From Nitrospinia bacterium (lineage in GTDB: Bacteria; Nitrospinota; Nitrospinia; Nitrospinales; JAJDAT01), in contig JAJDAT010000049.1 of assembly GCA_029261715.1 (NCBI GenBank), positions 372,001 to 436,000 of the forward strand: DNA of 64,000 nucleotides. Direction: 5' to 3'. Numbering within the stretch: the stretch's first letter is position 1; each line of letters begins with the position of its first letter. Below the pieces are notes generated by a model, which ran no database searches, was not told the origin of the DNA, and saw nothing but the letters and a program-made list of their open reading frames with translations. Shown here in pieces: positions 1 through 64,000 of the stretch. The position numbers and the translations under genes are program-made.

Positions 1-53
1 TTTTAAGATAGCGCTTTATGGTTTTTAAAATAAATAATTGTTGATTTCCGAAA

Positions 54-133
54 GCGAGGGTGGCGGAACTGGCAGACGCGCTGGATTTAGGATCCAGTGG
101 GCAACCGTGGGGGTTCGACTCCCCCCCTTCGCA
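54..133 (+). tRNA. tRNA-Leu (anticodon UAG)
   Basis: Cloverleaf read by eye. The 7-bp acceptor stem pairs 54-60 with 126-132 (one G-U), and the discriminator base is A133. The anticodon loop TTTAGGA gives anticodon TAG (leucine, CUA codons). A long variable region and a 5-bp G/C T-stem with a TTCGACT loop fit a class II tRNA. The 3' CCA is not encoded (TGA follows position 133), unlike the second tRNA-Leu in this window, so CCA must be added after transcription. It lies 25 bp upstream of tig. Confidence 0.95.
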
Positions 134-158
134 TGAACCTTAAAACTTAATTTTAAAC

Positions 159-1478
159 ATGGATATAGAAATTCAGGATATTGATTCCTGTAACAAAAAA
201 ATCAAGATTACTATCCCAAACAATATATATAAAAGTAAGGTTAAAGCTTATATTGATAGGGTTGGTCGAGACGCTAAAGTACCCGGTTTTAGAAAAGGGA
301 AAATTCCTCAGTCGATGTTGGAAAAAACTGTTGGACCTGAAGCTAAAAGAGAAGTTCTTACGCAATTAATTTCCGAAAAGCTTTTTGCCGCAATGGATGA
401 AAAGGGAATAAAAGCTGTAGGAGCCCCTAAGCTTCTTAATGTTGAGGCGGAGGAAGGAACCGATGTTGAGGTGACGGCAGATGTTGAAGTCTTTCCTGAA
501 TTTGAAGTAAATGATTACTCTGGAATCGAAGTGGATATGAAGATTCCTCGAGTTACAGACGCAGATGTGGATACGATTATAGAGGCATTTCGTTCTAAAA
601 ACGCAAAGAGTGTTCAAGTTACTGATCGTGCAATTCAGAGTGGAGACTTTGTGAAACTTGATTTTACAGGTTTTTTGAATGGCAAGCCTTTTTCGGGTGG
701 AGAGGCAAAAGACTATGTTCTTGAAATTGGAGCCAATAGGTTTGTTCCTGGTTTTGAGGAGCAACTTATAGGGTTAGAGATGGGAGAGACTAAAACTATT
801 AAGGTGAAATTTCCCGATGACTATCAGGGCAAAGATTTAGCGGGAAATGATACTGATTTTGAAGTTGCTATTAAAGGAATTCAAGAAAAAGAACTTCCAG
901 AGCTTAACGATGAATTTGCAAAAAATGCCGATCCAGAAAATAAGTTTGATACCTTAGATGAGTTGAAAAATCAAATCCGGAGTAGGCTGGAAGATGAGTC
1001 CCGCAAAACCGCTAGTCGAGCCACTAAGAAAGAACTAGGAGATAAGTTAGTCGATTTAAATCCAATCAGTTTGCCCGAAGCCTTAATTTCAGAACAAATC
1101 AGATTTATGATTAATAAGGCAAACTCTCCATCAGGGGGAGAGACGATTCAGGAAGGTCAAGATATTCCTCCCGAAGAGGATGAAAAACATCGCAAAGGCG
1201 CCATTAAAATTTTACAAGAAGAGTTAATTGTTGGGAAATTAGCGGAAGACCTTGAAGTAAAAATAGACCCAGAGCAATTAGATAAAGAAGTTAATACTAT
1301 CATGGGTATGGTTGGCGGCGAGGATGTTCAAAAAATGAAGAAAGAATGGAGTCAGAATGGTACTTTGGCGCGACTCCAAGTTAAAATGGTACGCGAAAAA
1401 GCTTTGGATCTTGTTTTGGAAAAGATAAAGGTTAACGAAGAAACTGTTGACAGGGATCAAGGAATTGCAGATAATTAA
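159..1478 (+). CDS. tig: Trigger factor, ribosome-associated chaperone and PPIase
   Basis: 439 aa, the usual length for trigger factor. It has the N-terminal ribosome-binding domain (residues 1 to about 150, including a GFRKGKIP signature near residues 43-50, the family's ribosome-docking loop). A central FKBP-type prolyl isomerase domain follows (about 160-245, with DFTGFLNGKPFSGG and GFEEQLIGLEMGE). The C-terminal half is a long helical substrate-binding domain. It binds nascent chains at the ribosome exit tunnel in the cytosol. No strong Shine-Dalgarno precedes the ATG. It heads the conserved tig-clpP-clpX-lon proteostasis cluster, with about 100 bp before clpP. Confidence 0.97.
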   Translation: MDIEIQDIDSCNKKIKITIPNNIYKSKVKAYIDRVGRDAKVPGFRKGKIPQSMLEKTVGPEAKREVLTQLISEKLFAAMDEKGIKAVGAPKLLNVEAEEGTDVEVTADVEVFPEFEVNDYSGIEVDMKIPRVTDADVDTIIEAFRSKNAKSVQVTDRAIQSGDFVKLDFTGFLNGKPFSGGEAKDYVLEIGANRFVPGFEEQLIGLEMGETKTIKVKFPDDYQGKDLAGNDTDFEVAIKGIQEKELPELNDEFAKNADPENKFDTLDELKNQIRSRLEDESRKTASRATKKELGDKLVDLNPISLPEALISEQIRFMINKANSPSGGETIQEGQDIPPEEDEKHRKGAIKILQEELIVGKLAEDLEVKIDPEQLDKEVNTIMGMVGGEDVQKMKKEWSQNGTLARLQVKMVREKALDLVLEKIKVNEETVDRDQGIADN

Positions 1479-1581
1479 AGATTGTAAATATCCTTTTTGT
1501 TTCAATTGGTTATAAGGTCACTCGCCAGTTTTAGCTTCTTATCCCATTAGCAAATTCACTCATACATCGAAAGAGAGAATC

Positions 1582-2229
1582 ATGAACCCGATTTCTAATC
1601 AGCTTATCCCGATCGTTGTCGAGCAAACTAGCCGCGGCGAACGTTCTTATGATATTTATTCACGGTTGTTAAAAGACCGGATTATTTTTTTGGGCACAGC
1701 AATTGACGATCACGTTTCTAATTTGATCATTGCTCAGCTACTATTTTTAGAATCTGATGAACCAGATCAAGATATTTATATATATATTAATAGTCCAGGT
1801 GGACATGTAAGCGCCGGGTTGGCGATATATGATACGATGCAATATATTAAACCTGATGTTCAGACAATTTGTTGTGGGCAAGCGGCAAGTATGGGGGCTT
1901 TACTATTAGCGACTGGAACAGCTGGGAAACGGTTTTCATTACCTAACTCAAGAGTAATGATTCATCAACCTTCTGGCGGTTTTCAGGGACAGCATTCAGA
2001 TATCGAAATTCAAGCGCAAGAAATTTCAAAAATCAGAGGCGTTTTGGATGATATATTGGCCAAGCATACTGGGCAAGACTCTAAAACAATTCATAAAGAT
2101 ACAGAACGAGACAATTACATGACAGGTGAGGAAGCAAAAACCTATGGCTTGATTGATCATGTAATTGAAAAGAGAGATGAAGATAAAAGTAAATCTAATG
2201 GATCTGGCGATTCAAAAAGCGACTCGTAA
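1582..2229 (+). CDS. clpP: ATP-dependent Clp protease proteolytic subunit ClpP
   Basis: 215 aa serine peptidase forming the tetradecameric proteolytic chamber used with ClpX. The catalytic triad is visible: Ser103 in GQAASMGA, His128 in MIHQP and Asp177 in TERDNYM. The SPGG oxyanion-loop motif is at 71-74. The ATG at 1582 is preceded by an AAAGAGAG purine tract at a good distance. The C-terminus is hydrophilic and Asp/Ser/Lys-rich. It sits directly upstream of clpX, the usual arrangement. Confidence 0.97.
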
Positions 2230-2277
2230 TTAGCGACAGATTTAATCGCTATAACCTTCCATTCTTGAGGAAAATCT

Positions 2278-3525
2278 ATGGCAAAAAAAACCGCCAATAG
2301 TGGAAACTTTAGGTGTTCCTTTTGTGGGAAAAGCCAAGAAGAAGTTAAAAAGCTCATAGCTGGACCAACCGTCTATATTTGTGACGAATGCATTGAACTT
2401 TGTAACGAAATAATGGTCGAAGAGTGGGCGCAAGAGAAAAAAGAAGATTTTAAGCACCTGCCCAAACCTAAAGATATTTACGACCATCTCAATCAATTTA
2501 TTATTGGTCAAGAGCGATGCAAACGGATTCTTTCTGTTGCCGTTCATAATCATTATAAAAGAATCGATTCTAATATTGATTTAGAAGGTTTAGAGCTTCA
2601 AAAAAGTAACGTTCTTTTGCTTGGTCCAACGGGATCTGGAAAAACGTTAATGGCTCAAACCTTGGCAAAGATTTTAGATGTTCCTTTTACGATTGTTGAT
2701 GCAACAACATTAACCGAAGCAGGGTATGTTGGTGAGGATGTTGAAAATATAATTCTCAAATTATTACAAAGCGCTGATTATGATGTTGAAAAAGCCGAAC
2801 GAGGTATTATTTATATCGATGAAATCGATAAGATAACTCGTAAATCGGAAAACCCATCTATCACGAGAGATGTTTCTGGCGAAGGCGTTCAACAAGCGTT
2901 ACTAAAAATAATTGAAGGCACTAATGCTAGCGTTCCTCCACAGGGTGGACGCAAACATCCCCATCAAGAGTTTTTACAGGTTAATACCACTAATATTTTA
3001 TTTATCTGTGGTGGAGCTTTCGTCGATTTAGATCGAGTTATTCGTAATCGTATTGGTAAAAAGACTCTGGGATTTGGTCAAGAACTAATATCAAAAGAAC
3101 AGGGGACAGCGAGCGAAGTTTTATCTCAAGTTCAACCTGAGGATTTATTGAAGTATGGTTTAATTCCAGAATTTGTCGGTCGGTTTTCTATATCTGCTAC
3201 TTTAGATGAGTTAGATGTTGCTGCATTGATGCAAGTTTTGACCGAACCCAAAAATGCTTTGGTAAAACAGTATCAAAAAATGTTTGAATTTGAGCGTGTC
3301 ATGCTCAAATTTACAGAAGGAGCTATTAGAGCTGTTGCTGAACAAACTTATAAGAGGAAGACAGGAGCTAGAGGATTAAGGTCCATTTTGGAAGAATCTA
3401 TGCTAGATATTATGTTTGATCTTCCATCCAGGGACGATATTGAAGAAGTAATTTTCAATGAAGAAGTTTTTTACAAAGGCGAGAATCCTCTAATGGTTTA
3501 TTCAAAGAAAAAACAAGCTAGCTAA
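2278..3525 (+). CDS. clpX: ATP-dependent Clp protease ATP-binding subunit ClpX
   Basis: 415 aa AAA+ unfoldase that feeds substrates to ClpP. The N-terminal C4 zinc domain has Cys13, Cys16, Cys35 and Cys38. The Walker A motif is GPTGSGKT near residue 119 and Walker B is IIYIDEID. The C-terminal AAA+ small domain includes the [10 protein letters not shown] sensor-2 region. A GAGGAAAA Shine-Dalgarno lies just before the ATG. The stop codon overlaps the lon start (TAATG), which implies translational coupling. Confidence 0.97.
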
Positions 3526-5930
3526 TGAGTTCTGAAAAGAGCACTCTACCTTTATTACCTTTAAGGGATATTGTTGTATTCCCTTTTATGGTTATTCCTC
3601 TTTTTGTAGGTCGAGGAAAGTCCATCCGTGCCCTAGAATTTTCTATGGCAGAGCAAAAACATATCTTTCTTGCTACCCAGAAAAATCCTAACGCAAATTC
3701 TCCCGCTCCGAATGAAATTTACGAAGTAGGTTGTATTGCTAGTATCCTTCAGATATTGAAATTGACCGATGGGACGATGAAAGTCTTAGTTGAAGGCGTT
3801 CAAAGAGGTCGGACTTTAAGTTATCAAAAAAATCCGAACTTTTTCGAAGTGGAAGTTGAAAAAATCCACGAAGAAACTAAGATGACGCCGGATGTTAAAG
3901 CTTTAATGCGCACTATGGGCGGAATGTTTGAGGAATATGTAAAACTGAATCAAAAGATTCCTCTAGAAGCTATATCTTCCACAAATAACATTACCGAGCC
4001 GAATCGATATGTAGACACCATCGCTTCGTATATGGTTTTCCAGACGGAAGAAAAACAAGAGATATTGGAAATCCTCGATCCTAGCGAAAGATTGAATAAG
4101 ATTTTAGGCGCCATGAAATCTGAAATGGAAGTATTGAAGATTGAAAAAAGAGTTCATGGTCGAGTTAAAAAGCAGATGGAGAGAAGTCAAAAAGAATTTT
4201 ATCTTAATGAGCAAATTAAGGCGATTCAAAAAGAGCTTGGAAAGCGTGACGAGTTTAAAACCGACTTAGACGAACTTCGCCAAAAAATCAAAAAAGCAAA
4301 GATGCCTAAAGCTATAAATGCAAAGGCTGACAAAGAGTTAAAGCGTCTTGAGTTAATGCAGCCAATGTCTGCTGAGGCTACAGTCGTTCGCAACTATTTG
4401 GAATGGTTGATAGATTTGCCCTGGAAAAAACCGGGGGCCTTAGATATTGATATTAAAGGATCTAGAAAAACCTTAGATGAAGACCATTTCGGTTTAGAAA
4501 AGGTAAAAGAAAGAATAATTGAGCACCTAGCGGTACTCAAATTGGTGAAGAAAATCCGAGGTCCAATCATTTGTCTTGTTGGCCCCCCTGGTGTCGGCAA
4601 AACTTCGCTTGGTAAATCAATTGCTAAAGCGATGAAAAGGAAGTTTGTGCGAGTTTCCTTGGGCGGTATTCGAGATGAAGCCGAAATTCGTGGACATCGA
4701 CGAACCTATATTGGAGCTTTGCCCGGGAAAATTGTTCAAGGGATGAAAAAAGCCGGCTCTACAAATCCGGTTTTTATGTTAGATGAAATCGATAAAATGA
4801 ATTCTGATTTTCGTGGAGATCCATCTTCCGCAATGTTGGAGGTATTAGACCCAGAACAGAACGCTAATTTTAACGATCACTATCTTGAAGTTGATTACGA
4901 TCTTTCGGAAGTTTTTTTCATCTGTACTGCAAATGTCTTACACGCGATTCCTCAGCCTTTAAAAGACCGTATGGAAGTGATTCATTTGTCTGGTTATACG
5001 GGAGATGAAAAACTATCTATTGCTGAAAAGTTCTTGATTCCAAAGAAAATTGAAGAACATGGGTTGCCCAAAAATAATATTACGTTTTCCAAAGGCTCAG
5101 TAGAAAAGATAATTCAAGACTATACCCGTGAAGCTGGCGTTAGAAACCTAGAAAGAGAAATAGCTGGGGTATGTCGGAAGCTTGCTAAAAAAGTTGTTGA
5201 AACAGGGAAGAAAATAAAGATTTCAATTATTCCTTCGGCTATTCCTAAGTATCTGGGTGTTGAAAAGTTTAAAAGAAATCAGGACGAGATTGCGCAGGAT
5301 ATTGGAGTTGCTACAGGGTTGGCATGGACCGAGTTTGGAGGCGAACTATTATCAATAGAGGTGATTGTTACGCCAGGAAAAGGTCAGTTGTCTCTTACCG
5401 GTAAACTGGGCGATGTTATGAAAGAATCAGCCCATGCCGCCATGACTTATGTAAGATCCCGCGCTAAAGAATTTGGATTACAGCAAACTTTTTATCAAAA
5501 GCTAGATATCCATATTCATGTTCCCGAAGGAGCAATACCCAAAGATGGTCCTTCGGCTGGTATTACTATGGCTGTAGCGCTTATTTCAGCTCTTACAAAA
5601 AACCCTGTTCGTAAAGATTTAGGAATGACTGGCGAAGTAACCTTAACGGGGCGAGTATTTCCTATTGGCGGCCTTAAAGAGAAGGCATTAGCGGCTAGCC
5701 AAGCTAAGTTGACTAGAATTATAATTCCACAAGATAACGAAAAAGACTTACAAGAAATTCCTGTAAAAATAAAAAAGAACTTAGAATTTTACCCGGTAAA
5801 ATCTATGGATGAAGTGATCAAATTTTCATTTGTTAATTCTTTTAAATCTTCAAAGACCCGTAAAAAATCTTCTAAGTCTTCTACAAAGCGTTCCCGCAGG
5901 TCCTCTTCTACAGAAGCAAGGTTAAACTAA
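3525..5930 (+). CDS. lon: ATP-dependent Lon protease
   Basis: 801 aa LonA-type protease, full length. It has an N-terminal LON substrate domain (starting [13 protein letters not shown]), a central coiled region and an AAA+ domain with Walker [10 protein letters not shown]. The C-terminal peptidase domain carries the catalytic dyad Ser677 (KDGPSAG) and Lys720 (LKEKALAA). The last 25 or so residues are an unusual Ser/Lys/Arg-rich tail, not part of the conserved fold. The start codon overlaps the clpX stop by one base. It degrades misfolded and regulatory proteins in the cytosol. Confidence 0.97.
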
Positions 5931-5948
5931 CATCCCTTTTTGATTGCT

Positions 5949-6773
5949 TTATCTAACTGTTATTCCTGCGTAACCAACAACGCGCTCCATATCCCCGTTT
6001 ACTTCTCCAGAAGTTTTATATTGAATCAAGTCTGCTTTTTTTGATTCCATTTTAGCGCAAGCGGTTAGCATACAGATTGCGGGGTTAATTCCACACATGG
6101 TGATTCTCTTTTCTTGAACTGTGGCGTAAAGACCTTTAGGATCCAAGGCCAAAATATGGTCAATCGCCAAGCGGTCTTTTTTGACTGTGCTATCGTGCGA
6201 TTCAAAGTGTGACATATCCGAACTGGCAACAATTAAGACTTCTTTGTTGTATTCTTTAATTGAATCGGCGATGGTTTGTCCAATTTGTGTGGATTGATCA
6301 AGTCCAATACGTTTCAAACAAATGGGAACAATCTTAAGGTTTTTTTGAAAAAATTGAAGAAAAGGTAATTGCGTCTCGAGGGAATGCTCTTTGATATGGG
6401 CTTGGGCATCTTTTTTAAATATAGGTTCGCGATCCGTCAAAATTTGGGCTAACTTCTCGTCGATTTTAATCGAACCAAATGGAGACTTCCAATAGCCTTT
6501 TGTCATAATTGATGCGGATGGCCCTTCTCCTGTATGATTGGGGCCTACTAAAATAACGGTTTCGGGTATTTTAATAGACGAGTATACTGACCCTGCAACT
6601 TCGCCAGAGTACATGAAACCCGCGTGAGGAGAAATAATTCCGAGAGCAGATTCTTTTGTCGATGAATTATTTGTGTAGGCTTTTATGTCTTCAACGAGCC
6701 GAATGGGATCGGCAGAGTAAAAACGACCTGCAACGGCAGGATTTCTAACTGAATAGTCTTTTTTCCAGATCAT
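5949..6773 (-). CDS. amrB: MEMO1-like family protein (AmmeMemoRadiSam system protein B)
   Basis: 274 aa covering the whole MEMO fold, with the family opening RxPAVAGRFYxAD, then SPHAGFMYSGEVAG, GPNH, SSDMSHF and MCG. The His (HAGF), His (GPNH) and Cys (MCG) residues match the metal-binding set of human MEMO1. In many prokaryotes this protein is encoded with an AMMECR1 protein and a radical SAM protein (the AmmeMemoRadiSam system), but neither partner is adjacent here. Its reaction is not firmly established. It converges with lon, with only 18 bp between the stop codons and no clear hairpin terminator. Confidence 0.9.
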   Translation of the reverse strand: MIWKKDYSVRNPAVAGRFYSADPIRLVEDIKAYTNNSSTKESALGIISPHAGFMYSGEVAGSVYSSIKIPETVILVGPNHTGEGPSASIMTKGYWKSPFGSIKIDEKLAQILTDREPIFKKDAQAHIKEHSLETQLPFLQFFQKNLKIVPICLKRIGLDQSTQIGQTIADSIKEYNKEVLIVASSDMSHFESHDSTVKKDRLAIDHILALDPKGLYATVQEKRITMCGINPAICMLTACAKMESKKADLIQYKTSGEVNGDMERVVGYAGITVR

Positions 6774-6814
6774 TTGGCTTTTTTATCTAATCAAGGGAAA
6801 TTGGTTTTAGACCG

Positions 6815-6970
6815 TTAAGAATCTTTTTTTCCTTTTTTAGCTTCAATCATATCTGCAATGGTTATCATCAGTTTTACAGAGCCTATAACGATGGCCATAC
6901 CAAGTATCAGCTGTAATAAAGGGGGTAACGCTTCTACAAAACTGACTATAAGGTTTTTGATTTCATTCAT
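6815..6970 (-). CDS. Small single-pass membrane protein (51 aa)
   Basis: Small ORF of 51 codons plus TAA. The ATG at 6970 has AGGAAG about 12 nt upstream. The predicted peptide starts MNEIKNLIVSF, has one hydrophobic helix (about residues 15-38, containing LLQLILGMAIVIG) and ends in a Lys-rich tail (KKGKKD). It lies between the MEMO gene and the thioredoxin-NHL gene on the same strand, with short gaps to both. No family recognised. The start signal, TM helix, positive tail and operon-like position make a real gene likely. Confidence 0.6.
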   Translation of the reverse strand: MNEIKNLIVSFVEALPPLLQLILGMAIVIGSVKLMITIADMIEAKKGKKDS

Positions 6971-7020
6971 AATTTTATTATTACTTCCTGAGTTTAAAGT
7001 TGTTTTAACTACTTTTTTAT

Positions 7021-8484
7021 TCAGCTAATAAATATTTCAGTTTTTCCCGTGATTAAATCAATTTTTAGAATTCGATGATTATTTGTATCGGAGACATAAA
7101 GAGAATTTCCAACTTCAATGACTCCTGCAGGTTCCCACAATTTAGAACAACTGGTATCGTCGCAAACGATATTGGCGGATGCTTGGACAACTGAAACTTC
7201 CTGAGTTTTGAGATCTAAAACTTTTATCTTATCGTTGTAAGAATCTGCAATATATATTTTCCCTTTAGAATAAAACACTCCTAATGGATGTTGAAGTAAA
7301 GCTTCTTTACCGCGACCGTCTTTGTCGCCAAAATCAAACAAGCCCGTTCCAATGTATGTTGCGATAAAACCTGCTTTATCGATTCGGACACTTCTAATAG
7401 CGCTGGTTTCGCTATCGGCCAAAAATAATTTGTCTTCTCCATAGCTTAAGCCGCTTGGTTGAGCGAATGCTCCCTCTGTTCGAAGGCCGTTTAGAAGAGC
7501 TTCTTGTCCAGTTCCAGCAAACCTCGAAACGATTTTTTGTTTAAGATCAAGGGCTCCAATTTGATGAGTCCCAGCATTTGCAAAATAAAGCTGGTCTCCA
7601 ACTAATTGAACGTCCCAGGGAGAACTAAGAGCCGCTGAAGTCGCAATTGACTGTCCTTGTAATGGCGTTCCTTGGATTCCCGTTCCTGCGATTGTTGATA
7701 CAGTTTCTATTTTTAAATTTATATGCCGTATTAAATGATTTTCAGTGTCTGCTATCCAAATGATTCCATTTTCATAATGCAATCCTTGAGGGCGAAAGAA
7801 CTCAGATTCTTTAAAACTTCCATCTTTTTTCCCTATATTTCCGGTTCCTATTCTATGGATGATTTTACCTTGCCGGTTTGTGATGACAATTTGGTTATGG
7901 TTCGAATCGGCAATAGCAAACTCGTTATCCTCAGGGCTATAAGAAATTTTTCCGGGAAACTTTAAAGATCCTCCTGTTTGATTTTTTTCAGGAGGTTTTA
8001 ATAGATCTGCGGCATTCCCTTCTAGAGCTCCTTTCTTTTCGAAATCCTCCAGCAACTGTGTCATTGTCATTTCTAGCATTTTAGGATCAGGTTCACCAGG
8101 TAATTGACCAAGAATATAACCGTCTGGAGAAATAAATATCAATGTTGGCCAAGCGCGGACTGCATATTGTTTCCAGATAGAAAAATCTGCGTCATGCACA
8201 ATTGGATGTTCAATTTCATATCTTTCGATAGCTTTACGAACATTATCCGTATTTTTTTCACCCGGAAACTTAGGGCTATGAACTCCAATCACAGCTAAAG
8301 ATTTTGGGAATCGTTTTTCCAAATTTTTTAAAGTAGGGATGATATGAATGCAGTTTATACAACAAAAGGTCCAAAAATCGAGTATGGTCACTTTTCCTTT
8401 TAGGTCTGGTAAATCTAGCGGTTTGTGAACGTTGAACCAAGGTAAATTATCGGCATTTAGAGCCGGGGCGTGGACCGTTTCCAT
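7021..8484 (-). CDS. Thioredoxin-like / NHL-repeat protein (NHLRC2-like)
   Basis: 487 aa. Residues 1 to about 150 are a thioredoxin-like domain opening PDLKGKVTILDFWTFCCINC, with the CxxC pair Cys42-Cys45. Residues from about 165 are NHL beta-propeller repeats (recurring FxxPxGL and IADxxNHxI patterns). This matches the architecture of the NHLRC2 family. No signal peptide is evident, so it is probably cytosolic. The family's substrate is unknown in bacteria; a redox or scaffold role is an inference. It faces the Lcl_C gene across a 361-bp divergent intergenic region. Confidence 0.88.
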   Translation of the reverse strand: METVHAPALNADNLPWFNVHKPLDLPDLKGKVTILDFWTFCCINCIHIIPTLKNLEKRFPKSLAVIGVHSPKFPGEKNTDNVRKAIERYEIEHPIVHDADFSIWKQYAVRAWPTLIFISPDGYILGQLPGEPDPKMLEMTMTQLLEDFEKKGALEGNAADLLKPPEKNQTGGSLKFPGKISYSPEDNEFAIADSNHNQIVITNRQGKIIHRIGTGNIGKKDGSFKESEFFRPQGLHYENGIIWIADTENHLIRHINLKIETVSTIAGTGIQGTPLQGQSIATSAALSSPWDVQLVGDQLYFANAGTHQIGALDLKQKIVSRFAGTGQEALLNGLRTEGAFAQPSGLSYGEDKLFLADSETSAIRSVRIDKAGFIATYIGTGLFDFGDKDGRGKEALLQHPLGVFYSKGKIYIADSYNDKIKVLDLKTQEVSVVQASANIVCDDTSCSKLWEPAGVIEVGNSLYVSDTNNHRILKIDLITGKTEIFIS

Positions 8485-8845
8485 GATCTTTTGTTTGGGT
8501 AAAATATTAAAAATATTGAGAGAATTCTTGCGGCGATTGTAAACCGAGCGAAATTAATAAGGCAAATTTGTTTTATCTATAAACTTTTAAATGAAAATAT
8601 CAAGTTTGCCAGAAAGTCATTATCGAAGTTAAAAATTATATAGAGTAATAGTCGAAAATTATTTCTTTGAATAATCGTTTCTTACCTTATAAGCCTTTCT
8701 GTATAATAGATTAAATAGCAAGTTTTGATTTATAGGGAAAGCTGAAGTTTGTGCTTTTAAAGACTTAACAAATTTCATTTTACTTTGCTATTAAGTCGAA
8801 TATAAGTCGATTGCCTTACTGTTGGCGATTATTTTTGGGGGAGAT
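8485..8845. promoter_or_regulatory. Divergent intergenic region with a candidate -10 box
   Basis: 361 bp of AT-rich sequence between two divergent genes. It holds a perfect TATAAT at 8702-8707 on the plus strand, but the matching -35 region is poor. No RNA gene or convincing small ORF was seen. The promoter for the exported-protein cluster at 8.8-12.5 kb presumably lies here. Confidence 0.35.
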
Positions 8846-9340
8846 ATGGTGGCAAGGGCGTTTTTAATATTAGCTTGGCTCATTCTTTGTTCTGGGCAAC
8901 TCGCCATTGCGGGTTCGATACAAGGTCGTTTTATTGATAATCAAAATGGTACGGTTTCTGATTCAAAAACCGGCCTTATGTGGCAAAAAGAAGATTCTTA
9001 TCACGACATAAAATCAGGTTTAAATTGGTATGACGCTTTGGACTATGCAGAGCAAAAGAATAGCCAAAAATTTGCTGGTTATTCAAATTGGAGGCTCCCT
9101 ACAATGACTGAAATAAAAGCTATTTGGGACTCGAATTTACCAAATTTAAGCAAAGACGAAGAGCATATTGGTCTGTCAAAACAGTTCACGGGTAATGGAA
9201 GTTATTACTTGTGGGCAAGCAATGAAAGAGGTTTGGATTTTGCCTGGTATTTTGGTTTAGGTCAGGCTGAAGATTATTTTAACTTAAAAGATTCGAGTGA
9301 TTTGGGTCAGGGCGCTAAATTAGTTCGAAACGAAAAATAA
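8846..9340 (+). CDS. Exported Lcl_C-domain (DUF1566) protein
   Basis: 164 aa from the ATG at 8846. That start has a strong GGGGGAG ribosome site; an in-frame TTG at 8822 has none. A signal peptide (MVARAFLILAWLILCSGQLA) is followed by one Lcl_C/DUF1566 domain: GRFIDNQNGTVSDSKTGLMWQ, then the W.A..YAE segment and the signature YSNWRLPTMTEI. This domain is common in secreted and surface proteins, and its function is not defined here. It is the first gene of a tight cluster with the two heme proteins downstream. Confidence 0.8.
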   Translation: MVARAFLILAWLILCSGQLAIAGSIQGRFIDNQNGTVSDSKTGLMWQKEDSYHDIKSGLNWYDALDYAEQKNSQKFAGYSNWRLPTMTEIKAIWDSNLPNLSKDEEHIGLSKQFTGNGSYYLWASNERGLDFAWYFGLGQAEDYFNLKDSSDLGQGAKLVRNEK

Positions 9341-9397
9341 ACGAACGGCCTTTAGTGTGTTTTGCAAAAGGTTGTTTAATTTTCAGAGGTAGCCGCA

Positions 9398-11119
9398 ATG
9401 AGTCCTTCGAAGTCCTTAATGTTTTCTAATAACAATGGGAAAACATGGTTCTGGGTAGTAGTTTTTTGTTCTTTGTATTTGGTTCAACCCAAATTGGTTT
9501 TGAGTCATAGTCAGGAAGAAAAGAAACACGACTTGGAGAATTTAACTCCAAAACCTGAGGGAATGATTCAATTTGATAAAGATAGCAATCCGGGCGATGA
9601 GTACCTAAAAGAAAAGTCTAAAGACATTCCTTTCCGAACGATGGGCGCTCACGATATGATGGGCGAGGATATGGGGAAGAGTCAACTTTCTCCTGGTAAA
9701 GCTTTATTAGCCAGAGGCAAAGCGATTTATATGCATATGTGTGTGTTTTGCCACGGGAAGGATGGAAATGGAGGCGGTCCTGCAATGAGTTTTTTATATC
9801 CTTGGCCGCGTGATTTTAGATCTGGGATATTTAAATTTCGTTCGACTCCAACAGGTACTTTGCCGCGCGATGAAGACATTTATCGGACAATTATCAGAGG
9901 TATTCCTGGAACTTCTATGCCTAATTGGTCGGCGGCTCTTTCTCCTCAAGATACCTGGGCTTTGGTAAATATGATCAAAAGTTTCTCTCCAAGGTTTAAG
10001 TCTCAAGCTCAAGGGAAAGCGCTTAGCGTCACAGAACCCCCTCCCGCTTCATCAGAATCTATTACGCGGGGACAAGATTTATTCTTGAAGCATAAATGCA
10101 CAAACTGCCATGGCAAATCAGGAACGGGTGATGGGAAATTAGCCGAATCCCTGATGGATGCTTGGAAGCATGCTGTATTTGTTCATGATATTACTAACCC
10201 AGCATATTTAAAAGCTGGTCATGACGCAAAGTCTATTTTTCGCACTCTTTCTACAGGTTTGGATGGGACCCCTATGGAATCATATGCTCATCTTCCTGAA
10301 AAAGATCGCTGGGATTTAACAAACTTTATACGTTCTCGATTTTCTAATGAGCCGAATAATGCAGCGTTTGAAACGGATGTGTATTCTAAAAAAGTTAATT
10401 TCGAATTAGATACAGAAGTTGATAGTCCTGCTTGGGAAGGAGTTCAATCCACAGATATTGTTTTACGTCCACTTTCTGCAAGACGTGGCGCTGTTGAAAC
10501 GATTAACTTTTCTTCGATTAATAATGGAGAGCAACTTGCGGTCCGTTTAAGGTGGAAAGACCCCACTCCCGACGAGGATCAGACATTAGGCGATCAATAT
10601 TTAGATCAAGGAGCAATGCAATTTGCTCTTGGTTCCGTAACATTGCACACTCACGGTCATAACGAACCTTTTTGGGGAATGGGTAACCGTGGAAAGCCGG
10701 TAAATATTTGGCATTGGCGCTCGGGTTTAGAAAAAGCTTTAGAAAAAGCGGAAGATGAAGAATATCATGGGGATGTTGATATGGACGCTCTGATTTTTGG
10801 AGGTCAATATTCAAGCCCTGCTGCGGCTTTGAATAGGCCTAAAGAAACTGCTGTTACAGAGTTAAATGCTGAAGGGTTTGGTACGGTTACTCCTCAGCCT
10901 GCAGACAACCAGCACGTTATTGGGTCTGGGCAATGGAAGGATGGAGAATGGACAGTCGTTTTTTTACGAGATTTGATCCCTTTAGGTAAATGGGATATTA
11001 ATTTAACCAGAAAAGATCCCATCTTAGTTGCGTTTGCAGTTTGGGATGGATTGAAAGAAGACAGAAACGGTCGTAAAGTAGTTAGTGTATGGCAACGTTT
11101 GAATATCTTGGATAAATAA
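9398..11119 (+). CDS. Exported diheme cytochrome c with ethylbenzene-dehydrogenase-type heme b domain (NxrC-like)
   Basis: 573 aa. N-terminal hydrophobic signal (about residues 16-36). There are two cytochrome c domains, with heme motifs C115VFCH119 and C234TNCH238, each followed by a candidate distal Met region (GTSMPNW, GTPMESY). From about residue 325 comes an EB_dh domain (gamma subunits of type II DMSO-reductase-family enzymes such as EbdC and DdhC). Its hallmarks are FWGMGNRGKPVNIWHW (Met428 likely heme b ligand), WKDGEWTVVFLRDL and AFAVWDG followed by GRK (Lys560 likely ligand). Cytochrome c/EB_dh fusions are among the candidate NxrC subunits proposed for nitrite oxidisers. No alpha or beta subunit is adjacent, so the partner is unknown. 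AGAGGTAG precedes the ATG. Confidence 0.9.
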   Translation: MSPSKSLMFSNNNGKTWFWVVVFCSLYLVQPKLVLSHSQEEKKHDLENLTPKPEGMIQFDKDSNPGDEYLKEKSKDIPFRTMGAHDMMGEDMGKSQLSPGKALLARGKAIYMHMCVFCHGKDGNGGGPAMSFLYPWPRDFRSGIFKFRSTPTGTLPRDEDIYRTIIRGIPGTSMPNWSAALSPQDTWALVNMIKSFSPRFKSQAQGKALSVTEPPPASSESITRGQDLFLKHKCTNCHGKSGTGDGKLAESLMDAWKHAVFVHDITNPAYLKAGHDAKSIFRTLSTGLDGTPMESYAHLPEKDRWDLTNFIRSRFSNEPNNAAFETDVYSKKVNFELDTEVDSPAWEGVQSTDIVLRPLSARRGAVETINFSSINNGEQLAVRLRWKDPTPDEDQTLGDQYLDQGAMQFALGSVTLHTHGHNEPFWGMGNRGKPVNIWHWRSGLEKALEKAEDEEYHGDVDMDALIFGGQYSSPAAALNRPKETAVTELNAEGFGTVTPQPADNQHVIGSGQWKDGEWTVVFLRDLIPLGKWDINLTRKDPILVAFAVWDGLKEDRNGRKVVSVWQRLNILDK

Positions 11120-11122
11120 CCA

Positions 11123-12457
11123 GTGGATTGTTTTTTGATCCAAAAGAACTCCGAGGCCAAAAACCAAGATTTTTTGAAGGTCTTGATTTTTGGTCTTTTT
11201 TGTTTCTTAGGGGTGAATGGAGAAAAAAACGCTTTTGCGGATGAAGCAAAAGGTTTAGAAGAAGTCGCCCGATTATTGAAGTTTCACCAGCCGATATTAC
11301 CAAGTCAACCTCCACCTGATCGCTTTGAAAAACAAGTTTCATTATTTCCTGGTTCTGAACCGGTGTTGTTTTCGATTCCAGGTTTTCAGTCTTTTGGTTG
11401 CGGAAAATGCCATAAGCCTGAAACGCTAATTGAAAATGCGGGCAAAAGAATGACTGGATTAATCATCCGATTGAGGAAGGTGTTGCCTCAAGTTGGAGAA
11501 GTTCCACTTCGTCAATATATTTTACAAACTTATGCCAGTCCTCTACTTCGAGCTAATCAATTTGCTCATGCAACGTTTGATACGATTAGATTGTTTCCGA
11601 GAACAGTTATTATTGACGAGGAGATATTTAACCAAGAGACTCAGTTCCATGAAATTCTTCATTTAACTCAACCTTTTATTGGTCATCCCAATGAGCTAGA
11701 AGCTTATGGATTAAATATTCGCTCTGATCCTCGTTTTTTATTCCTAAACTTTCCTTATTTTGAAAATGTTTTTAAGGGGTTTTTTAAAACTGAATTTGGG
11801 AATATGTTGAATCGATTTTATGGACGCGATCTTAGAAATATTAAAGAGGTACCTCAACAAATCCTTCAGTTTAGTAAGCCTTTTGAACCTGAAACTTTGG
11901 AAACTGTTGCAAAGGCAATTAAAAGAATGGAACCTGTTCTTGATGAAGCATCGGTAATTATTCGCCAATACCCTTTAGAATCCGCCTATTTCAGCGAGCA
12001 AACTGGAGTGAGGTCTTTAATGCTTGATTTAGCGGCAGTTCGAACTTTAAACTTACCAGCAATAAAATCGTCTAAAAAAATCGTCAGAAGAGCTTTTGAA
12101 CTATTAAACCAACAGTTTGATAAGACTGACAATACTAGTTTAGGGTATGTTATTGATCGGAAAAGTGAGGCATTAACGATTCTAAAATATGACAGTAAAG
12201 TAAACGATGGTATCGAACGTTTGTCTTTATATTTTCATTTTTTAAAGGATCGATTTTTTTCTGAAAACGGAGAGCTTAATTTAACTCCGGCAGATACGGA
12301 AGATTTTAATAATTATGTATCCAGGAAGTTAGAAAATATTGCAAAAATGTTAAAAGCGGATGGGATTACGGAAATTGAAATCGACGCTGGTAGGAAAATA
12401 ATTCTTTCAATAAAAAAAGAACTCCAAGCGAAAAAGGAAGCGCTTGGAGTTCAATAA
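11123..12457 (+). CDS. Exported one-heme protein with an HExxH metalloprotease-like motif
   Basis: 444 aa with a GTG start only 3 bp after the cytochrome gene, so probably translationally coupled. A signal-like helix (KVLIFGLFCFLGV) comes first. One c-type heme motif lies at C93GKCH97. A segment QFHEILHLTQPF follows, with H176-E-x-x-H180, and GHPNELEAY supplies candidate third ligands (Glu191, Glu193), as in gluzincin-type metallopeptidases. The rest is mostly helical and ends in a Lys-rich tail. No family recognised. It may process or mature its neighbour, or be a redox protein with a relic metal site; neither is shown. The final codons double as a terminator for nuoB on the other strand. 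Confidence 0.75.
   Translation: MDCFLIQKNSEAKNQDFLKVLIFGLFCFLGVNGEKNAFADEAKGLEEVARLLKFHQPILPSQPPPDRFEKQVSLFPGSEPVLFSIPGFQSFGCGKCHKPETLIENAGKRMTGLIIRLRKVLPQVGEVPLRQYILQTYASPLLRANQFAHATFDTIRLFPRTVIIDEEIFNQETQFHEILHLTQPFIGHPNELEAYGLNIRSDPRFLFLNFPYFENVFKGFFKTEFGNMLNRFYGRDLRNIKEVPQQILQFSKPFEPETLETVAKAIKRMEPVLDEASVIIRQYPLESAYFSEQTGVRSLMLDLAAVRTLNLPAIKSSKKIVRRAFELLNQQFDKTDNTSLGYVIDRKSEALTILKYDSKVNDGIERLSLYFHFLKDRFFSENGELNLTPADTEDFNNYVSRKLENIAKMLKADGITEIEIDAGRKIILSIKKELQAKKEALGVQ
12410..12452 (-). terminator. Intrinsic terminator for nuoB, inside the end of the convergent gene
   Basis: A perfect 12-bp inverted repeat pairs 12419-12430 with 12441-12452 around a 10-nt loop. Read on the minus strand it is followed by TTTTTTTATT, a standard U-tract. 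It lies within the last codons of the plus-strand heme/HExxH gene, 37 bp past the nuoB stop. Confidence 0.85.
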
Positions 12458-12488
12458 TTATTCTAAAATACTTTTTTGAAGCGCCTGT

Positions 12489-13019
12489 TTATATATTGGC
12501 AGCAGGCGTGATCATCGCCGGACCTTTAACATGGTCGGCTAAAGTTTCATTTTGTACTTTGTCTTGTAATTTAATTAGAGCGTCAATTACCATTTCTGGT
12601 CGTGGTGGACAACCCGGGATATAAACATCCACAGGAATCAGAGTATCAATTCCCATAACCGTGGAATAGTTATCATAGAATCCACCCGAAACTGTACAAA
12701 CTCCATAGGCTACAACCCATTTAGGTTCAGCCATTTGATTGTAAACTTTTGTCAAAATGGGAGCTTGTTTATGACTAATAGTTCCAACAACCATTAGCAA
12801 ATCTGCCTGTCGAGGTGAAAATCGCGGGAAAGCGGCTCCAAACCGATCTAGATCGTATCGAGGCCCTGCCACAGACATAAACTCCATACCGCAACAAGCG
12901 GTAATAAACGGATAAATAAAGAAAGAATATTTTCTCGCCCAGTTAATGGCTTGAGTCATTTGAGTAACAATGACATTATTCCCTAAGCTCATTTCTAGGT
13001 CAGATCGAGCGCCAGCCAT
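12489..13019 (-). CDS. nuoB: NADH-quinone oxidoreductase subunit B (solitary)
   Basis: 176 aa from the ATG at 13019, which has AGGAG six bases upstream; an in-frame TTG two codons earlier lacks a proper site. It carries the full set of cluster N2 cysteines (TACCGMEF, YGVCTVSGG, PGCPPRPE) and the RYDLDRFG and SHKQAP motifs of the complex I / group 4 hydrogenase small subunit. It passes electrons from the Fe-S chain to quinone in the peripheral arm. Unusually, no other nuo gene is adjacent; it stands alone with its own terminator. It could be a displaced or second-copy subunit. Confidence 0.93.
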   Translation of the reverse strand: MAGARSDLEMSLGNNVIVTQMTQAINWARKYSFFIYPFITACCGMEFMSVAGPRYDLDRFGAAFPRFSPRQADLLMVVGTISHKQAPILTKVYNQMAEPKWVVAYGVCTVSGGFYDNYSTVMGIDTLIPVDVYIPGCPPRPEMVIDALIKLQDKVQNETLADHVKGPAMITPAANI

Positions 13020-13226
13020 GCACAACTCCTTTTTATATAAATGGTGACTCTATAACGATTTTAGTATATCATCATAGAAAGATTTCAAAAAAAAATCAAA
13101 CAATAACTTTGAATCGGTAACAATAATTCTGGCGATTTAAAGTTATTTTATTTTGTAAGAGCTTTGAGTTTATTGGTCAGTTTTTTTATTGTGCTTAGTT
13201 TTAGAATTTTTAGGAGAATTTAATTT

Positions 13227-13796
13227 ATGACATACTTTTCCGCTGAACAACCGAAGTTCATGTCAAAATCTGAATCCGATAAGCTGTTTCAGGCCCAACT
13301 GAGCAAAGATGGTAAGACATTAGATTTAACAGCAATGCATTTAGAGGAAATGGGAGCAAAAGATGTATCTAACTGCGAGTTTATTGCAGAAATAAATAGC
13401 CTCGAATTTGGAAACAATTTGTGCGGTTCTAAAGGCGCTCGGCATATCGCAAAATCTAAATACCTTACGAACCTGACTTCCCTAAACCTTTTTTATAATC
13501 GGATTTTGGACGAAGGCTGCAAACATATTGCAGTTTCGGATAATCTTATTTCCGTAAAAAACTTGAATTTGTCCGATAACGAAATTGGGGATGAAGGCGC
13601 TTTCATGTTAGCAAAATTTTTACCTTTGTTTACTAACTTAGTCAGGTTAGACCTGAGGTATAACCGGCTTAAAGAAGATGGTAAAGCGGCGATGAGAGAA
13701 GCTCAAAAAGTAATGAGCTTGAAGCACCTCTTGTTGGATAAGGATGAGGGCTATGGTATTGAAGAAAAAGGAAGCCGTACGCGTGGTGGTTACTAA
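13227..13796 (+). CDS. Leucine-rich repeat protein (ribonuclease-inhibitor type)
   Basis: 189 aa. About four RI-type LRR units run through the middle (LTSLNLFYNRILDEGCKHIA, VKNLNLSDNEIGDEGAFMLA, LVRLDLRYNRLKEDGKAAM), each with the LxLxxNxIxDEGA pattern. No signal peptide, so a cytosolic interaction protein is likely. TAGGAG precedes the ATG. The stop codon overlaps the convergent gene by 3-4 bp. No specific function can be assigned. Confidence 0.8.
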   Translation: MTYFSAEQPKFMSKSESDKLFQAQLSKDGKTLDLTAMHLEEMGAKDVSNCEFIAEINSLEFGNNLCGSKGARHIAKSKYLTNLTSLNLFYNRILDEGCKHIAVSDNLISVKNLNLSDNEIGDEGAFMLAKFLPLFTNLVRLDLRYNRLKEDGKAAMREAQKVMSLKHLLLDKDEGYGIEEKGSRTRGGY

Positions 13797-14638
13797 TTAG
13801 AGCTTTCTTTTAGCGGAGCAAGATTAGAGTTTTCGAAGATCGTTCTAATATCCCCAAAGCATATTCCTGCAATTTCTAGGGACTTGGGTAATCTTTGCCC
13901 ACTGTAGACTGTTGTCCACACTGTACTTCCCATTTCTTGAATGTTTTGAATAAGCCTATCTAAAGTTCCTTTTTGCAGGCAAGAGATCAAATTCAGTCCA
14001 ATAGGATTCCATTTTTGGCTTAAATCTGAGCATTGGCGAAAAAATGCCAGTTCCTTTTGAATCTGATCTAATTGATTGCCAGTAAAATCGATTTTTGAGT
14101 TAGAAAGTATTTCAGTTAGTTTTTGTTTAGCGTCTTTTGTTTTTCGAATATTTAGAATATTTTTAAGCCAATTACCCTTCATATTTCTAAGGGAGATAAC
14201 TATTTGCCAAGCTTGTTCGAGAGAGTCTTTGGACACGTCTTGATTTAGATCAAATTTTTCAAACTCTTTTTGAGCAATTTCTTGAATTCTTAATAAATCT
14301 CTATTCAACTCCCTTAGGGTTGCGTTTAGGTCTGACACTGATACGGGGTCTTCGTTTTGGCGGGATTTTTTTAGAGAAATGCGTTCGACATCCCCAGATT
14401 TAGTAGGAGTTTCTACCATATCTATTTCGCGAATTTGTAAAAGATCGTTGAATGCTTTTGAAGATAGAAATAATTCCATTTCAAATTTTTTTTTCAAATA
14501 AATTCTACTTTTTCTGCATTTTTCTAATTCCCTTAATGTTTCTATGAGGAGCTCAAGGTCTTCGTCAATGATTTCGAAATCATTTAAATTTATATTTGGA
14601 TTTAATAGTTTTTCTAAGTGCCGTAAAGGAAATTTCAT
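13793..14638 (-). CDS. Uncharacterised helical protein
   Basis: 281 aa, soluble, Leu/Glu/Lys-rich. Heptad-like stretches around residues 25-60 and 100-140 suggest coiled coil. No signal peptide, membrane segment or recognised catalytic motif. The 3' end overlaps the convergent LRR gene by a few bases. Not recognised; the length and clean frame support a real gene. Confidence 0.65.
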   Translation of the reverse strand: MKFPLRHLEKLLNPNINLNDFEIIDEDLELLIETLRELEKCRKSRIYLKKKFEMELFLSSKAFNDLLQIREIDMVETPTKSGDVERISLKKSRQNEDPVSVSDLNATLRELNRDLLRIQEIAQKEFEKFDLNQDVSKDSLEQAWQIVISLRNMKGNWLKNILNIRKTKDAKQKLTEILSNSKIDFTGNQLDQIQKELAFFRQCSDLSQKWNPIGLNLISCLQKGTLDRLIQNIQEMGSTVWTTVYSGQRLPKSLEIAGICFGDIRTIFENSNLAPLKESSN

Positions 14639-14817
14639 TTCGTAGCGTTTATTTTGGATTTAGATTGGAAAATCGATTTAATTTATTAAAGATTTCATTT
14701 ATTGATTAAACAAGGTTGATTTTTATGAAAAACTTGATAACATTCCCCCAAAATAAACCAAAGTTGTCGTTAAGGCAATCTTCTTGAGTTTTAATAAATT
14801 TCCTGCCTTTATTTTGT

Positions 14818-14904
14818 GCGAGGGTGGCGGAACTGGTAGACGCACAGGACTTAAAATCCTGCGGTGGTAACACCGTGCGGGTTCGATTCCCGCCCTTCGC
14901 ACCA
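14818..14904 (+). tRNA. tRNA-Leu (anticodon UAA)
   Basis: Cloverleaf by eye. The acceptor stem pairs GCGAGGG (14818-14824) with CCTTCGC. The anticodon stem CAGGA/TCCTG has loop CTTAAAA, giving TAA. A long variable arm is followed by a T-arm GCGGG/CCCGC with loop TTCGATT. CCA is encoded at 14902-14904. It shares the acceptor stem and the GTGGCGGAACTGG D-arm with the tRNA-Leu at 54, so the two are paralogues. Confidence 0.96.
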
Positions 14905-15244
14905 TTTTTCTTAATAGTTTTCTAGTCTTTTAAAGAGTCAAGCGTTGTATTTTCAGCTATTTAGAAACTTGTTTCAGTGGTACAAACATTTTTTTGTTTA
15001 AATATTTAGCTGTCTGGCGGTGCTAATAGCTAATGGGATTAAATTATGGAATCCTTGTGTTTGCGGCTTAACATTGTAAATGTTAAAATAAGCGAGTATA
15101 AAAGTTAGAAAAACTTAATTATTAGCTGTTCCTTTTAATCGTTAACATATTGTATTTTAAGAATATTATTTTCAAAAAGCACGTATTGACGATTTCAGAG
15201 AATTACCCCAATATCCCCCATTTTTTAGGGAAGGTTATGGTTTA
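14905..15244. other. Gene-free stretch
   Basis: 340 bp of AT-rich sequence between tRNA-Leu and the response regulator. It contains only very short frames without ribosome sites. The regulator's promoter is presumably here but no convincing -35/-10 pair was seen. Confidence 0.5.
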
Positions 15245-15760
15245 ATGGACATCGAAAAAATGGTACTGGATTCAAAGATCCTTATTGTAGATGACGAGCG
15301 AACCCATTTAGTCCTTGTAGAAAGGGCTTTAAAGCATGGTGGATTTTCGGCAATTAAAAGTACTTTAGATCCAAGGGAAGTTTGCGATATCTATAAATCA
15401 TTTCTTCCTGACTTGATTTTGTTAGATATTATGATGCCTCATATGGATGGTTTCCAAGTAATGGATCAACTAAAAGAACTGGATAACCTAAAGGGTTTTC
15501 GTGATGGAACTCTTCCAATTTTAGTTATGACAGCTAGAACCGACCCTGAGACATGTTTTCTTTCTTATAATGCCGGGGCTCGAGATTTTCTTGAAAAGCC
15601 TATTAGCGTACCGGTTGTTCTATCTCGTGTTAGAAATTTATTGGAATCATCGTATAGAGAGGATGCTGTTGAGGCCTTGAATCGAGATAATGAAAATTTA
15701 AGACGAGAAATAGAAGTTTTAAAAGCTGAGAACTCAAGCTTAAAGGCAAAGTTGGGTTAA
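15245..15760 (+). CDS. Single-domain response regulator with C-terminal coiled coil
   Basis: 171 aa. CheY-like receiver with acidic pocket DDE (16-18), phosphoacceptor Asp61 (LLDIMMPHMDG), Thr96 (VMTART) and Lys118 (FLEKP). The C-terminal 35 residues form a leucine/asparagine-spaced coiled coil (NRDNENLRREIEVLKAENSS), probably for dimerisation. There is no DNA-binding or enzymatic output domain. It is followed after one base by a cNMP-binding-domain gene, implying co-translation and joint function. The cognate kinase is not in the window. Confidence 0.92.
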   Translation: MDIEKMVLDSKILIVDDERTHLVLVERALKHGGFSAIKSTLDPREVCDIYKSFLPDLILLDIMMPHMDGFQVMDQLKELDNLKGFRDGTLPILVMTARTDPETCFLSYNAGARDFLEKPISVPVVLSRVRNLLESSYREDAVEALNRDNENLRREIEVLKAENSSLKAKLG

Positions 15761-15761
15761 C

Positions 15762-16112
15762 GTGAAGCGCATAAATATAAAAAAAGGCGATAGTATCATT
15801 GAAGAAGGTCAACCTTCGGGTTCTGCATATATTCTAGAATCTGGAAAGATGGAAGTGAGTAAAACTTGCATTAACGGTGAAAAAAAAGTGATGGCAGTTT
15901 TGGAAGAAAAGGCGTTTATAGGTGAAATGGGATTAATTGACGGATTGCCTCGCTCAACGACAGTTACAGCCATAGAAAATTGCACTGTTAGCGAATTTAC
16001 TTTAGAGATGTTTAATTCTTTAGCGAAAAGAAATCCACGCGCTTTAATGCCGTTTTTAAGAATTCTTGCTTCGCGCCTTCGTTCAACCTTAAAGATAATA
16101 GAGGATGATTGA
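15762..16112 (+). CDS. Standalone cyclic-nucleotide-binding domain protein (paralogue 1)
   Basis: 116 aa with a GTG start one base after the response regulator. It is almost entirely one cNMP-binding beta-roll, with the phosphate-binding cassette FIGEMGLIDGLPRSTTVTA (Glu and Arg retained, so binding-competent by motif). It ends in a short helix resembling the CRP hinge (ALMPFLRILASRLRSTLK) but has no HTH. It is clearly paralogous to the proteins at 35332 and 36080. It presumably acts through the adjacent response regulator or another partner. Confidence 0.88.
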   Translation: MKRINIKKGDSIIEEGQPSGSAYILESGKMEVSKTCINGEKKVMAVLEEKAFIGEMGLIDGLPRSTTVTAIENCTVSEFTLEMFNSLAKRNPRALMPFLRILASRLRSTLKIIEDD

Positions 16113-16347
16113 GAGCATTTTAAGTATTAGCAGTTAGATCTTTTATTATTTTTAAGATCATCGCTTTCCAAAAACTCCTCAAAAAAATCCCTCCCTGAGC
16201 TTTTAGCATTTCCTTTTTCAAGAAAACATACTTCTAAACAATAGTGTATTAAAGTTTTTTAAAGTAATGAGAAAGCTGGCTAAACATTTAAAAAATAAGA
16301 GCCTAGTAGGCTAGGCTAGCGAAAAGATAATTTGGAAGGTCAAGGGC

Positions 16348-16387
16348 AAAAAAAAAGGCAAGGCGTTAAACGCCTTGCCTTTTATTT
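16348..16387. terminator. Bidirectional intrinsic terminator
   Basis: A perfect 10-bp stem, AGGCAAGGCG (16356-16365) with CGCCTTGCCT (16371-16380), loop TTAAA. A run of A precedes it on the plus strand (U-tract for the minus-strand cytochrome gene ending at 16407), and TTTATTT follows it for plus-strand transcripts. Confidence 0.93.
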
Positions 16388-16406
16388 AACAGTATAGAAA
16401 CTGAAA

Positions 16407-16838
16407 TTATTTCATCAAGTCTGAACGAATATATTTGATGACATCCCAGATATCTTTATCTTTCAAGGTTTTGCCATGGGCAACCATACCAGTTCCAGGG
16501 GAACCTTTCTTAATGATATGAAACATTTGACCAGCAGAAACTTTTTTCATTGTTGCTGCACAGGTGAAGTTTCTAGGAGCTGGTTTCAACGCTTTTCCTA
16601 GTTTTCCAGCGCCATCACCTTTAGCTCCATGACAGTTTTTACATGCCATTGGTTTTGCTTTTTTATTGTAAAGAGCTTTACCATGAGCTGCATCAGCTTT
16701 ACCGGTTTTGTCCATTTTAGCTACATTAGATGGAGCCGCTTTAGTTTTTCTCGGCTGAGGACATTTAGATGCGAAAGCAGAACTAGCCACCGATAAGGTG
16801 AAGAGAACAGCGACCAAACAAATGAAGGACTTTTTCAT
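16407..16838 (-). CDS. Periplasmic monoheme cytochrome c (class I)
   Basis: 143 aa. A clear Sec signal (MKKSFICLVAVLFTLSVASSAFA) is followed by a Lys-rich linker and one cytochrome c domain. The heme motif is CKNCHG near residue 61 and a likely distal Met lies in GTGMVAHGKTL. Periplasmic electron carrier, partner unknown. AGGAGATAGG precedes the ATG. It has its own near-consensus promoter and strong terminator, so it is a highly expressed monocistronic gene by inference. The high Lys content implies a basic protein that could dock to acidic redox partners. Confidence 0.93.
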   Translation of the reverse strand: MKKSFICLVAVLFTLSVASSAFASKCPQPRKTKAAPSNVAKMDKTGKADAAHGKALYNKKAKPMACKNCHGAKGDGAGKLGKALKPAPRNFTCAATMKKVSAGQMFHIIKKGSPGTGMVAHGKTLKDKDIWDVIKYIRSDLMK

Positions 16839-16960
16839 TTAACCTATCTCCTTTTTTAAAGATAATCTAACAATAAAACAACCTTTTATTAAGCATTTTC
16901 CGAATTGATGAAACGCCTTTAAAACTTTAGGAAAATTTACATTAAAAATTGAAAGGTTGA

Positions 16961-16988
16961 ATTATAGTTTATCTGCTTGGTCTGTCAA
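16961..16988 (-). promoter_or_regulatory. Near-consensus sigma-70 promoter for the cytochrome c gene
   Basis: Read on the minus strand: TTGACA (16988-16983), a 16-bp spacer, then TATAAT (16966-16961). Both hexamers are perfect. Transcription would start near 16954, leaving a leader of about 115 nt before the ATG at 16838. Confidence 0.85.
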
Positions 16989-17339
16989 TAAAAAATTTAG
17001 GCGCTTTTATGAAATTTCTTCACTATTTACTTTGTTCTAATAACCTAGTTCTTTCTTAGTTAATAAGCTTTGCTCTTATATCTATCTTAAAAACAATAGG
17101 TTGGCCCTGGTTTTGCCGATTTGGCTTGATTTTAAGGCTTTTAAAAAGTATTCTTAAAACCTCATAACAATTCTTCAAGTATTTATTTGAATATATTTCC
17201 TTCATAGATTTTTTCTAAGTTTGGAATAAATCTTTCGATTAAAAGGAAATTTGAATAATTCTGTTAATTCCTATTTATAAATCTTTGGTTACGTTAATAA
17301 CTCGCGGGTCGAGGGTTTGTATTTATAAAGGGGTTATTT
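16989..17339. other. Gene-free stretch
   Basis: About 350 bp between the cytochrome promoter and the KamA-family gene. AT-rich; no hairpin terminator, RNA gene or credible small ORF was seen. It must carry the promoter of the radical SAM gene. Confidence 0.45.
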
Positions 17340-18587
17340 ATGTCGTTTTCAATTTTTACAAGTAAAAATAAAGATTTGGTTGATGAACCAAAGAGCGGGG
17401 AAAATGGTAACGGGAATGGAAACAGGTATAGCAATGGCCATTCTGAAAATAACCTTTCAAGTTCTCTTGGCTCTAAACCTAAAACCAAAGTTAAATATTT
17501 AACAAAAATAGAACAGGTTACGGAGATTCCAAACGAGGATATTGATAACCTCAAGACTGTAACCGATAAATTTATATTTCGTTCCAATGATTATTATCAA
17601 TCTCTAATTAATTGGGATGATCCAAATGATCCAATTCGTAGGTTAATTGTTCCAGACGTTCAAGAGATCGAAGAGTTTGGAGAGCTTGACGCTTCTGGGG
17701 AAGAGTCCTACACAAAGGTTAAGGGATTAGAGCATAAATACGATTCTACCGCTCTTTTGTTAGTCAATGAAGTATGCGCTGCTTATTGTCGGTTTTGCTT
17801 TAGGAAGCGGCTTTTTATGGATGACAATGAAGAGGTGACGAAAGATATTTCCGATGGTCTTGAATACATTCGTAATCATAAGGAAATTTCCAATGTTTTG
17901 CTGACCGGTGGAGATCCGCTAATTATGTCGACTGGTAAGTTAGAGCCTATTATTAGACAGATTCGAGAAGTTGATCATGTCAAAATAATTAGAATTGGAA
18001 CGAAAATCCCTGCATTCAATCCTTTCAGAATTTTTGAGGATGAATCACTTTTCAAGATGATTCAAAAATATAGTACGCCTGAAAAAAGAATTTATATCAT
18101 GGCTCACTTTAACCATCCGGTTGAATTGACAAAAGAAGCTATTAAAGGCATTAATTTTTTAATAAATGCAGGAGCTATAGTTGTTAATCAAACTCCTATG
18201 ATTAAAGGAGTGAATGACAACTCAGAAGTATTAACTGAATTATTTAGAAAGATGTCCTACCTCGGGGTTCCGCCATATTATGTGTTTCAATGCCGACCTA
18301 CTTTGGGAAATAAGTCTTACGTAACTCCAATAGAGGAGACTTATAAGATTTTTGAAAAAGCTAGAATGTCATGCTCTGGTTTAGCCAAACGAGCTAGATT
18401 GGTTATGTCCCATGCAACCGGCAAAATTGAAATTGCGGGTTTGACAGAGGATCAAATCTTTTTCAAATACCATAGAGCTGCAAATAATGAAGACACAGCT
18501 AAATTTATCGCCTTCAAACGGAACCCAGAAGCTTATTGGTTTGATGATTATGAAGAAGCTGTTTCAGAGTTTTCTGTATTAAATTAG
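17340..18587 (+). CDS. KamA-family radical SAM / PLP protein, divergent substrate site
   Basis: 415 aa. The N-terminus has a low-complexity Asn/Gly stretch (about residues 20-40). The radical SAM cluster motif is C146AAYC150RFC153, followed by the SAM-binding LTGGDPL. The C-terminal part matches lysine 2,3-aminomutase, and Lys362 in SHATGKIEI is the likely PLP lysine. The two Asp that bind the lysine side chain in true KamA (in QCDLS and VDAPGGGGK) appear replaced: the first by Arg319 (QCRPT) and the second by non-acidic residues. The substrate is therefore probably not lysine; glutamate or a modified amino acid is possible. Not EpmB-like in length. Confidence 0.85.
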   Translation: MSFSIFTSKNKDLVDEPKSGENGNGNGNRYSNGHSENNLSSSLGSKPKTKVKYLTKIEQVTEIPNEDIDNLKTVTDKFIFRSNDYYQSLINWDDPNDPIRRLIVPDVQEIEEFGELDASGEESYTKVKGLEHKYDSTALLLVNEVCAAYCRFCFRKRLFMDDNEEVTKDISDGLEYIRNHKEISNVLLTGGDPLIMSTGKLEPIIRQIREVDHVKIIRIGTKIPAFNPFRIFEDESLFKMIQKYSTPEKRIYIMAHFNHPVELTKEAIKGINFLINAGAIVVNQTPMIKGVNDNSEVLTELFRKMSYLGVPPYYVFQCRPTLGNKSYVTPIEETYKIFEKARMSCSGLAKRARLVMSHATGKIEIAGLTEDQIFFKYHRAANNEDTAKFIAFKRNPEAYWFDDYEEAVSEFSVLN

Positions 18588-18738
18588 ATTTATTGAAAAT
18601 AACTTTCGGTGCTAAGCTAAATCTTTTTGAGACACATTAATAAAACTTTTTTATAAAGTTTTCATAGTTGGGTTCATTATTTTGAATAATTTAAAATAGT
18701 ATTCACTTCTGAAGAAGACTTGTTTCCCGCCAGCCTGA

Positions 18739-20616
18739 ATGGTAATTATTTTCTTTTTAGGCCTATTCTTTTCTTTTTTTCTCATTGGACATTGGAGTTT
18801 AGTTCGATTGGATCTAGGTTCCTTAGACTCTTGGGAATCAAGGTTTTTTGGTATTGGACTTGGAACTTGTGTTTTTTCTGTTGTTATTTTTATTTTAGCA
18901 AGCTGCCAATTGATCACTGTCTATTCGGTTTGGACCTGTGTATTTATCCCATTTTTTCTTAATAGACAAAAGTTATTTGAATGTTTTAAGCCAATATGGC
19001 TACTAGCATCGTTAAAAAATATCGAAAGTGGAGTTGAAAAAAACGCTTCAAATCTATTTTGTGGGTTAGTTTTCATAATATTTTTTCTTAGCTCTCTTAC
19101 CTTAGCATTAGCTCCAGCTACAGGTACTGACGCCTTAGTCTACCACCTAGCTGTTCCAAAGGCTTATCTTCAGGCTGGCGGTATAGTTTCCCTCCCGAAC
19201 AATATTTATTCTTTTTTCCCATTGCAGTTTGAAATGTTGTACTTGCTAGCGCTCGCTATTGAAGGGGAGACTTTGGCGCAATTACTTGGTTTTGGGATGT
19301 CGGTTACGGTTATCGGAGGGATTGCGTTATTTTATAAGCGATATTTTTCAAGTAAATTGCTTTGGGTCCCTTGTCTCATCTTTTTTTCCACTCCAACCTT
19401 TTGGGAAGTTTCTTTCTTAGCATATGTCGATTTTCAAGTAGCGGGATTTATTTTAATGACGGTATACGCATGGGCGAGGTGGCGTGAAGAAGATAAAAAT
19501 GGTTGGTTTGTATTAATGTGCGTTTTTTCGGGAATGGCGATTTCCACAAAGCTATCGTCTTTAATGATTTTTTCAATTGCGCTTCTGGGGATCGTTTTAT
19601 TAAAAGGAAATTCTTTGAAAAAAACATTAACCTTTTCTTCTCTGCTCATTCTAGCGGTGTTTTTGTTTATGGCGCCTTGGTGGATACGTAATTTAATATT
19701 TACGGAAGGAAATCCCTTTGCACCCTATCTCATACAGTTTTTTGGAGGGGATGGCATCAATTGGGATGAAGCGCGATCTTCAATGCAATTTGATTATTAT
19801 CAATCGTTTGGAATGGGAAGAAGTCTAAAAGATTTTTTCCTTTTGCCGTGGAATTTAACATTTCATAGTCAGAAGAGTAGCTTACTGTATGACGGTCAAA
19901 TAGGCATACTTTATCTGTTGGCGCTTCCCTTTTTAGGGATTGTTATGTTTAGAAAAAAACGAGATGCCTCAATCGGTTTTTTCATTAGCGTGCTGATATT
20001 CTGTGTTTTTTTTATTTCTTGGTTTTTTATGTCGCAATACATCCGGCTTCTGACAGTTCCTTTTATTTTTTTAAGCATGTTATTAGCTTTCGCTTTAGAA
20101 ACAGCTTATCTTAACTCAGTAAAACCACTTCGTATTTTGACGGCTGTAGTTTTTGTTTTTGGTTTGCTTTTCAATGGCGTAATTATTTTTAAAGAATGGT
20201 TCGATCGTAACCCATTCCCTGTCTTTCTTGGAACTCAGTCGCGCGACGATTATTTGGAATCGAGAATACCGACTTACCCCATTTATAAAGCGATCAATAA
20301 TCGTTTGTCGAATAACGACCAAGCGTTGTTAGTTTATTTAAGAAATTACGGATTTTTTAGCGATAAAATTTTTTTTAGCGATACTTTTTTTGAAGGATTT
20401 ACGTTAAAAAAAATTCTTAAAGACGGTCCAACTCCTGAATTATTATTGAAAAGATGGCAAGAAAAAAGCCTAACTCACTTGGCGTTTGATTTTCATTTTG
20501 TATTTGGAAAGGATTCAGTTTTGGAACCAATTGAAAGAGAAGCTTTGAAAAATTATCTTAATCTTCGAGGTCGACTAATTTTTGAAAAAAATGAATTTTA
20601 CCTTTATGCCTTATGA
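18739..20616 (+). CDS. GT-C family integral membrane glycosyltransferase
   Basis: 625 aa with about 11-13 membrane segments. The first large periplasmic loop carries TGTDALVYHLAVPKAYLQAGG, then PLQFEMLYLLAL. This is the Asp-containing loop typical of lipid-linked-sugar GT-C enzymes (ArnT/PMT-like). The C-terminal 150 residues are a soluble domain. It probably transfers a sugar from a polyprenyl carrier to an envelope substrate; the substrate is not identifiable. The N-terminal start is uncertain within a few codons. Confidence 0.75.
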   Translation: MVIIFFLGLFFSFFLIGHWSLVRLDLGSLDSWESRFFGIGLGTCVFSVVIFILASCQLITVYSVWTCVFIPFFLNRQKLFECFKPIWLLASLKNIESGVEKNASNLFCGLVFIIFFLSSLTLALAPATGTDALVYHLAVPKAYLQAGGIVSLPNNIYSFFPLQFEMLYLLALAIEGETLAQLLGFGMSVTVIGGIALFYKRYFSSKLLWVPCLIFFSTPTFWEVSFLAYVDFQVAGFILMTVYAWARWREEDKNGWFVLMCVFSGMAISTKLSSLMIFSIALLGIVLLKGNSLKKTLTFSSLLILAVFLFMAPWWIRNLIFTEGNPFAPYLIQFFGGDGINWDEARSSMQFDYYQSFGMGRSLKDFFLLPWNLTFHSQKSSLLYDGQIGILYLLALPFLGIVMFRKKRDASIGFFISVLIFCVFFISWFFMSQYIRLLTVPFIFLSMLLAFALETAYLNSVKPLRILTAVVFVFGLLFNGVIIFKEWFDRNPFPVFLGTQSRDDYLESRIPTYPIYKAINNRLSNNDQALLVYLRNYGFFSDKIFFSDTFFEGFTLKKILKDGPTPELLLKRWQEKSLTHLAFDFHFVFGKDSVLEPIEREALKNYLNLRGRLIFEKNEFYLYAL

Positions 20617-20691
20617 TAAAATATCGGTTTTTCAGTTTGCGAAATTTATTTTAGGTTTCGGCAAGCGTTCACGAATTTTTAGGAGATTGAC

Positions 20692-21324
20692 ATGGGTCGC
20701 TTGACGGGAAGAAATATTTTAGTTGTTATTCCAAAGGATTATTTTGACGAAGGTCAGTTAGATCCGCTTTTGGAAGCTTTAGACAAAGAAGATGCCACAG
20801 TTAATATAGCTTCGTCCAAATTAAAAGAAGCCATTGGCATGAAAAATGGCAGAATCCGCCCTGATCTTTTGCTTGTTGATTGTATGGAAGGTATTACTGG
20901 AGATAGCTATGTTACTGAAGCGGGTCATGGCACTCGCCAAATTAAAGGTATTTATCATGGCGTCGTATTAGTAGGGGGTAAAGGAGCAAGAAAATACTTA
21001 TGGGAAGACAAGATTCTTCAGCTGTTAGTTGCCGATCGGCATAAAAATGGTTTTGCGGTTGCAGCTATTGGTTCTGCTGTGCCTTGTTTGGCGTTAAGCG
21101 GACTTTTGGAAGGAGTGATGGCCACTTATGAAAAAAGCAAACACGCTGATGTGATTATGGAAAAACATTCCGTCATCATTGCTGAAGAGAATGTGGTGAG
21201 CGCTAACGCAAGTCTAAGTACAGATTATAATATTCCAATAATCACCGCTTCGGGAAAAGAGGCAATTGCAGAATTTGTCGAAACTTATATTGAAACTGTA
21301 CTGACGACTAGAGAAAAACCCTGA
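20692..21324 (+). CDS. DJ-1/PfpI-like protein lacking the nucleophilic cysteine
   Basis: 210 aa single-domain DJ-1/PfpI fold: ILVVIPKDYFDEGQLDPLLEALD, a GVVLVGGKGARKYLW segment, and VAAIGSAVPCLALSGLLEG where family members normally have AICHG at the nucleophile elbow. Here the elbow residue is Gly127; the nearest Cys is 132. GGAG precedes the ATG. It may therefore be non-catalytic, or use a different residue. Monocistronic by position. Confidence 0.82.
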   Translation: MGRLTGRNILVVIPKDYFDEGQLDPLLEALDKEDATVNIASSKLKEAIGMKNGRIRPDLLLVDCMEGITGDSYVTEAGHGTRQIKGIYHGVVLVGGKGARKYLWEDKILQLLVADRHKNGFAVAAIGSAVPCLALSGLLEGVMATYEKSKHADVIMEKHSVIIAEENVVSANASLSTDYNIPIITASGKEAIAEFVETYIETVLTTREKP

Positions 21325-21371
21325 AAAATATTTTCGAAATTAAAATAGATGGTTTTTTGTCCAAGCCTACC

Positions 21372-21719
21372 TTATATTTCGTCCCGTTCACGTTGTGAAT
21401 TTAGAATTCTTTTTCTTAGTTTTAAAGCGGTGTTTAAATCCTTAACGATAAATTCTTTTGCGTCAGGGAAGTAAATTTTTTGGTTAATTTCGTCTAAGGA
21501 TCGTTCTTCCAGAATTTTTGCGAACGCTTCATCGACAAACACGCGGGACATTTTCACAATCCCTTCGAAATAAATAATTATTTTTTCGTACTTGTCCCAA
21601 TTACTAAGTATTATTTCGCGAATATTATCCGCCCCTGTTTCTCCATCATCGGAAGTTCTTCCTTCTGGTGTCTGGGTTTTTACAATTTGATAAATGTTAA
21701 CCCGAAATTCTTTTTCCAT
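21372..21719 (-). CDS. STAS-like domain (DUF4325) protein
   Basis: 115 aa. The central segment KIIIYFEGIVKMSRVFVDEAFAKIL matches the STAS-like DUF4325 family (typically I.IDF.GV..V.SSFADEAFG), which resembles anti-sigma-factor antagonists and often partners ATPase-type regulators. No partner kinase is adjacent. Acidic and cytosolic. A regulatory role is inferred only from the family. Confidence 0.7.
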   Translation of the reverse strand: MEKEFRVNIYQIVKTQTPEGRTSDDGETGADNIREIILSNWDKYEKIIIYFEGIVKMSRVFVDEAFAKILEERSLDEINQKIYFPDAKEFIVKDLNTALKLRKRILNSQRERDEI

Positions 21720-21772
21720 AATTTTTCCCTTACTTATACCTTAATCAAGTTTCAATAAAAGTTTAAGTTTGT

Positions 21773-21806
21773 TATCGCCTATCCTTATAAAAAGGAAGCG
21801 GCGATA
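21773..21806. promoter_or_regulatory. Stem-loop between the STAS-like and cyclophilin genes
   Basis: Inverted repeat TATCGCC (21773-21779) with GGCGATA (21800-21806), plus an inner TCCTT/AAGGA pairing. No U-tract follows on either strand, so it is more likely a processing or attenuating element than a terminator. Confidence 0.4.
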
Positions 21807-21847
21807 GCAAAACTTTATAAACGTGAAACTTTAAAAATAGCTTTAGA

Positions 21848-22348
21848 TTAGCGAACTTCGATTTTAACAGAATTTACTACGATAGATTCAATTGGATTAT
21901 CTCTAGCGTCTCGTTTAGAATCGACGATTTCATCTGCAACATCCATCCCAGAAACAACCTCTCCGAAAGCTGAATATTGTCCGTCAAGGAAAAATGAATC
22001 TTTTACCATAATAAAGAATTGTGATCCCGCGCTATTTGGATCTTGCGCTCTGGCCATCGATAGGATGCCTCTATGGTGTTTGATATCGTTAAATTCTGCG
22101 TCAATAGCATACCCAGGTCCTCCAGTTCCATGCTGAGATCTATCGTCGCTTTTGGAATTAGGGTCGCCTCCCTGAATCATAAATCCGGGTATTACTCGAT
22201 GAAATTTTGTTCCATCATAAAACCCTTTTTGAGCGAGTTCTTGGAAGTTAGCGACATGATTAGGAGCTTTATCTTCAAAAAATTTAACTTCGATAGTCCC
22301 TTTGGTTGTTTCGATTACGGCAATTTCTTGGCCTGATTCTTCGGTCAT
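21848..22348 (-). CDS. ppiB: Cytoplasmic cyclophilin-type peptidyl-prolyl isomerase
   Basis: 166 aa cyclophilin with the catalytic FHRVIPGFMIQGGDP, the GSQFFI segment and the FLDGQYSAFGEV loop. No signal peptide, so cytosolic. AGAGGAAA precedes the ATG. It sits directly downstream (20 bp) of a second cyclophilin that has a signal peptide; the two share most of their core residues, so this is a tandem duplication with split localisation. Confidence 0.95.
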   Translation of the reverse strand: MTEESGQEIAVIETTKGTIEVKFFEDKAPNHVANFQELAQKGFYDGTKFHRVIPGFMIQGGDPNSKSDDRSQHGTGGPGYAIDAEFNDIKHHRGILSMARAQDPNSAGSQFFIMVKDSFFLDGQYSAFGEVVSGMDVADEIVDSKRDARDNPIESIVVNSVKIEVR

Positions 22349-22368
22349 GATTTCCTCTATATGAAAGT

Positions 22369-22923
22369 TTATTTCTTTTCGATTTTGATGGAATTGATGG
22401 CGATCTTTTTAAGCGGGTTGTCGTTTCTATCGCGATCTGCGCTGACAATCCGATCAGCCACGTCCATTCCTTGTATTACTTTGCCAAAAGCTGTGTATTG
22501 ATGATCTAAAAAAAGAGAGTCTTTTACAACAATAAAAAATTGGGAGCCTGCGCTATTTGGATTTTGCGAGCGAGCCATCGAGAGAACTCCACGTTTATGT
22601 GGTGTATCGTTGAATTCGGCGTTGATTGAATATCCCGGTCCTCCAGTTCCATCGTTTCCTCTGTTGTCATCTTTACTATTGGGGTCGCCTCCTTGAATCA
22701 TAAAGCCTGGAATAACTCTATGGAAAGTGGTTCCGTTATAAAAGCCTTTATTTGCTAGGCTTTTGAAGTTTTTTACGTGGCCTGGAGCTTTATCTTTATA
22801 GAGCTCTAGTTTGATGGTTCCCAAAGTTGTTTCCAGAACTGCGATTTCATTCGCATATGCTTGGGTTGTTATAGAAATTATTAGAAAAAGTAATACCAAA
22901 ATACCGCGGCCCAAATTTCGCAT
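22369..22923 (-). CDS. ppiA: Periplasmic cyclophilin-type peptidyl-prolyl isomerase
   Basis: 184 aa from the ATG at 22923, chosen because AAGGAG lies just upstream and a Sec signal (MRNLGRGILVLLFLIISI, cleaved near AYA) follows at once; the longer frame to 23019 adds 32 residues with no such signal. The core has FHRVIPGFMIQGGDP and FLDHQYTAFGKV. It catalyses proline isomerisation of exported proteins. First gene of a two-gene unit with the cytoplasmic paralogue; divergent from the transglutaminase gene. Confidence 0.94.
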   Translation of the reverse strand: MRNLGRGILVLLFLIISITTQAYANEIAVLETTLGTIKLELYKDKAPGHVKNFKSLANKGFYNGTTFHRVIPGFMIQGGDPNSKDDNRGNDGTGGPGYSINAEFNDTPHKRGVLSMARSQNPNSAGSQFFIVVKDSLFLDHQYTAFGKVIQGMDVADRIVSADRDRNDNPLKKIAINSIKIEKK

Positions 22924-23041
22924 AAAATCTCCTTGTAGGTTTGGATATTGTGTTGCCAGGGAATAAGGAAGTTTAGATTGGCAAACAAGGGTAGATAAAA
23001 ATTTTAAAGAATAGGACAATGTTTGTCAAACGGTTAAATAT

Positions 23042-25159
23042 TTGGATAGTTCTCAAACCAATCGGAGTCTAAAAGTTTCCTTGTTTTTCATAAATTTAAG
23101 ACAAAGCTTCATTTTTTTGAATTATTTTATTTCTGCTCTTGGAATGGCATGTTTAGCCTTTAGTGAAGTATTTCCGAACGCTGTTTATCTTGGTTTATAT
23201 TTTGCTTTATCAGTGTGCTTCTATTATGAGTCTAAAGGGCGAATTCCATTAGAACCTCCCGTTCAATTATCTATCTGGAAAATTGGAGTAGCATTTTTTG
23301 TCTTCTTTTATTTTCTAGGAGATTTACCAATCCTTCCGATATTAGTTTCGTTTTTAGTTCTAATAATGTTTCTCAAGTTGGTATTTAAAGCTGAATTAAA
23401 CGATTACCTTTATGGTTATTTGATTGGCATCGTGTACTTATTGATAGGGGCTATTTACGCGAGAGGTTTGTCTTTTGGAATTTTATTTTTAACTTTTTAT
23501 TTGATTCTTTGCTGGGTTTTAATTCTGTATAACCTGGTGGTTAGAAAAGTGGGAAGTCACGCTCCTCCTAGTAGGTTTAGAGCAGTTGGTCGCGATGAAA
23601 CCATTGAATGGCCTCTTTTTAGTCTTGCGGGAGGTTTGGTTTTTGGGAGTTTAATTTTAACTGTAATAATTTTTGTTAGTTTCCCCAGGGTGGAATTGGG
23701 GTTTTTCTCTATAGGTTCAAATTCTCATCCGTTGACAGGTTTTTCGGAAAAGGTCACTTTAGGTGAAGTTGGGAGTATTAAAGAAAATACCGATGTTGTA
23801 ATGAGAGTCGAGTTTTCTCAGAGAGGAAAGAAAATACGTCCCGATGGCAGGCTTTTGTGGCGTGGGGTTGCGCTAGATTTATATGATGGCAGGTCTTGGA
23901 TGTCTACGGCTGGAATAGACTGGCAAATGAAAAAACCTAGCCCTAAATCTGGTTTGGATTTGTTTACGCCTTCCTCTTCTAACAAATTATTTAAACAAGA
24001 AGTTTTTATGGAGCCTTTTGATTCTGATGTTGTTTTTACAAGCGGAATTCCGATTCATATAAACGGATCGTTTCGAGGGCTTGAGTTAGATCGAAATTTT
24101 GTTTTAAGAACCGCCGACCAAGTTTATGGTCCAAAAAAATTAGTAATAACTTCTGAAATGAAGTCTCCATTGACTAGCTATACTAATCCGGAACCATTCA
24201 GATATGACAACAATGCGCTAAGACGTTTTTTACAATTACCGCCTTTGAGTCCAGAGGTTAAACAATTAGCGAAGTCATTATATAGCTCTGGAGATTCAGG
24301 TTTTGAAAAAGCGGATAAGATTTTAGATTATTTAAAGACAGGTTTTGGTTATTCACTTGAGATGGTAAAAGAAACGGAATTATCTGGATTAGATGAATTC
24401 TTATTTGTTCGTAAAAGAGGACATTGTGAATATTTTGCCTCTGCAATGGCGGTTTTACTCCGATTGCAAGGTATACCTACCAAACTGGTCAATGGTTTTG
24501 TGGGTACTGAATGGAATGATTTAGGTAACTATATGGTTATCAGGCAAAAACATGCGCACTCTTGGGTCGAAGCCTATTTCCCTGGTTACGGATGGAGAGT
24601 TTACGATCCGACTCCTCCAGATCCATTGGCGGTTTTTCAAAAAAGTAATTTGCTTTCCTCCTATATGGATGTTCTTCGACTTAATTGGCAACGTTATGTC
24701 ATTCGGTATTCTTTTAAAGATCAGGTGAGACTAGCTTCTTTTATTGGGTCTGAAGGGAAAAGTTTGAAGGAAAAGTTTAAAAAAATTCATCTGCCAAGCT
24801 GGGAGGAAATTGGACAAGCGTATAAAGACCATAGCAAATTGATTTTAATTTTGGTTTGGTTTTTTGTCATGTACAAGCTTTTCTTTGCATTTTCATTTTC
24901 GCGTTTAAGCAGCAAATGGAAGAGTGAATTTGCCATATTGCTTTACCAAAAACTAATAGCTAGGTTAGAGCGCTCTGGTTTTCCTAAAAAACCTGCATGG
25001 ACTCATCGTGAATTTTTAAAAAACCTTAAAAACCTTCCTCCGGAAAAATTTGATATTGTGGAAGAAGTTATTCGCGTTTACGAGAAGGCTCGTTTTGCAT
25101 CAGGCTCGTTAAATGATAAAGAAAAAAAAGAAATTTGGATTAAAATCCAAAGTATTTAA
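23042..25159 (+). CDS. TgpA-like membrane transglutaminase
   Basis: 705 aa. An N-terminal block of about six membrane helices (DUF3488) ends near residue 230. It is followed by a periplasmic domain with the transglutaminase core (GHCEYFASAMAVLLR with catalytic Cys, KHAHSWVEAY with His, WRVYDPTPP with Asp), one more membrane helix near 600, and a DUF4129-like tail. The order is that of TgpA, a periplasmic-facing transglutaminase essential in Pseudomonas. The start is TTG at 23042 without a clear ribosome site, so the first residues are uncertain. The usual neighbours (MoxR ATPase, DUF58 protein) are absent. Confidence 0.9.
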   Translation: MDSSQTNRSLKVSLFFINLRQSFIFLNYFISALGMACLAFSEVFPNAVYLGLYFALSVCFYYESKGRIPLEPPVQLSIWKIGVAFFVFFYFLGDLPILPILVSFLVLIMFLKLVFKAELNDYLYGYLIGIVYLLIGAIYARGLSFGILFLTFYLILCWVLILYNLVVRKVGSHAPPSRFRAVGRDETIEWPLFSLAGGLVFGSLILTVIIFVSFPRVELGFFSIGSNSHPLTGFSEKVTLGEVGSIKENTDVVMRVEFSQRGKKIRPDGRLLWRGVALDLYDGRSWMSTAGIDWQMKKPSPKSGLDLFTPSSSNKLFKQEVFMEPFDSDVVFTSGIPIHINGSFRGLELDRNFVLRTADQVYGPKKLVITSEMKSPLTSYTNPEPFRYDNNALRRFLQLPPLSPEVKQLAKSLYSSGDSGFEKADKILDYLKTGFGYSLEMVKETELSGLDEFLFVRKRGHCEYFASAMAVLLRLQGIPTKLVNGFVGTEWNDLGNYMVIRQKHAHSWVEAYFPGYGWRVYDPTPPDPLAVFQKSNLLSSYMDVLRLNWQRYVIRYSFKDQVRLASFIGSEGKSLKEKFKKIHLPSWEEIGQAYKDHSKLILILVWFFVMYKLFFAFSFSRLSSKWKSEFAILLYQKLIARLERSGFPKKPAWTHREFLKNLKNLPPEKFDIVEEVIRVYEKARFASGSLNDKEKKEIWIKIQSI

Positions 25160-25400
25160 AGATTCTCTAAAAATTTAAAAATATGAATCAGTTTTTTAAT
25201 ATAAAAATCCTAGTTTAATATCGAAAATTATGTTTTAGAAGAATCGCGCCAAGATAGTTGACAGATTCTATGCTTTCGGAAATAATCTTGTTTGCCTCAG
25301 TAAATTCGTTTTTTCCAAATCTAGTTTTAGGTAACGAGTAAAAAATGCAGTTGATATAAGGCTGTATTCCCTTTTCTAATTTCCTTACTTTGGGTTTTAT

Positions 25401-26516
25401 ATGGACAACTATTGGGAGAGATTTAAGACTCCATTTCTATGTTTTGGCGGCTATTCTGGAGTTGGAAAAACTACTTTAATGTCAAAACTAATTAAAAAAT
25501 TTAGGGATGATGGAGTTCGAGTTGGATATTACAAACATGATTCCCATCGTTTTGTTATGGATAAGGAAGGAAAAGACACTCAAATATGCGCTCAAGCTGG
25601 CGCTGAAATAGTCGTGATTAATGACCCTAGACACTTCGCTATTATTGGAGATGATAACTTTAAAAAGATCACAATAACTCATGCCTTAGAGCAATGTGAT
25701 TGCATTTTAATAGAGGGTTATAAGCAATCTCCTTTTAATAAAATTGTTTTTTTTGATAAAAATGGCGACATGCCTATCTCTCCAGAAACGCCCAATATAA
25801 AGGCTTTTATACATCAAGGCAAAATTTCGGATTCCTTAGATCCTAAACTTCCGACTTTTGATAGGGAAGATATTGATCCTATTTACGATTTTGTAAAAAA
25901 ACATTTTCAAAGCTGCGCTAGTGAAGTTTTTGGAGCTGTTTTTGTAGGCGGACAGAGCAGTCGCATGGGGCGCCCAAAGTTTTCTTTAGAATATAACGGG
26001 ACTACAGAACCGCAGAGAATGACAAAAATTTTATCAAATTTTTGCGAAAAAGTTGTTTTGTCGGCACGGTCGGACCTGGATATGGGGGATTTGCCCGAAA
26101 TCATTCAATGCGAACGAGTCAATGACGATCATACTAACTTGGGGCCTGTTGGTGGCTTGGCTACACTAATGAGCCGGTTTCCGGATAAAGCTTTTTTAAT
26201 TACCGCTTGTGATTTACCTTTGTTAGATCAAGAAAGTTTCTCACTTCTTATTAAAAATCGGAATCCATTAAAATATGGTACCTGCTTTATTAAAAAAGGC
26301 CGGCATGGTTTTGAACCCATGTGCGCAATATATGAACCCAAATTCATATTTCCTTTATTTGAAGCAATGTCTAGTCGGGAGTTATCGCTTTCAAGAATTA
26401 TCCGGGATTTACCATTTCAACATATCGTTATACCGGAGGAACAAAGATTTCGTTTTTCAAACGTTAACCATCCTGAAGAATATGAGGCTGCTCGTTTGAA
26501 GCGTGGAGTAAAGTAA
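25401..26516 (+). CDS. MobB-MobA fusion for molybdenum cofactor nucleotide attachment
   Basis: 371 aa. Residues 10 to about 170 are MobB, a P-loop GTPase-like protein (GYSGVGKTTL; YKHDSHRF; EGYKQSPFNKIV). Residues about 180-370 are MobA, the molybdenum cofactor guanylyltransferase (GAVFVGGQSSRMGRPK nucleotide loop; ITACDLPLL metal-binding Asp). MobA converts Moco to the bis-MGD cofactor of DMSO-reductase-family enzymes. The fused order occurs in several lineages. It sits 98 bp upstream of moeA, consistent with a Moco operon. Confidence 0.93.
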   Translation: MDNYWERFKTPFLCFGGYSGVGKTTLMSKLIKKFRDDGVRVGYYKHDSHRFVMDKEGKDTQICAQAGAEIVVINDPRHFAIIGDDNFKKITITHALEQCDCILIEGYKQSPFNKIVFFDKNGDMPISPETPNIKAFIHQGKISDSLDPKLPTFDREDIDPIYDFVKKHFQSCASEVFGAVFVGGQSSRMGRPKFSLEYNGTTEPQRMTKILSNFCEKVVLSARSDLDMGDLPEIIQCERVNDDHTNLGPVGGLATLMSRFPDKAFLITACDLPLLDQESFSLLIKNRNPLKYGTCFIKKGRHGFEPMCAIYEPKFIFPLFEAMSSRELSLSRIIRDLPFQHIVIPEEQRFRFSNVNHPEEYEAARLKRGVK

Positions 26517-26614
26517 AATGGACGGCATTGCCCAAAGTTTAATTTTGGATTGAAGCTAAAAACTTCACAAACTAATCAATAAATGAATAAAGCTTAAAAA
26601 AAAGGGAGCTATAA

Positions 26615-27823
26615 ATGATTGAGGTCCATGAAGCATTGGAAATTATTCTTTCCAAAATTCATTTTAAAGGTATTGAAAAGGTCCCCATTGACCAAGCGTT
26701 AGGACGCGTTCTTTGTGAAGATATTATTGCCCGTCGTCCGAATCCTCCTTTGGATAATTCAGCCATGGACGGTTACGCCCTGATAGCTTCGGACATAAAA
26801 AACGCGACTCCAGAAAACCCAGTTGAATTAATAGTTTCCGATGAGATTGCAGCCGGGGCAATAGGAACCGTGGAAGTAAAGCCTGGTCACGCTTCTCGTA
26901 TAATGACTGGAGCTCCAATTCCACCAGGAGCCGATGCAGTTTTGATGCAAGAGGATACTGATAAAAAGGGGAATAGTATCCTAGTTAAAGACATGGCCGA
27001 AGCTGGAGAAAATATTCGATTGGCGGGAGAGGATGTTGCCGTTGATGAAACAGTAATTTTAAAGGGATGTTTGATTGAACCTGCCCATATTGGAATGATG
27101 GCGGTTGTTGGTAGATCTCAAGTTTATGTGAGCCAGCGTCCAACGGTAGCTATTATTTCAACTGGAGACGAAATTAAAGATTTGGACGAAATACCTACTG
27201 GTTCTTGTATATATAATAGTAACGGTTATATGTTGGCCGCACAGATCCGATCGGCAGGAGGGATTCCTGTTTATTTGGGAATTGCGCCGGATGTTGAAGA
27301 AGATTTATTGGAGAAATTTGAGACAGCCATCAAATGCGACATAGTCGTTTCTTCTGGCGGTGTTTCTGTAGGAGATTACGATTTGGTTAAAGCTAGTTTA
27401 AAAAAGCTGGGGCATGAAATGGCTTTTTGGAAAGTAGCTATGAAACCAGGGAAGCCGTTGGCATTTGGCGAAATTGGAGGCAAGCCGATATTTGGATTGC
27501 CGGGAAACCCAGTTTCTTCTTTTGTTTCTTTCGAGCAATTTGCTCGTCCCTCAATAAAGAAAATTTTAGGTTATTCGAATTTGGCGCCAAAAATTGTTCA
27601 AGCTCGGTTAACGAAGACTATAACCAAAAAAACCGGACGCCTCCATTTTTTAAGTTGTTGTTTGGGTTCTGAAAATGGAACAACTACAGCGACTCCTAAT
27701 GCAGAGCAAGGTTCTGGGATTTTAAAGTCTATGGTGTCCGCGAATGGTTTAATGGTTTTTCCTAAGGATTCCTCTGAAATGAAAGAGGGCGACCAGGTTT
27801 CAGTGCAAGTCTTATACAATTAA
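26615..27823 (+). CDS. moeA: Molybdopterin molybdenumtransferase MoeA
   Basis: 402 aa, the normal length. Opens with IEVHEALEIIL, then PPLDNSAMDGYAL (active-site loop), GAPIPPGADAVLMQED, SSGGVSVGDYD and PGKPLAFG...GLPGNPVSSFV. It inserts molybdate into adenylylated molybdopterin. AAGGGAG precedes the ATG. Together with the upstream MobBA it shows the cell makes bis-MGD-type molybdoenzymes, compatible with a nitrite oxidoreductase or other DMSO-reductase-family enzyme elsewhere in the genome. Confidence 0.96.
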   Translation: MIEVHEALEIILSKIHFKGIEKVPIDQALGRVLCEDIIARRPNPPLDNSAMDGYALIASDIKNATPENPVELIVSDEIAAGAIGTVEVKPGHASRIMTGAPIPPGADAVLMQEDTDKKGNSILVKDMAEAGENIRLAGEDVAVDETVILKGCLIEPAHIGMMAVVGRSQVYVSQRPTVAIISTGDEIKDLDEIPTGSCIYNSNGYMLAAQIRSAGGIPVYLGIAPDVEEDLLEKFETAIKCDIVVSSGGVSVGDYDLVKASLKKLGHEMAFWKVAMKPGKPLAFGEIGGKPIFGLPGNPVSSFVSFEQFARPSIKKILGYSNLAPKIVQARLTKTITKKTGRLHFLSCCLGSENGTTTATPNAEQGSGILKSMVSANGLMVFPKDSSEMKEGDQVSVQVLYN

Positions 27824-27917
27824 AAATAAAAAATGGTGTAATTGGGTTGAAATTTGTTAAAATATGGTTAATTTTATAATCGTTAGAAATAGTTTTTGAT
27901 TGCCAATTTCATAGATA

Positions 27918-29729
27918 ATGACTACTTTTCGATATTTCATAATTATAGGGTTTTTGCTGATAGCCCCTATTGCCGGCTTTGCAGGGCAAACTGAAAAAGC
28001 GTTGGATCGTGTTGTCGATCAAATTGAAGAAAATTTTCCGTTTGTAGAAGGTTTAGTGATAGCGGTTAAAAATGGGGAAATCATTCTTGATTTGAAAGAA
28101 GGTCACCCTATTCAGGTTGGCGATCGATTGCATTTATTTCGCTTTGGAGATGAGTTGACTCATCCGTCTACAGGTAAAAAGATGGGGCGAATGGAGACTG
28201 GGTTAGGGGAGGTTGAGCTTATTGAAGTTGGGGCGAACTTTTCCAGGGCTTTGTCTTCTGATCCTTCGATTGAGCCTGTGAAGGGCGATGGTGTTCGCGC
28301 AAAGTTTAAAAGTATTTCTCTTCTAATTGCCACTCAAAGTAAAGCTAGGTCGGGGAGTAAACTTGAAGTTTTAACTTCGCGTTTAGAGCAAACCTTTAAA
28401 AATAATCCGAGGTTTAAGATCCCAGCTTTTGATTTAGAGCTTTGGTTGCTGGAAAATGAGATTGATCGAAAAAATCTTGTTGAAGCAAATGTTTTAAGTC
28501 AGCTAAAAAGCAAAACAGGTGTCGATTTTGTTTTTTTTCCACAAATTCAAAAAGTAAAAGGACGATCAGCTTTTGGATACAAGCTATTATCGACTGATAA
28601 TGGGGCTGAAGTGAAGCAGGCTAGGGTCTTGTTAGGTTCTTTAACTAAGACAGCTAAGGCTAGGGCTCGGGAGCAAAAAACTCAAAGGAGCTTTGATTCT
28701 GAGAGCGGAAATGTTAAATTTGCAGCGAAGCAAACCTTCCAATTTGAGATTGTTGATTTTGATATAGGTGATATTAATGGCGATGGGAAAAAAGAAGCCA
28801 TTATTGTAGATTCTCACAGGGTCATGATATACAAGATTGAAGAGAGTGGGCTCAAGCGTATCGCTAGCTTAGCTTCTGAAGAAGGGGTTAATCAGTTTTT
28901 GTCTGTGGATGTTGGCGATATAAATGGCAATGGAAGAGATGAGATATTTATTACAAATAAGCATCTGGACACGCTAGGGTCGTTCGCATTAGAGCTAGAA
29001 AAGAAAAAACTAAAGAAAAAGTGGGACAATGTTGAATATTATTTTCGAATTATAAGGCCTCTTGGGGGGAAACCAGAATTATTAGCTCAAGGCACAGGTT
29101 ATCTAAATCCTTTCGAAGATGGCATTAGTGTTATCAAATATCAGGATGGCGAATATAAGCCCGTTAGCACCTTGAGTACGGATTTTGGTAGGAATAGAAA
29201 AGTGATTCTCTATGGGTTAACAAGGGCCGATATTAATTTTGATGAAAATATTGAGACAATAATGCTTGACAAGGATTATCATTTACGGGTATATTCTCCG
29301 ACGGGCAATTTGCTTATAAAATCAGATGAATATTATGGGCATGACCCGCGTTTGATCGACATTGGTGTAGTTAGGCAAGTCTCTAATCTAGAAGTGCAAG
29401 GCCAACCGGTAAGATTTCGAGGTCGGTTGCTCGTGGAAAGCTTTGGAGACAAGCGGTTTATTTTGATTCCAAAGAATCACACCTTTGGAGGGGGGTTGCT
29501 ATCTAACCTAATTTTGGTGAATAATAGCAATTTAGTGATTCTGGGTATTCAGAAGGATGGATTTGAAAAGGTAACTGAGACGAAAAAGCAAAAAGGTTAT
29601 CTAGCCGCTTTCCAGGTTGCCAGTTATCCTGAGAAGAGTAGGAAGAATATTTATGTCGCCACCGTTGAGAAGGGGGGGCTGACATCAAAGACAGTAAGTT
29701 CGATATTTACGTATCATTGGACACTTTAA
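27918..29729 (+). CDS. Exported FG-GAP/VCBS-repeat protein
   Basis: 603 aa. Signal peptide (FRYFIIIGFLLIAPIAGFAG). The N-terminal 100 residues contain a GHPIQVGDRLHLFRFGDE segment recalling FlgT-C-like beta domains. From about residue 270 there are FG-GAP-type calcium-binding loops: DFDIGDINGDGKKEAIIVD and DVGDINGNGRDEIFITN. These repeats form beta propellers in surface proteins. The specific role is unknown. Followed by the porin gene, about 180 bp downstream. Confidence 0.75.
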   Translation: MTTFRYFIIIGFLLIAPIAGFAGQTEKALDRVVDQIEENFPFVEGLVIAVKNGEIILDLKEGHPIQVGDRLHLFRFGDELTHPSTGKKMGRMETGLGEVELIEVGANFSRALSSDPSIEPVKGDGVRAKFKSISLLIATQSKARSGSKLEVLTSRLEQTFKNNPRFKIPAFDLELWLLENEIDRKNLVEANVLSQLKSKTGVDFVFFPQIQKVKGRSAFGYKLLSTDNGAEVKQARVLLGSLTKTAKARAREQKTQRSFDSESGNVKFAAKQTFQFEIVDFDIGDINGDGKKEAIIVDSHRVMIYKIEESGLKRIASLASEEGVNQFLSVDVGDINGNGRDEIFITNKHLDTLGSFALELEKKKLKKKWDNVEYYFRIIRPLGGKPELLAQGTGYLNPFEDGISVIKYQDGEYKPVSTLSTDFGRNRKVILYGLTRADINFDENIETIMLDKDYHLRVYSPTGNLLIKSDEYYGHDPRLIDIGVVRQVSNLEVQGQPVRFRGRLLVESFGDKRFILIPKNHTFGGGLLSNLILVNNSNLVILGIQKDGFEKVTETKKQKGYLAAFQVASYPEKSRKNIYVATVEKGGLTSKTVSSIFTYHWTL

Positions 29730-29911
29730 CGATTTTATAAGGTTAAATGGCAGGTTGGAGAATAGGAGGTGATTGATAGATTTAGAGCAATACACTGTCG
29801 ATCTGTTTCGCGAGATATAAAGGGTTAATTCGTCAATTTAATATTATTTACTATAGTTAGTTGGATTTCTTATTTAAAAGCCCTATTAAGGACAACAATG
29901 GAGGAGGTAGC

Positions 29912-31309
29912 ATGAACAGAAAACTACTGTCTGCAGTTGGAGTAGCGGCCGCATTTATTTTTGTGGCATCGACTATCGCCCAAGCCGCGGATATCAAATT
30001 CAGTGGTCAAATTCGACCACGTTGGGAATATCAAGACCGAGATTTTAATGACACGACCGATGGTAATACGGTTGTGGATGGTCGCGTTAGATTAAATGCT
30101 TTAGCTGATATTGATGAGAAGACTAGTGCTTTTATTCAAATGCAAGCTATTAGAACCTGGGGGGATCCAGTTTTAGGTAATGGATCTGAAACTCCTAATG
30201 ACCAAGACACCAGTGTTGGTCTCCATCAAGGTTTTTTTACGATCAAAGATCTTTATAATCTCCCGGTAGATTTGAAGTTTGGTCGTCAAGAATTCATCTT
30301 GGACGGACATCGATTGTTCGGTGATACTTTGTGGACTCCTGGTGAGCAAGCTCATGATGGTATGCGTTTGAGCCATTCAGCTGGTAACCATACTTTGGTT
30401 TATTTCATGAGCCGAAATATTGAAGCCAATTCCAATGAAAATAATACCAGTGACAATGACACCGATACTGACGTACATGTTTTCTATGGTCAGTTTAAAG
30501 GTATCTTGGGTGGAGCTCTTTCTCTGACCTTTGCTTACTTGAACGACGATAGTTTAGAAGGTACTGCAGGCGCTTCTGATAATGATATTTATACTGCTGG
30601 TTTTCGACAAGCGGGTGTATTGGGTGGTATTAAGTATCGTGGTGAGTTCTACTACCAATGGGGTGACTCTGAAGCTAATGGAACTGGTTGGGAACGTGAC
30701 GCATATATGTTTGGTGTTCGAGCCGGTAAATCTTTTGGCGGTAGCATGAAGCCATCTGTTGCTCTTTGGTTTGACTATGTGTCTGGTACTGATGCTGGTG
30801 ATCTTTCCGGTAAAGACAATGCATCTTTTGATACCTTGTATGACACTGGTCATAAGTTCTACGGTTTTATGGATCATTTCCTAAACATGGGTACAACTTC
30901 TAGAACAGCTTCTGCTGGTTCTGGTGGTTCAAATGTTCAGGCTGATAACGTAAATGGTCTAGGTTTGATGGATTTCGCAATCAAAGGTGGATTGTCTCCA
31001 CGACCTGATTGGAAAATAGGCGCACATCTTCATTTCTTCTGGACTGCTGAAGATGCGTTTGATAGCGCTAATAGAACCTATACAGCTGGCAACGCTGGCG
31101 ATAGTCATATTGGTGAAGAATTAGATATTACGATAACCAATAATTACAGTCCAAGCACCAATATCGTTTTTGGATACTCTCATTTCTTTGCTGATGATTT
31201 AGTTAGGGATTTGAATATGCAATTTTCTAGAGCTCAAGGCTCTGGCGCTGGTAACAATCCTGGCGACGATGCTGACTGGGCCTATGTTATGGTCGACGTT
31301 CAGTTCTAA
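29912..31309 (+). CDS. Outer-membrane porin (alginate-export-like beta barrel)
   Basis: 465 aa from the ATG at 29912, where a GGAGGAGG ribosome site and a Sec signal (MNRKLLSAVGVAAAFIFVAS, cleaved after AQA) agree; the frame extends 17 codons further upstream without support. The mature protein begins DIKFSGQIRPRWEYQDRDF and consists of alternating amphipathic strands typical of a large barrel, ending VDVQF with the terminal Phe needed for BAM assembly. The fold resembles the alginate_exp porin family. Likely an abundant general porin, judging by the ribosome site and strong terminator. Substrate unknown. Confidence 0.87.
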   Translation: MNRKLLSAVGVAAAFIFVASTIAQAADIKFSGQIRPRWEYQDRDFNDTTDGNTVVDGRVRLNALADIDEKTSAFIQMQAIRTWGDPVLGNGSETPNDQDTSVGLHQGFFTIKDLYNLPVDLKFGRQEFILDGHRLFGDTLWTPGEQAHDGMRLSHSAGNHTLVYFMSRNIEANSNENNTSDNDTDTDVHVFYGQFKGILGGALSLTFAYLNDDSLEGTAGASDNDIYTAGFRQAGVLGGIKYRGEFYYQWGDSEANGTGWERDAYMFGVRAGKSFGGSMKPSVALWFDYVSGTDAGDLSGKDNASFDTLYDTGHKFYGFMDHFLNMGTTSRTASAGSGGSNVQADNVNGLGLMDFAIKGGLSPRPDWKIGAHLHFFWTAEDAFDSANRTYTAGNAGDSHIGEELDITITNNYSPSTNIVFGYSHFFADDLVRDLNMQFSRAQGSGAGNNPGDDADWAYVMVDVQF

Positions 31310-31324
31310 GTTTATGATTAAATC

Positions 31325-31360
31325 CCTGGCCGACAATTTCGTCGGTCAGGGTTTTTTTTT
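31325..31360 (+). terminator. Intrinsic terminator after the porin gene
   Basis: An 11-bp stem, CCCTGGCCGAC (31325-31335) with GTCGGTCAGGG (31342-31352), one G-U pair, followed by eight or more T. Confidence 0.95.
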
Positions 31361-31394
31361 ACCCAAGTTTAAATATTTGTCCTTGTAGTAGTTT

Positions 31395-31423
31395 TTGACA
31401 GATTTAGGGCTTATATTTAAAAA
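31395..31423 (+). promoter_or_regulatory. Possible promoter for the repeat-protein gene
   Basis: A perfect TTGACA at 31395-31400 with a 17-bp spacer to a weak -10 (TAAAAA, 31418-31423). It lies between a terminator and the next gene, so a promoter is needed here. Confidence 0.4.
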
Positions 31424-31470
31424 AGGTAAATTTAAATAAATTAAAATTAACCTAAAATAGGAGAAGGCAA

Positions 31471-31815
31471 ATGGATTCTAAGATGAAATTATTTGCATCT
31501 GTTTTGGTTGCTTTGAGTTTTATATTAACGCCTATGTTGGCAATGGCTAAGCATTATCCAGAAGGTGATAATTCTAGAGCTATTGTTGGCGTTCCAAAAG
31601 CTTGGATGCCAAAAACAAAGGCGGGAACGAACTCTAATGGACCTAAGTTCCCTCCGGGTGATAACTCGGGCGCTATTGTAGGTGTTGCTAAAGGTTGGAT
31701 GCCAAAAACTAATTCAACTTTTTCTTCAAATTGCAAGCAAACCAATTGCTATCCAGCAGGAGATAATTCTTGGGCGATAGTTGGGGTTCCAAAACCTTGG
31801 AGACCTCAAAAATAG
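31471..31815 (+). CDS. Small secreted triple-repeat protein (PxGDNSxAIVGVxKxWxPK)
   Basis: 114 aa. Signal peptide (KLFASVLVALSFILTPMLAMA). The mature part is essentially three copies of a 20-residue unit, at about residues 29-48, 60-79 and 94-113, with consensus PxGDNSxAIVGVxKxWxPK, joined by short Ser/Thr/Asn/Lys linkers. Two cysteines (88, 93) sit before the third copy. A GGAGAAGG ribosome site precedes the ATG. It has its own terminator and is isolated from its neighbours. No known family recognised; the invariant Gly-Asp-Asn-Ser and Trp suggest a ligand- or surface-binding module (inference). Confidence 0.8.
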   Translation: MDSKMKLFASVLVALSFILTPMLAMAKHYPEGDNSRAIVGVPKAWMPKTKAGTNSNGPKFPPGDNSGAIVGVAKGWMPKTNSTFSSNCKQTNCYPAGDNSWAIVGVPKPWRPQK

Positions 31816-31835
31816 ATTTTTGTATGTTTTTATTG

Positions 31836-31876
31836 AAACTCCCGGTGGAGAGCAGTCTCTCTCCCCGGGAGTTTTT
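31836..31876 (+). terminator. Intrinsic terminator after the repeat-protein gene
   Basis: Inverted repeat AAACTCCCGG with CCGGGAGTTT, an inner GGAGAG/CTCTCC pairing, and a TTTTT end. Strong hairpin 20 bp past the stop codon. Confidence 0.92.
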
Positions 31877-31970
31877 CATTTTTAGCCGGATTTAAAAAGT
31901 AACTTGTTGATTTTAGAAGTAATTTCTTTAGTTTTTTATCTTTTTCAAAAATTATAAAAAAATAGCCAAT

Positions 31971-33014
31971 ATGAAATTGAAGTTTTCATTAATTATTTTA
32001 ATTGCCTGGTTTTTTCTAATCCCGGTTAATTTTGGGGAAAGCGCAGAAAAAGAATTTTTGTTGAATGGTAAACCTGTCCCCCCTGTAGTTGCGATTGTAA
32101 ATGGAGAGGATATTGATTCAAATTTCTTAGTCAACCAAGTTAAAATTTGGAAAATTACAAGGTTGCGACAGGGGCTTTCGGTCTCCGATGAAGAAGAAAA
32201 AGAATATGCCCTTAATATGCTGAATAAAGCTATTGGCCAAGAACTGCTCTTTCAAAAGGGAAAAGAGAAAAATATAAAAGTAAAAGAAGAGACGATTCAA
32301 AAAGAAATAGAAAATATACAGAGTAAATTCCCAGATGTTAAAACATTTTTGGCCGCTCTTGCTTTTCAAGATTTAACGATAGATAGGCTTTCAAGAAAAA
32401 TTGAAAAACAACTTACGGAGGAAAGCTTAGTTCGAATGGAGATGGCCCCAAAGGTAAACGTCTCTGAGAAACAGGTTGAAGATGTTTACGAAAAAAATAA
32501 GGCAAAATATGTGACCGCTGAAAAATATAGGGTCAGCCATATACTCGTTAGCTCTGTAGAAGCTCCTTTAGGTCGAATCAAAAATGAAAACGATCGCAAA
32601 AAGGCAGAAAGATTTTCTAAAATATTAGATATACAGGCGAAAGAGCTAATGTATGGAATTCTAGAAAAATTGAAACAGGGAGCTGATTTTGCCGAATTAG
32701 CAAAGAAGCATAGTGAAGATGACGCAAGCCGGGAAAAAGGAGGAGATTTAGGAGAAGTTGATTTAAATCAAACATTGCCCGAACTTGCATCGGTAATCGC
32801 TAAATTAACCCCTGGAAATACGAGCAAAGTTGTCAAAACTTCTTTCGGCTATCACATTTTAAAGTTAAATCAAATCATTCCTTCACGAAAAATATCTTTT
32901 AAAGAAGTAAAAACCGACATTCTTAACGCGTTATTAAAGATTGAAGTAGAAAAGAAAAAGAAAGAATATATATCTGATCTGCGAAAGTCGGCTGAAATAA
33001 AAATATTACTTTAA
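31971..33014 (+). CDS. Periplasmic parvulin-type peptidyl-prolyl isomerase (SurA/PpiC-like)
   Basis: 347 aa. Signal peptide (KLKFSLIILIAWFFLIPV). A SurA_N-like helical domain (VVAIVNGEDI through about residue 170) is followed by a parvulin domain (about 180-315: YRVSHILV, FAELAKKHSEDDASREKGGDLGEV, TSFGYHILKL). The pattern fits a chaperone/isomerase for outer-membrane protein folding. The parvulin domain has an extra helix inserted after HILVSS. Monocistronic. Confidence 0.9.
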   Translation: MKLKFSLIILIAWFFLIPVNFGESAEKEFLLNGKPVPPVVAIVNGEDIDSNFLVNQVKIWKITRLRQGLSVSDEEEKEYALNMLNKAIGQELLFQKGKEKNIKVKEETIQKEIENIQSKFPDVKTFLAALAFQDLTIDRLSRKIEKQLTEESLVRMEMAPKVNVSEKQVEDVYEKNKAKYVTAEKYRVSHILVSSVEAPLGRIKNENDRKKAERFSKILDIQAKELMYGILEKLKQGADFAELAKKHSEDDASREKGGDLGEVDLNQTLPELASVIAKLTPGNTSKVVKTSFGYHILKLNQIIPSRKISFKEVKTDILNALLKIEVEKKKKEYISDLRKSAEIKILL

Positions 33015-33119
33015 AGATATCTCAAGAAATAAAATCAAAAGGTGATATTTCAAAACGTTTTTATTTTTGGATACTATCAGCGCTGATTTCTTGACGATTT
33101 ATAAGCCTTCCTAAATAAA

Positions 33120-34115
33120 ATGAAAACTTTAGTGACAGGGGCAACCGGTTTTTTAGGTTCCGCCATCGTTCGAGAATTGATATCGGATGGACGTGATGTA
33201 AAAATTCTTGTAAGAAGTGACTCTGACTTAAAGAATATTGAAGGACTTGATGTTGAACCGGTAGTTGGAGACCTAAGAGATTTAAGCTCTTTGGAAAAAG
33301 CTTTAGAAGAATGCGACGTCTTATATCATGTAGCGGCCCACTATAGCTTTTGGGACCGAGATAAACGTTCTATTTATGATATTAATGTTGGCGGAACTGA
33401 AAAAATATTAAACGCTGCATTAAAAAAAAATCTAGATAAAGTTGTTTATACGAGTACTGTTGGATGTATTGGCATTTTACCTGATGGGATTCCGGGAAAT
33501 GAAGAGACTCCTTTGGACCCAATTTGTCTTTGTAACGACTATAAGTTATCCAAGTTTCAAGCTGAGCGATTGGCTTGCGAGTTTAATAGTAAAATCCCGG
33601 TTGTAATTGTTAATCCAGCAGCTCCTATTGGACCAAGAGATATCAAACCAACTCCAACAGGTGGAATTGTCCTCGATTTTTTACAGAGGAAAATGCCCGC
33701 ATATTTGGATACTGGTTTAAACTTGATCCACGTTCAAGATTGCGCTCGGGGACATATATTAGCCGAGAAAAAAGGGAAGCCAGGAGAACGATACATTTTG
33801 GGAAACCAGAATATGTCGTTACAAGAAATTCTTTTGACATTAGAAAAGATAACTGGTTTAAAGGCTCCCACGATTAGAATACCTTATTGGGTAGCTTATG
33901 CTTCTGGTTGGGTTAGCGAATTTATATCTGATTTTATCACTCACCGGCCTCCAGCAGCTCCTCTTGGCGCTGTAAAAATGGCAAAATATAAAATGTTTTT
34001 TGATCCTTCCAAAGCAATAAATGAGTTAGGTCTTCCGCAAACCTCGCCTGAGACAGCCTTAAAAGAGGCTGTAGAATGGTTTCAAGAAAACGGATATTTA
34101 GATAAAAAATCCTGA
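33120..34115 (+). CDS. hpnA: Hopanoid-associated sugar epimerase-type NAD-dependent dehydrogenase
   Basis: 331 aa short-chain dehydrogenase/epimerase. NAD-binding GATGFLG at 7-13 and catalytic Tyr141-x3-Lys145. Family-specific stretches of HpnA are present: VAAHYSFWDRD, NPAAPIGPRDIKPTPTGG, PAYLDTGLNLIHVQDCARGH and GERYILGNQN. HpnA proteins are encoded in hopanoid clusters, but their exact reaction is uncertain. Twenty-three bp upstream of the CruF-like carotenoid gene, so probably co-transcribed. Confidence 0.88.
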   Translation: MKTLVTGATGFLGSAIVRELISDGRDVKILVRSDSDLKNIEGLDVEPVVGDLRDLSSLEKALEECDVLYHVAAHYSFWDRDKRSIYDINVGGTEKILNAALKKNLDKVVYTSTVGCIGILPDGIPGNEETPLDPICLCNDYKLSKFQAERLACEFNSKIPVVIVNPAAPIGPRDIKPTPTGGIVLDFLQRKMPAYLDTGLNLIHVQDCARGHILAEKKGKPGERYILGNQNMSLQEILLTLEKITGLKAPTIRIPYWVAYASGWVSEFISDFITHRPPAAPLGAVKMAKYKMFFDPSKAINELGLPQTSPETALKEAVEWFQENGYLDKKS

Positions 34116-34138
34116 ATTTGTAGAGGTTTAATAAGTTC

Positions 34139-34942
34139 ATGGAAACACTAGATCTTCTTTGGGGAACAGTATTACTCCGCCCCTATGTTTTTATTTTTTT
34201 AGTGGTATATTTTACTATTGGTTCTATAAACATGGGGTGGTTCAGAACCCTGTGTTTTACTGTTTTAGCTTATTCAATTGCCTTCCTCTCTGAATACTCC
34301 TCCACTCGAAATGGTTTCCCTTATGGCTTCTATTCATATATTGATATCACACGCGACCAAGAGTTATGGATCATAAACGTTCCTTTCATGGATTCGTTAT
34401 CTTATTCTTTTCTATCTTACGTAAGTCTAACGATGAGCTTACTCTTCTGGTCGACTTTATCTGGGAGAGGCAGCAATATTCAAATTGTAGAAGATAAAGA
34501 ACTATTTCGGTCATGGCGAGTTATTTTAACGGGAGCGGTTTTGTTTATGTTAATGGATGTGATTATAGACCCAGTCGCTTTTCGAGGAGATAGATGGTTT
34601 TTAGGAAAAATTTATACCTATCAAGAAGAGGGGGAGTACTTTAATATTCCACTTACCAATTTTGCTGGTTGGTTTATTGTTGGTACCACAATTCTATACT
34701 CTTTTTCTCGATTAGATTATTTGTTGGACGCAATCCTAAAAAAGCCACATACAGGGTTTACTGTCCCGTTTAAACCTTTTTGGGGACCAGCTCTATATTT
34801 TGGAGTTTTAATTTTTAATTTAGCTGTAACGGTTTATATTGAAGAATATATTTTGGCAGTATGTGGAACTATTCTATTCTTGGCCATTATATTTATATTT
34901 TTGTTAAAGCTAAAACGCTCACCCAGCCTCATTAATCAATGA
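34139..34942 (+). CDS. Carotenoid biosynthesis membrane protein (CruF-like, DUF422)
   Basis: 267 aa with about seven membrane helices. Motifs of the carotenoid hydratase family PF04240 are visible: SEYSSTRNGFPYGFYSY, PFMDSLSYSF, MDVIIDPVA with WFLGKIYTY, and IPLTNFAGWFIVG. Relatives hydrate the terminal double bonds of acyclic or gamma-carotenes (CruF, bisanhydrobacterioruberin hydratase). Adjacent to hpnA, which links two isoprenoid-lipid activities. No phytoene synthase or desaturase lies in the window. Confidence 0.88.
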   Translation: METLDLLWGTVLLRPYVFIFLVVYFTIGSINMGWFRTLCFTVLAYSIAFLSEYSSTRNGFPYGFYSYIDITRDQELWIINVPFMDSLSYSFLSYVSLTMSLLFWSTLSGRGSNIQIVEDKELFRSWRVILTGAVLFMLMDVIIDPVAFRGDRWFLGKIYTYQEEGEYFNIPLTNFAGWFIVGTTILYSFSRLDYLLDAILKKPHTGFTVPFKPFWGPALYFGVLIFNLAVTVYIEEYILAVCGTILFLAIIFIFLLKLKRSPSLINQ

Positions 34943-35331
34943 AATAAAATTTAGCAAGTCTGTAATCTATTGAAATAATGATTATTGCGAGCTATATTTA
35001 ACTTTGCGTCAAATTTTCTTCTGATCTAGCTAAACCAACAAATACTGAATTTTATACAGTTTTATAGGGAAACTTCCGAAAATATATTGATAGTATTTTA
35101 ATCAATTTATTAGAAGCTTTCTCCATTGGTGAAACTTTCAAAAGGATCTAAGTCTATAAAGTTAGTTCCCTTGGACACATAAAATTAAAAATTGAGATTA
35201 GGAAGCTAAATTTTTTGGATTTGGCGGTCGATGCACAAAATGTATTATTTAATGTTCATTTTTTGTATATTTTGTTAGATGTTTTGTTCTATATTTTAAG
35301 ATGTATACTTTAAGATAAATCGAGGTGTCAA
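34943..35331 (+). promoter_or_regulatory. Gene-free region with a direct repeat before a cNMP-binding gene
   Basis: 389 bp, very AT-rich. Directly upstream of the gene at 35332 lies a direct repeat TTTAAGAT (35295-35302 and 35309-35316, 14-bp period) around GTATAC. It could be an operator or a -10 region. No RNA gene or credible small ORF was seen elsewhere in the stretch. Confidence 0.35.
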
Positions 35332-35718
35332 ATGTCCATTAAGAAATTTTACGAAAAAGGTGAGATAATTTTTCTTCAGGGTACCCCGAGCAATTGCGCA
35401 TATATTATTGAGTCGGGAGTAATCGAGATATCTGACTGGAATAAAGGCGATAAATTGACTATTGGTTACCTAAGAGAGAATGATATTTTTGGGGAAATGG
35501 GCTTGATTGATGGATTCCCACGCTCGGCTACCGCAATTGCTCATGAAAATTCAATTGTTCATGTTTTAGATAAAGATACTTTTGATTCTCTCTCTAAAAA
35601 GAATCCTGACGCATTGATGCCAATCATGAAGGTTTTAACATGTAGGCTTCGCGATACTCTAAAACAGTTGAATGATGGGTATAAAATGCCTGGCGCTGAT
35701 AGGAGATCTGAAGATTAA
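35332..35718 (+). CDS. Standalone cyclic-nucleotide-binding domain protein (paralogue 2)
   Basis: 128 aa, one cNMP-binding beta-roll with phosphate-binding cassette FGEMGLIDGFPRSATAIA. The helical end NPDALMPIMKVLTCRLRDTLK is shared with paralogues 1 and 3, followed by a short charged tail. No HTH, kinase or membrane segment. CGAGGTG lies before the ATG. Likely a ligand sensor working through a partner protein. Confidence 0.88.
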   Translation: MSIKKFYEKGEIIFLQGTPSNCAYIIESGVIEISDWNKGDKLTIGYLRENDIFGEMGLIDGFPRSATAIAHENSIVHVLDKDTFDSLSKKNPDALMPIMKVLTCRLRDTLKQLNDGYKMPGADRRSED

Positions 35719-36079
35719 CTTTTTGTTAAGTGGATCACACTTTTATTGGATTAATTTTTTTTAATACAATAAACCGTCAAATTTTATCCATGGGTTGGCG
35801 GGCGGATTTTTTTCATTAATGTTTTATTAAAATAAATCATTAAAAATTGTTAATTTTCAATGGTTTTCTTGGTTTTTTAAGTTTGTTGAAAGTTTATAAA
35901 AAGATACAGTTAGTGACAAAATGTTGACATAGTTTGTTTTGATGCTTTAGGAAGTTGTTTTTACTTTCTCTTTACTCGGCTAAAATCAAGGGTATTTTGA
36001 AATTTTGTTTTTGGCATGATACTTGCTTAATAAATTAGTAAAGTCAAAAAAATTTCTGATTTTTAAGAAAGGAAAAGCC
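35719..36079 (+). other. Gene-free region carrying the sigma-54 promoter
   Basis: 361 bp between two cNMP-binding paralogues. It is AT-rich, with no hairpin terminator after the first gene. It contains the sigma-54-type promoter described separately; no other element was recognised. Confidence 0.5.
36012..36026 (+). promoter_or_regulatory. Sigma-54 (RpoN) promoter
   Basis: TGGCATGATACTTGC matches the -24/-12 consensus, with GG and GC separated by exactly 10 nt and TTGCT at -12. Transcription would start near 36038, which excludes an in-frame upstream start at 36023 and supports the ATG at 36080. Confidence 0.8.
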
Positions 36080-36496
36080 ATGAGCTCAAAATATACACTT
36101 AAAAAAGGTCAAGTTCTTTTTAAAGAAGGAAGTTTTAGCGATGCTGCGTTTATCATTGAGTCTGGTAAGGTTGAAATTTCCGTCAATAATAGTGGTGGGC
36201 AAAAAACAGTAATCGGGGTTTTAAAAGATAACGATATAGTTGGTGAAATGGGTTTGATAGATGGTAACCCTAGATGCGCAACTGTTACCGCTATAAGTGA
36301 CGTAAAAATTAAAGAAATAACCCGAGAACAATTTGAAACTTTATCTCGGACAAATCCAAACGCTGTAATGCCGATTTTAAAGGTTTTATCTAAACGGTTA
36401 CGCGATACTTTGAAAATGATGATGGATATGGCCAAAAAAGATAGTAATAAAAATAGAATGCAGAAAATTAAGTTGGACGGTTCTGTTTCTATATAG
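36080..36496 (+). CDS. Standalone cyclic-nucleotide-binding domain protein (paralogue 3, sigma-54 driven)
   Basis: 138 aa from the ATG at 36080, chosen because AAAGGAAA precedes it and the sigma-54 promoter would start transcription at about 36038. One cNMP-binding domain with cassette VGEMGLIDGNPRCATVTA and the common end NPNAVMPILKVLSKRLRDTLK, then a Lys-rich tail (KKDSNKNRMQK). No output domain. A strong terminator follows. Sigma-54 control implies an activator ATPase elsewhere and a conditional role. Confidence 0.88.
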   Translation: MSSKYTLKKGQVLFKEGSFSDAAFIIESGKVEISVNNSGGQKTVIGVLKDNDIVGEMGLIDGNPRCATVTAISDVKIKEITREQFETLSRTNPNAVMPILKVLSKRLRDTLKMMMDMAKKDSNKNRMQKIKLDGSVSI

Positions 36497-36516
36497 ATTT
36501 ATCTCTACCTCATCTT

Positions 36517-36555
36517 AAAAAAAAGGCCTTCCTACCCTAGTAAAGGCCTTTTATT
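36517..36555. terminator. Intrinsic terminator, usable in both directions
   Basis: AAAAGGCCTT (36521-36530) pairs with AAGGCCTTTT around a loop rich in CCTA. Flanked by A8 on the left and TTTATTTT on the right. It ends the paralogue-3 transcript. Confidence 0.88.
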
Positions 36556-36680
36556 TTAAGAAGCTCTTCTTTCTTCTTCTTCTTTTATTTATTCCCTCAA
36601 GCTAAAACCGACTAATAGGTTTTTAAATCCCATTTCAATTATTTGAATTTTCGCTACTTATTGCGAGTTGAAGCTAATGG

Positions 36681-38075
36681 ATGCGGCAATTTTTGCCGTT
36701 TAACAAGTATCTATTTGTCTTTCAAGAATCCTATTTCGATTATTTTTGGTTTTTATCTTTAATGTTTAAACTTCACTCACAAAATTTTTTATTTTTTATC
36801 GCTTTTTTTGTCATTAGCCTTTTTGTTCAAGGTATTAATTTTTCAGAAGCGGCTAAATCAAAATCAGGCGATAAGAAAGCTGAAAAAATTGTTCCTGTGG
36901 TAGTAAGTGAAATTCAAAATTTTTCCAATGTTGAAAAGATAGAACTCCCGGGTACCGTTATTCCTTGGGCAATCACAAGTCTCGCGGCGGAAATTGATAG
37001 TCGTGTTGACAAAATTTATGTTAACGAGGGAGATTTTGTTAAAAAAGGTGATTTTTTAATTCAACTTCGGACCCGACCTCTAGAATTAGGGCTAGAGCTC
37101 GCTAAAGCCGAAAAAAAACGGATTTTTAACAAACTTGAGGAATTGCTGACTGGAACAAGAGAAGAGGTTCTTGCCGCATCTCAAGCTTCTGTCCGTCAAA
37201 CACACGCTCGATTGCGACTGACATGGAATGAGTTTCAGAGGATTAAAAAATTATATGAAGAAGGCGTTTTGAGCGTAAACGACTATGATAACGCCAAAGC
37301 TTTAACTCAAGAGGCACGAGCCCGATTTGACGAAAAGAAATCGCAGTGGCAAGAATTTAAAACAGGTCCGCGTATTGAGAGAATTAAGCAGGAAAAGGCA
37401 AGCCTTGCCGGCGCCGAAGCGCGAATTCAGATCATTGAAGACCAAATCGATAGAGCTGGGATAAGAGCTCCGTTCGATGGTTTTGTGATTAAAAAAGATA
37501 CAGAAGTGGGGCAGTGGCTTGAAAAAGGTGATTCAGGATTAACCATGATAGCGATCAATCCAGCGAAGGTCGAAGTGAATTTGCCTCAATCTTATTTTGA
37601 TCGAGTCCAAAATAAAACTCCTGCAACGGTTATTTTAGAATCGCGAGATTCAAATAAAGAAGATTTGAAATTCCAAGGCCAAGTAGTTGAGAAGATTTAT
37701 TCTGGAGATCAGGCATCGCGTACATTTCCTGTTCGGATCAAAGTTGATAACCCAAATGCTGAAATTGCCATGGGAATGTCGGTACAAGTCGAACTACAAT
37801 CTACCCAAAAACAACTTAACAGGTTTTATGTTCCTAAAGATGCATTGGTCAGAACGCCTGATGACGTTTTTATATGGGTTATTCGAACCAAAAATGGAAA
37901 TAGCCTTACGGCTGAAAAAGTTCAAATAAAACCAGGTAATCAGTTTAATAGTCTGGTCGCGATAGTAGCAAACAAGCCAAACGCATTTAAGACAGGAGAT
38001 AGAGTTGTAGTTCAGGGTAATGAAAGACTACGACCTGGTAGCAACGTTTCTATCATTCAATCGATTCCAGAGTAA
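36681..38075 (+). CDS. RND efflux periplasmic adaptor (membrane fusion protein)
   Basis: 464 aa from the first ATG. An internal ATG at 36762 (MFKLHSQNFLFFIAFFVISLF) begins directly at the signal peptide and may be the true start; neither has a good ribosome site. HlyD/AcrA layout: lipoyl halves (DKIYVNEGDFVKKGDFLIQL and IRAPFDGFVIKKDTEVGQWLEKGD), a long alpha hairpin between them, a beta-barrel domain and a membrane-proximal domain. It links the inner-membrane pump to an outer-membrane channel. Three bases before the pump gene. Confidence 0.92.
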   Translation: MRQFLPFNKYLFVFQESYFDYFWFLSLMFKLHSQNFLFFIAFFVISLFVQGINFSEAAKSKSGDKKAEKIVPVVVSEIQNFSNVEKIELPGTVIPWAITSLAAEIDSRVDKIYVNEGDFVKKGDFLIQLRTRPLELGLELAKAEKKRIFNKLEELLTGTREEVLAASQASVRQTHARLRLTWNEFQRIKKLYEEGVLSVNDYDNAKALTQEARARFDEKKSQWQEFKTGPRIERIKQEKASLAGAEARIQIIEDQIDRAGIRAPFDGFVIKKDTEVGQWLEKGDSGLTMIAINPAKVEVNLPQSYFDRVQNKTPATVILESRDSNKEDLKFQGQVVEKIYSGDQASRTFPVRIKVDNPNAEIAMGMSVQVELQSTQKQLNRFYVPKDALVRTPDDVFIWVIRTKNGNSLTAEKVQIKPGNQFNSLVAIVANKPNAFKTGDRVVVQGNERLRPGSNVSIIQSIPE

Positions 38076-38078
38076 TTT

Positions 38079-41000
38079 ATGAAATTGGTCGAAGAATCTC
38101 TGAAATATGGCGTGACTGTAGCGGTTGGAGTCATTCTCATCTTAATGTTTGGTTTGTTATCTCTTTTTCGGATACCCGTACAATTGGTTCCCGACGTGAG
38201 CCAACCTGAATTAACCGTAACCACCACCTGGCCAGGAGCAACCCCCGAAGAAATTGAGCGAGATATAGTCGGAGAACAGGAAAAGCATCTCAAGTCCATT
38301 GTCGGGTTGACGGAGATGAAAAGTTTATCTCAGTCAGGTCGCGCGGAAGTCTACCTAACGTTTCGAACGGGAGCTAACTTGCAGGAAATTCTTGTTCGCA
38401 CCTCAAATGCCCTCCAACAAGTTTCGTCCTACCCAGAAGATGTAGACGAACCAATAATTAAAACTGTTAACGTTTCTGACAGACCCATCGGCTGGTTTGT
38501 ATTACAGCCGTTACCAGGTTTGGAAGACAAAGTGAATGTCTATCATTTTCATGATTTTGCCATAGATAAAATTAAAACTCGGTTTGAGAGAATTCCTGGA
38601 GTCTCTGATAGCGCAGTGCGAGGTGGGAGCCCGCTTGAGGTTCAAGTAACTTTTAATCCCGATGCTTTGGCGGAAAGAAAATTAAGCATTTTTGATTTGC
38701 GCGAAGTTCTGCGGAGACAGAATAAAAATTTAAGCGGCGGCGATTTTGACGAAGGCAAACGCAGATATATTGTGCGAACTCAGGGAGAGTTTACAAGTGT
38801 AGAGGATATTGAAAATGCCATCTTGCGGCAAGAGGATGGTCGAACCGTATATGTCAAAGATGTTGCTGAGGTAAACGTTGATTATGACGAATTAAGAGAC
38901 TACGTAAGACATAATGGCTTACCAGGAATAGCGGTAAACGCGAGAAGAGAACTAGGATCGAACATACTTTCTGTAATGAAAGAATTAAAGAAAGTAAAAG
39001 AGGAACTCAATGAAAACCTCCTTCGTCCTCTGGGTGTTCAATTAGTTCAAACGGCAGATAAAACAGAGTATATTTCGCGATCAATCCGCATGGTTCAAAT
39101 TAATCTAGTTTTAGGCGGGATTTTCGCCATTCTGATTTTACTTCTCTTTCTTCGGAGTTTATACAGCACTCTTGTCGTAGCCATTGCCATTCCCATTAGT
39201 GTGGTTGGATCGTTTTTAATCATCACTCTTATGGGACGAACGATAAACGTAATTATGTTGGCGGGTATGGCGTTTGCCGTTGGGATGGTGGTTGACGCTT
39301 CTATCATTGTTTTAGAGAACATCTATCGACATATGCATATGGGGAAATCGCCAGGGAAGGCCGCCTTAGATGGAGCCAGCGAAGTTTGGGGGGCAATTCT
39401 AGCGACTACTTTAACGACTCTGGTTGTCTTTGTTCCAATATTGTTTATTGAAGAGGAAGTGGGGCAACTTTTTCGAGATATTGCCGTTGCGGTTAGCGCA
39501 TCTGTAACGTTGTCTATGATCGTTAGTATTTTAGTCATTCCCGCTTTGAGCCAGAAGTTTTTAAAATATGAAAAGGTTTCCGAGGTAAATTCGCTTTCGT
39601 TTTTAAGAAAAGCGTCTCAGAATTTATTTGGCATTGTTCCATTGGCTAATCGATTTACTGATTTTGTAGTAGCGTCGCTTAAAACCTTGTTCCGTTCTTC
39701 CAGCGTTCAATGGTTGGTGGTATTGGGATTGACGATTTTACCTGTTTTAGCCGCATGGAATATGGTTCCTAAAACAGAATATCTACCGGAGGGAGACCAA
39801 AACGTTATTTTAGGGTTAATGATTCCTCCTCAAGGTTACAACATTCAAGAAGCGCATCGTTTAGGGCGAGAGTTGGAGAAAGTCTATAAACCTTATTGGG
39901 AAGCTCAACCAGGCAGCGCTGAAGAAGCAAAGCTGGATGGTCCGGCAGTGCGTAATTTTTTATTTATTGGAAGTAGGGGAAGGTTATTCACAATTGTGAA
40001 AGCCAAAGATCCGGAACGTTCCAGAGAATTGATTCCAGTTTTGAAAAATCAATTATCAAAGGTCCCAGGAGTGATCTCTATAACCCGTCAATTATCGTTA
40101 CTCTCCAGCGCCTTGCGAGGCACTAGAGGAATAGAGATAAATATTATGGGACCTGATCTCCGGAAATTGACTTCAATGACAAAAGATGCTTTTTTCAAGC
40201 TAAAAAAGCTGATGCCAGGAGCTCAGATTCGTCCCGTTCCCGGAATGGAATTAGGACAACCTCAAATACAGATTTATCCAAGATGGCAAGAAATAGCGGA
40301 AATGAATGTGGATGTTTTTGAGCTTGGATATTCTGTTGCCGCTTTAGTGGATGGGGTTTATGCAGACGAAGTGTATCTCAACCCAGAAAAAGTCGATGCT
40401 CCTTACCTACCTAGAGATGGTGTTGATCTCATTTTGGAAAGTAGAGAGAAGGATGTTGAAAAAACTCAAGACATCGACAAAATGATTATCCATACCCGAT
40501 TAGGAAATGCCGTTCCCTTAAGCAGTATCGCTCGAATGGAAGAAATAGTAAGCTCTGAACAAATTCAACATTATGAGAGAGAACGGTCAATTACATTGGA
40601 AGTTGTACCTCCAGCCAAAATGCCTTTGGAAGAAGGAATTAGGATAGTTAAAGAAGAGGTTATCCAGCCTCTTACAGAAAGGGGCGAATTGTCAGGAGGT
40701 TATTCTATACGGCTTACCGGAAATGCGGACAAACTAGAAAAAACGCGTCAAGCTATGTCAGGCAATTTCCTATTGGCAATTATTATCACCTACCTTTTAT
40801 TAGCCGTTTTGTTCCAACATTGGGGTTTTCCTTTGATCATTATGCTCAGCGTTCCACTGGCTGGCGTAGGTGGAATATTTGGATTATGGTTATTAAACCA
40901 GTTTGTGCTTCAACCATTAGATATTTTAACAATGCTGGGGTTTGTTATCTTGATAGGCGTGGTCGTCAACAATGCCATTCTAATAATTTACCAAGCTTTG

Positions 41001-41258
41001 CTTAATTTGCGAGAGCAAAAAATGCCAGTTCAAGAAGCGATTTTGGAAAGCGTTCGTACCCGTATCCGTCCTATTTTTATGAGTACTTTTACAAGTATAT
41101 TTGGTTTATTACCTTTAGTTGTTATCCCAGGAGCAGGTACGGAAATGTATCGTGGGATAGGGGTTGTAATACTTTCAGGTTTGTTTTTGAGCGCTCTGTT
41201 TACTCTAGTTTTAATTCCATGTCTTATGAACCTCACCACTCGGCAAAGCCGAATTTGA
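38079..41258 (+). CDS. RND-family efflux transporter, permease subunit
   Basis: 1059 aa AcrB/MexF-type pump with twelve expected membrane helices, two large periplasmic loops, and the signature GMAFAVGMVVDASIIVLENIYRH in TM4 (proton-relay Asp present). The second half has the GFVILIGVVVNNAILIIY repeat. Periplasmic porter segments include RFERIPGVSDSAVRGG. Starts 3 bp after the adaptor stop, so co-translated. No TolC-type channel follows, so it must use one encoded elsewhere. Substrate not predictable. Confidence 0.95.
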   Translation: MKLVEESLKYGVTVAVGVILILMFGLLSLFRIPVQLVPDVSQPELTVTTTWPGATPEEIERDIVGEQEKHLKSIVGLTEMKSLSQSGRAEVYLTFRTGANLQEILVRTSNALQQVSSYPEDVDEPIIKTVNVSDRPIGWFVLQPLPGLEDKVNVYHFHDFAIDKIKTRFERIPGVSDSAVRGGSPLEVQVTFNPDALAERKLSIFDLREVLRRQNKNLSGGDFDEGKRRYIVRTQGEFTSVEDIENAILRQEDGRTVYVKDVAEVNVDYDELRDYVRHNGLPGIAVNARRELGSNILSVMKELKKVKEELNENLLRPLGVQLVQTADKTEYISRSIRMVQINLVLGGIFAILILLLFLRSLYSTLVVAIAIPISVVGSFLIITLMGRTINVIMLAGMAFAVGMVVDASIIVLENIYRHMHMGKSPGKAALDGASEVWGAILATTLTTLVVFVPILFIEEEVGQLFRDIAVAVSASVTLSMIVSILVIPALSQKFLKYEKVSEVNSLSFLRKASQNLFGIVPLANRFTDFVVASLKTLFRSSSVQWLVVLGLTILPVLAAWNMVPKTEYLPEGDQNVILGLMIPPQGYNIQEAHRLGRELEKVYKPYWEAQPGSAEEAKLDGPAVRNFLFIGSRGRLFTIVKAKDPERSRELIPVLKNQLSKVPGVISITRQLSLLSSALRGTRGIEINIMGPDLRKLTSMTKDAFFKLKKLMPGAQIRPVPGMELGQPQIQIYPRWQEIAEMNVDVFELGYSVAALVDGVYADEVYLNPEKVDAPYLPRDGVDLILESREKDVEKTQDIDKMIIHTRLGNAVPLSSIARMEEIVSSEQIQHYERERSITLEVVPPAKMPLEEGIRIVKEEVIQPLTERGELSGGYSIRLTGNADKLEKTRQAMSGNFLLAIIITYLLLAVLFQHWGFPLIIMLSVPLAGVGGIFGLWLLNQFVLQPLDILTMLGFVILIGVVVNNAILIIYQALLNLREQKMPVQEAILESVRTRIRPIFMSTFTSIFGLLPLVVIPGAGTEMYRGIGVVILSGLFLSALFTLVLIPCLMNLTTRQSRI

Positions 41259-41718
41259 CTCATTTTTAACAAATCTATTATTTCTCGACTTCGTTAAAAT
41301 TTTCTTGGGTATAAATATTGAGATGCAGTTTGGCCATCTTTAATTGCAATTTTAATAAAAAATCCCATAATCCTCCTATTTACTGTGACTTACATTTGGG
41401 ATACAATAGCCCCGGAAAGTGGTGTTTAAGTAAATTAAAATTTTTGGCGATAAATCAAATAATAGCTCTTACCTTTGACCATATACAATATACGCCTCAA
41501 AGAAGCACAACGAAAAAATCTCTAGATTTAAATATTTATGAGGAATCAAGGAGGCGAAATTGTTGGACAAAATCCTTACTTTCTTCTTAAAATGAGGTAT
41601 GGATAGTTTTCGTAGCGAAAATGGTTACGAAAGGGCCAATTATTCTCTTCCATTTTGGTATAGATGAAAAGGAAGCATTTCCTTCCAAATAAAATAAACT
41701 TGTTGTCGATTATATAAA
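41259..41718. other. Gene-poor stretch with a possible 11-codon ORF
   Basis: 460 bp without a convincing gene. The only notable element is an AAGGAGG site at about 41548 followed by a short frame TTG-TTG-GAC to TGA (MLDKILTFFLK). It could be a leader peptide for the glycosyltransferase gene at 41719, or chance. No hairpin or tRNA was seen. Confidence 0.3.
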
Positions 41719-42519
41719 ATGAAAACCGAAACGCTTGAACCTGGAGAGTCCATTGCTTCAGGTGACAATCCGGGTTCTTCAAAAGAGAAAAAATCCTCTA
41801 TGTCCCCTGTTAGTGATGTCTTGATTATTATGCCTGCCTTTAATGAAGAGCTAAATATAGGCAGTGTATTAGAAGATATCTATAAGGAAGCTCCGGGAAT
41901 ACCCGTATTGGTAATTAACGATGGCTCCGGAGATAAGACTGCGGAAATTGCGACTAAAACGGGCGCTGAGGTTATCACACTACCCTATAATTCAGGCTAT
42001 GGCGTTGCCCTTCAAACGGGATTCGTTTATGCCCACCAAAGAAAAATTCCAATTGTAATCCAAATGGATTCAGACGGTCAACATGACGCGCGATTCATTA
42101 AAACTTTGATTGAAGAAATAAGAAAGCCCGATACAGATGTTGTTATAGGATCTAGATTCCTAGGGGCCTGCGAATATAAAGCTGGGCTTTTAAAGAGAGC
42201 TGGAATGCTGTTTTTTGGCGCCATTGCATCTCTTATTGTAGGAAGAAAAGTTACGGACCCAACTTCAGGTTTTCAAGCGGCGAAAGGTAAAGCCATTGAA
42301 TTTGCCGCTAGTGATTTTTATCCTCCTGATTATCCTGATGCGGATTTCATTATTTTACTTCATAGGCATGGTTTTAAAGTGAAAGAAATACCTGTCGCTA
42401 TGCGTCCCAACGCTCAAAATAAAACAATGCATCGAGGCCATAAAACTTTGTATTACGTTTTTAAAATGGGACTCTCTATTGTTGTAACCTTATTAAGGAA
42501 AAAGCCAGAATCTAAATGA
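41719..42519 (+). CDS. Family 2 glycosyltransferase (polyprenyl-phosphate sugar transferase type)
   Basis: 266 aa GT-A enzyme. After a Ser/Pro/Glu-rich leader of about 28 residues comes VLIIMPAFNEELNIGSVL, then VINDGSGDKT, QMDSDGQHD (metal-binding DSD) and DPTSGFQAAKG. This pattern is typical of dolichol/polyprenyl-phosphate mannose synthases. A second ATG at codon 28 could be the start. Overlaps the DUF2304 gene by 4 bp, a pairing often seen for lipid-linked sugar synthesis. Confidence 0.9.
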   Translation: MKTETLEPGESIASGDNPGSSKEKKSSMSPVSDVLIIMPAFNEELNIGSVLEDIYKEAPGIPVLVINDGSGDKTAEIATKTGAEVITLPYNSGYGVALQTGFVYAHQRKIPIVIQMDSDGQHDARFIKTLIEEIRKPDTDVVIGSRFLGACEYKAGLLKRAGMLFFGAIASLIVGRKVTDPTSGFQAAKGKAIEFAASDFYPPDYPDADFIILLHRHGFKVKEIPVAMRPNAQNKTMHRGHKTLYYVFKMGLSIVVTLLRKKPESK

Positions 42520-42917
42520 TGCCTCCAAAGATTAAAATCATTGCCATTTTAATTTGCGTTTTTTTACTTTCGTACGTTTTTGAACTTGTGCGTCGAAAGC
42601 ATTTAACGGAAGAATATTCTTTAGGATGGTTAGTAACGGGTGTCTCTATGCTAACTCTTTCTATTTTTGAAGATTTACTAAAGTGGATTTCTGATTTAGT
42701 GGGCGCCACTTTATTTACGTCTACTTTATTTTTTTTCGGTTTAGTTTTTTTAATGGTCATATGTCTTCATTTTTCAATTCGTATTTCAGCGTTGACGAAT
42801 CAAGTCAGAAGGTTAACCCAGCATGTTGCAATCCTCGATACGGAAAAAGAAAATTTACGTAAAGCCTTAGGTGATCCGTCTTTTGAAGATGTTGCTCCAC
42901 GTCGAGGAAAATTTTGA
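42516..42917 (+). CDS. DUF2304 membrane protein
   Basis: 133 aa with three predicted membrane helices (KIKIIAILICVFLLSYVFEL; EDLLKWISDLVGATLFTST; LFFFGLVFLMVICLHFSI) and a C-terminal charged coil. The RRKHLTEEYSLGWL motif between TM1 and TM2 is typical of DUF2304. It overlaps the upstream GT2 gene by ATGA, so it is translationally coupled. It probably assists or anchors the glycosyltransferase (family-context inference). Confidence 0.88.
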   Translation: MMPPKIKIIAILICVFLLSYVFELVRRKHLTEEYSLGWLVTGVSMLTLSIFEDLLKWISDLVGATLFTSTLFFFGLVFLMVICLHFSIRISALTNQVRRLTQHVAILDTEKENLRKALGDPSFEDVAPRRGKF

Positions 42918-42975
42918 AAGCCAGAAGAAAAATTTCACTCTACCCGCCAATTAAAGCCTTTTTTTAAAACTCCCC

Positions 42976-44112
42976 TTGCGAATTTTAAGAACTATTGAAA
43001 CTTTTTTGCCCTATGTTTGCGGGCCCGTTAATCAAGCCTTCCAAATTTCAAACAGATTAGAATCGTTAGATATAGCTTCTCCTGTTTTAACAACTTATTG
43101 TGATATTGAACCAGGACTGCCTTCGCAAACGTTAATCGAAAAAGTAAAAGTAACTCGTTTTAAAAATCAATTCCGGTTGATGCGCTATTGCGTTAGTCTT
43201 GGCATGGCGAAGGATCTGAAAAATTTTGACATACTGCACGCCCATAACTATCGAAATTTTCAAAGCGACTTAGGTCTTTTATTCGCAGGTTTGCGAAGGA
43301 AGCCTTTTATACTTAATACGCATGGATCGCTATTAGGCTATAAAAAATACCTGCCAAAAGGAATGCCTCAAGTTCCATATGAAATATACGATAAATTAAC
43401 CTTTAAGTCGGTTGCGCGTCGCGCTGATGCGATTGTTGTTTCGTCTGAGTTTGAGAGAAATGACGCTATTGAGTTTGGGATTGATTTAAACAAAATTCAT
43501 GTGATTCCAATGGGAATCGATTTGCCGCGTGTTTCTACAGAAAAGAAAAAAACAAACGGGAGTCCATTACGACTCTTATTTGTTGGTCGATTAGCAAGAG
43601 TTAGGCGTGTGGAACTATTGATTAAAGCTCTTAGCCTGATGGATTTCCCCGTTTTAGCCACTATAGTTGGAGGCGAAGAAGAGACGGCAAGCGTAGCAAA
43701 AGGGGGATATGTCAACGAGTTAAAAAAACTCGTAGAAGAATTAAAAATTGAAGAAAAAGTTGAATTCGTTGGCCCAAAAACTAAAGAAGAACTGTGTGCG
43801 TATTATTCGAAGTCGGATATTTTTATTTATCCCTCATTATATGAAAACTTTGGACAGCCTATCTTGGAAGCCGCCGCCGCCGGTTTGCCAATAATTTCAA
43901 CGAATGTGGGAGTCGCAAGAGAAATTGTAATAGAATCTGAGACAGGGTTTATCGTTTCAGACGAACCAAAAGCAATTGCCGCTCGCGTTTGCGATTTGAT
44001 GAATGTGGAAACGCGAAAACAGATGGGAGAAAAGATGAAGCAAAAAGTTGTGGCAGATTTTGGTTGGGAGATGGTAATGCAAAAATATATTAAGTTGTAT
44101 AATTCTTTTTAG
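42976..44112 (+). CDS. Family 4 glycosyltransferase
   Basis: 378 aa GT-B enzyme starting at TTG 42976 with no clear ribosome site. N-terminal acceptor domain (RTIETFLPYVCGPVNQAFQIS), then the GT4 domain: LLFVGRLARVRRVELLIKAL, VEFVGPKTKEELCAYYSKSDIFIYPSLYENFGQPILEAAAAGLPIIST with the E-x7-E catalytic motif. It probably adds a hexose in cell-surface glycan synthesis together with the upstream GT2/DUF2304 pair. Confidence 0.9.
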   Translation: MRILRTIETFLPYVCGPVNQAFQISNRLESLDIASPVLTTYCDIEPGLPSQTLIEKVKVTRFKNQFRLMRYCVSLGMAKDLKNFDILHAHNYRNFQSDLGLLFAGLRRKPFILNTHGSLLGYKKYLPKGMPQVPYEIYDKLTFKSVARRADAIVVSSEFERNDAIEFGIDLNKIHVIPMGIDLPRVSTEKKKTNGSPLRLLFVGRLARVRRVELLIKALSLMDFPVLATIVGGEEETASVAKGGYVNELKKLVEELKIEEKVEFVGPKTKEELCAYYSKSDIFIYPSLYENFGQPILEAAAAGLPIISTNVGVAREIVIESETGFIVSDEPKAIAARVCDLMNVETRKQMGEKMKQKVVADFGWEMVMQKYIKLYNSF

Positions 44113-44126
44113 TTGTTATTGAAAGC

Positions 44127-44219
44127 TTACTGTCCAAATAAAGCGATCCCCAAAGCTATTGCCGAATATACAACGCAGAAAACACAAGCAAACACTCTTC
44201 CTTTAAGTAAATTATTCAT
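44127..44219 (-). CDS. Possible 30-aa membrane peptide
   Basis: ATG at 44219, TAA at 44129-44127. The peptide begins MNNLLKGRVFACVF and is one hydrophobic helix with Lys/Arg at the cytosolic end. The nearest purine-rich site is about 18 nt upstream, inside the end of the preceding gene, so the initiation signal is weak. It lies 14 bp after the minus-strand cNMP-binding gene and could be its last cistron. Confidence 0.35.
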   Translation of the reverse strand: MNNLLKGRVFACVFCVVYSAIALGIALFGQ

Positions 44220-44233
44220 TTTTGCGTTTTTAT

Positions 44234-44827
44234 TTAACCTTCCTTTAGAATATCGTTTATCTCTCCTATTAGAGACCTGATTTCTGTTTGGTTATTGGTA
44301 AATTCTTCTTGAGTCTTCTTTTGAGATTGAGCTTGAGCAAGGGCGGCTTTTCTTTTTTCATTTTCGTAAATCAATTCTAGTTCTTTTTTTAGTTTTAAAA
44401 TAAACTCGTCTTTCTTTTCGACTCTTCGAATTAAAACTTGGATAAAACGGTCTTTAAATTTGCTGGAAATATGAGGTTCAAGACTGCGTAGTAAATCTCC
44501 GTCTAATTTTAAACAAATAACCTCACCTTGCGCGATGACATTAGAGCTTCGCTGTTTTTGAGCTAAAAAAGCCATTTCGCCAATGACGGCGCCAGAACGT
44601 AAAGTGTTGATGACCGATTTCGGAGCTTGGTCTTGAGTTACGATAGCGTTGCCCGCAAGTATTATGAATATCGAATGGTCGTCTTCGCCTTGAGTAATGA
44701 GGTTAGTTCCATTTTGAAACTTTATAATATTGCTGGAGCAAGAGGCTATGGTTTCTTTCTCTTCTTTTGAGAAAATCTCAAAAAAAGGAAATTGTTCCAT
44801 TATTTCAACGTGATTATGATCGCTCAA
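44234..44827 (-). CDS. Cyclic-nucleotide-binding domain protein with C-terminal coiled coil (paralogue 4)
   Basis: 197 aa from a TTG at 44827, preceded by AGAGAGGAAAAA; a longer frame reaches 44935 but would overlap the upstream gene with no ribosome site. The Crp-type beta-roll (FPFFEIFSKEEKETIASCSS, FQNGTNLITQGEDDHSIFIIL, cassette VIGEMAFLAQKQRSSNVIA) occupies about residues 8-125. It is followed by a Lys/Glu/Gln-rich coiled coil. More divergent than the three small paralogues. Encoded after an exported protein on the same strand. Confidence 0.85.
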   Translation of the reverse strand: MSDHNHVEIMEQFPFFEIFSKEEKETIASCSSNIIKFQNGTNLITQGEDDHSIFIILAGNAIVTQDQAPKSVINTLRSGAVIGEMAFLAQKQRSSNVIAQGEVICLKLDGDLLRSLEPHISSKFKDRFIQVLIRRVEKKDEFILKLKKELELIYENEKRKAALAQAQSQKKTQEEFTNNQTEIRSLIGEINDILKEG

Positions 44828-44873
44828 TTTTTTCCTCTCTATTAGTAAGTTGAGTTTTTTGAGATTTAAAAAA

Positions 44874-45962
44874 CTATGGTTTTGTTGAATCGACCGTTTT
44901 TTCTTCTGATTGTGAGATAGATTCAACAGATGCAAGTTTAGGGAACCCTACTCTTTGGCCTAACAAAATTTCGCGCTTATTAAATAAAATAATTGCGGCA
45001 GCGGTTGTTTTCTTTGTTGAAAGAATTTGAATTTTGCCAATTATCTCGTTAGGCATTGTTATTTCTTTATTTTGCCAGAATTTTAACCCGCCACTTTGTT
45101 TTTTTCGAGGTTTAACGAAAATATCCAATCGATCCCCAGTGATTAGACCATCTTCGCTTCCTTTATCAATCATAATAATATCGTTTTTACTGGCGAGAGT
45201 GCCTATTTTACTCAAGGCCATAATAATGCCTTCAAAGTTTTGGGTATCGATCTTTTTCTCTCTTATTGTCGCAAAGTTTTGATTTGTTTCTGCAATAAAC
45301 CTGTCTCCAGTTTTTATAGGAGCAAAAGCCTCTCGTATGATTGCTTTATCAGCGAACTGACCTTTTTCTAAAATTTCTATAGTCCCAAGCTTTTTTACTA
45401 AGAAGCCTACGGTTTTTTCTTTAAGTTTAAATATCTTTTTAATGGGTTTGGTCAGATTCAATTCCACGTCATTAGCGGCCATATAATAGGCGTCTGATGA
45501 TCTGTCATAAGATTTTAATTCAAGGTCAAAAAGTTCGTCGTTGACTATCTTGGGAGGAGAGATTTTTTGCTTGGCAGAAAAGAGAGTAAATCTTTGGCCA
45601 ATTTTTAAATCTTCCAAGCCATCTTTTTTTACGTAAATTATTTCCCCATTTCCCAAAATGGTATCAGGTTTGAAACTTTTAATAATAAAGCCTGATTTAG
45701 CAATATCTTTGATAATAAAACCTGATCTTCTTCGAGTCGGCTTTGGGATGGACTCGTTATTTTCTTCATTCTTATTTGGTTTAGTGACTTCTGTTGGGAG
45801 GACAGGCTCTTCAACCGGATATTCTTTTTCTAATGGTTGCGCGGTTGGAATTGGAGGTTCTAGCGAATCTTCAGATGGTTTTGCAAAGGCGGATGCGCAT
45901 AATAAGATAAAACCTAAAGTAAATAGGGTTCCACCTTTGATTAAATTTTCTAACCTAGTCAT
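44874..45962 (-). CDS. Exported protein of unknown function
   Basis: 362 aa. Signal peptide (GGTLFTLGFILLCASAFA), then a Pro/Glu-rich linker (about 30-75). A beta-rich body carries repeated GQRF/GDRF/GDRL turns (LKIGQRFTLFS, IKTGDRFIAET, LITGDRLDIFV), suggesting two or three copies of a FlgT-C-like or LysM-context beta domain. No catalytic motif. Upstream of a cNMP-binding gene on the same strand, 46 bp apart. Confidence 0.65.
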   Translation of the reverse strand: MTRLENLIKGGTLFTLGFILLCASAFAKPSEDSLEPPIPTAQPLEKEYPVEEPVLPTEVTKPNKNEENNESIPKPTRRRSGFIIKDIAKSGFIIKSFKPDTILGNGEIIYVKKDGLEDLKIGQRFTLFSAKQKISPPKIVNDELFDLELKSYDRSSDAYYMAANDVELNLTKPIKKIFKLKEKTVGFLVKKLGTIEILEKGQFADKAIIREAFAPIKTGDRFIAETNQNFATIREKKIDTQNFEGIIMALSKIGTLASKNDIIMIDKGSEDGLITGDRLDIFVKPRKKQSGGLKFWQNKEITMPNEIIGKIQILSTKKTTAAAIILFNKREILLGQRVGFPKLASVESISQSEEKTVDSTKP

Positions 45963-46095
45963 ATAGAGTTAATTTTTTATGAAAATGGTATTTTGTCCAA
46001 TTAGAAACATGATATCAATGATATTAAAGGTTGTAAATGTAATGAATATTAGTTTACTACAATGAAATCGAAAGGTTGGGTGGGTAACTTCGCAC

Positions 46096-46124
46096 TTGAC
46101 ATTAAAAAAGCTCAATGAAATAAT
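46096..46124 (+). promoter_or_regulatory. Promoter for the rpmH operon
   Basis: A perfect -35 TTGACA at 46096-46101, a 17-bp spacer, and AATAAT (5 of 6) at 46119-46124. It sits 78 bp upstream of rpmH in an otherwise gene-free region. No DnaA-box cluster was seen beside it. Confidence 0.75.
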
Positions 46125-46201
46125 CAAAGATTCATTTCGCAACAAAAAGCGGTTGTTTTCCAAGCTTTTTCAATAGTTTTGTTTAAAAGAGGCATAAGGC
46201 A

Positions 46202-46336
46202 ATGAAGAGGACGTTTCAACCTAAAAATTTAAAAAGAAAAAGAGCTCACGGGTATCGTGCCCGAAGAGCAACAGTAGGCGGTCGTAAAGTTTTAGCGCGT
46301 AGAAGGCGTAAAGGTAGAAAACGATTAGCCCTATAA
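46202..46336 (+). CDS. rpmH: 50S ribosomal protein L34
   Basis: 44 aa. The peptide opens [20 protein letters not shown] and continues with [23 protein letters not shown], an L34 sequence of normal length. AGGC lies just upstream of the ATG. The start codon of rnpA follows 4 bp after the stop. Confidence 0.97.
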
Positions 46337-46340
46337 GAAA

Positions 46341-46679
46341 ATGTCCGAATTTCGGTTCAGAAAAAAAGAGAGGTTGTTGAAGAGAAGCGAGTTTCAAAAC
46401 GTTCTGAACCAAGGCGAAAAAAGACGGGTCAATTCCATCTGTACCGTTTTTTGGGTTGGTAATCAATTTGGTTTGAGGCGGTTGGGAATAATCGCGTCAA
46501 AAAAAGTTGGGAATGCCCCGGCCAGGAATCGGGCTAAGAGGAAAATCCGAGAAGTTTTTCGTTTGAATAAATCAAAATTTAAACCCGCGCTAGATATTGT
46601 CGTCATTTCCGGCAAAGGAGCCGTTGATCTGCCCTTTTCCATTCTGGAAAATAAAATTTCGCGTATTTTACAAGCCTAA
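46341..46679 (+). CDS. rnpA: Ribonuclease P protein component
   Basis: 112 aa. It has the start RKKERLLKRSEFQNVLNQG, the central RRLGIIASKKVGNAPARNRAKRKIREVFR (RNase P signature RNR motif) and the C-terminal helix. It assists the catalytic RNA in tRNA 5' processing. Part of the universal rpmH-rnpA-yidD-yidC-mnmE gene order. Confidence 0.96.
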   Translation: MSEFRFRKKERLLKRSEFQNVLNQGEKRRVNSICTVFWVGNQFGLRRLGIIASKKVGNAPARNRAKRKIREVFRLNKSKFKPALDIVVISGKGAVDLPFSILENKISRILQA

Positions 46680-46742
46680 TTCCTCAAAAACTTGTTTGAG
46701 CTGGATTAGCTATTGGCGAAATTGGCTCATTAAACCAAAACG

Positions 46743-46955
46743 ATGCTAAATCGAATTGCTATTAGAATTTTGCGGATTTATCAAGCATACGTTGCTCCCT
46801 TGTTAATGCCATCCTGCCGGTTTTATCCAAGTTGTTCGGAGTATGCTGTCCAGTCAATTGACCGTTATGGTTTGCTGCGGTCATTGCTCAGAATATTTTA
46901 TAGATTGTCACGATGTCACCCTTATTGCGAGGGCGGACATGATCCTGTTAAGTAA
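46743..46955 (+). CDS. yidD: Membrane protein insertion efficiency factor YidD
   Basis: 70 aa. Typical YidD: IRILRIYQAYVAPLLMPSCRFYPSCSEYAVQSI, three conserved cysteines (SCRFYPSC, CHPYC) and the C-terminal GGHDPV. Assists YidC-dependent insertion. Between rnpA and yidC, as in most bacteria. Confidence 0.95.
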   Translation: MLNRIAIRILRIYQAYVAPLLMPSCRFYPSCSEYAVQSIDRYGLLRSLLRIFYRLSRCHPYCEGGHDPVK

Positions 46956-46973
46956 TTTTTTTGGAGGCTAGAA

Positions 46974-48623
46974 TTGGAAAATAGGGCTTTACTCGCCTTT
47001 GTGCTTTCGTTTGCTTTTTTCGTTTTTTGGGGATTTTTTCTCAACTTAATTGAAGACCCTGAAGAAAAGAAAAAGAGACAGGAACAAAGTGAAATTGCTA
47101 AAAAGCAATCTGGCGTAAAAAAAACAAAAAAGGCTCCATCCAATTTGCCTGCTTCGCCTGTTAAACCTGCTTTAAAAAAAGAAGCGGTTTCTGAAGAAAA
47201 AGTCGAAGAGTCTAAACCTGCTATGGTATTTGCAGGAGAAGAAAAAAAGATTACTGTTGATACGGGATTAACTCAATTTGTTTTTTCCAACCGTGGCGGC
47301 GTCATCGAACAAGTTTTGATGAAAAAGTATAACTTCGAAGGCGAGCCTATTAATGTTGTGAATCAGGTTGAAGGGGCAAAATTACCTCTAACTCTGATTT
47401 CTAATGACGAGTCCGTTAATGAAATTATGCAGAATGCTTTCTATGAAACGTCTGCAGAATACCTTGAGCTAAGCGAATCAGTTCAATCGGCTACTCTAAC
47501 CTTAAAACTTAAACATCAAACAGGTTTAGAGGTCACAAAAAAATTAACTTTTACTCATAATAAATTTTTGGTTCAGGTGGAGACCGAAGTGTCGTCCTCA
47601 GCCAAGAATTTAACGTATTCGATTTTATGGGGACCGGGATTGGGTGGCGAATTGGCTTCCCATACCGACTATTTTGTTTTTGCCGGAGCCACTACTTTAA
47701 TAAATGGCGAGCGTTTAGAAACTAATGCAGAGGACGTCTCTGGAGTATTGGAACATAAAGGGACATTAGATTGGACTGCTTTCCAGAATAAGTACTTTGC
47801 CGCAGCTTTGGTTCCGGAGAAAGGTGTTGATTACGCCGAGACCTATAAAATCGACGACCAGTTATATGTAGGGCTGTCTTTACAAACGGTAAAATCAGCG
47901 GCTTCTTCCTCAATCTTGTTATATGTCGGGACCAAAGAAGTTTTTCTGTTAGAGGCGGCAGGGCATAAGCTAAATCGTCTTATGGATTATGGTTGGCTAG
48001 GAAACAAATTTGCGTTTTTAGTTAAACCTTTGCTAAAAGTCCTCGCATTTTTCTACGATGTTTTTGGAAATTATGGTTGGGCTATTATCTTTCTGACGAT
48101 AGTCATCAAAATTATATTTTTCCCGCTTACGCATAAAAGTTTTAAATCGATGAAGGGCCTGCAAAAAATCCAACCCTACGTCAAAGTGATTCAAGAGCGG
48201 AATAAAGATAATCGTCAAAAGATGAACGAGGAAATGATTGAGCTATACAAAAAGCATCAGGTTAATCCATTAGGCGGCTGTTTGCCGATGCTTTTACAAA
48301 TTCCCGTGTTTATCTCTCTCTATCACGCCCTGTTTTTTTCCATCGAATTGCGCGGCGCTCCGTTTATGGGGTGGATCACGGATCTTTCGGTAGCGGACCC
48401 TTATTATGTTACTCCGGTTTTGATGGGCGTGACCATGTTTTTACAGCAAAAAATGACTCCATCTGTTGGCGACCCGGTTCAACAAAAAATAATGTTGATG
48501 TTGCCAATTGTGTTTACTTTCTTATTTGTTACATTTCCCGCCGGCTTAGTTATTTATTGGACTATAAATAATCTTTTGACTATTGCCCAACAGTATTATA
48601 TTTACAAAGTTGCGAAAGATTGA
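46974..48623 (+). CDS. yidC: Membrane protein insertase YidC
   Basis: 549 aa, the Gram-negative form. A TM1 anchor (LAFVLSFAFFVFWGFFLNL), a charged linker, a large periplasmic beta domain (about 80-340) and the conserved five-helix insertase core (starting YDVFGNYGWAIIFLTIVIKIIFFPLTHKS). The TTG start is supported by GGAGG seven bases upstream. The core motif GGCLPMLLQIPVFISLYHAL is present. Confidence 0.96.
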   Translation: MENRALLAFVLSFAFFVFWGFFLNLIEDPEEKKKRQEQSEIAKKQSGVKKTKKAPSNLPASPVKPALKKEAVSEEKVEESKPAMVFAGEEKKITVDTGLTQFVFSNRGGVIEQVLMKKYNFEGEPINVVNQVEGAKLPLTLISNDESVNEIMQNAFYETSAEYLELSESVQSATLTLKLKHQTGLEVTKKLTFTHNKFLVQVETEVSSSAKNLTYSILWGPGLGGELASHTDYFVFAGATTLINGERLETNAEDVSGVLEHKGTLDWTAFQNKYFAAALVPEKGVDYAETYKIDDQLYVGLSLQTVKSAASSSILLYVGTKEVFLLEAAGHKLNRLMDYGWLGNKFAFLVKPLLKVLAFFYDVFGNYGWAIIFLTIVIKIIFFPLTHKSFKSMKGLQKIQPYVKVIQERNKDNRQKMNEEMIELYKKHQVNPLGGCLPMLLQIPVFISLYHALFFSIELRGAPFMGWITDLSVADPYYVTPVLMGVTMFLQQKMTPSVGDPVQQKIMLMLPIVFTFLFVTFPAGLVIYWTINNLLTIAQQYYIYKVAKD

Positions 48624-48701
48624 TCCAAGGAAATCCTTAAGGATTGTCCACTCGATGAGCGTTGCCTTTAGAAGGTATAAGTCGCCTTGAAGGTCTAACC
48701 A

Positions 48702-50084
48702 ATGGATAAGACTAACGAAACAATAGCCGCTATTGCAACTCCGCCTGGAGCGGGAGGAATCGCCGTAGTAAGGTTAAGCGGTTCTCAATCAAAAAACATC
48801 GTCGCTAAATTGTTTCGCTCGTTAGTTGAGCCTGATCTTTGGAAACCGAGAACGGCCTACTTTGGAAGAATCTTTGATCCCGATAGTAAAGGTGATATAG
48901 ACGAAGTATTAGTCACTTGGTTTAAAGCTCCAAAAAGTTTTACCGCAGAAGATATTATCGAAATATCGTCGCATGGCGGCGTCTATGTAACATCGCGAAT
49001 CCTACAATTAGTTCTTCATCATGGAGCGCGTTTGGCCGAACCGGGTGAGTTTACGAAACGCGCTTTTTTAAACGGTCGACTAGATTTGTCACAGGCGGAA
49101 GCCGTGTCCGATCTCATCAACGCTTGTTCTGAAAAATCCCTTCAAATAGCGTTAAGCCAGCTACGCGGTAACCTATCCCAAAGCGTTAACGAAATTTATC
49201 AAGAATTGGTCGAGGTGTTGTCGCAAGTGGAAACGGCGATAGACTTTCCCGAGGAAGGTCTAGAGTTTGAGGTAAGAAAACAACTCATCGACAAAGTTCA
49301 AAAAGTAGGAGACAAATTAGACAGCTTAATTCGATCATTCGATCAAGGAAAGATATTTAGAGAAGGCGCGAGGATAGCTTTAACGGGCAAACCCAATGTT
49401 GGCAAGTCGAGTTTATTAAATACTTTGTTAAAAGAAGACCGCGCAATTGTTACTTCCATTCCAGGCACGACGCGAGATTCTCTGGAAGAGCGAATTCGAA
49501 TTAAGGATATTCACGCTTGTATTACAGATACGGCGGGTTTTAGATCTAACCCCGATGCGATTGAACAAGAGGGGATTAATCGCGCGCGCGAGGTTTTAGA
49601 AAACGCAGATTTGGTTTTAGCTGTTTTTGACGGTTCAAATTCGTTAGACGATAACGATGAATTGGTGATGAAAGAAGTTGGAACCCTGCCAAAAATTACT
49701 TTGATAAATAAATCAGATTTGGAAAGTGGATTGGATCAAACTCAATTTCCAGAAGCGTTTTCTAAATCGACAATTCTAAAAGTTTCCGCAAAGGATCAAT
49801 CTGGAATTGAAGAGTTGTTTGACGAGATATATAAAAAAGTAGTGAGCGATAAAGCGGTAGCCGGAGAATCCAACATTATTGTGCGAGAACGCCACCGAGA
49901 TCAATTGCGTCGCGCATTTGAGTCGTTAAAAATAGTTTGCGACACGTTAGGAAATAATCTTTCTGAAGAATTCATAGCGGTCGATATAAACTCTGCCCTG
50001 GACTGCTTAGGAACTATCATCGGCAAAACCTTCCAAGAAGACCTTCTTCATCAAATATTTAACGATTTTTGTATTGGAAAATAA
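48702..50084 (+). CDS. mnmE: tRNA modification GTPase MnmE
   Basis: 460 aa. N-terminal folate-binding domain (TIAAIATPPGAGGIAVVRLSG), a helical domain, and an inserted G domain with GKPNVGKSSLLN (G1), TTRDSLEE (G2), DTAGF (G3) and NKSD (G4). The C-terminal catalytic motif is FCIGK. With MnmG it modifies wobble uridine 34. The usual partner mnmG is not in the window. Confidence 0.97.
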   Translation: MDKTNETIAAIATPPGAGGIAVVRLSGSQSKNIVAKLFRSLVEPDLWKPRTAYFGRIFDPDSKGDIDEVLVTWFKAPKSFTAEDIIEISSHGGVYVTSRILQLVLHHGARLAEPGEFTKRAFLNGRLDLSQAEAVSDLINACSEKSLQIALSQLRGNLSQSVNEIYQELVEVLSQVETAIDFPEEGLEFEVRKQLIDKVQKVGDKLDSLIRSFDQGKIFREGARIALTGKPNVGKSSLLNTLLKEDRAIVTSIPGTTRDSLEERIRIKDIHACITDTAGFRSNPDAIEQEGINRAREVLENADLVLAVFDGSNSLDDNDELVMKEVGTLPKITLINKSDLESGLDQTQFPEAFSKSTILKVSAKDQSGIEELFDEIYKKVVSDKAVAGESNIIVRERHRDQLRRAFESLKIVCDTLGNNLSEEFIAVDINSALDCLGTIIGKTFQEDLLHQIFNDFCIGK

Positions 50085-50310
50085 AAGGCGTTAACAACCT
50101 TATTTTCTAAACTTCCTTTTCTAATTCTTATCTTTTTCAGTTTTAAAACTAAAAAACTAATAAGATAAAATGTAAGATTACTTATATTTTTTGTTGACAA
50201 TTTATATAAGTTTTATTACTATTTAGTGATGGCAAATAAAAAAACTTTCAAAGTTTAGAAACTGGTTTATTAATAAAAACGTTAAGTAAAAGCAGTCTAA
50301 GTTTAGATGG

Positions 50311-50360
50311 CTCCCCACGCGCGTCATTCTGACGACCATCGGGAGGAAGAATCTCGCCTC
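50311..50360 (+). repeat. Degenerate dispersed repeat, copy A
   Basis: Core GTCATTCTGACGACC with GAAGAATCTCGCCT downstream. It matches copy B at about 32 of 41 positions, the differences being mostly C/T and G/A transitions. It resembles the GTCATTCTGA..GAAGAATCT intergenic repeats found in many bacterial genomes. Confidence 0.6.
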
Positions 50361-50470
50361 GATTCAATAAAATTAATTCCTTTTTTGATTCTGAAAAATC
50401 CCACAATTTTATCTAAGCGAGTGCCTCGTATTGTGTGTTAATTAGGGAAAACTAGAATTACAGAGTCCCT

Positions 50471-50542
50471 TTTGTGTGTCGTTCTGATGACTATCAAGAG
50501 GAAGAATTTAGCCTTGGACTTTTGTTTTTAATCAGTTCCTTG
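50471..50542 (+). repeat. Degenerate dispersed repeat, copy B
   Basis: Core GTCGTTCTGATGACT...GAAGAATTTAGCCT aligned to copy A (160-bp period), extending to AATCAGTTCCTTG at 50530-50542. That 13-mer recurs exactly in copy C. Confidence 0.6.
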
Positions 50543-50629
50543 AAAGCAACTTCAACACAAAACAATCTAACAAAAAATAAAATGAGTTTAGAAGAAAAAA
50601 CTCACTAGATAGAGAAAGGCAGTAGTGTT

Positions 50630-50860
50630 ATGAGTGATAAGCATTATGGTCATTTTGACCTGACCAAACGTGAGTTTTTTGCGGTAATGGCTATGAAGGG
50701 ACTTTGCGCAAGCGGTAAATTAAGTATAGGAGCCTATATGACGACAGCCTCCACCGCTGTAAAACAAGCCGACGCCTTAATGAGAGAACTAGAAAAAAAG
50801 CCTGAAGAAGAACGCCCAGAACACAAACACAAACATAAGCATCATCACCACGGTAAATAG
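50630..50860 (+). CDS. Small protein with a His-rich metal-binding tail
   Basis: 76 aa. The N-terminal half (FDLTKREFFAVMAMKGLCASG, then ADALMREL) resembles small phage-associated proteins of the LRDYFAAKAM...ADAML type. The C-terminus is a His/Lys run (HKHKHKHHHH) typical of nickel, zinc or cobalt binding. An AAAGG site lies about 15 nt upstream. It sits downstream of the dispersed repeats, in the most accessory-looking part of the window. No function can be assigned. Confidence 0.65.
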   Translation: MSDKHYGHFDLTKREFFAVMAMKGLCASGKLSIGAYMTTASTAVKQADALMRELEKKPEEERPEHKHKHKHHHHGK

Positions 50861-50995
50861 GTGGAATCTGATTTCATTATTTGAAAATATTGATTTCTTA
50901 TACCTCTTAGGGCAAGTTCATTCGATGAATTTGATAAAAGTACTCAATTCTCAAAAGATTTTAGTAAAGCATTTTTAAAAGATCTCATAAAATAG

Positions 50996-51026
50996 CAAAA
51001 AGGAGGCTGGGTTTTCCCGACCTCCC
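50996..51026 (-). terminator. Intrinsic terminator of the 21-aa peptide gene
   Basis: On the minus strand, GGAGGTCGGG pairs with CCCAGCCTCC (one mismatch, one G-U; loop of four) and runs into TTTTT. It lies 17 bp past the stop of the 21-codon frame and serves no other gene. Confidence 0.85.
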
Positions 51027-51042
51027 ATGATTTAGCTAACTG

Positions 51043-51108
51043 CTAGAAATATTCCCACAGCGTTGCTAGAGTTTGAATCAAGGTTAAAAACAGCATGATC
51101 CAACCCAT
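51043..51108 (-). CDS. 21-aa hydrophobic peptide
   Basis: ATG at 51108, TAG at 51045-51043. The peptide begins MGWIMLFLTLIQTLATLW and ends EYF: a single short membrane helix. AAAGGAT lies about 9 nt upstream of the ATG. A GGCTTT/AAAGCC stem-loop (51127-51143) precedes the ribosome site, and a strong terminator follows. This is a complete small transcription unit, divergent from the aldo/keto reductase gene. Size and layout recall type I toxins or other regulatory membrane peptides; it could instead be an sRNA with a chance frame. Confidence 0.55.
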   Translation of the reverse strand: MGWIMLFLTLIQTLATLWEYF

Positions 51109-51209
51109 AACGATTTATCCTTTCTGGGCTTTTACCCAAAGCCGATTGGACGCCAAGGTCGTCATATTATTAATTAGGTTTCATTGAGCGCATTTTTCAA
51201 CAAAAAATC

Positions 51210-52166
51210 ATGAAAAAAAGAAATCTTGGATCAAGCGATTTAAAAGTTTCCCAATTAGGTTTGGGATGTATGGCAATGTCAGAGTTTTATGGCCCCAGCG
51301 ATCAAAAAGAATGTGTTGAAGTTCTGCATCGAGCGTTGGAATTAGGAATTAACTTTTTTGATACAGCCGATGCTTATGGTTCCGGGCGTAATGAAGAGTT
51401 ATTGCGACAAGCCTTTGAAAGCTCTAGTGAAGAAATTGTTGTAGCGACTAAATTCGGTATCGTTCGCGATTCGGACGGCGGTATTTCTGGGAGGAACGGT
51501 AAACCGGAATACGTTAAAGAAGCCTGTGACGCTAGCTTAAAACGATTAGGAAAAGAAACAATCGATCTCTATTATCTTCATCGCGTAGATCCAGAAGTTC
51601 CGATTGAAGAGACGGTAGGAGCTATGGGCGATCTTGTGAAGGCTGGCAAAGTTCGTTATATAGGGCTTAGCGAGGTTGACGGAGATACTTTACGTAAAGC
51701 CCATCAAGAATACTCGATAACTGCATTGCAAAACGAATTCTCTGTTTGGTCACGAGAACCGGAAATCGACACGCTTCCGGTTTGCCGGGAATTAAATATA
51801 GGATTGGTTGCTTACAGTCCGCTGGGTAGAGGTTTTCTTGCAGGAGCTTTTTCCGAGCGTAATGATTTAGCTAAAGACGATCGACGCCTTAATTTGCCGC
51901 GTTTCGAAAAAGACGCTTTGGAGAGAAATAACAAGTTTATAGAAACTCTAAAAGAAATTGCCTCTGGGAAATCCGCGACTCCAGCCCAAATTTGCTTGGC
52001 TTATCTTTTTCAACAAGGTGGAGATATATTTCCAATTCCCGGAACGAGAAAAATTTCTCGGCTTGAAGAAAATTTCGCTGCCTTCAATGTAAAACTTTCG
52101 GAAGAAGAGCTAAGACTTATTAACGATCGTTTACCTATTGGCTCGACTATAGGGACTCGATACTAA
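51210..52166 (+). CDS. Aldo/keto reductase
   Basis: 318 aa TIM-barrel oxidoreductase. Catalytic tetrad: Asp in FFDTADAYG, the Tyr just after it (AYGSGRNE), Lys in VVATKFG and His in YYLHRVD. NADPH-binding end IPGTRKISRLEENF. It reduces aldehydes or ketones with NADPH in the cytosol; substrate not predictable. Closest in pattern to the GLGCMAMSEFYG group common in proteobacteria. Its stop lies 3 bp before dispersed repeat C. Confidence 0.93.
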   Translation: MKKRNLGSSDLKVSQLGLGCMAMSEFYGPSDQKECVEVLHRALELGINFFDTADAYGSGRNEELLRQAFESSSEEIVVATKFGIVRDSDGGISGRNGKPEYVKEACDASLKRLGKETIDLYYLHRVDPEVPIEETVGAMGDLVKAGKVRYIGLSEVDGDTLRKAHQEYSITALQNEFSVWSREPEIDTLPVCRELNIGLVAYSPLGRGFLAGAFSERNDLAKDDRRLNLPRFEKDALERNNKFIETLKEIASGKSATPAQICLAYLFQQGGDIFPIPGTRKISRLEENFAAFNVKLSEEELRLINDRLPIGSTIGTRY

Positions 52167-52168
52167 TC

Positions 52169-52232
52169 CAAGGAACTGATTACCTAGATCCTTCACTTTC
52201 AGACTCATAGTCTGTTCGTTTAAGGATGACGT
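52169..52232 (-). repeat. Degenerate dispersed repeat, copy C (inverted)
   Basis: Reverse complement reads CACGTCATCCTTAAAC, then an inner inverted repeat CAGACT/AGTCTG, then GTGAAGGATCTAGG and AATCAGTTCCTTG. The last 13 bases are identical to the end of copy B. It lies immediately after the aldo/keto reductase stop. Confidence 0.5.
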
Positions 52233-52275
52233 GATATGTACGAGTTGGTTACGCGACGTTCTATTTTCAAGAAAC

Positions 52276-52298
52276 CGTTGATTTTAGTTTAATCAACG
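52276..52298. terminator. Weak hairpin between convergent genes
   Basis: CGTTGATT pairs perfectly with AATCAACG around a 7-nt loop, between the convergent aldo/keto reductase and GNAT genes. No T-run follows, so termination activity is uncertain. Confidence 0.4.
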
Positions 52299-52318
52299 AG
52301 GGGAATTAGTTATTTGCT

Positions 52319-52759
52319 CTATATTGATAAATTATAATGATAAAAGGTATCGTCTTTTTTATACCCCATTGCTTCGTAAAGTTTTTGAGCGGGACTGTTG
52401 GAAAATTGAGTTGCTAGTGATAACCGAATAGCTCCAGTTTTGCGAGCATGTTCTTTTGCGGCTTCCATCAATTGTTTGGCCACGTTTTTCCTTCTATAAG
52501 ATTCAATAACAAATAGATCGTTTAAGATCCAAATGGGTTTCATTGACACTGATGAAAAACTTGGATAAAGCTGCGTAAACCCAGCCATTTGTTCACCATC
52601 TATTGCTGTAATAATTACTGAATCTTGGTTCTCTAAGCGTTCTTTAATAAATGCGGTAGCGCGTTCAACATCTGAAGATTGTTCGTAAAATACTCGATAT
52701 TGGTTGAGTAATATTGAGAGTTGAGATAGGTCTTTAGAATCCGCCAAACGTATCTTCAT
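52319..52759 (-). CDS. GNAT-family N-acetyltransferase
   Basis: 146 aa single GNAT domain. Acetyl-CoA-binding motif A is LFVIESYRRKNVAKQLM (Q/RxxGxG-type loop in a variant form) and motif B is NSPAQKLYEAMGYKKDDTFYHY. The acceptor is unknown. Monocistronic on the minus strand. Confidence 0.9.
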   Translation of the reverse strand: MKIRLADSKDLSQLSILLNQYRVFYEQSSDVERATAFIKERLENQDSVIITAIDGEQMAGFTQLYPSFSSVSMKPIWILNDLFVIESYRRKNVAKQLMEAAKEHARKTGAIRLSLATQFSNSPAQKLYEAMGYKKDDTFYHYNLSI

Positions 52760-52976
52760 TTTTTATCCTTATCAGCGTAAACAAACCAAAACTAAAAAGA
52801 TTTTTTAGTACGGACTTTTAATATTCAATTCGTATCTAGAGAGACTGTTAATTATCGCCGAGGTGGTGGTCTTCTAGTCCAAAAAATGGGGAACACTTCG
52901 CAGGAGCATTTGTCTGGAACATGATTTAATTAGGCTTTAGATTTAGCAAATGGATATGTTCTGGTATGTTTTTTTG

Positions 52977-53846
52977 TTATTCTTTGATTTTCTTTTGTCG
53001 GTTTTGATAGTAAAAATGTTGCATGCTTTGATAGGGATCAATAGAGTCTTGATCTAACGCTTTTTTATCTTCGATATAGAAAGAAAACGAATTTACTTGT
53101 TCTCCCACAGCTAAACCGGCATTGCCCAAAAATGGCAGAAAATAATTTACGGGATTTAATAAACTGTCTACTGTTCTTCCAAATGCATGACGAGTTGAGG
53201 TTGGTCCAAATACAGGTAAAACTAGATACGGTCCGTTAGGAGTTCCATAACTCGCAAGAGCTTGGCCAAAATCTTCGTCGACAGAATCCAAGCCAGCATA
53301 ATTTTCCGCTACATCAAATAAGCCGCCAATCCCCGCTGTTGAATTAATAAGAAATCGACTGAATGTGCGCCCTGATTTTTCGAAATCGCCTTGGGCTGCG
53401 CTGCTAACCAACCGAGAAGGCATTCCCAGATTATCAAAGGCGTTGCGTATTGCTAGTCGAGCTGGTTCTGGAGTGATAAAGCGATAACCCTTGGTCAAAG
53501 GCTCGAAGAAGTATTTTTCAATTTTAGAATTAACGCCAAACATATAGCGATTAAAAGACTCGAATCTGTCGTCTACTTTCGGAAGGCTTGCAAAATCGTC
53601 GTCAAAAGGATCTTCAGCGTCTTCAAAATCTAATTCTTCAGCTGGCTTTGGTTGAGATTTTTTTTTCGGTTTTGGTTTTATTTTGGGTTCGGGAGGTTGT
53701 AGTGATTTTTTTTCGATATCGATTTCAATCTCTTGTGGGGCTAATAAAACCGATGCCGACTTATTGGCTTCCGTCGCGCTAATTTGACTAACGGATAAGA
53801 GGATTAAACTGAATACAAATAGAAAATTTATAAATCTAAAATTCAT
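52977..53846 (-). CDS. mlaA: MlaA-family phospholipid transport protein without a lipobox
   Basis: 289 aa. Signal peptide (FRFINFLFVFSLILLSVSQISA) with no Cys at the cleavage region, then a Lys/Pro/Glu-rich linker of about 60 residues. The MlaA body follows: DRFESFNRYMFGVN, FDNLGMPSRLVSSAAQGDFE, RFLINSTAGIGGLFDVA, DFGQALASYGTPNGPYLVLPVFGPTSTRHAFG. MlaA removes misplaced phospholipid from the outer leaflet of the outer membrane. Canonical MlaA is a lipoprotein, and this one is not by sequence. Confidence 0.9.
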   Translation of the reverse strand: MNFRFINFLFVFSLILLSVSQISATEANKSASVLLAPQEIEIDIEKKSLQPPEPKIKPKPKKKSQPKPAEELDFEDAEDPFDDDFASLPKVDDRFESFNRYMFGVNSKIEKYFFEPLTKGYRFITPEPARLAIRNAFDNLGMPSRLVSSAAQGDFEKSGRTFSRFLINSTAGIGGLFDVAENYAGLDSVDEDFGQALASYGTPNGPYLVLPVFGPTSTRHAFGRTVDSLLNPVNYFLPFLGNAGLAVGEQVNSFSFYIEDKKALDQDSIDPYQSMQHFYYQNRQKKIKE

Positions 53847-53927
53847 AACGAATATGATGAAATAATTTGTAAAAATTATTAATAAAATAGTAGCTCTATT
53901 CTATAGGGATTCCAAGGGATAATTTGT

Positions 53928-53962
53928 TCATTGAAACTTAAAAAAAATCAAAATTTCAATGA
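53928..53962. repeat. Inverted repeat downstream of the LMF-like gene
   Basis: TCATTGAAA (53928-53936) pairs perfectly with TTTCAATGA (53954-53962) around a 17-nt A-rich spacer. It lies between the LMF-like stop and the mlaA start, so it may be an operator for mlaA or a terminator of the LMF-like gene. Confidence 0.4.
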
Positions 53963-53979
53963 TTAAAGGACGTTTTAAT

Positions 53980-55557
53980 TTAAGGATTCCAGCCGCTTCC
54001 TATTATAAATTCTTGCAATCGTGTATTGGACTTAGACATTGGATAAAGCCATTCTTTTAGCATAGATCGCGACCAAACTGATTCAGAATCAAGAGAAGAA
54101 AAACTGTATTTATATAAATCGATTTTGATATGAGTTGGAGGGCGTTTTGGAAAAGGATTTTTTTCAATCAAGCTAAGAGTATTTGGGTCGTTCTTGAGTA
54201 GTTTCCAGACAAGGTGAAGAGCCCAAGGTTCTCTCTCTGGTCGAGACATAGCGGCGAACCATAATTGCCAATCGAGGCGGTAATGATAGGGGGATATAAA
54301 AGGAAGTCGCCGCATCGGATCGCCTGGTTTTGCTTTAAATTCATAAGGTTTCCAAATTGTTTCCGTTGTAGGAATGAGGTCTGAAGTTCCTTTAAAAATT
54401 AACTCCCTACGTTCTCTGCCTACTGAACCAAAAGCTCCATAAGTATTTACCAAATGCAGTTTATTAAACGAGGCGTTCATTACTTGTCCTGGACCTAATA
54501 GGTTTTGGATCACTGAAACGCTCAAAAACCCAACTAAAATTGTGATTGCCCATGTAAGCGCATTTCCCAGTTTTTGGGGGTTGGCTTCTTCTGCGGCTTT
54601 TTCCGCTCCTTGTACTAAATTTTTAGGAAGAAAACTTTTTAAAAAACCATCATCAAAACAAGCGATCGTCGCTGTTATGGTTAACCAATTAAGAAAAGAC
54701 AGGTTGCCGCTCAAGATTAATAAGGCTTGAAACGAAACTAGAAGCGCTCCAGCAAAATTGCGAGTCCAACGACGCGGACCAAAAATAAAAAATGGAACAA
54801 TCAATTCTATAAAATGATTCCAAAGCGTTCCCAATTGATGGATAGCTTTGGGCATGAAATGAAAGAGAGGAGATAGAAAGTTTGGGATAGGTTGAGTTTC
54901 ATAATGGTACAAAAGACACGATAAATTTCTCCAGCAAGAATCTCCTCTGATTTTTATTAATCCCGCTCCTAGATAAATCCGAAAGGTAAGCCATCGCAGA
55001 AGCCAAAAAATTAAAATTGGAGGCGCCGACTTTGGAAATGGTCGTGGGTCAAGGATAGGGCATAAAAAAATCGCTAGGAAACCTGTCTCAAGAAGTTGAA
55101 TTTCCCAACCGTATCCATACCATAGTTGCCCTATATGGACGAACGATAGATATAAAAACCAAATAAAAAAGAGAATAAGGCCATTTGCGAAACCTATCGT
55201 CACCAGGAATGAAAGAGACACTCCTAACCATGCCATTATTTGTAGAAAACTATCTGATAGGTGAAACCAAAACAATGTTGGCCAAGAAATAAATGCGTCC
55301 AACTTATTTTGATTAACTTCTATTAGAGAATTTAAGAATACATTTGCGGGTAATAATCCTTGTTTACCAATAAGAGGGACGGATTGAAAAGCGGCAGTTA
55401 GAAAAGCAAAAAAATAGACTCCTCCCAAAGCTCTTAGAAAAACAAAACGTACTAGCCAATATTCCGATTTTGTTTTTCCATTTTCTCCGAAAACATTTGT
55501 GAAAATATTCCAATAGGTTTTGAAGGGATTCACAGTTAAATACAAATGAAAATTCAA
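53980..55557 (-). CDS. Lipase maturation factor family membrane protein
   Basis: 525 aa with about eight to ten membrane helices, then a soluble C-terminal domain. Motifs of the LMF1 family are visible: RFVFLRALGGVYFFAFLTA, WLLRWLTFRIYLGAGLIKIRGDSCWRNL, YHYETQPIPN, and the soluble RRLPFISPYHYRLDWQLWFAA. In vertebrates LMF1 helps fold lipases in the ER; the bacterial role is unknown, presumably envelope-related. It is encoded upstream of mlaA on the same strand. Confidence 0.9.
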   Translation of the reverse strand: MNFHLYLTVNPFKTYWNIFTNVFGENGKTKSEYWLVRFVFLRALGGVYFFAFLTAAFQSVPLIGKQGLLPANVFLNSLIEVNQNKLDAFISWPTLFWFHLSDSFLQIMAWLGVSLSFLVTIGFANGLILFFIWFLYLSFVHIGQLWYGYGWEIQLLETGFLAIFLCPILDPRPFPKSAPPILIFWLLRWLTFRIYLGAGLIKIRGDSCWRNLSCLLYHYETQPIPNFLSPLFHFMPKAIHQLGTLWNHFIELIVPFFIFGPRRWTRNFAGALLVSFQALLILSGNLSFLNWLTITATIACFDDGFLKSFLPKNLVQGAEKAAEEANPQKLGNALTWAITILVGFLSVSVIQNLLGPGQVMNASFNKLHLVNTYGAFGSVGRERRELIFKGTSDLIPTTETIWKPYEFKAKPGDPMRRLPFISPYHYRLDWQLWFAAMSRPEREPWALHLVWKLLKNDPNTLSLIEKNPFPKRPPTHIKIDLYKYSFSSLDSESVWSRSMLKEWLYPMSKSNTRLQEFIIGSGWNP

Positions 55558-55637
55558 AATTAGTAAAAGGCCAATTATTTAATTAATTGATGACAATATA
55601 GAACAGAATAATACGCGATTTAAAAAAGAGAAAATTC

Positions 55638-55736
55638 ATGCCGTTATTAATTCTTATTTTTGTAATTGTTGTTCTCTGGACTTTTAGCTGTAAAAAGTTG
55701 ATTTTTATCGCGTTATTAATTTTAAATTATGGTTAA
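55638..55736 (+). CDS. Possible 32-aa hydrophobic peptide
   Basis: ATG at 55638 to TAA at 55734-55736. The peptide begins MPLLILIFVIVVLWTFSCKK and is a single membrane helix followed by a second hydrophobic stretch. AAAAGAGAAAA lies upstream, a weak ribosome site. In AT-rich non-coding DNA such frames occur by chance, so this is tentative. Confidence 0.25.
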   Translation: MPLLILIFVIVVLWTFSCKKLIFIALLILNYG

Positions 55737-55824
55737 TTTGTTTAAATTTGTTGATATTTTTATGGGAGATGTTATTATGAGTCATCCAAATTAAAAAACA
55801 CGAGTTTCACTCCCAGAATTCTAT

Positions 55825-58029
55825 ATGGATTCGGGACAAGCATCCAAGAGTGTTCGATTTATGATTATTTCCAAAAGATTATTAGGCTTTGCCTTAGTTT
55901 TTATGGTTTTTGCGGGTTTGAGTTTCAAATATTTTTTATTTGCTAAGGCATTGAGGGAAGCTCAAGTAGCCCAAGTTAACTTTGAACGATTAAATAACCC
56001 AATTTCCACTTCAGTTGTTTTTTCTGAGGGACTCAAAAAAACAGAACTCGAACAGGTTTCTACGGTTCATTACATAGTATCGCCAATTTCAGAATTTACT
56101 AAAAGTCTGAAAGATACAACCCAACTCGTCTTATCAAAGTTGGCTCATCAGGCGAAACGAAATCAAAAAAAGACACATTCTATTTTAGAAAGTAAGGAAG
56201 AAGTCGAAGCAGCTTTGAGCATCGAAGAAAAGACTCCTTCAGAGAATATAGACGAGACAAATGATAAGTTTTGGTTTTCTAAGTATGGAACTGGAATTAT
56301 TCGGTATGTAATAGCCGCCTTGCCAAAGGTGATTAGTCAGAAGACTAATTTGTTGGACAATTCTAATGTTCAATTAGCGCAATCGAGTTCAGTTCCGATT
56401 GGAGAGTCGGGTTTATCACAAAAAACGCTACGTCAATCTCAACCCAAACCTCTTATTCCTCCGGAATTTTCCAATGCGGATATAACAGTTATCGAGGATA
56501 GCCGAGAAATTATTGATCCGGGAGACGGGCCGTCATTTTTTGTAAATAAAATTGAGCTTGAAGGTAATACGCTTTTCGATACCAAAACTCTTGCTCCTAT
56601 TGTCGATGTGGGAGAGGGTATAGACGCGACGTTAGGAATTTTAGCTTTATATGGACAAGAGGTAACCGCTTACTATTCTGCTAAAGGTTACATACTTACT
56701 CAAGCTTATATTCCTAATCAAAAAGTAGAAAATGGCGTTGTTAAAATGATAGTGCAGGAAGGATTTATTGATGAGGTAGAGGTTAAAGGCAATAAATATA
56801 CCGATACCGAAAGTATCAAAAAACGGTTTTCTAGCGTTCAATCGGAAAAAATAATGCAAGAGTCTACTCTAGAGAGAACCTTGCTTGAACTGAACGATGT
56901 TAGAGGAGTGCAAGCTCGCTCAACCTTGAAAAAAGGAAAAGTTCCCGGATCTTCCGATCTTGTGTTGGAGGTGGACGAAACTCGCCCATACTATTTCGGA
57001 ATTGACGCGGATAACTTTGGATCTGAGTTCACAGGGCAAGCGCGGTTTGGGACGACTGCAATAGTAAATAATTTGTGGAAGTTTTCCGACGAAGTTTTTT
57101 TTAGAGCGGTCAAATCAGACGATGATCAGAATTTGTTTACCGGTTATTATCAAATACCGATAGATAGATCTGGAAGGTCTACTTTCAAGGTTGGATACAC
57201 TTATTCGGACCAAGGGCTAGGAGCTAGTTTGATTCCCTTGAATGCATTTGGGCGAACAAATATTCTTAACTTTGAAGTTGGTCAAAAAATTCTTCGAACC
57301 AGAAATTATCGTTTGGATTTAAGGGGTGGCTTTGAATATAAAAAATTCAGAAACTTTCAATTAGGAAGCACTTCTAGTAGCGATAATATTACGGATATTT
57401 ATTTTGGCGCTTCAGGTAATTTCTCAGATAGCTTAAATGGGACAAATTCCATTGATCTTAAAATCCAACAAGGTTTAGGTGGAACAGATTCGACTTCAGC
57501 TCATCCTTCGAGAACGAATGCGGACGCGACAACAACAGTCGCTACCTTTAATGTTACTAGGTTTCAAAACCCTGGATTTTGGGATAGTTTTTTAATTTTA
57601 AAATTGGGCGGTCAATTGTCTAGTGATAGAAACTTATCTCCTGGATTATTTGCTGCAGGCGGCTTTGGAACGGTAAGAGGCTTTCCTTTAGCTCAACTCT
57701 CAGGTGATTGGGGATATACCGCTTCAGCTGAATATGTAGTCCCTGTTCCCTTAGATTATTCTATAGGGGTTGGAGATTTGACTGTGAAGCAAGTTCTTTC
57801 TATTAACGGTTTTATAGAACATGGAAGAGTTTTTGCTATAAATATTGAATCAGGAGAGAGAAACGATTCTATTACCGGTGTGGGAGGAGGAGCTCAACTA
57901 AACGTTCCTCTTGGTAAAGATGCGCCAACTTTGAACTTAGCTTTTAACTATGGTTACCCAATTGGGGGGCCAATACCTTCCGATGGAAGCTTTGGAACGG
58001 TTTATGTTAATGGGGGCGTAACCTATTAA
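55825..58029 (+). CDS. TpsB-type outer-membrane transporter (FhaC/ShlB family) with long N-terminal extension
   Basis: 734 aa; usual TpsB proteins are about 560-600. Residues 1-235 are an extension with one membrane helix near 19-40 (LLGFALVFMVFAGLSFKYFLFA) and a low-complexity linker. Two POTRA domains follow (FFVNKIELEGNTLFDTKTLA from about 238; IDEVEVKGNKYTDTESIKKR). A 16-strand barrel has the family motifs FFAGGFGTVRGF-like (LFAAGGFGTVRGFPLAQLSG) and the C-terminal VNGGVTY. It exports a large TpsA protein or acts in outer-membrane assembly. No TpsA gene is adjacent. Confidence 0.85.
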   Translation: MDSGQASKSVRFMIISKRLLGFALVFMVFAGLSFKYFLFAKALREAQVAQVNFERLNNPISTSVVFSEGLKKTELEQVSTVHYIVSPISEFTKSLKDTTQLVLSKLAHQAKRNQKKTHSILESKEEVEAALSIEEKTPSENIDETNDKFWFSKYGTGIIRYVIAALPKVISQKTNLLDNSNVQLAQSSSVPIGESGLSQKTLRQSQPKPLIPPEFSNADITVIEDSREIIDPGDGPSFFVNKIELEGNTLFDTKTLAPIVDVGEGIDATLGILALYGQEVTAYYSAKGYILTQAYIPNQKVENGVVKMIVQEGFIDEVEVKGNKYTDTESIKKRFSSVQSEKIMQESTLERTLLELNDVRGVQARSTLKKGKVPGSSDLVLEVDETRPYYFGIDADNFGSEFTGQARFGTTAIVNNLWKFSDEVFFRAVKSDDDQNLFTGYYQIPIDRSGRSTFKVGYTYSDQGLGASLIPLNAFGRTNILNFEVGQKILRTRNYRLDLRGGFEYKKFRNFQLGSTSSSDNITDIYFGASGNFSDSLNGTNSIDLKIQQGLGGTDSTSAHPSRTNADATTTVATFNVTRFQNPGFWDSFLILKLGGQLSSDRNLSPGLFAAGGFGTVRGFPLAQLSGDWGYTASAEYVVPVPLDYSIGVGDLTVKQVLSINGFIEHGRVFAINIESGERNDSITGVGGGAQLNVPLGKDAPTLNLAFNYGYPIGGPIPSDGSFGTVYVNGGVTY

Positions 58030-58077
58030 AATATTTAACTTGATTTCCTTTTGATGAATATTTGTTTAAAGGAAGAT

Positions 58078-59169
58078 TTACAAATCAAAAAATTGATCCA
58101 GCTTTTTATCGCTTCGCGGTAGTTTCCCCGTTACAGTTTCCCAAACTTCTTTTGTTTCCATACACAAATAAACACCCATATTTTCGGCCCGTTCCCTTAT
58201 ATGATTTCGAATTGTGTCGTAGGCTTTGTTTCTGATTGGGCGTAAATATCTAAATTTTCCGTCTTCACTAGGGACATGTTCGCTATTAAATAAAATAGTT
58301 TCAGGATGTCTCTGTTTTATGACTTTCTTGAGATTGGAACGGTAGCGGAAACTCCCCAAGCTTATCCATTCGATATCTTCTATTCGTAAATTATTAAATA
58401 ACGTGTCAGTTAATTCTTTGTAAGCTGTTTCCCAACCTGGAAATATAATGATTGGATCGAAGTGAAAACCAACCTTGAAGCCATTTTCCTGACATAGTTT
58501 AGCCGCTTTTATCCTAGCGTCCAAACTTGCCGTGCCTTTCTCTTCGGAGTCGACTATCTCAGCAGGATTTATGGACCATGAAATAACAACGTTTTTGGGA
58601 TCATGTTTTAAAAGGTTATTTACGCACGCAGATTTTGTTTTTAATTCTAGTACGGCGTTTTTCTGTCGATTAAAGAACGGAACTAATAAGTCGGTATGAG
58701 GTATGACATCGTCAAGAGCTAAACTATCGGCTATTTCTCCTGTACCAACTCGAAATGTTCTTTCAGGATAAGTAGCGAACACCGTCTCGAGTTCCGATAA
58801 TACGTCTTCTAGGTTTACAAAAGCTTGAAGTACGGGATTATTTTCTAAAAAGTCTTGAAGAATGCAGTAGGAGCAATCATATATACAGTTTGACGTTAAA
58901 TTGACAATGTAATAATTACAACACACCATCCCCGGGCTGATTCCAGGGCATTTCTTAAGAAAAGATCCTTCGAACTTTGAGAGAAATAGAACCTTCTTTG
59001 AAGCTCCAAAAGGATCTGCTTTAGTCTCGTTGATTTCGTTGAGAACGGTTTTGCGGCAAGCATTTTTGGTTGTCGGAACTTCGGGGAATCGCTCAAGAAC
59101 GCTTTTAGATAGAGCGTAATTTTCAGCGCCCTCTTCTATATATATTGCTTCAGGGGAAAAGGTAATCAA
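58078..59169 (-). CDS. Spore-photoproduct-lyase-like radical SAM protein
   Basis: 363 aa. Radical SAM motif CIYDCSYCIL (CxxxCxxC), then GTGEIADSLALDDV, VISWSINPAEIVDSEEKGTASLDARIKAAKL, VGFHFDPIIIFPGWE and an end rich in charged residues. This is the SPL/SplB fold, found beyond spore formers where its role (DNA photoproduct repair or another radical reaction) is not established. It converges with the TpsB gene, 49 bp apart. Confidence 0.88.
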   Translation of the reverse strand: MITFSPEAIYIEEGAENYALSKSVLERFPEVPTTKNACRKTVLNEINETKADPFGASKKVLFLSKFEGSFLKKCPGISPGMVCCNYYIVNLTSNCIYDCSYCILQDFLENNPVLQAFVNLEDVLSELETVFATYPERTFRVGTGEIADSLALDDVIPHTDLLVPFFNRQKNAVLELKTKSACVNNLLKHDPKNVVISWSINPAEIVDSEEKGTASLDARIKAAKLCQENGFKVGFHFDPIIIFPGWETAYKELTDTLFNNLRIEDIEWISLGSFRYRSNLKKVIKQRHPETILFNSEHVPSEDGKFRYLRPIRNKAYDTIRNHIRERAENMGVYLCMETKEVWETVTGKLPRSDKKLDQFFDL

Positions 59170-59364
59170 GGTATTATATTGGGTTGGTGGTGACTAGAGT
59201 TGTTAATTGGTAAATAATTTGAGATAATAATGTAGTAGATTGGTTGACCTATATTAGGTTGATTGCCAAAACACTTTTTCAACCGACACGTTTTTTCTTA
59301 GTATTATACATCCTTCCCAGAAAATTATTTCCAAATTTGTTTTAAACTTTCATCTCTTCGGCGT

Positions 59365-60486
59365 ATGGATAATAAATCCCCAATTTTAGAGCAAATAGGA
59401 GCTGGAAGATCTTCCAGCAGTAAAAAGAGCTTTTTGGCTGTTGCTCTTATGTTTTCTGTAAGTTTGAATATTTATTTTCTTTGGTTTGATAAAGACCAAA
59501 CTTCAACGCTTAATGCAGAAGCGAGTTTACCTCAGGAAGTAAAACCTGTTGTACAAACTTTAGCGACTGAAAGTACGAATTCACCGTCAGAGGAAGTCTC
59601 AATTCCACCCAAAGAAAACTTTGAAGTTGCAAAAGCGTCTTTTGAGCCGGTTGAATCAGTCGAAGGTGGAACTGTTAAGGCGTTAAGTTTTAAAATAAAA
59701 AACTCATTGAATTATTCTTTATGTAAGATCATGTCGAAAGAAGATGGGTGTCGGCAATTAGCGGCTTACATTAGTAGATTGTTGACTTGGAATATAAATA
59801 TCAACAAAGAGATGCGAAAAGGGGATTTGGTTCGAGTTATATATGACTCATTAAACAACCAAGATAAGTTTCAGGTTTTAAAATTGAATTATCACAGCGC
59901 ATTTCATGGACAAGTTTTTTCTTTTAGTTTTTATCATACCCCTGGGAAAAAATATGGAGGATATTTTGACAATAAAGGGCGGGAGATTGCCCCAAGAATA
60001 GTCGATATAGAGGCTCCGATAAGGGATTATATTGAGATAACCTCTCTTCCTGGCGATTATCGCAAAGGCCGGTTTTCTGGGCATAGGGGAACAGATTTTA
60101 AAGCGGATGTTGGAACTCCCATATATTCAAGCTTTGAAGGTAAAGTAATTCGCAGAAATTGGAACACTCGAGTTAACGGTTATTGTTTAGAAATTGACCA
60201 TCCTAGAAAAGGCGTTATTACGCGTTACCTGCATTTGAGTCGAGCTTTAGTCAAGCGAGGAGAATTTGTCAAACAAGGACAGAAGGTAGGAGAATCAGGC
60301 AATACGGGTAGAAGCTATGCGCCTCATTTACACTATGAAGTTCAGCAGAGAAGTGGTAAGAAGAAATTTATTCATCCTTTTAAATCTAAGACACATAAAT
60401 TTGTTAAACAAGAAGTGCCCCCCGCCCGAAAAGATGAATTTTTAAAAACAGCGACAGGTTATGATTCTCTTTTTGAAGATAGTTGA
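59365..60486 (+). CDS. M23-family peptidoglycan endopeptidase, membrane anchored
   Basis: 373 aa. N-terminal membrane anchor (FLAVALMFSVSLNIYFLWF) in an N-in orientation. A periplasmic region with an OapA/LysM-like fold (NININKEMRKGDLVRVIYDSL) follows. The C-terminal peptidase M23 domain has its zinc residues visible: GHRGTDFKADVG (His, Asp) and APHLHYEV (HxH). It cleaves peptide cross-links in peptidoglycan. Upstream of mtgA, which makes a cell-wall hydrolase/synthase neighbourhood. Confidence 0.92.
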   Translation: MDNKSPILEQIGAGRSSSSKKSFLAVALMFSVSLNIYFLWFDKDQTSTLNAEASLPQEVKPVVQTLATESTNSPSEEVSIPPKENFEVAKASFEPVESVEGGTVKALSFKIKNSLNYSLCKIMSKEDGCRQLAAYISRLLTWNININKEMRKGDLVRVIYDSLNNQDKFQVLKLNYHSAFHGQVFSFSFYHTPGKKYGGYFDNKGREIAPRIVDIEAPIRDYIEITSLPGDYRKGRFSGHRGTDFKADVGTPIYSSFEGKVIRRNWNTRVNGYCLEIDHPRKGVITRYLHLSRALVKRGEFVKQGQKVGESGNTGRSYAPHLHYEVQQRSGKKKFIHPFKSKTHKFVKQEVPPARKDEFLKTATGYDSLFEDS

Positions 60487-60693
60487 GAAATCTAAAATAG
60501 AATTAAAGTTTAAATCGCTGATTTTTAAAAAATAGTTAGTCCTCAAATCTTTTTAACGTTAATATTTAGAATCCTAGTAACTTTGTTTTGAAAAAGCCCA
60601 ACAGGGTTGTTAGTTTCTGGTTCTTGAGTGTACTCTTTTTCTTTTATTTGCCACGTCGCTTGGCCAAACGTTTTTCACACATTCACCAATTCA

Positions 60694-61446
60694 ATGAGGC
60701 GATCTAAGGCAAAAAAGCGAAACCAAAAAGAAAAACGACCAACTTTAAAACGCAGATTTTTATTTTGGTTTTTTAAGTTTGCCATCGTTCTTTTTTTGCT
60801 TAGTTTGATTCCAGTCGTTCTTTATCGATATGTTAATCCTCCAACAACTCCGTTGATGTGGATTAGATGGGCGGAAGTTGAAGGTTTTCAACCTTCTTCC
60901 GTAGTGATTGAAAATTGGGTTCCGCTGAAAGATGTTTCGGATAATTTGATTAAAGCTGTTATCAGCGCTGAAGACGGTAAGTTTTTTAATCATGCTGGTT
61001 TTGATTGGAACGCTGTGGGCGATGCCTTCTGGCACAACCTGACTTCTACTAGAAAACTTGGGGCTAGTACAATCAGTATGCAAACGGCCCGAAATGCGTT
61101 TTTATGGCAGAGTAGAACCTGGCTGAGAAAAATTTTGGAAGCATACTACACTGTTTTAATTGAAGCATTTTGGAGTAAAGCTCGAATTTTAGAAGTGTAC
61201 TTAAATATAATAGAATGGGGTGAGGGAATTTTTGGTTGTTCTCAAGCGTCTCAATTTTATTTTTCACAGCCAGCAAAATCTCTCTCTGCCGAAAACTCTG
61301 CCTGGTTGGCTTCTATCCTTCCAAACCCACGAGTATGGTCGATGAACCCGAAATCTAAAAAAATATTAAAGTCGAAAGTGAGAATCTTAAAAGGAATGAA
61401 AGTTGTCCGAATTCCCTCTTTATCTTCAGAAACGACTGCCAAGTGA
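60694..61446 (+). CDS. mtgA: Monofunctional biosynthetic peptidoglycan transglycosylase
   Basis: 250 aa from the ATG at 60694, which begins just before the basic patch and TM helix (FKFAIVLFLLSLIPVVLYRY); an in-frame GTG at 60628 would add 22 residues. GT51 catalytic motifs: VISAEDGKFFNHAGFDW with the essential Glu, GASTISMQTARNAF, KARILEVYLNIIEWGEGIFG. It polymerises lipid II on the periplasmic side. Its stop overlaps the methyltransferase start by GTGA. Confidence 0.94.
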   Translation: MRRSKAKKRNQKEKRPTLKRRFLFWFFKFAIVLFLLSLIPVVLYRYVNPPTTPLMWIRWAEVEGFQPSSVVIENWVPLKDVSDNLIKAVISAEDGKFFNHAGFDWNAVGDAFWHNLTSTRKLGASTISMQTARNAFLWQSRTWLRKILEAYYTVLIEAFWSKARILEVYLNIIEWGEGIFGCSQASQFYFSQPAKSLSAENSAWLASILPNPRVWSMNPKSKKILKSKVRILKGMKVVRIPSLSSETTAK

Positions 61447-62639
61447 TCCGTTTACAAATATCCAAAGGTCTTCAGAAAAAAATTAGAAGCGGATATCCAT
61501 GGGTTTTTAAATATCAAGTTATTAATGGTCCACTAAAAGGGAGCGCTGGAGATTTAGGCGTTGTTTATGATTCGGATAATCGCTTTTTGGCCATAGGGTT
61601 AGTTGACCCCGAAGATGAAATTTGTTTCCGAGTTTTACAGCGAAAGACCCCAATAACAATTAACGAGAGTTTTTGGGAAGAGAGATTTAAAGAGGCTGTT
61701 TCAATTAGAGAACCGCTAAAAAATTTTCAAACTGATGGGTATAGAGTATTAAACGGAGAAAATGACGGTTTTCCTGGATTGATTTTAGATCAGTATGGGG
61801 ATGCAGGGGTTTTAAAAATTTATTCGACTGTTTGGATTCCTTACCTAAAAGTTTTGAGCAATGTAATCCAAAAACAACTTACTTTAAAACGCGTCGTAAT
61901 TCGGTTGGCGAGAAAAATAACTTCAGTTTGTTCAAAACAATTTTCCATTCGAGAGGGAGATTTATTGTTTGGGGAATCTTCAGAAACTTCGGTAAGGTTT
62001 CTTGAGAATGGACTAACTTTTGAAGCAGACATATTAGAGGGTCAAAAAACAGGATTTTATTTTGACCAAAGGGAGAATCGTGAAGCTATCCGAGAATTAG
62101 CTCTGGGAAAAACGACATTGAATGTTTTTTGTTATACAGGGGGGTTTTCTGTTTACGCGCTTGCAGGAAAATGTAAAAGCGTTTTAGAAATAGATTCAAA
62201 CTCGTGGGCGTTGAAATCGGGAAGGAGAAACGTGGAGTTAAATTTTTCAGATTCAAAAACAGTAAGTAATTTTTCTCAGAAAAAAGGCGACGCTTTTCAG
62301 GAATTAGAAAAATTAATAAAACAAAAACAAAGCTTCGATTTGGTGATTTTGGACCCACCTGCTTTTGCGCGTAACAAAAAGGAAAAACCTAGCGCCTTAA
62401 AAGCTTATTTGAAATTAGCCGAAATGGGAGCTTCTCTTGTAAAAAAAGACGGTGTTTTATTTGCGGCATCTTGCTCCGCCCCGGTACTTTCCGAAGAGTT
62501 TTTTGAAGTCGTGGATAGAGGAGTCAGAGCTGCAGGCTTTAAGTTTTTATCTTTTAAGCAATCTGGACACGCGCTTGATCACCCTATTAGTTTTAAAGAA
62601 GGGGCATATTTAAAAGGGATTTTTGGTAAAGTAATTTAG
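61443..62639 (+). CDS. Class I rRNA methyltransferase (RlmI/RlmK family)
   Basis: 398 aa. An N-terminal PUA domain (GLQKKIRSGYPWVFKYQV) is followed by a Rossmann-type SAM domain with TGFYFDQRENR, LNVFCYTGGFSVYALAGKCK (SAM loop), VLEIDSNSWAL and DLVILDPPAFARNKKE (catalytic loop). The pattern is that of 23S rRNA cytosine-C5 methyltransferases, but the target cannot be read from sequence. The GTG start overlaps the mtgA stop, so it is coupled. Confidence 0.93.
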   Translation: MIRLQISKGLQKKIRSGYPWVFKYQVINGPLKGSAGDLGVVYDSDNRFLAIGLVDPEDEICFRVLQRKTPITINESFWEERFKEAVSIREPLKNFQTDGYRVLNGENDGFPGLILDQYGDAGVLKIYSTVWIPYLKVLSNVIQKQLTLKRVVIRLARKITSVCSKQFSIREGDLLFGESSETSVRFLENGLTFEADILEGQKTGFYFDQRENREAIRELALGKTTLNVFCYTGGFSVYALAGKCKSVLEIDSNSWALKSGRRNVELNFSDSKTVSNFSQKKGDAFQELEKLIKQKQSFDLVILDPPAFARNKKEKPSALKAYLKLAEMGASLVKKDGVLFAASCSAPVLSEEFFEVVDRGVRAAGFKFLSFKQSGHALDHPISFKEGAYLKGIFGKVI

Positions 62640-62690
62640 TTAAAAAAAACCTCTAGTTTTCTGAATTTCATGCGTTGAATTTAGTTTAAA

Positions 62691-63284
62691 TCACTGACAC
62701 CATAGTTTTACATTTTTTGCGCAGTCTTTTTCTGGGTTCATGAATCGTGTGCTCTTGACGCATTCCTCGAAGTTTTTAATACCAGTTACCTCAGTTGCAT
62801 AGGCGCACCAATTTTCTTCTTTTTTATCATTTGCAAAAGGTTGGTCCTGCCACAATGCCTTTTCGAAACAAATATTTGTGTTTGCTCGTTTATTTGATTT
62901 TCGGTTTTTCTTTTTACAATTAGAAAGAGATGCGTTTGCGGCGAAAGTTGGAAATTCCTGTCCGCAACTATAACCAGTAACGGCGTGGGTTGCGCCTCTT
63001 TGGTCTCCAATAGTATTGAGGAAGTTCTGATGGATTGCTCCGTATCCAACGTCTTCGCAGGTTTTTGCGACTTTGCACGAGTTCCCACACTTTTCAAGAG
63101 CGCACTTTTCCGCTTCGGCAGTAGATTTTTCATTAGCGCAATATCCAAATTTTGACCCATTATCGTTCACGGCGATTGAAACCACAGCTCTAGCCGAAGC
63201 TGAAAAAATTAAGAAGAGTAGAGAAATAATTCCTGCGATGCCAATAATATGATGCTTGTTATTGGTTTCGTTAGAATAGGCCAT
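62691..63284 (-). CDS. Exported DUF4189-type cysteine-rich protein
   Basis: 197 aa from the ATG at 63284, which has AGGGGGA upstream; the frame extends 17 codons further without a site. Signal or anchor helix (HIIGIAGIISLLFLIFSASARA). A DUF4189-like domain with SIAVNDNGSKFGYCANEKSTAEAEKCALEKCGNSC and spaced cysteines that probably form disulfides. The C-terminal half has a second Cys-containing region. Function unknown; the domain is common in secreted proteins. Confidence 0.75.
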   Translation of the reverse strand: MAYSNETNNKHHIIGIAGIISLLFLIFSASARAVVSIAVNDNGSKFGYCANEKSTAEAEKCALEKCGNSCKVAKTCEDVGYGAIHQNFLNTIGDQRGATHAVTGYSCGQEFPTFAANASLSNCKKKNRKSNKRANTNICFEKALWQDQPFANDKKEENWCAYATEVTGIKNFEECVKSTRFMNPEKDCAKNVKLWCQ

Positions 63285-63456
63285 GGTTCCCCCTGAAAAA
63301 ATTAAAAGGCTTAGTTGAGATAGGAATATTCTCAATGATTTTAAACTATTTTTAACTTATTGTCTTTATTTGCGGTTTGAAAATGCAAAAAGTCTCTTTT
63401 GATTCTTTCCTAAAAAAGGGTAATAATAGTTAAAAATTAAATAGGAGTATTTTCGG

Positions 63457-63975
63457 TTGAGGCCTATAACTTTTGGTTTTCTGATATTTTTTGTTATTGG
63501 GTTTCCTTTTTTTGGATTTGCCAAGGTGGTGAACTATGATTCTTTGGCGTCCAAGGCGGTTAAGCTAGGAGCTAAGGAAAACCCTGAAAAAGTTATAAAG
63601 TTACTTGAGCCGTATAGAAAAGACCCTGGAAATCTAAGTGATATTTTTTTTAATAACTTGGGTGTGGCTTATAAGACTGTAAAACGATTCCAAAAAGCTG
63701 AATGGGCTTTTTTACGGTCCTTAAAAATTGCAAAAAATAAGCCGATAACAAACTTTAATTTGGCGCTGACTTATTACGAACTGGCTCAATTAGAGGAGTT
63801 CCCAAAATTCAAGGTAAAAGCTTTAAAAAAAGCCTCTTACTATCTGACAATTTGTTCTAATTTGGACCCAAAAAATAGAACGATAAAGCATTTGAATAAA
63901 TGGAAGAAGTTTATTGCTAGCCATTTGAAGGCGGCGAAAGCCGAAGCAATCCCCAAATATAGGACACATTATTAG
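63457..63975 (+). CDS. Small exported TPR protein
   Basis: 172 aa starting at TTG 63457, supported by AGGAG nine bases upstream. Signal helix (ITFGFLIFFVIGFPFFGFA). About two to three TPR units (FFNNLGVAYKTVKRFQKAEWAFLRSL; NFNLALTYYELAQL) and a basic C-terminal helix. A periplasmic protein-interaction role is inferred. It ends 25 bp before the window edge. Confidence 0.78.
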   Translation: MRPITFGFLIFFVIGFPFFGFAKVVNYDSLASKAVKLGAKENPEKVIKLLEPYRKDPGNLSDIFFNNLGVAYKTVKRFQKAEWAFLRSLKIAKNKPITNFNLALTYYELAQLEEFPKFKVKALKKASYYLTICSNLDPKNRTIKHLNKWKKFIASHLKAAKAEAIPKYRTHY

Positions 63976-64000
63976 TCGACATAAATATCTAGAAATTTTT

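Follow-up and report, generated by a model that had tools for sequence, protein, structure and literature searches.

A predicted periplasmic protein of the Nitrospinales that combines a heme c motif with an invariant HExxH motif and is usually encoded beside an alternative NxrC cytochrome

Introduction

In the gluzincins, metallopeptidases of clan MA(E) such as M1 and M4, a strand is followed by a helix, a loop and a further helix; HExxH lies on the first of these helices, and the other has a Glu set in N-E-x-x-A. In the aspzincins (M35), the third ligand lies about 10 residues past HExxH. The motif also occurs in PflC and PosC, two enzymes of RiPP pathways that were identified as alpha-ketoglutarate-dependent HExxH iron enzymes with a zincin-reminiscent fold (PMC12636437).

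The Nitrospinales are an order of marine nitrite-oxidising bacteria. According to one study, no known nitrite oxidisers are more abundant in the oceans than the Nitrospinae (PMC8026999). In 2013, it was still an open question which subunits truly make up their nitrite oxidoreductase (NXR) system (PMC3578206). A cytochrome of Nitrospina gracilis composed of two c hemes and an EB_dh domain was termed 'alternative NxrC' in the same study (Luecker et al., 2013). In the anammox organism Kuenenia, NXR has an accessory subunit that bears a heme, NXR-T (Kustd1705): a bundle of four helices whose heme lies close to the C terminus and has a distal Met (PMC8387239).

This work concerns a 444-aa protein of a Nitrospinia bacterium, encoded in a window of 64,000 nucleotides (positions 372,001 to 436,000 of contig JAJDAT010000049.1), the whole stretch of DNA that was analysed. 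A search of one paper library found no description of a peptidase-type protein that joins heme c with HExxH. The heme half and the HExxH half are each of a known kind.

The gene, its product and its neighbours

The original prediction placed C93GKCH97, H176EILH180, E191 and E193 within a single ORF, and all these positions proved exact (Table 1). GTG is given as the start codon in the ORF list, although the true start is uncertain, as the DNA ahead of it shows no clear ribosome-binding site. The protein had also been taken as exported; by inspection, its N terminus, with a hydrophobic stretch at about aa 19-32 followed by AFA-DEA, fits this claim, and export is probable.

Table 1. Positions in the window of the features discussed in the text.
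Feature	Position	Strand	Basis
Heme c / HExxH protein gene, 444 aa, predicted exported	11123..12457	+	ORF; Nitrospinales-only family; AlphaFold pLDDT 91.8
Probable signal peptide, likely cleavage after A39	11123..11239	+	Sequence inspection; similar hydrophobic N termini in homologues
H55, invariant; candidate distal heme ligand	11285..11287	+	Alignment; role inferred
C93GKCH97, motif for heme c attachment, with C93, C96 and H97 invariant and the two residues between the cysteines variable	11399..11413	+	Sequence, alignment
Invariant H149, which may be the distal heme ligand or belong to the active site	11567..11569	+	Alignment; role inferred
H176EILH180; H176, E177, H180 invariant; helix 172-180	11648..11662	+	AlphaFold model, alignment
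N190-E191-L-E-A194-Y195, where helix 188-201 begins; includes the invariant E191, a candidate third metal ligand	11690..11707	+	Model, alignment; ligand role inferred
Cytochrome of 'alternative NxrC' type with two c hemes and an EB_dh (heme b) domain, directly upstream	9398..11119	+	Pfam; linkage; type name from PMC3578206
Lcl_C-domain protein; linked to cytochrome even where HExxH gene is not	8822..9340	+	PF07603; locus comparison

Besides two CxxCH domains, the product of the upstream gene has an EB_dh domain (PF09459, E=8e-28). The label of diheme cytochrome that it had received was correct as to the two c hemes but incomplete, as it omitted the EB_dh domain. The stop codon of the cytochrome gene (11117-11119) stands 3 bp ahead of the GTG at 11123, which confirms the predicted spacing and suggests that the HExxH gene is usually co-transcribed with the alternative NxrC gene.

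The conserved gene order is Lcl_C, cytochrome, HExxH gene, a nuoB-like gene on the opposite strand and an LRR gene. The cytochrome gene lies directly upstream of the HExxH gene in 45 of the 48 loci with room upstream. The exceptions fall in two genera (g3 and g5), where the cytochrome gene and its Lcl_C neighbour stay together elsewhere and the HExxH gene lies apart; both genera keep both genes despite the lost linkage. An orthologous cytochrome (identity at least 57%) is encoded by 52 of the 55 genomes with the HExxH gene, and in the remaining three the HExxH gene is near a contig edge. Genome G005 has the cytochrome with no HExxH gene detected. Since linked genes vanish together from incomplete assemblies, this co-occurrence was not counted as independent statistics. 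The proposal that the protein is a maturation or partner factor of the cytochrome is thus supported as to linkage, but a dedicated maturation role is not established, because two genera hold the genes at separate places.

On the opposite strand, a gene for a thioredoxin-like and NHL-repeat protein (7021-8484) is divergent beside the Lcl_C-cytochrome genes, a position that is kept in some relatives. The nuoB-like gene (12489-13025, minus strand; recognised by inspection), between the HExxH gene and the LRR gene, is about 82-93% identical in relatives, a conservation far above that of its neighbours.

Distribution and conservation of the family

Of 64 Nitrospinales genomes, 55 have a member of the family, as a single copy, and none was found in 13 further genomes of the Nitrospinota. 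Among the nine Nitrospinales genomes in which no copy was detected, six are less than 90% complete, and therefore true absence is not claimed for these nine. Relatives came almost all from records named Nitrospina, Nitrospinaceae or Nitrospinota; the contig scan that retrieved them used two exact motif patterns, which distant relatives in other phyla could escape, and Nitrospirota and anammox genomes were left out of the family survey. A plasmid search gave no match. A single match was located in a MAG labelled Alphaproteobacteria (L076, JAJFIL010000216.1), on a contig of 4.2 kb whose gene order is that of the Nitrospinales; being one among 398 genomes of that MAG's phylum, it was treated as probable contamination.

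Conservation was assessed in 50 distinct full-length homologues, with a median pairwise identity of 49% (range 38-97%). The alignment has 387 core positions, of which only 43 do not vary in this set; C93, C96, H97, H176, E177, H180 and E191 are all among these 43, for which the chance probability is about 1.3e-7. None of these full-length homologues lacks either motif, the outcome of a check that had been set beforehand, and the co-conservation of a heme c motif and HExxH in one polypeptide is strongly supported by the alignment. Two downstream glutamates had been put forward with the HExxH motif: E191 is invariant, whereas E193 is present in 49 of 50 homologues and is, as judged from the alignment, dispensable in the family. 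H188 is variable. The remaining invariant residues cluster at aa 131-213 and 331-349, which suggests that these segments belong to an active-site region.

The heme motif

The middle residues of CxxCH vary freely among the homologues, and no other cysteine is conserved. This pattern is that of heme c sites, unlike that of most thiol redox CxxC motifs. The conserved CxxCH is accompanied by cytochrome c maturation genes in the host, as expected of a c-type cytochrome: CcmE and heme-lyase family genes were found in the host genome and ResB was not, so that maturation is assigned to System I. Candidates for the sixth ligand of the heme are H55 and H149, both invariant; no Met is invariant among the 50 homologues. 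The 444-aa protein matches neither the cytochrome c domain (PF00034, PF13442) nor the EB_dh domain of the upstream gene product.

Structure model and searches

An AlphaFold model built with 29 homologues reached a mean pLDDT of 91.8 and a pTM of 0.86. Its N-terminal half has strands at 67-72 and 81-86, then the CxxCH motif, a helix at 99-120 and strands at 131-134, 148-151 and 154-157. HExxH and E191 follow on the successive helices 172-180 and 188-201, and the C-terminal half is almost wholly helical. A model had been proposed as a check of whether these residues converge on a metal site; the helix layout is as expected at the level of secondary structure, and the ligands may converge. The motif segment alone (aa 124-240) gave a pLDDT of 50, with no predicted folding. 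In the full model, the layout of the motifs resembles that of gluzincins with a shorter spacer, and points to a putative metal site.

Foldseek searches gave no significant match in the PDB (best E 0.52, a non-peptidase) or among viral models, and zincin membership is therefore not claimed. Two M1-type peptidases appeared at noise level (E 1.8 and 3.5, TM about 0.2), and such scattered metallopeptidases were rejected as evidence. Neither the protein nor the family alignment, used as query, gave anything above noise in Pfam, NCBIfam or PDB sequences. Weak matches around CxxCH, to peroxiredoxin 5 (E 0.24) and, in 5 of 29 members, to Thioredoxin_6 (best E 0.005), were judged insignificant, no thioredoxin fold being present among the structural matches listed. 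By these searches, the 444-aa protein is unlike any curated family and any sequence or fold of a solved structure.

Comparison with described systems

The likeness to gluzincins consists of an HExxH on a helix, invariant in 50 of 50 homologues, and of E191, an unvarying Glu within N-E-x-x-A that lies on the helix after it and may serve as third ligand. The Nitrospinales protein differs from them in having a CxxCH motif and no Pfam or significant fold match to them, and H180 and E191 are separated by 10 residues, versus about 18 in the HExxH-x18-E spacing of M1 and M4 peptidases. The third-ligand spacing is instead like that of aspzincins, but the residue is Glu and not Asp, the GTxxDxxYG motif is absent and there is no sequence match to this group.

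Like the alpha-ketoglutarate-dependent iron enzymes, the protein has an HExxH of the sort formerly taken for a peptidase motif (PMC12636437); it differs from them in its probable export, the heme c motif in its chain and the lack of a RiPP context, and it matched none of the NCBIfam families, including the HExxH peptide-modification ones. With mono-heme c-type cytochromes it shares probable export, a CxxCH with variable middle residues and a host with Ccm genes, but it has a large body with a second metal motif, and neither a cytochrome c domain nor an invariant Met. NXR-T is likewise a heme c accessory protein in a nitrite oxidoreductase context; identity with it was rejected in view of the position of the heme motif (aa 93 of 444), the strands of the N-terminal half and the lack of an invariant Met.

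Proposed function and alternatives

The best explanation, held tentatively, is a periplasmic heme c protein with a gluzincin-like centre, acting as a metallohydrolase or peptidase beside the electron transfer of alternative NxrC and NXR. One heme c would be attached covalently at C93xxCH97, near the N terminus, by the System I Ccm machinery. H176, H180 and E191 would ligate a metal within a largely helical body, with E177 as the general base for hydrolysis of a presumed substrate. This activity would be coupled to the heme or localised by it, and the protein would work beside its likely partner, the co-encoded alternative NxrC cytochrome, e.g. in its processing, assembly or quality control. 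In favour of this explanation are the invariance of both motifs, the gene linkage, the Ccm genes and the helix layout of the model; against it count the missing fold and sequence matches, the motif segment that is not predicted to fold by itself, and the cytochrome genes that lie elsewhere in g3 and g5. A bolder proposal, possible but doubtful, is that of a new family in which the heme and the gluzincin-like site are functionally coupled, either as a redox-controlled periplasmic peptidase or as a heme-fed two-metal redox enzyme, dedicated to nitrite-oxidising electron transfer. The protein would be categorically new if such a coupling of heme and metal centres were true.

By analogy with the oxygenase precedent (PMC12636437), an invariant HExxH does not in itself establish hydrolysis. 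The main rival to a metallohydrolase, somewhat unlikely yet serious, is that HExxH and the Glu bind iron and form a non-hydrolytic redox centre, for oxygenase or nitrogen-oxide/oxygen chemistry, with heme c as the electron-transfer partner. HExxH non-heme iron enzymes that depend on alpha-ketoglutarate and have a zincin-reminiscent fold are known, and a heme on the same polypeptide together with a neighbouring redox partner fits a redox role; against this stand the missing NCBIfam and structural matches, the absence of a RiPP-type context and the apparent periplasmic site, where alpha-ketoglutarate is not expected. It is unlikely that the protein is an assembly or docking subunit of alternative NxrC/NXR, loosely NXR-T-like, with a heme and a metal that are only structural or for electron transfer. 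Docking would not require an invariant E177, and the C-terminal heme and distal Met of the four-helix NXR-T contrast with an N-terminal motif and no invariant Met here, even though Kuenenia offers a precedent (PMC8387239) and the gene is linked to that of alternative NxrC.

Two further alternatives concern the motifs themselves. CxxCH might be a thiol or metal motif at the start of a helix and bind no heme, which we regard as quite improbable. Its place in the model, after strand 81-86 and ahead of helix 99-120, and the weak peroxiredoxin 5 and Thioredoxin_6 resemblance would agree with this, and 19.2% of the CXXCH proteins in the dataset of one study were not heme-bound (PMC12026499); the variable middle residues, the invariant H97, the Ccm system of the host and the lack of a thioredoxin fold among the structural matches listed argue for heme. 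Accidental pairing of two short motifs in an ordinary exported protein does occur elsewhere, as with the HEHGH of a paralogous diheme cytochrome on contig C47, but for the 444-aa protein it is refuted by the 50 distinct homologues, none of which differs at any of the seven residues, and its probability is negligible.

As a single-copy protein found order-wide, with both motifs invariant and its gene usually behind that of alternative NxrC, it constitutes a testable candidate for a missing NXR component.

NXR and related cytochromes in the host genome

Two 5' ends of nxrA were identified at contig ends of the host genome (G000:C47:178324-178539 and G000:C32:2-253); over about 70 aa, they share 93% and 98.5% identity with the NxrA encoded in the complete genome of a relative. 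The host is therefore considered a nitrite oxidiser whose NXR copies were broken by assembly. The cut-off ends fit NXR operons that are duplicated and were left unresolved in the assembly. Five EB_dh proteins are encoded in the genome. Three of these also carry c-type heme motifs: two have a pair of CxxCH, and the third has three. Their loci (9398-11119 of the window, G000:C47:133685-135085 and G000:C25:543301-543858) represent several alternative NxrC candidates. The paralogous diheme/EB_dh cytochrome on contig C47 (L127 8467-10110), whose HEHGH is probably accidental, has no HExxH-protein partner gene and is followed by an NHL-repeat gene.
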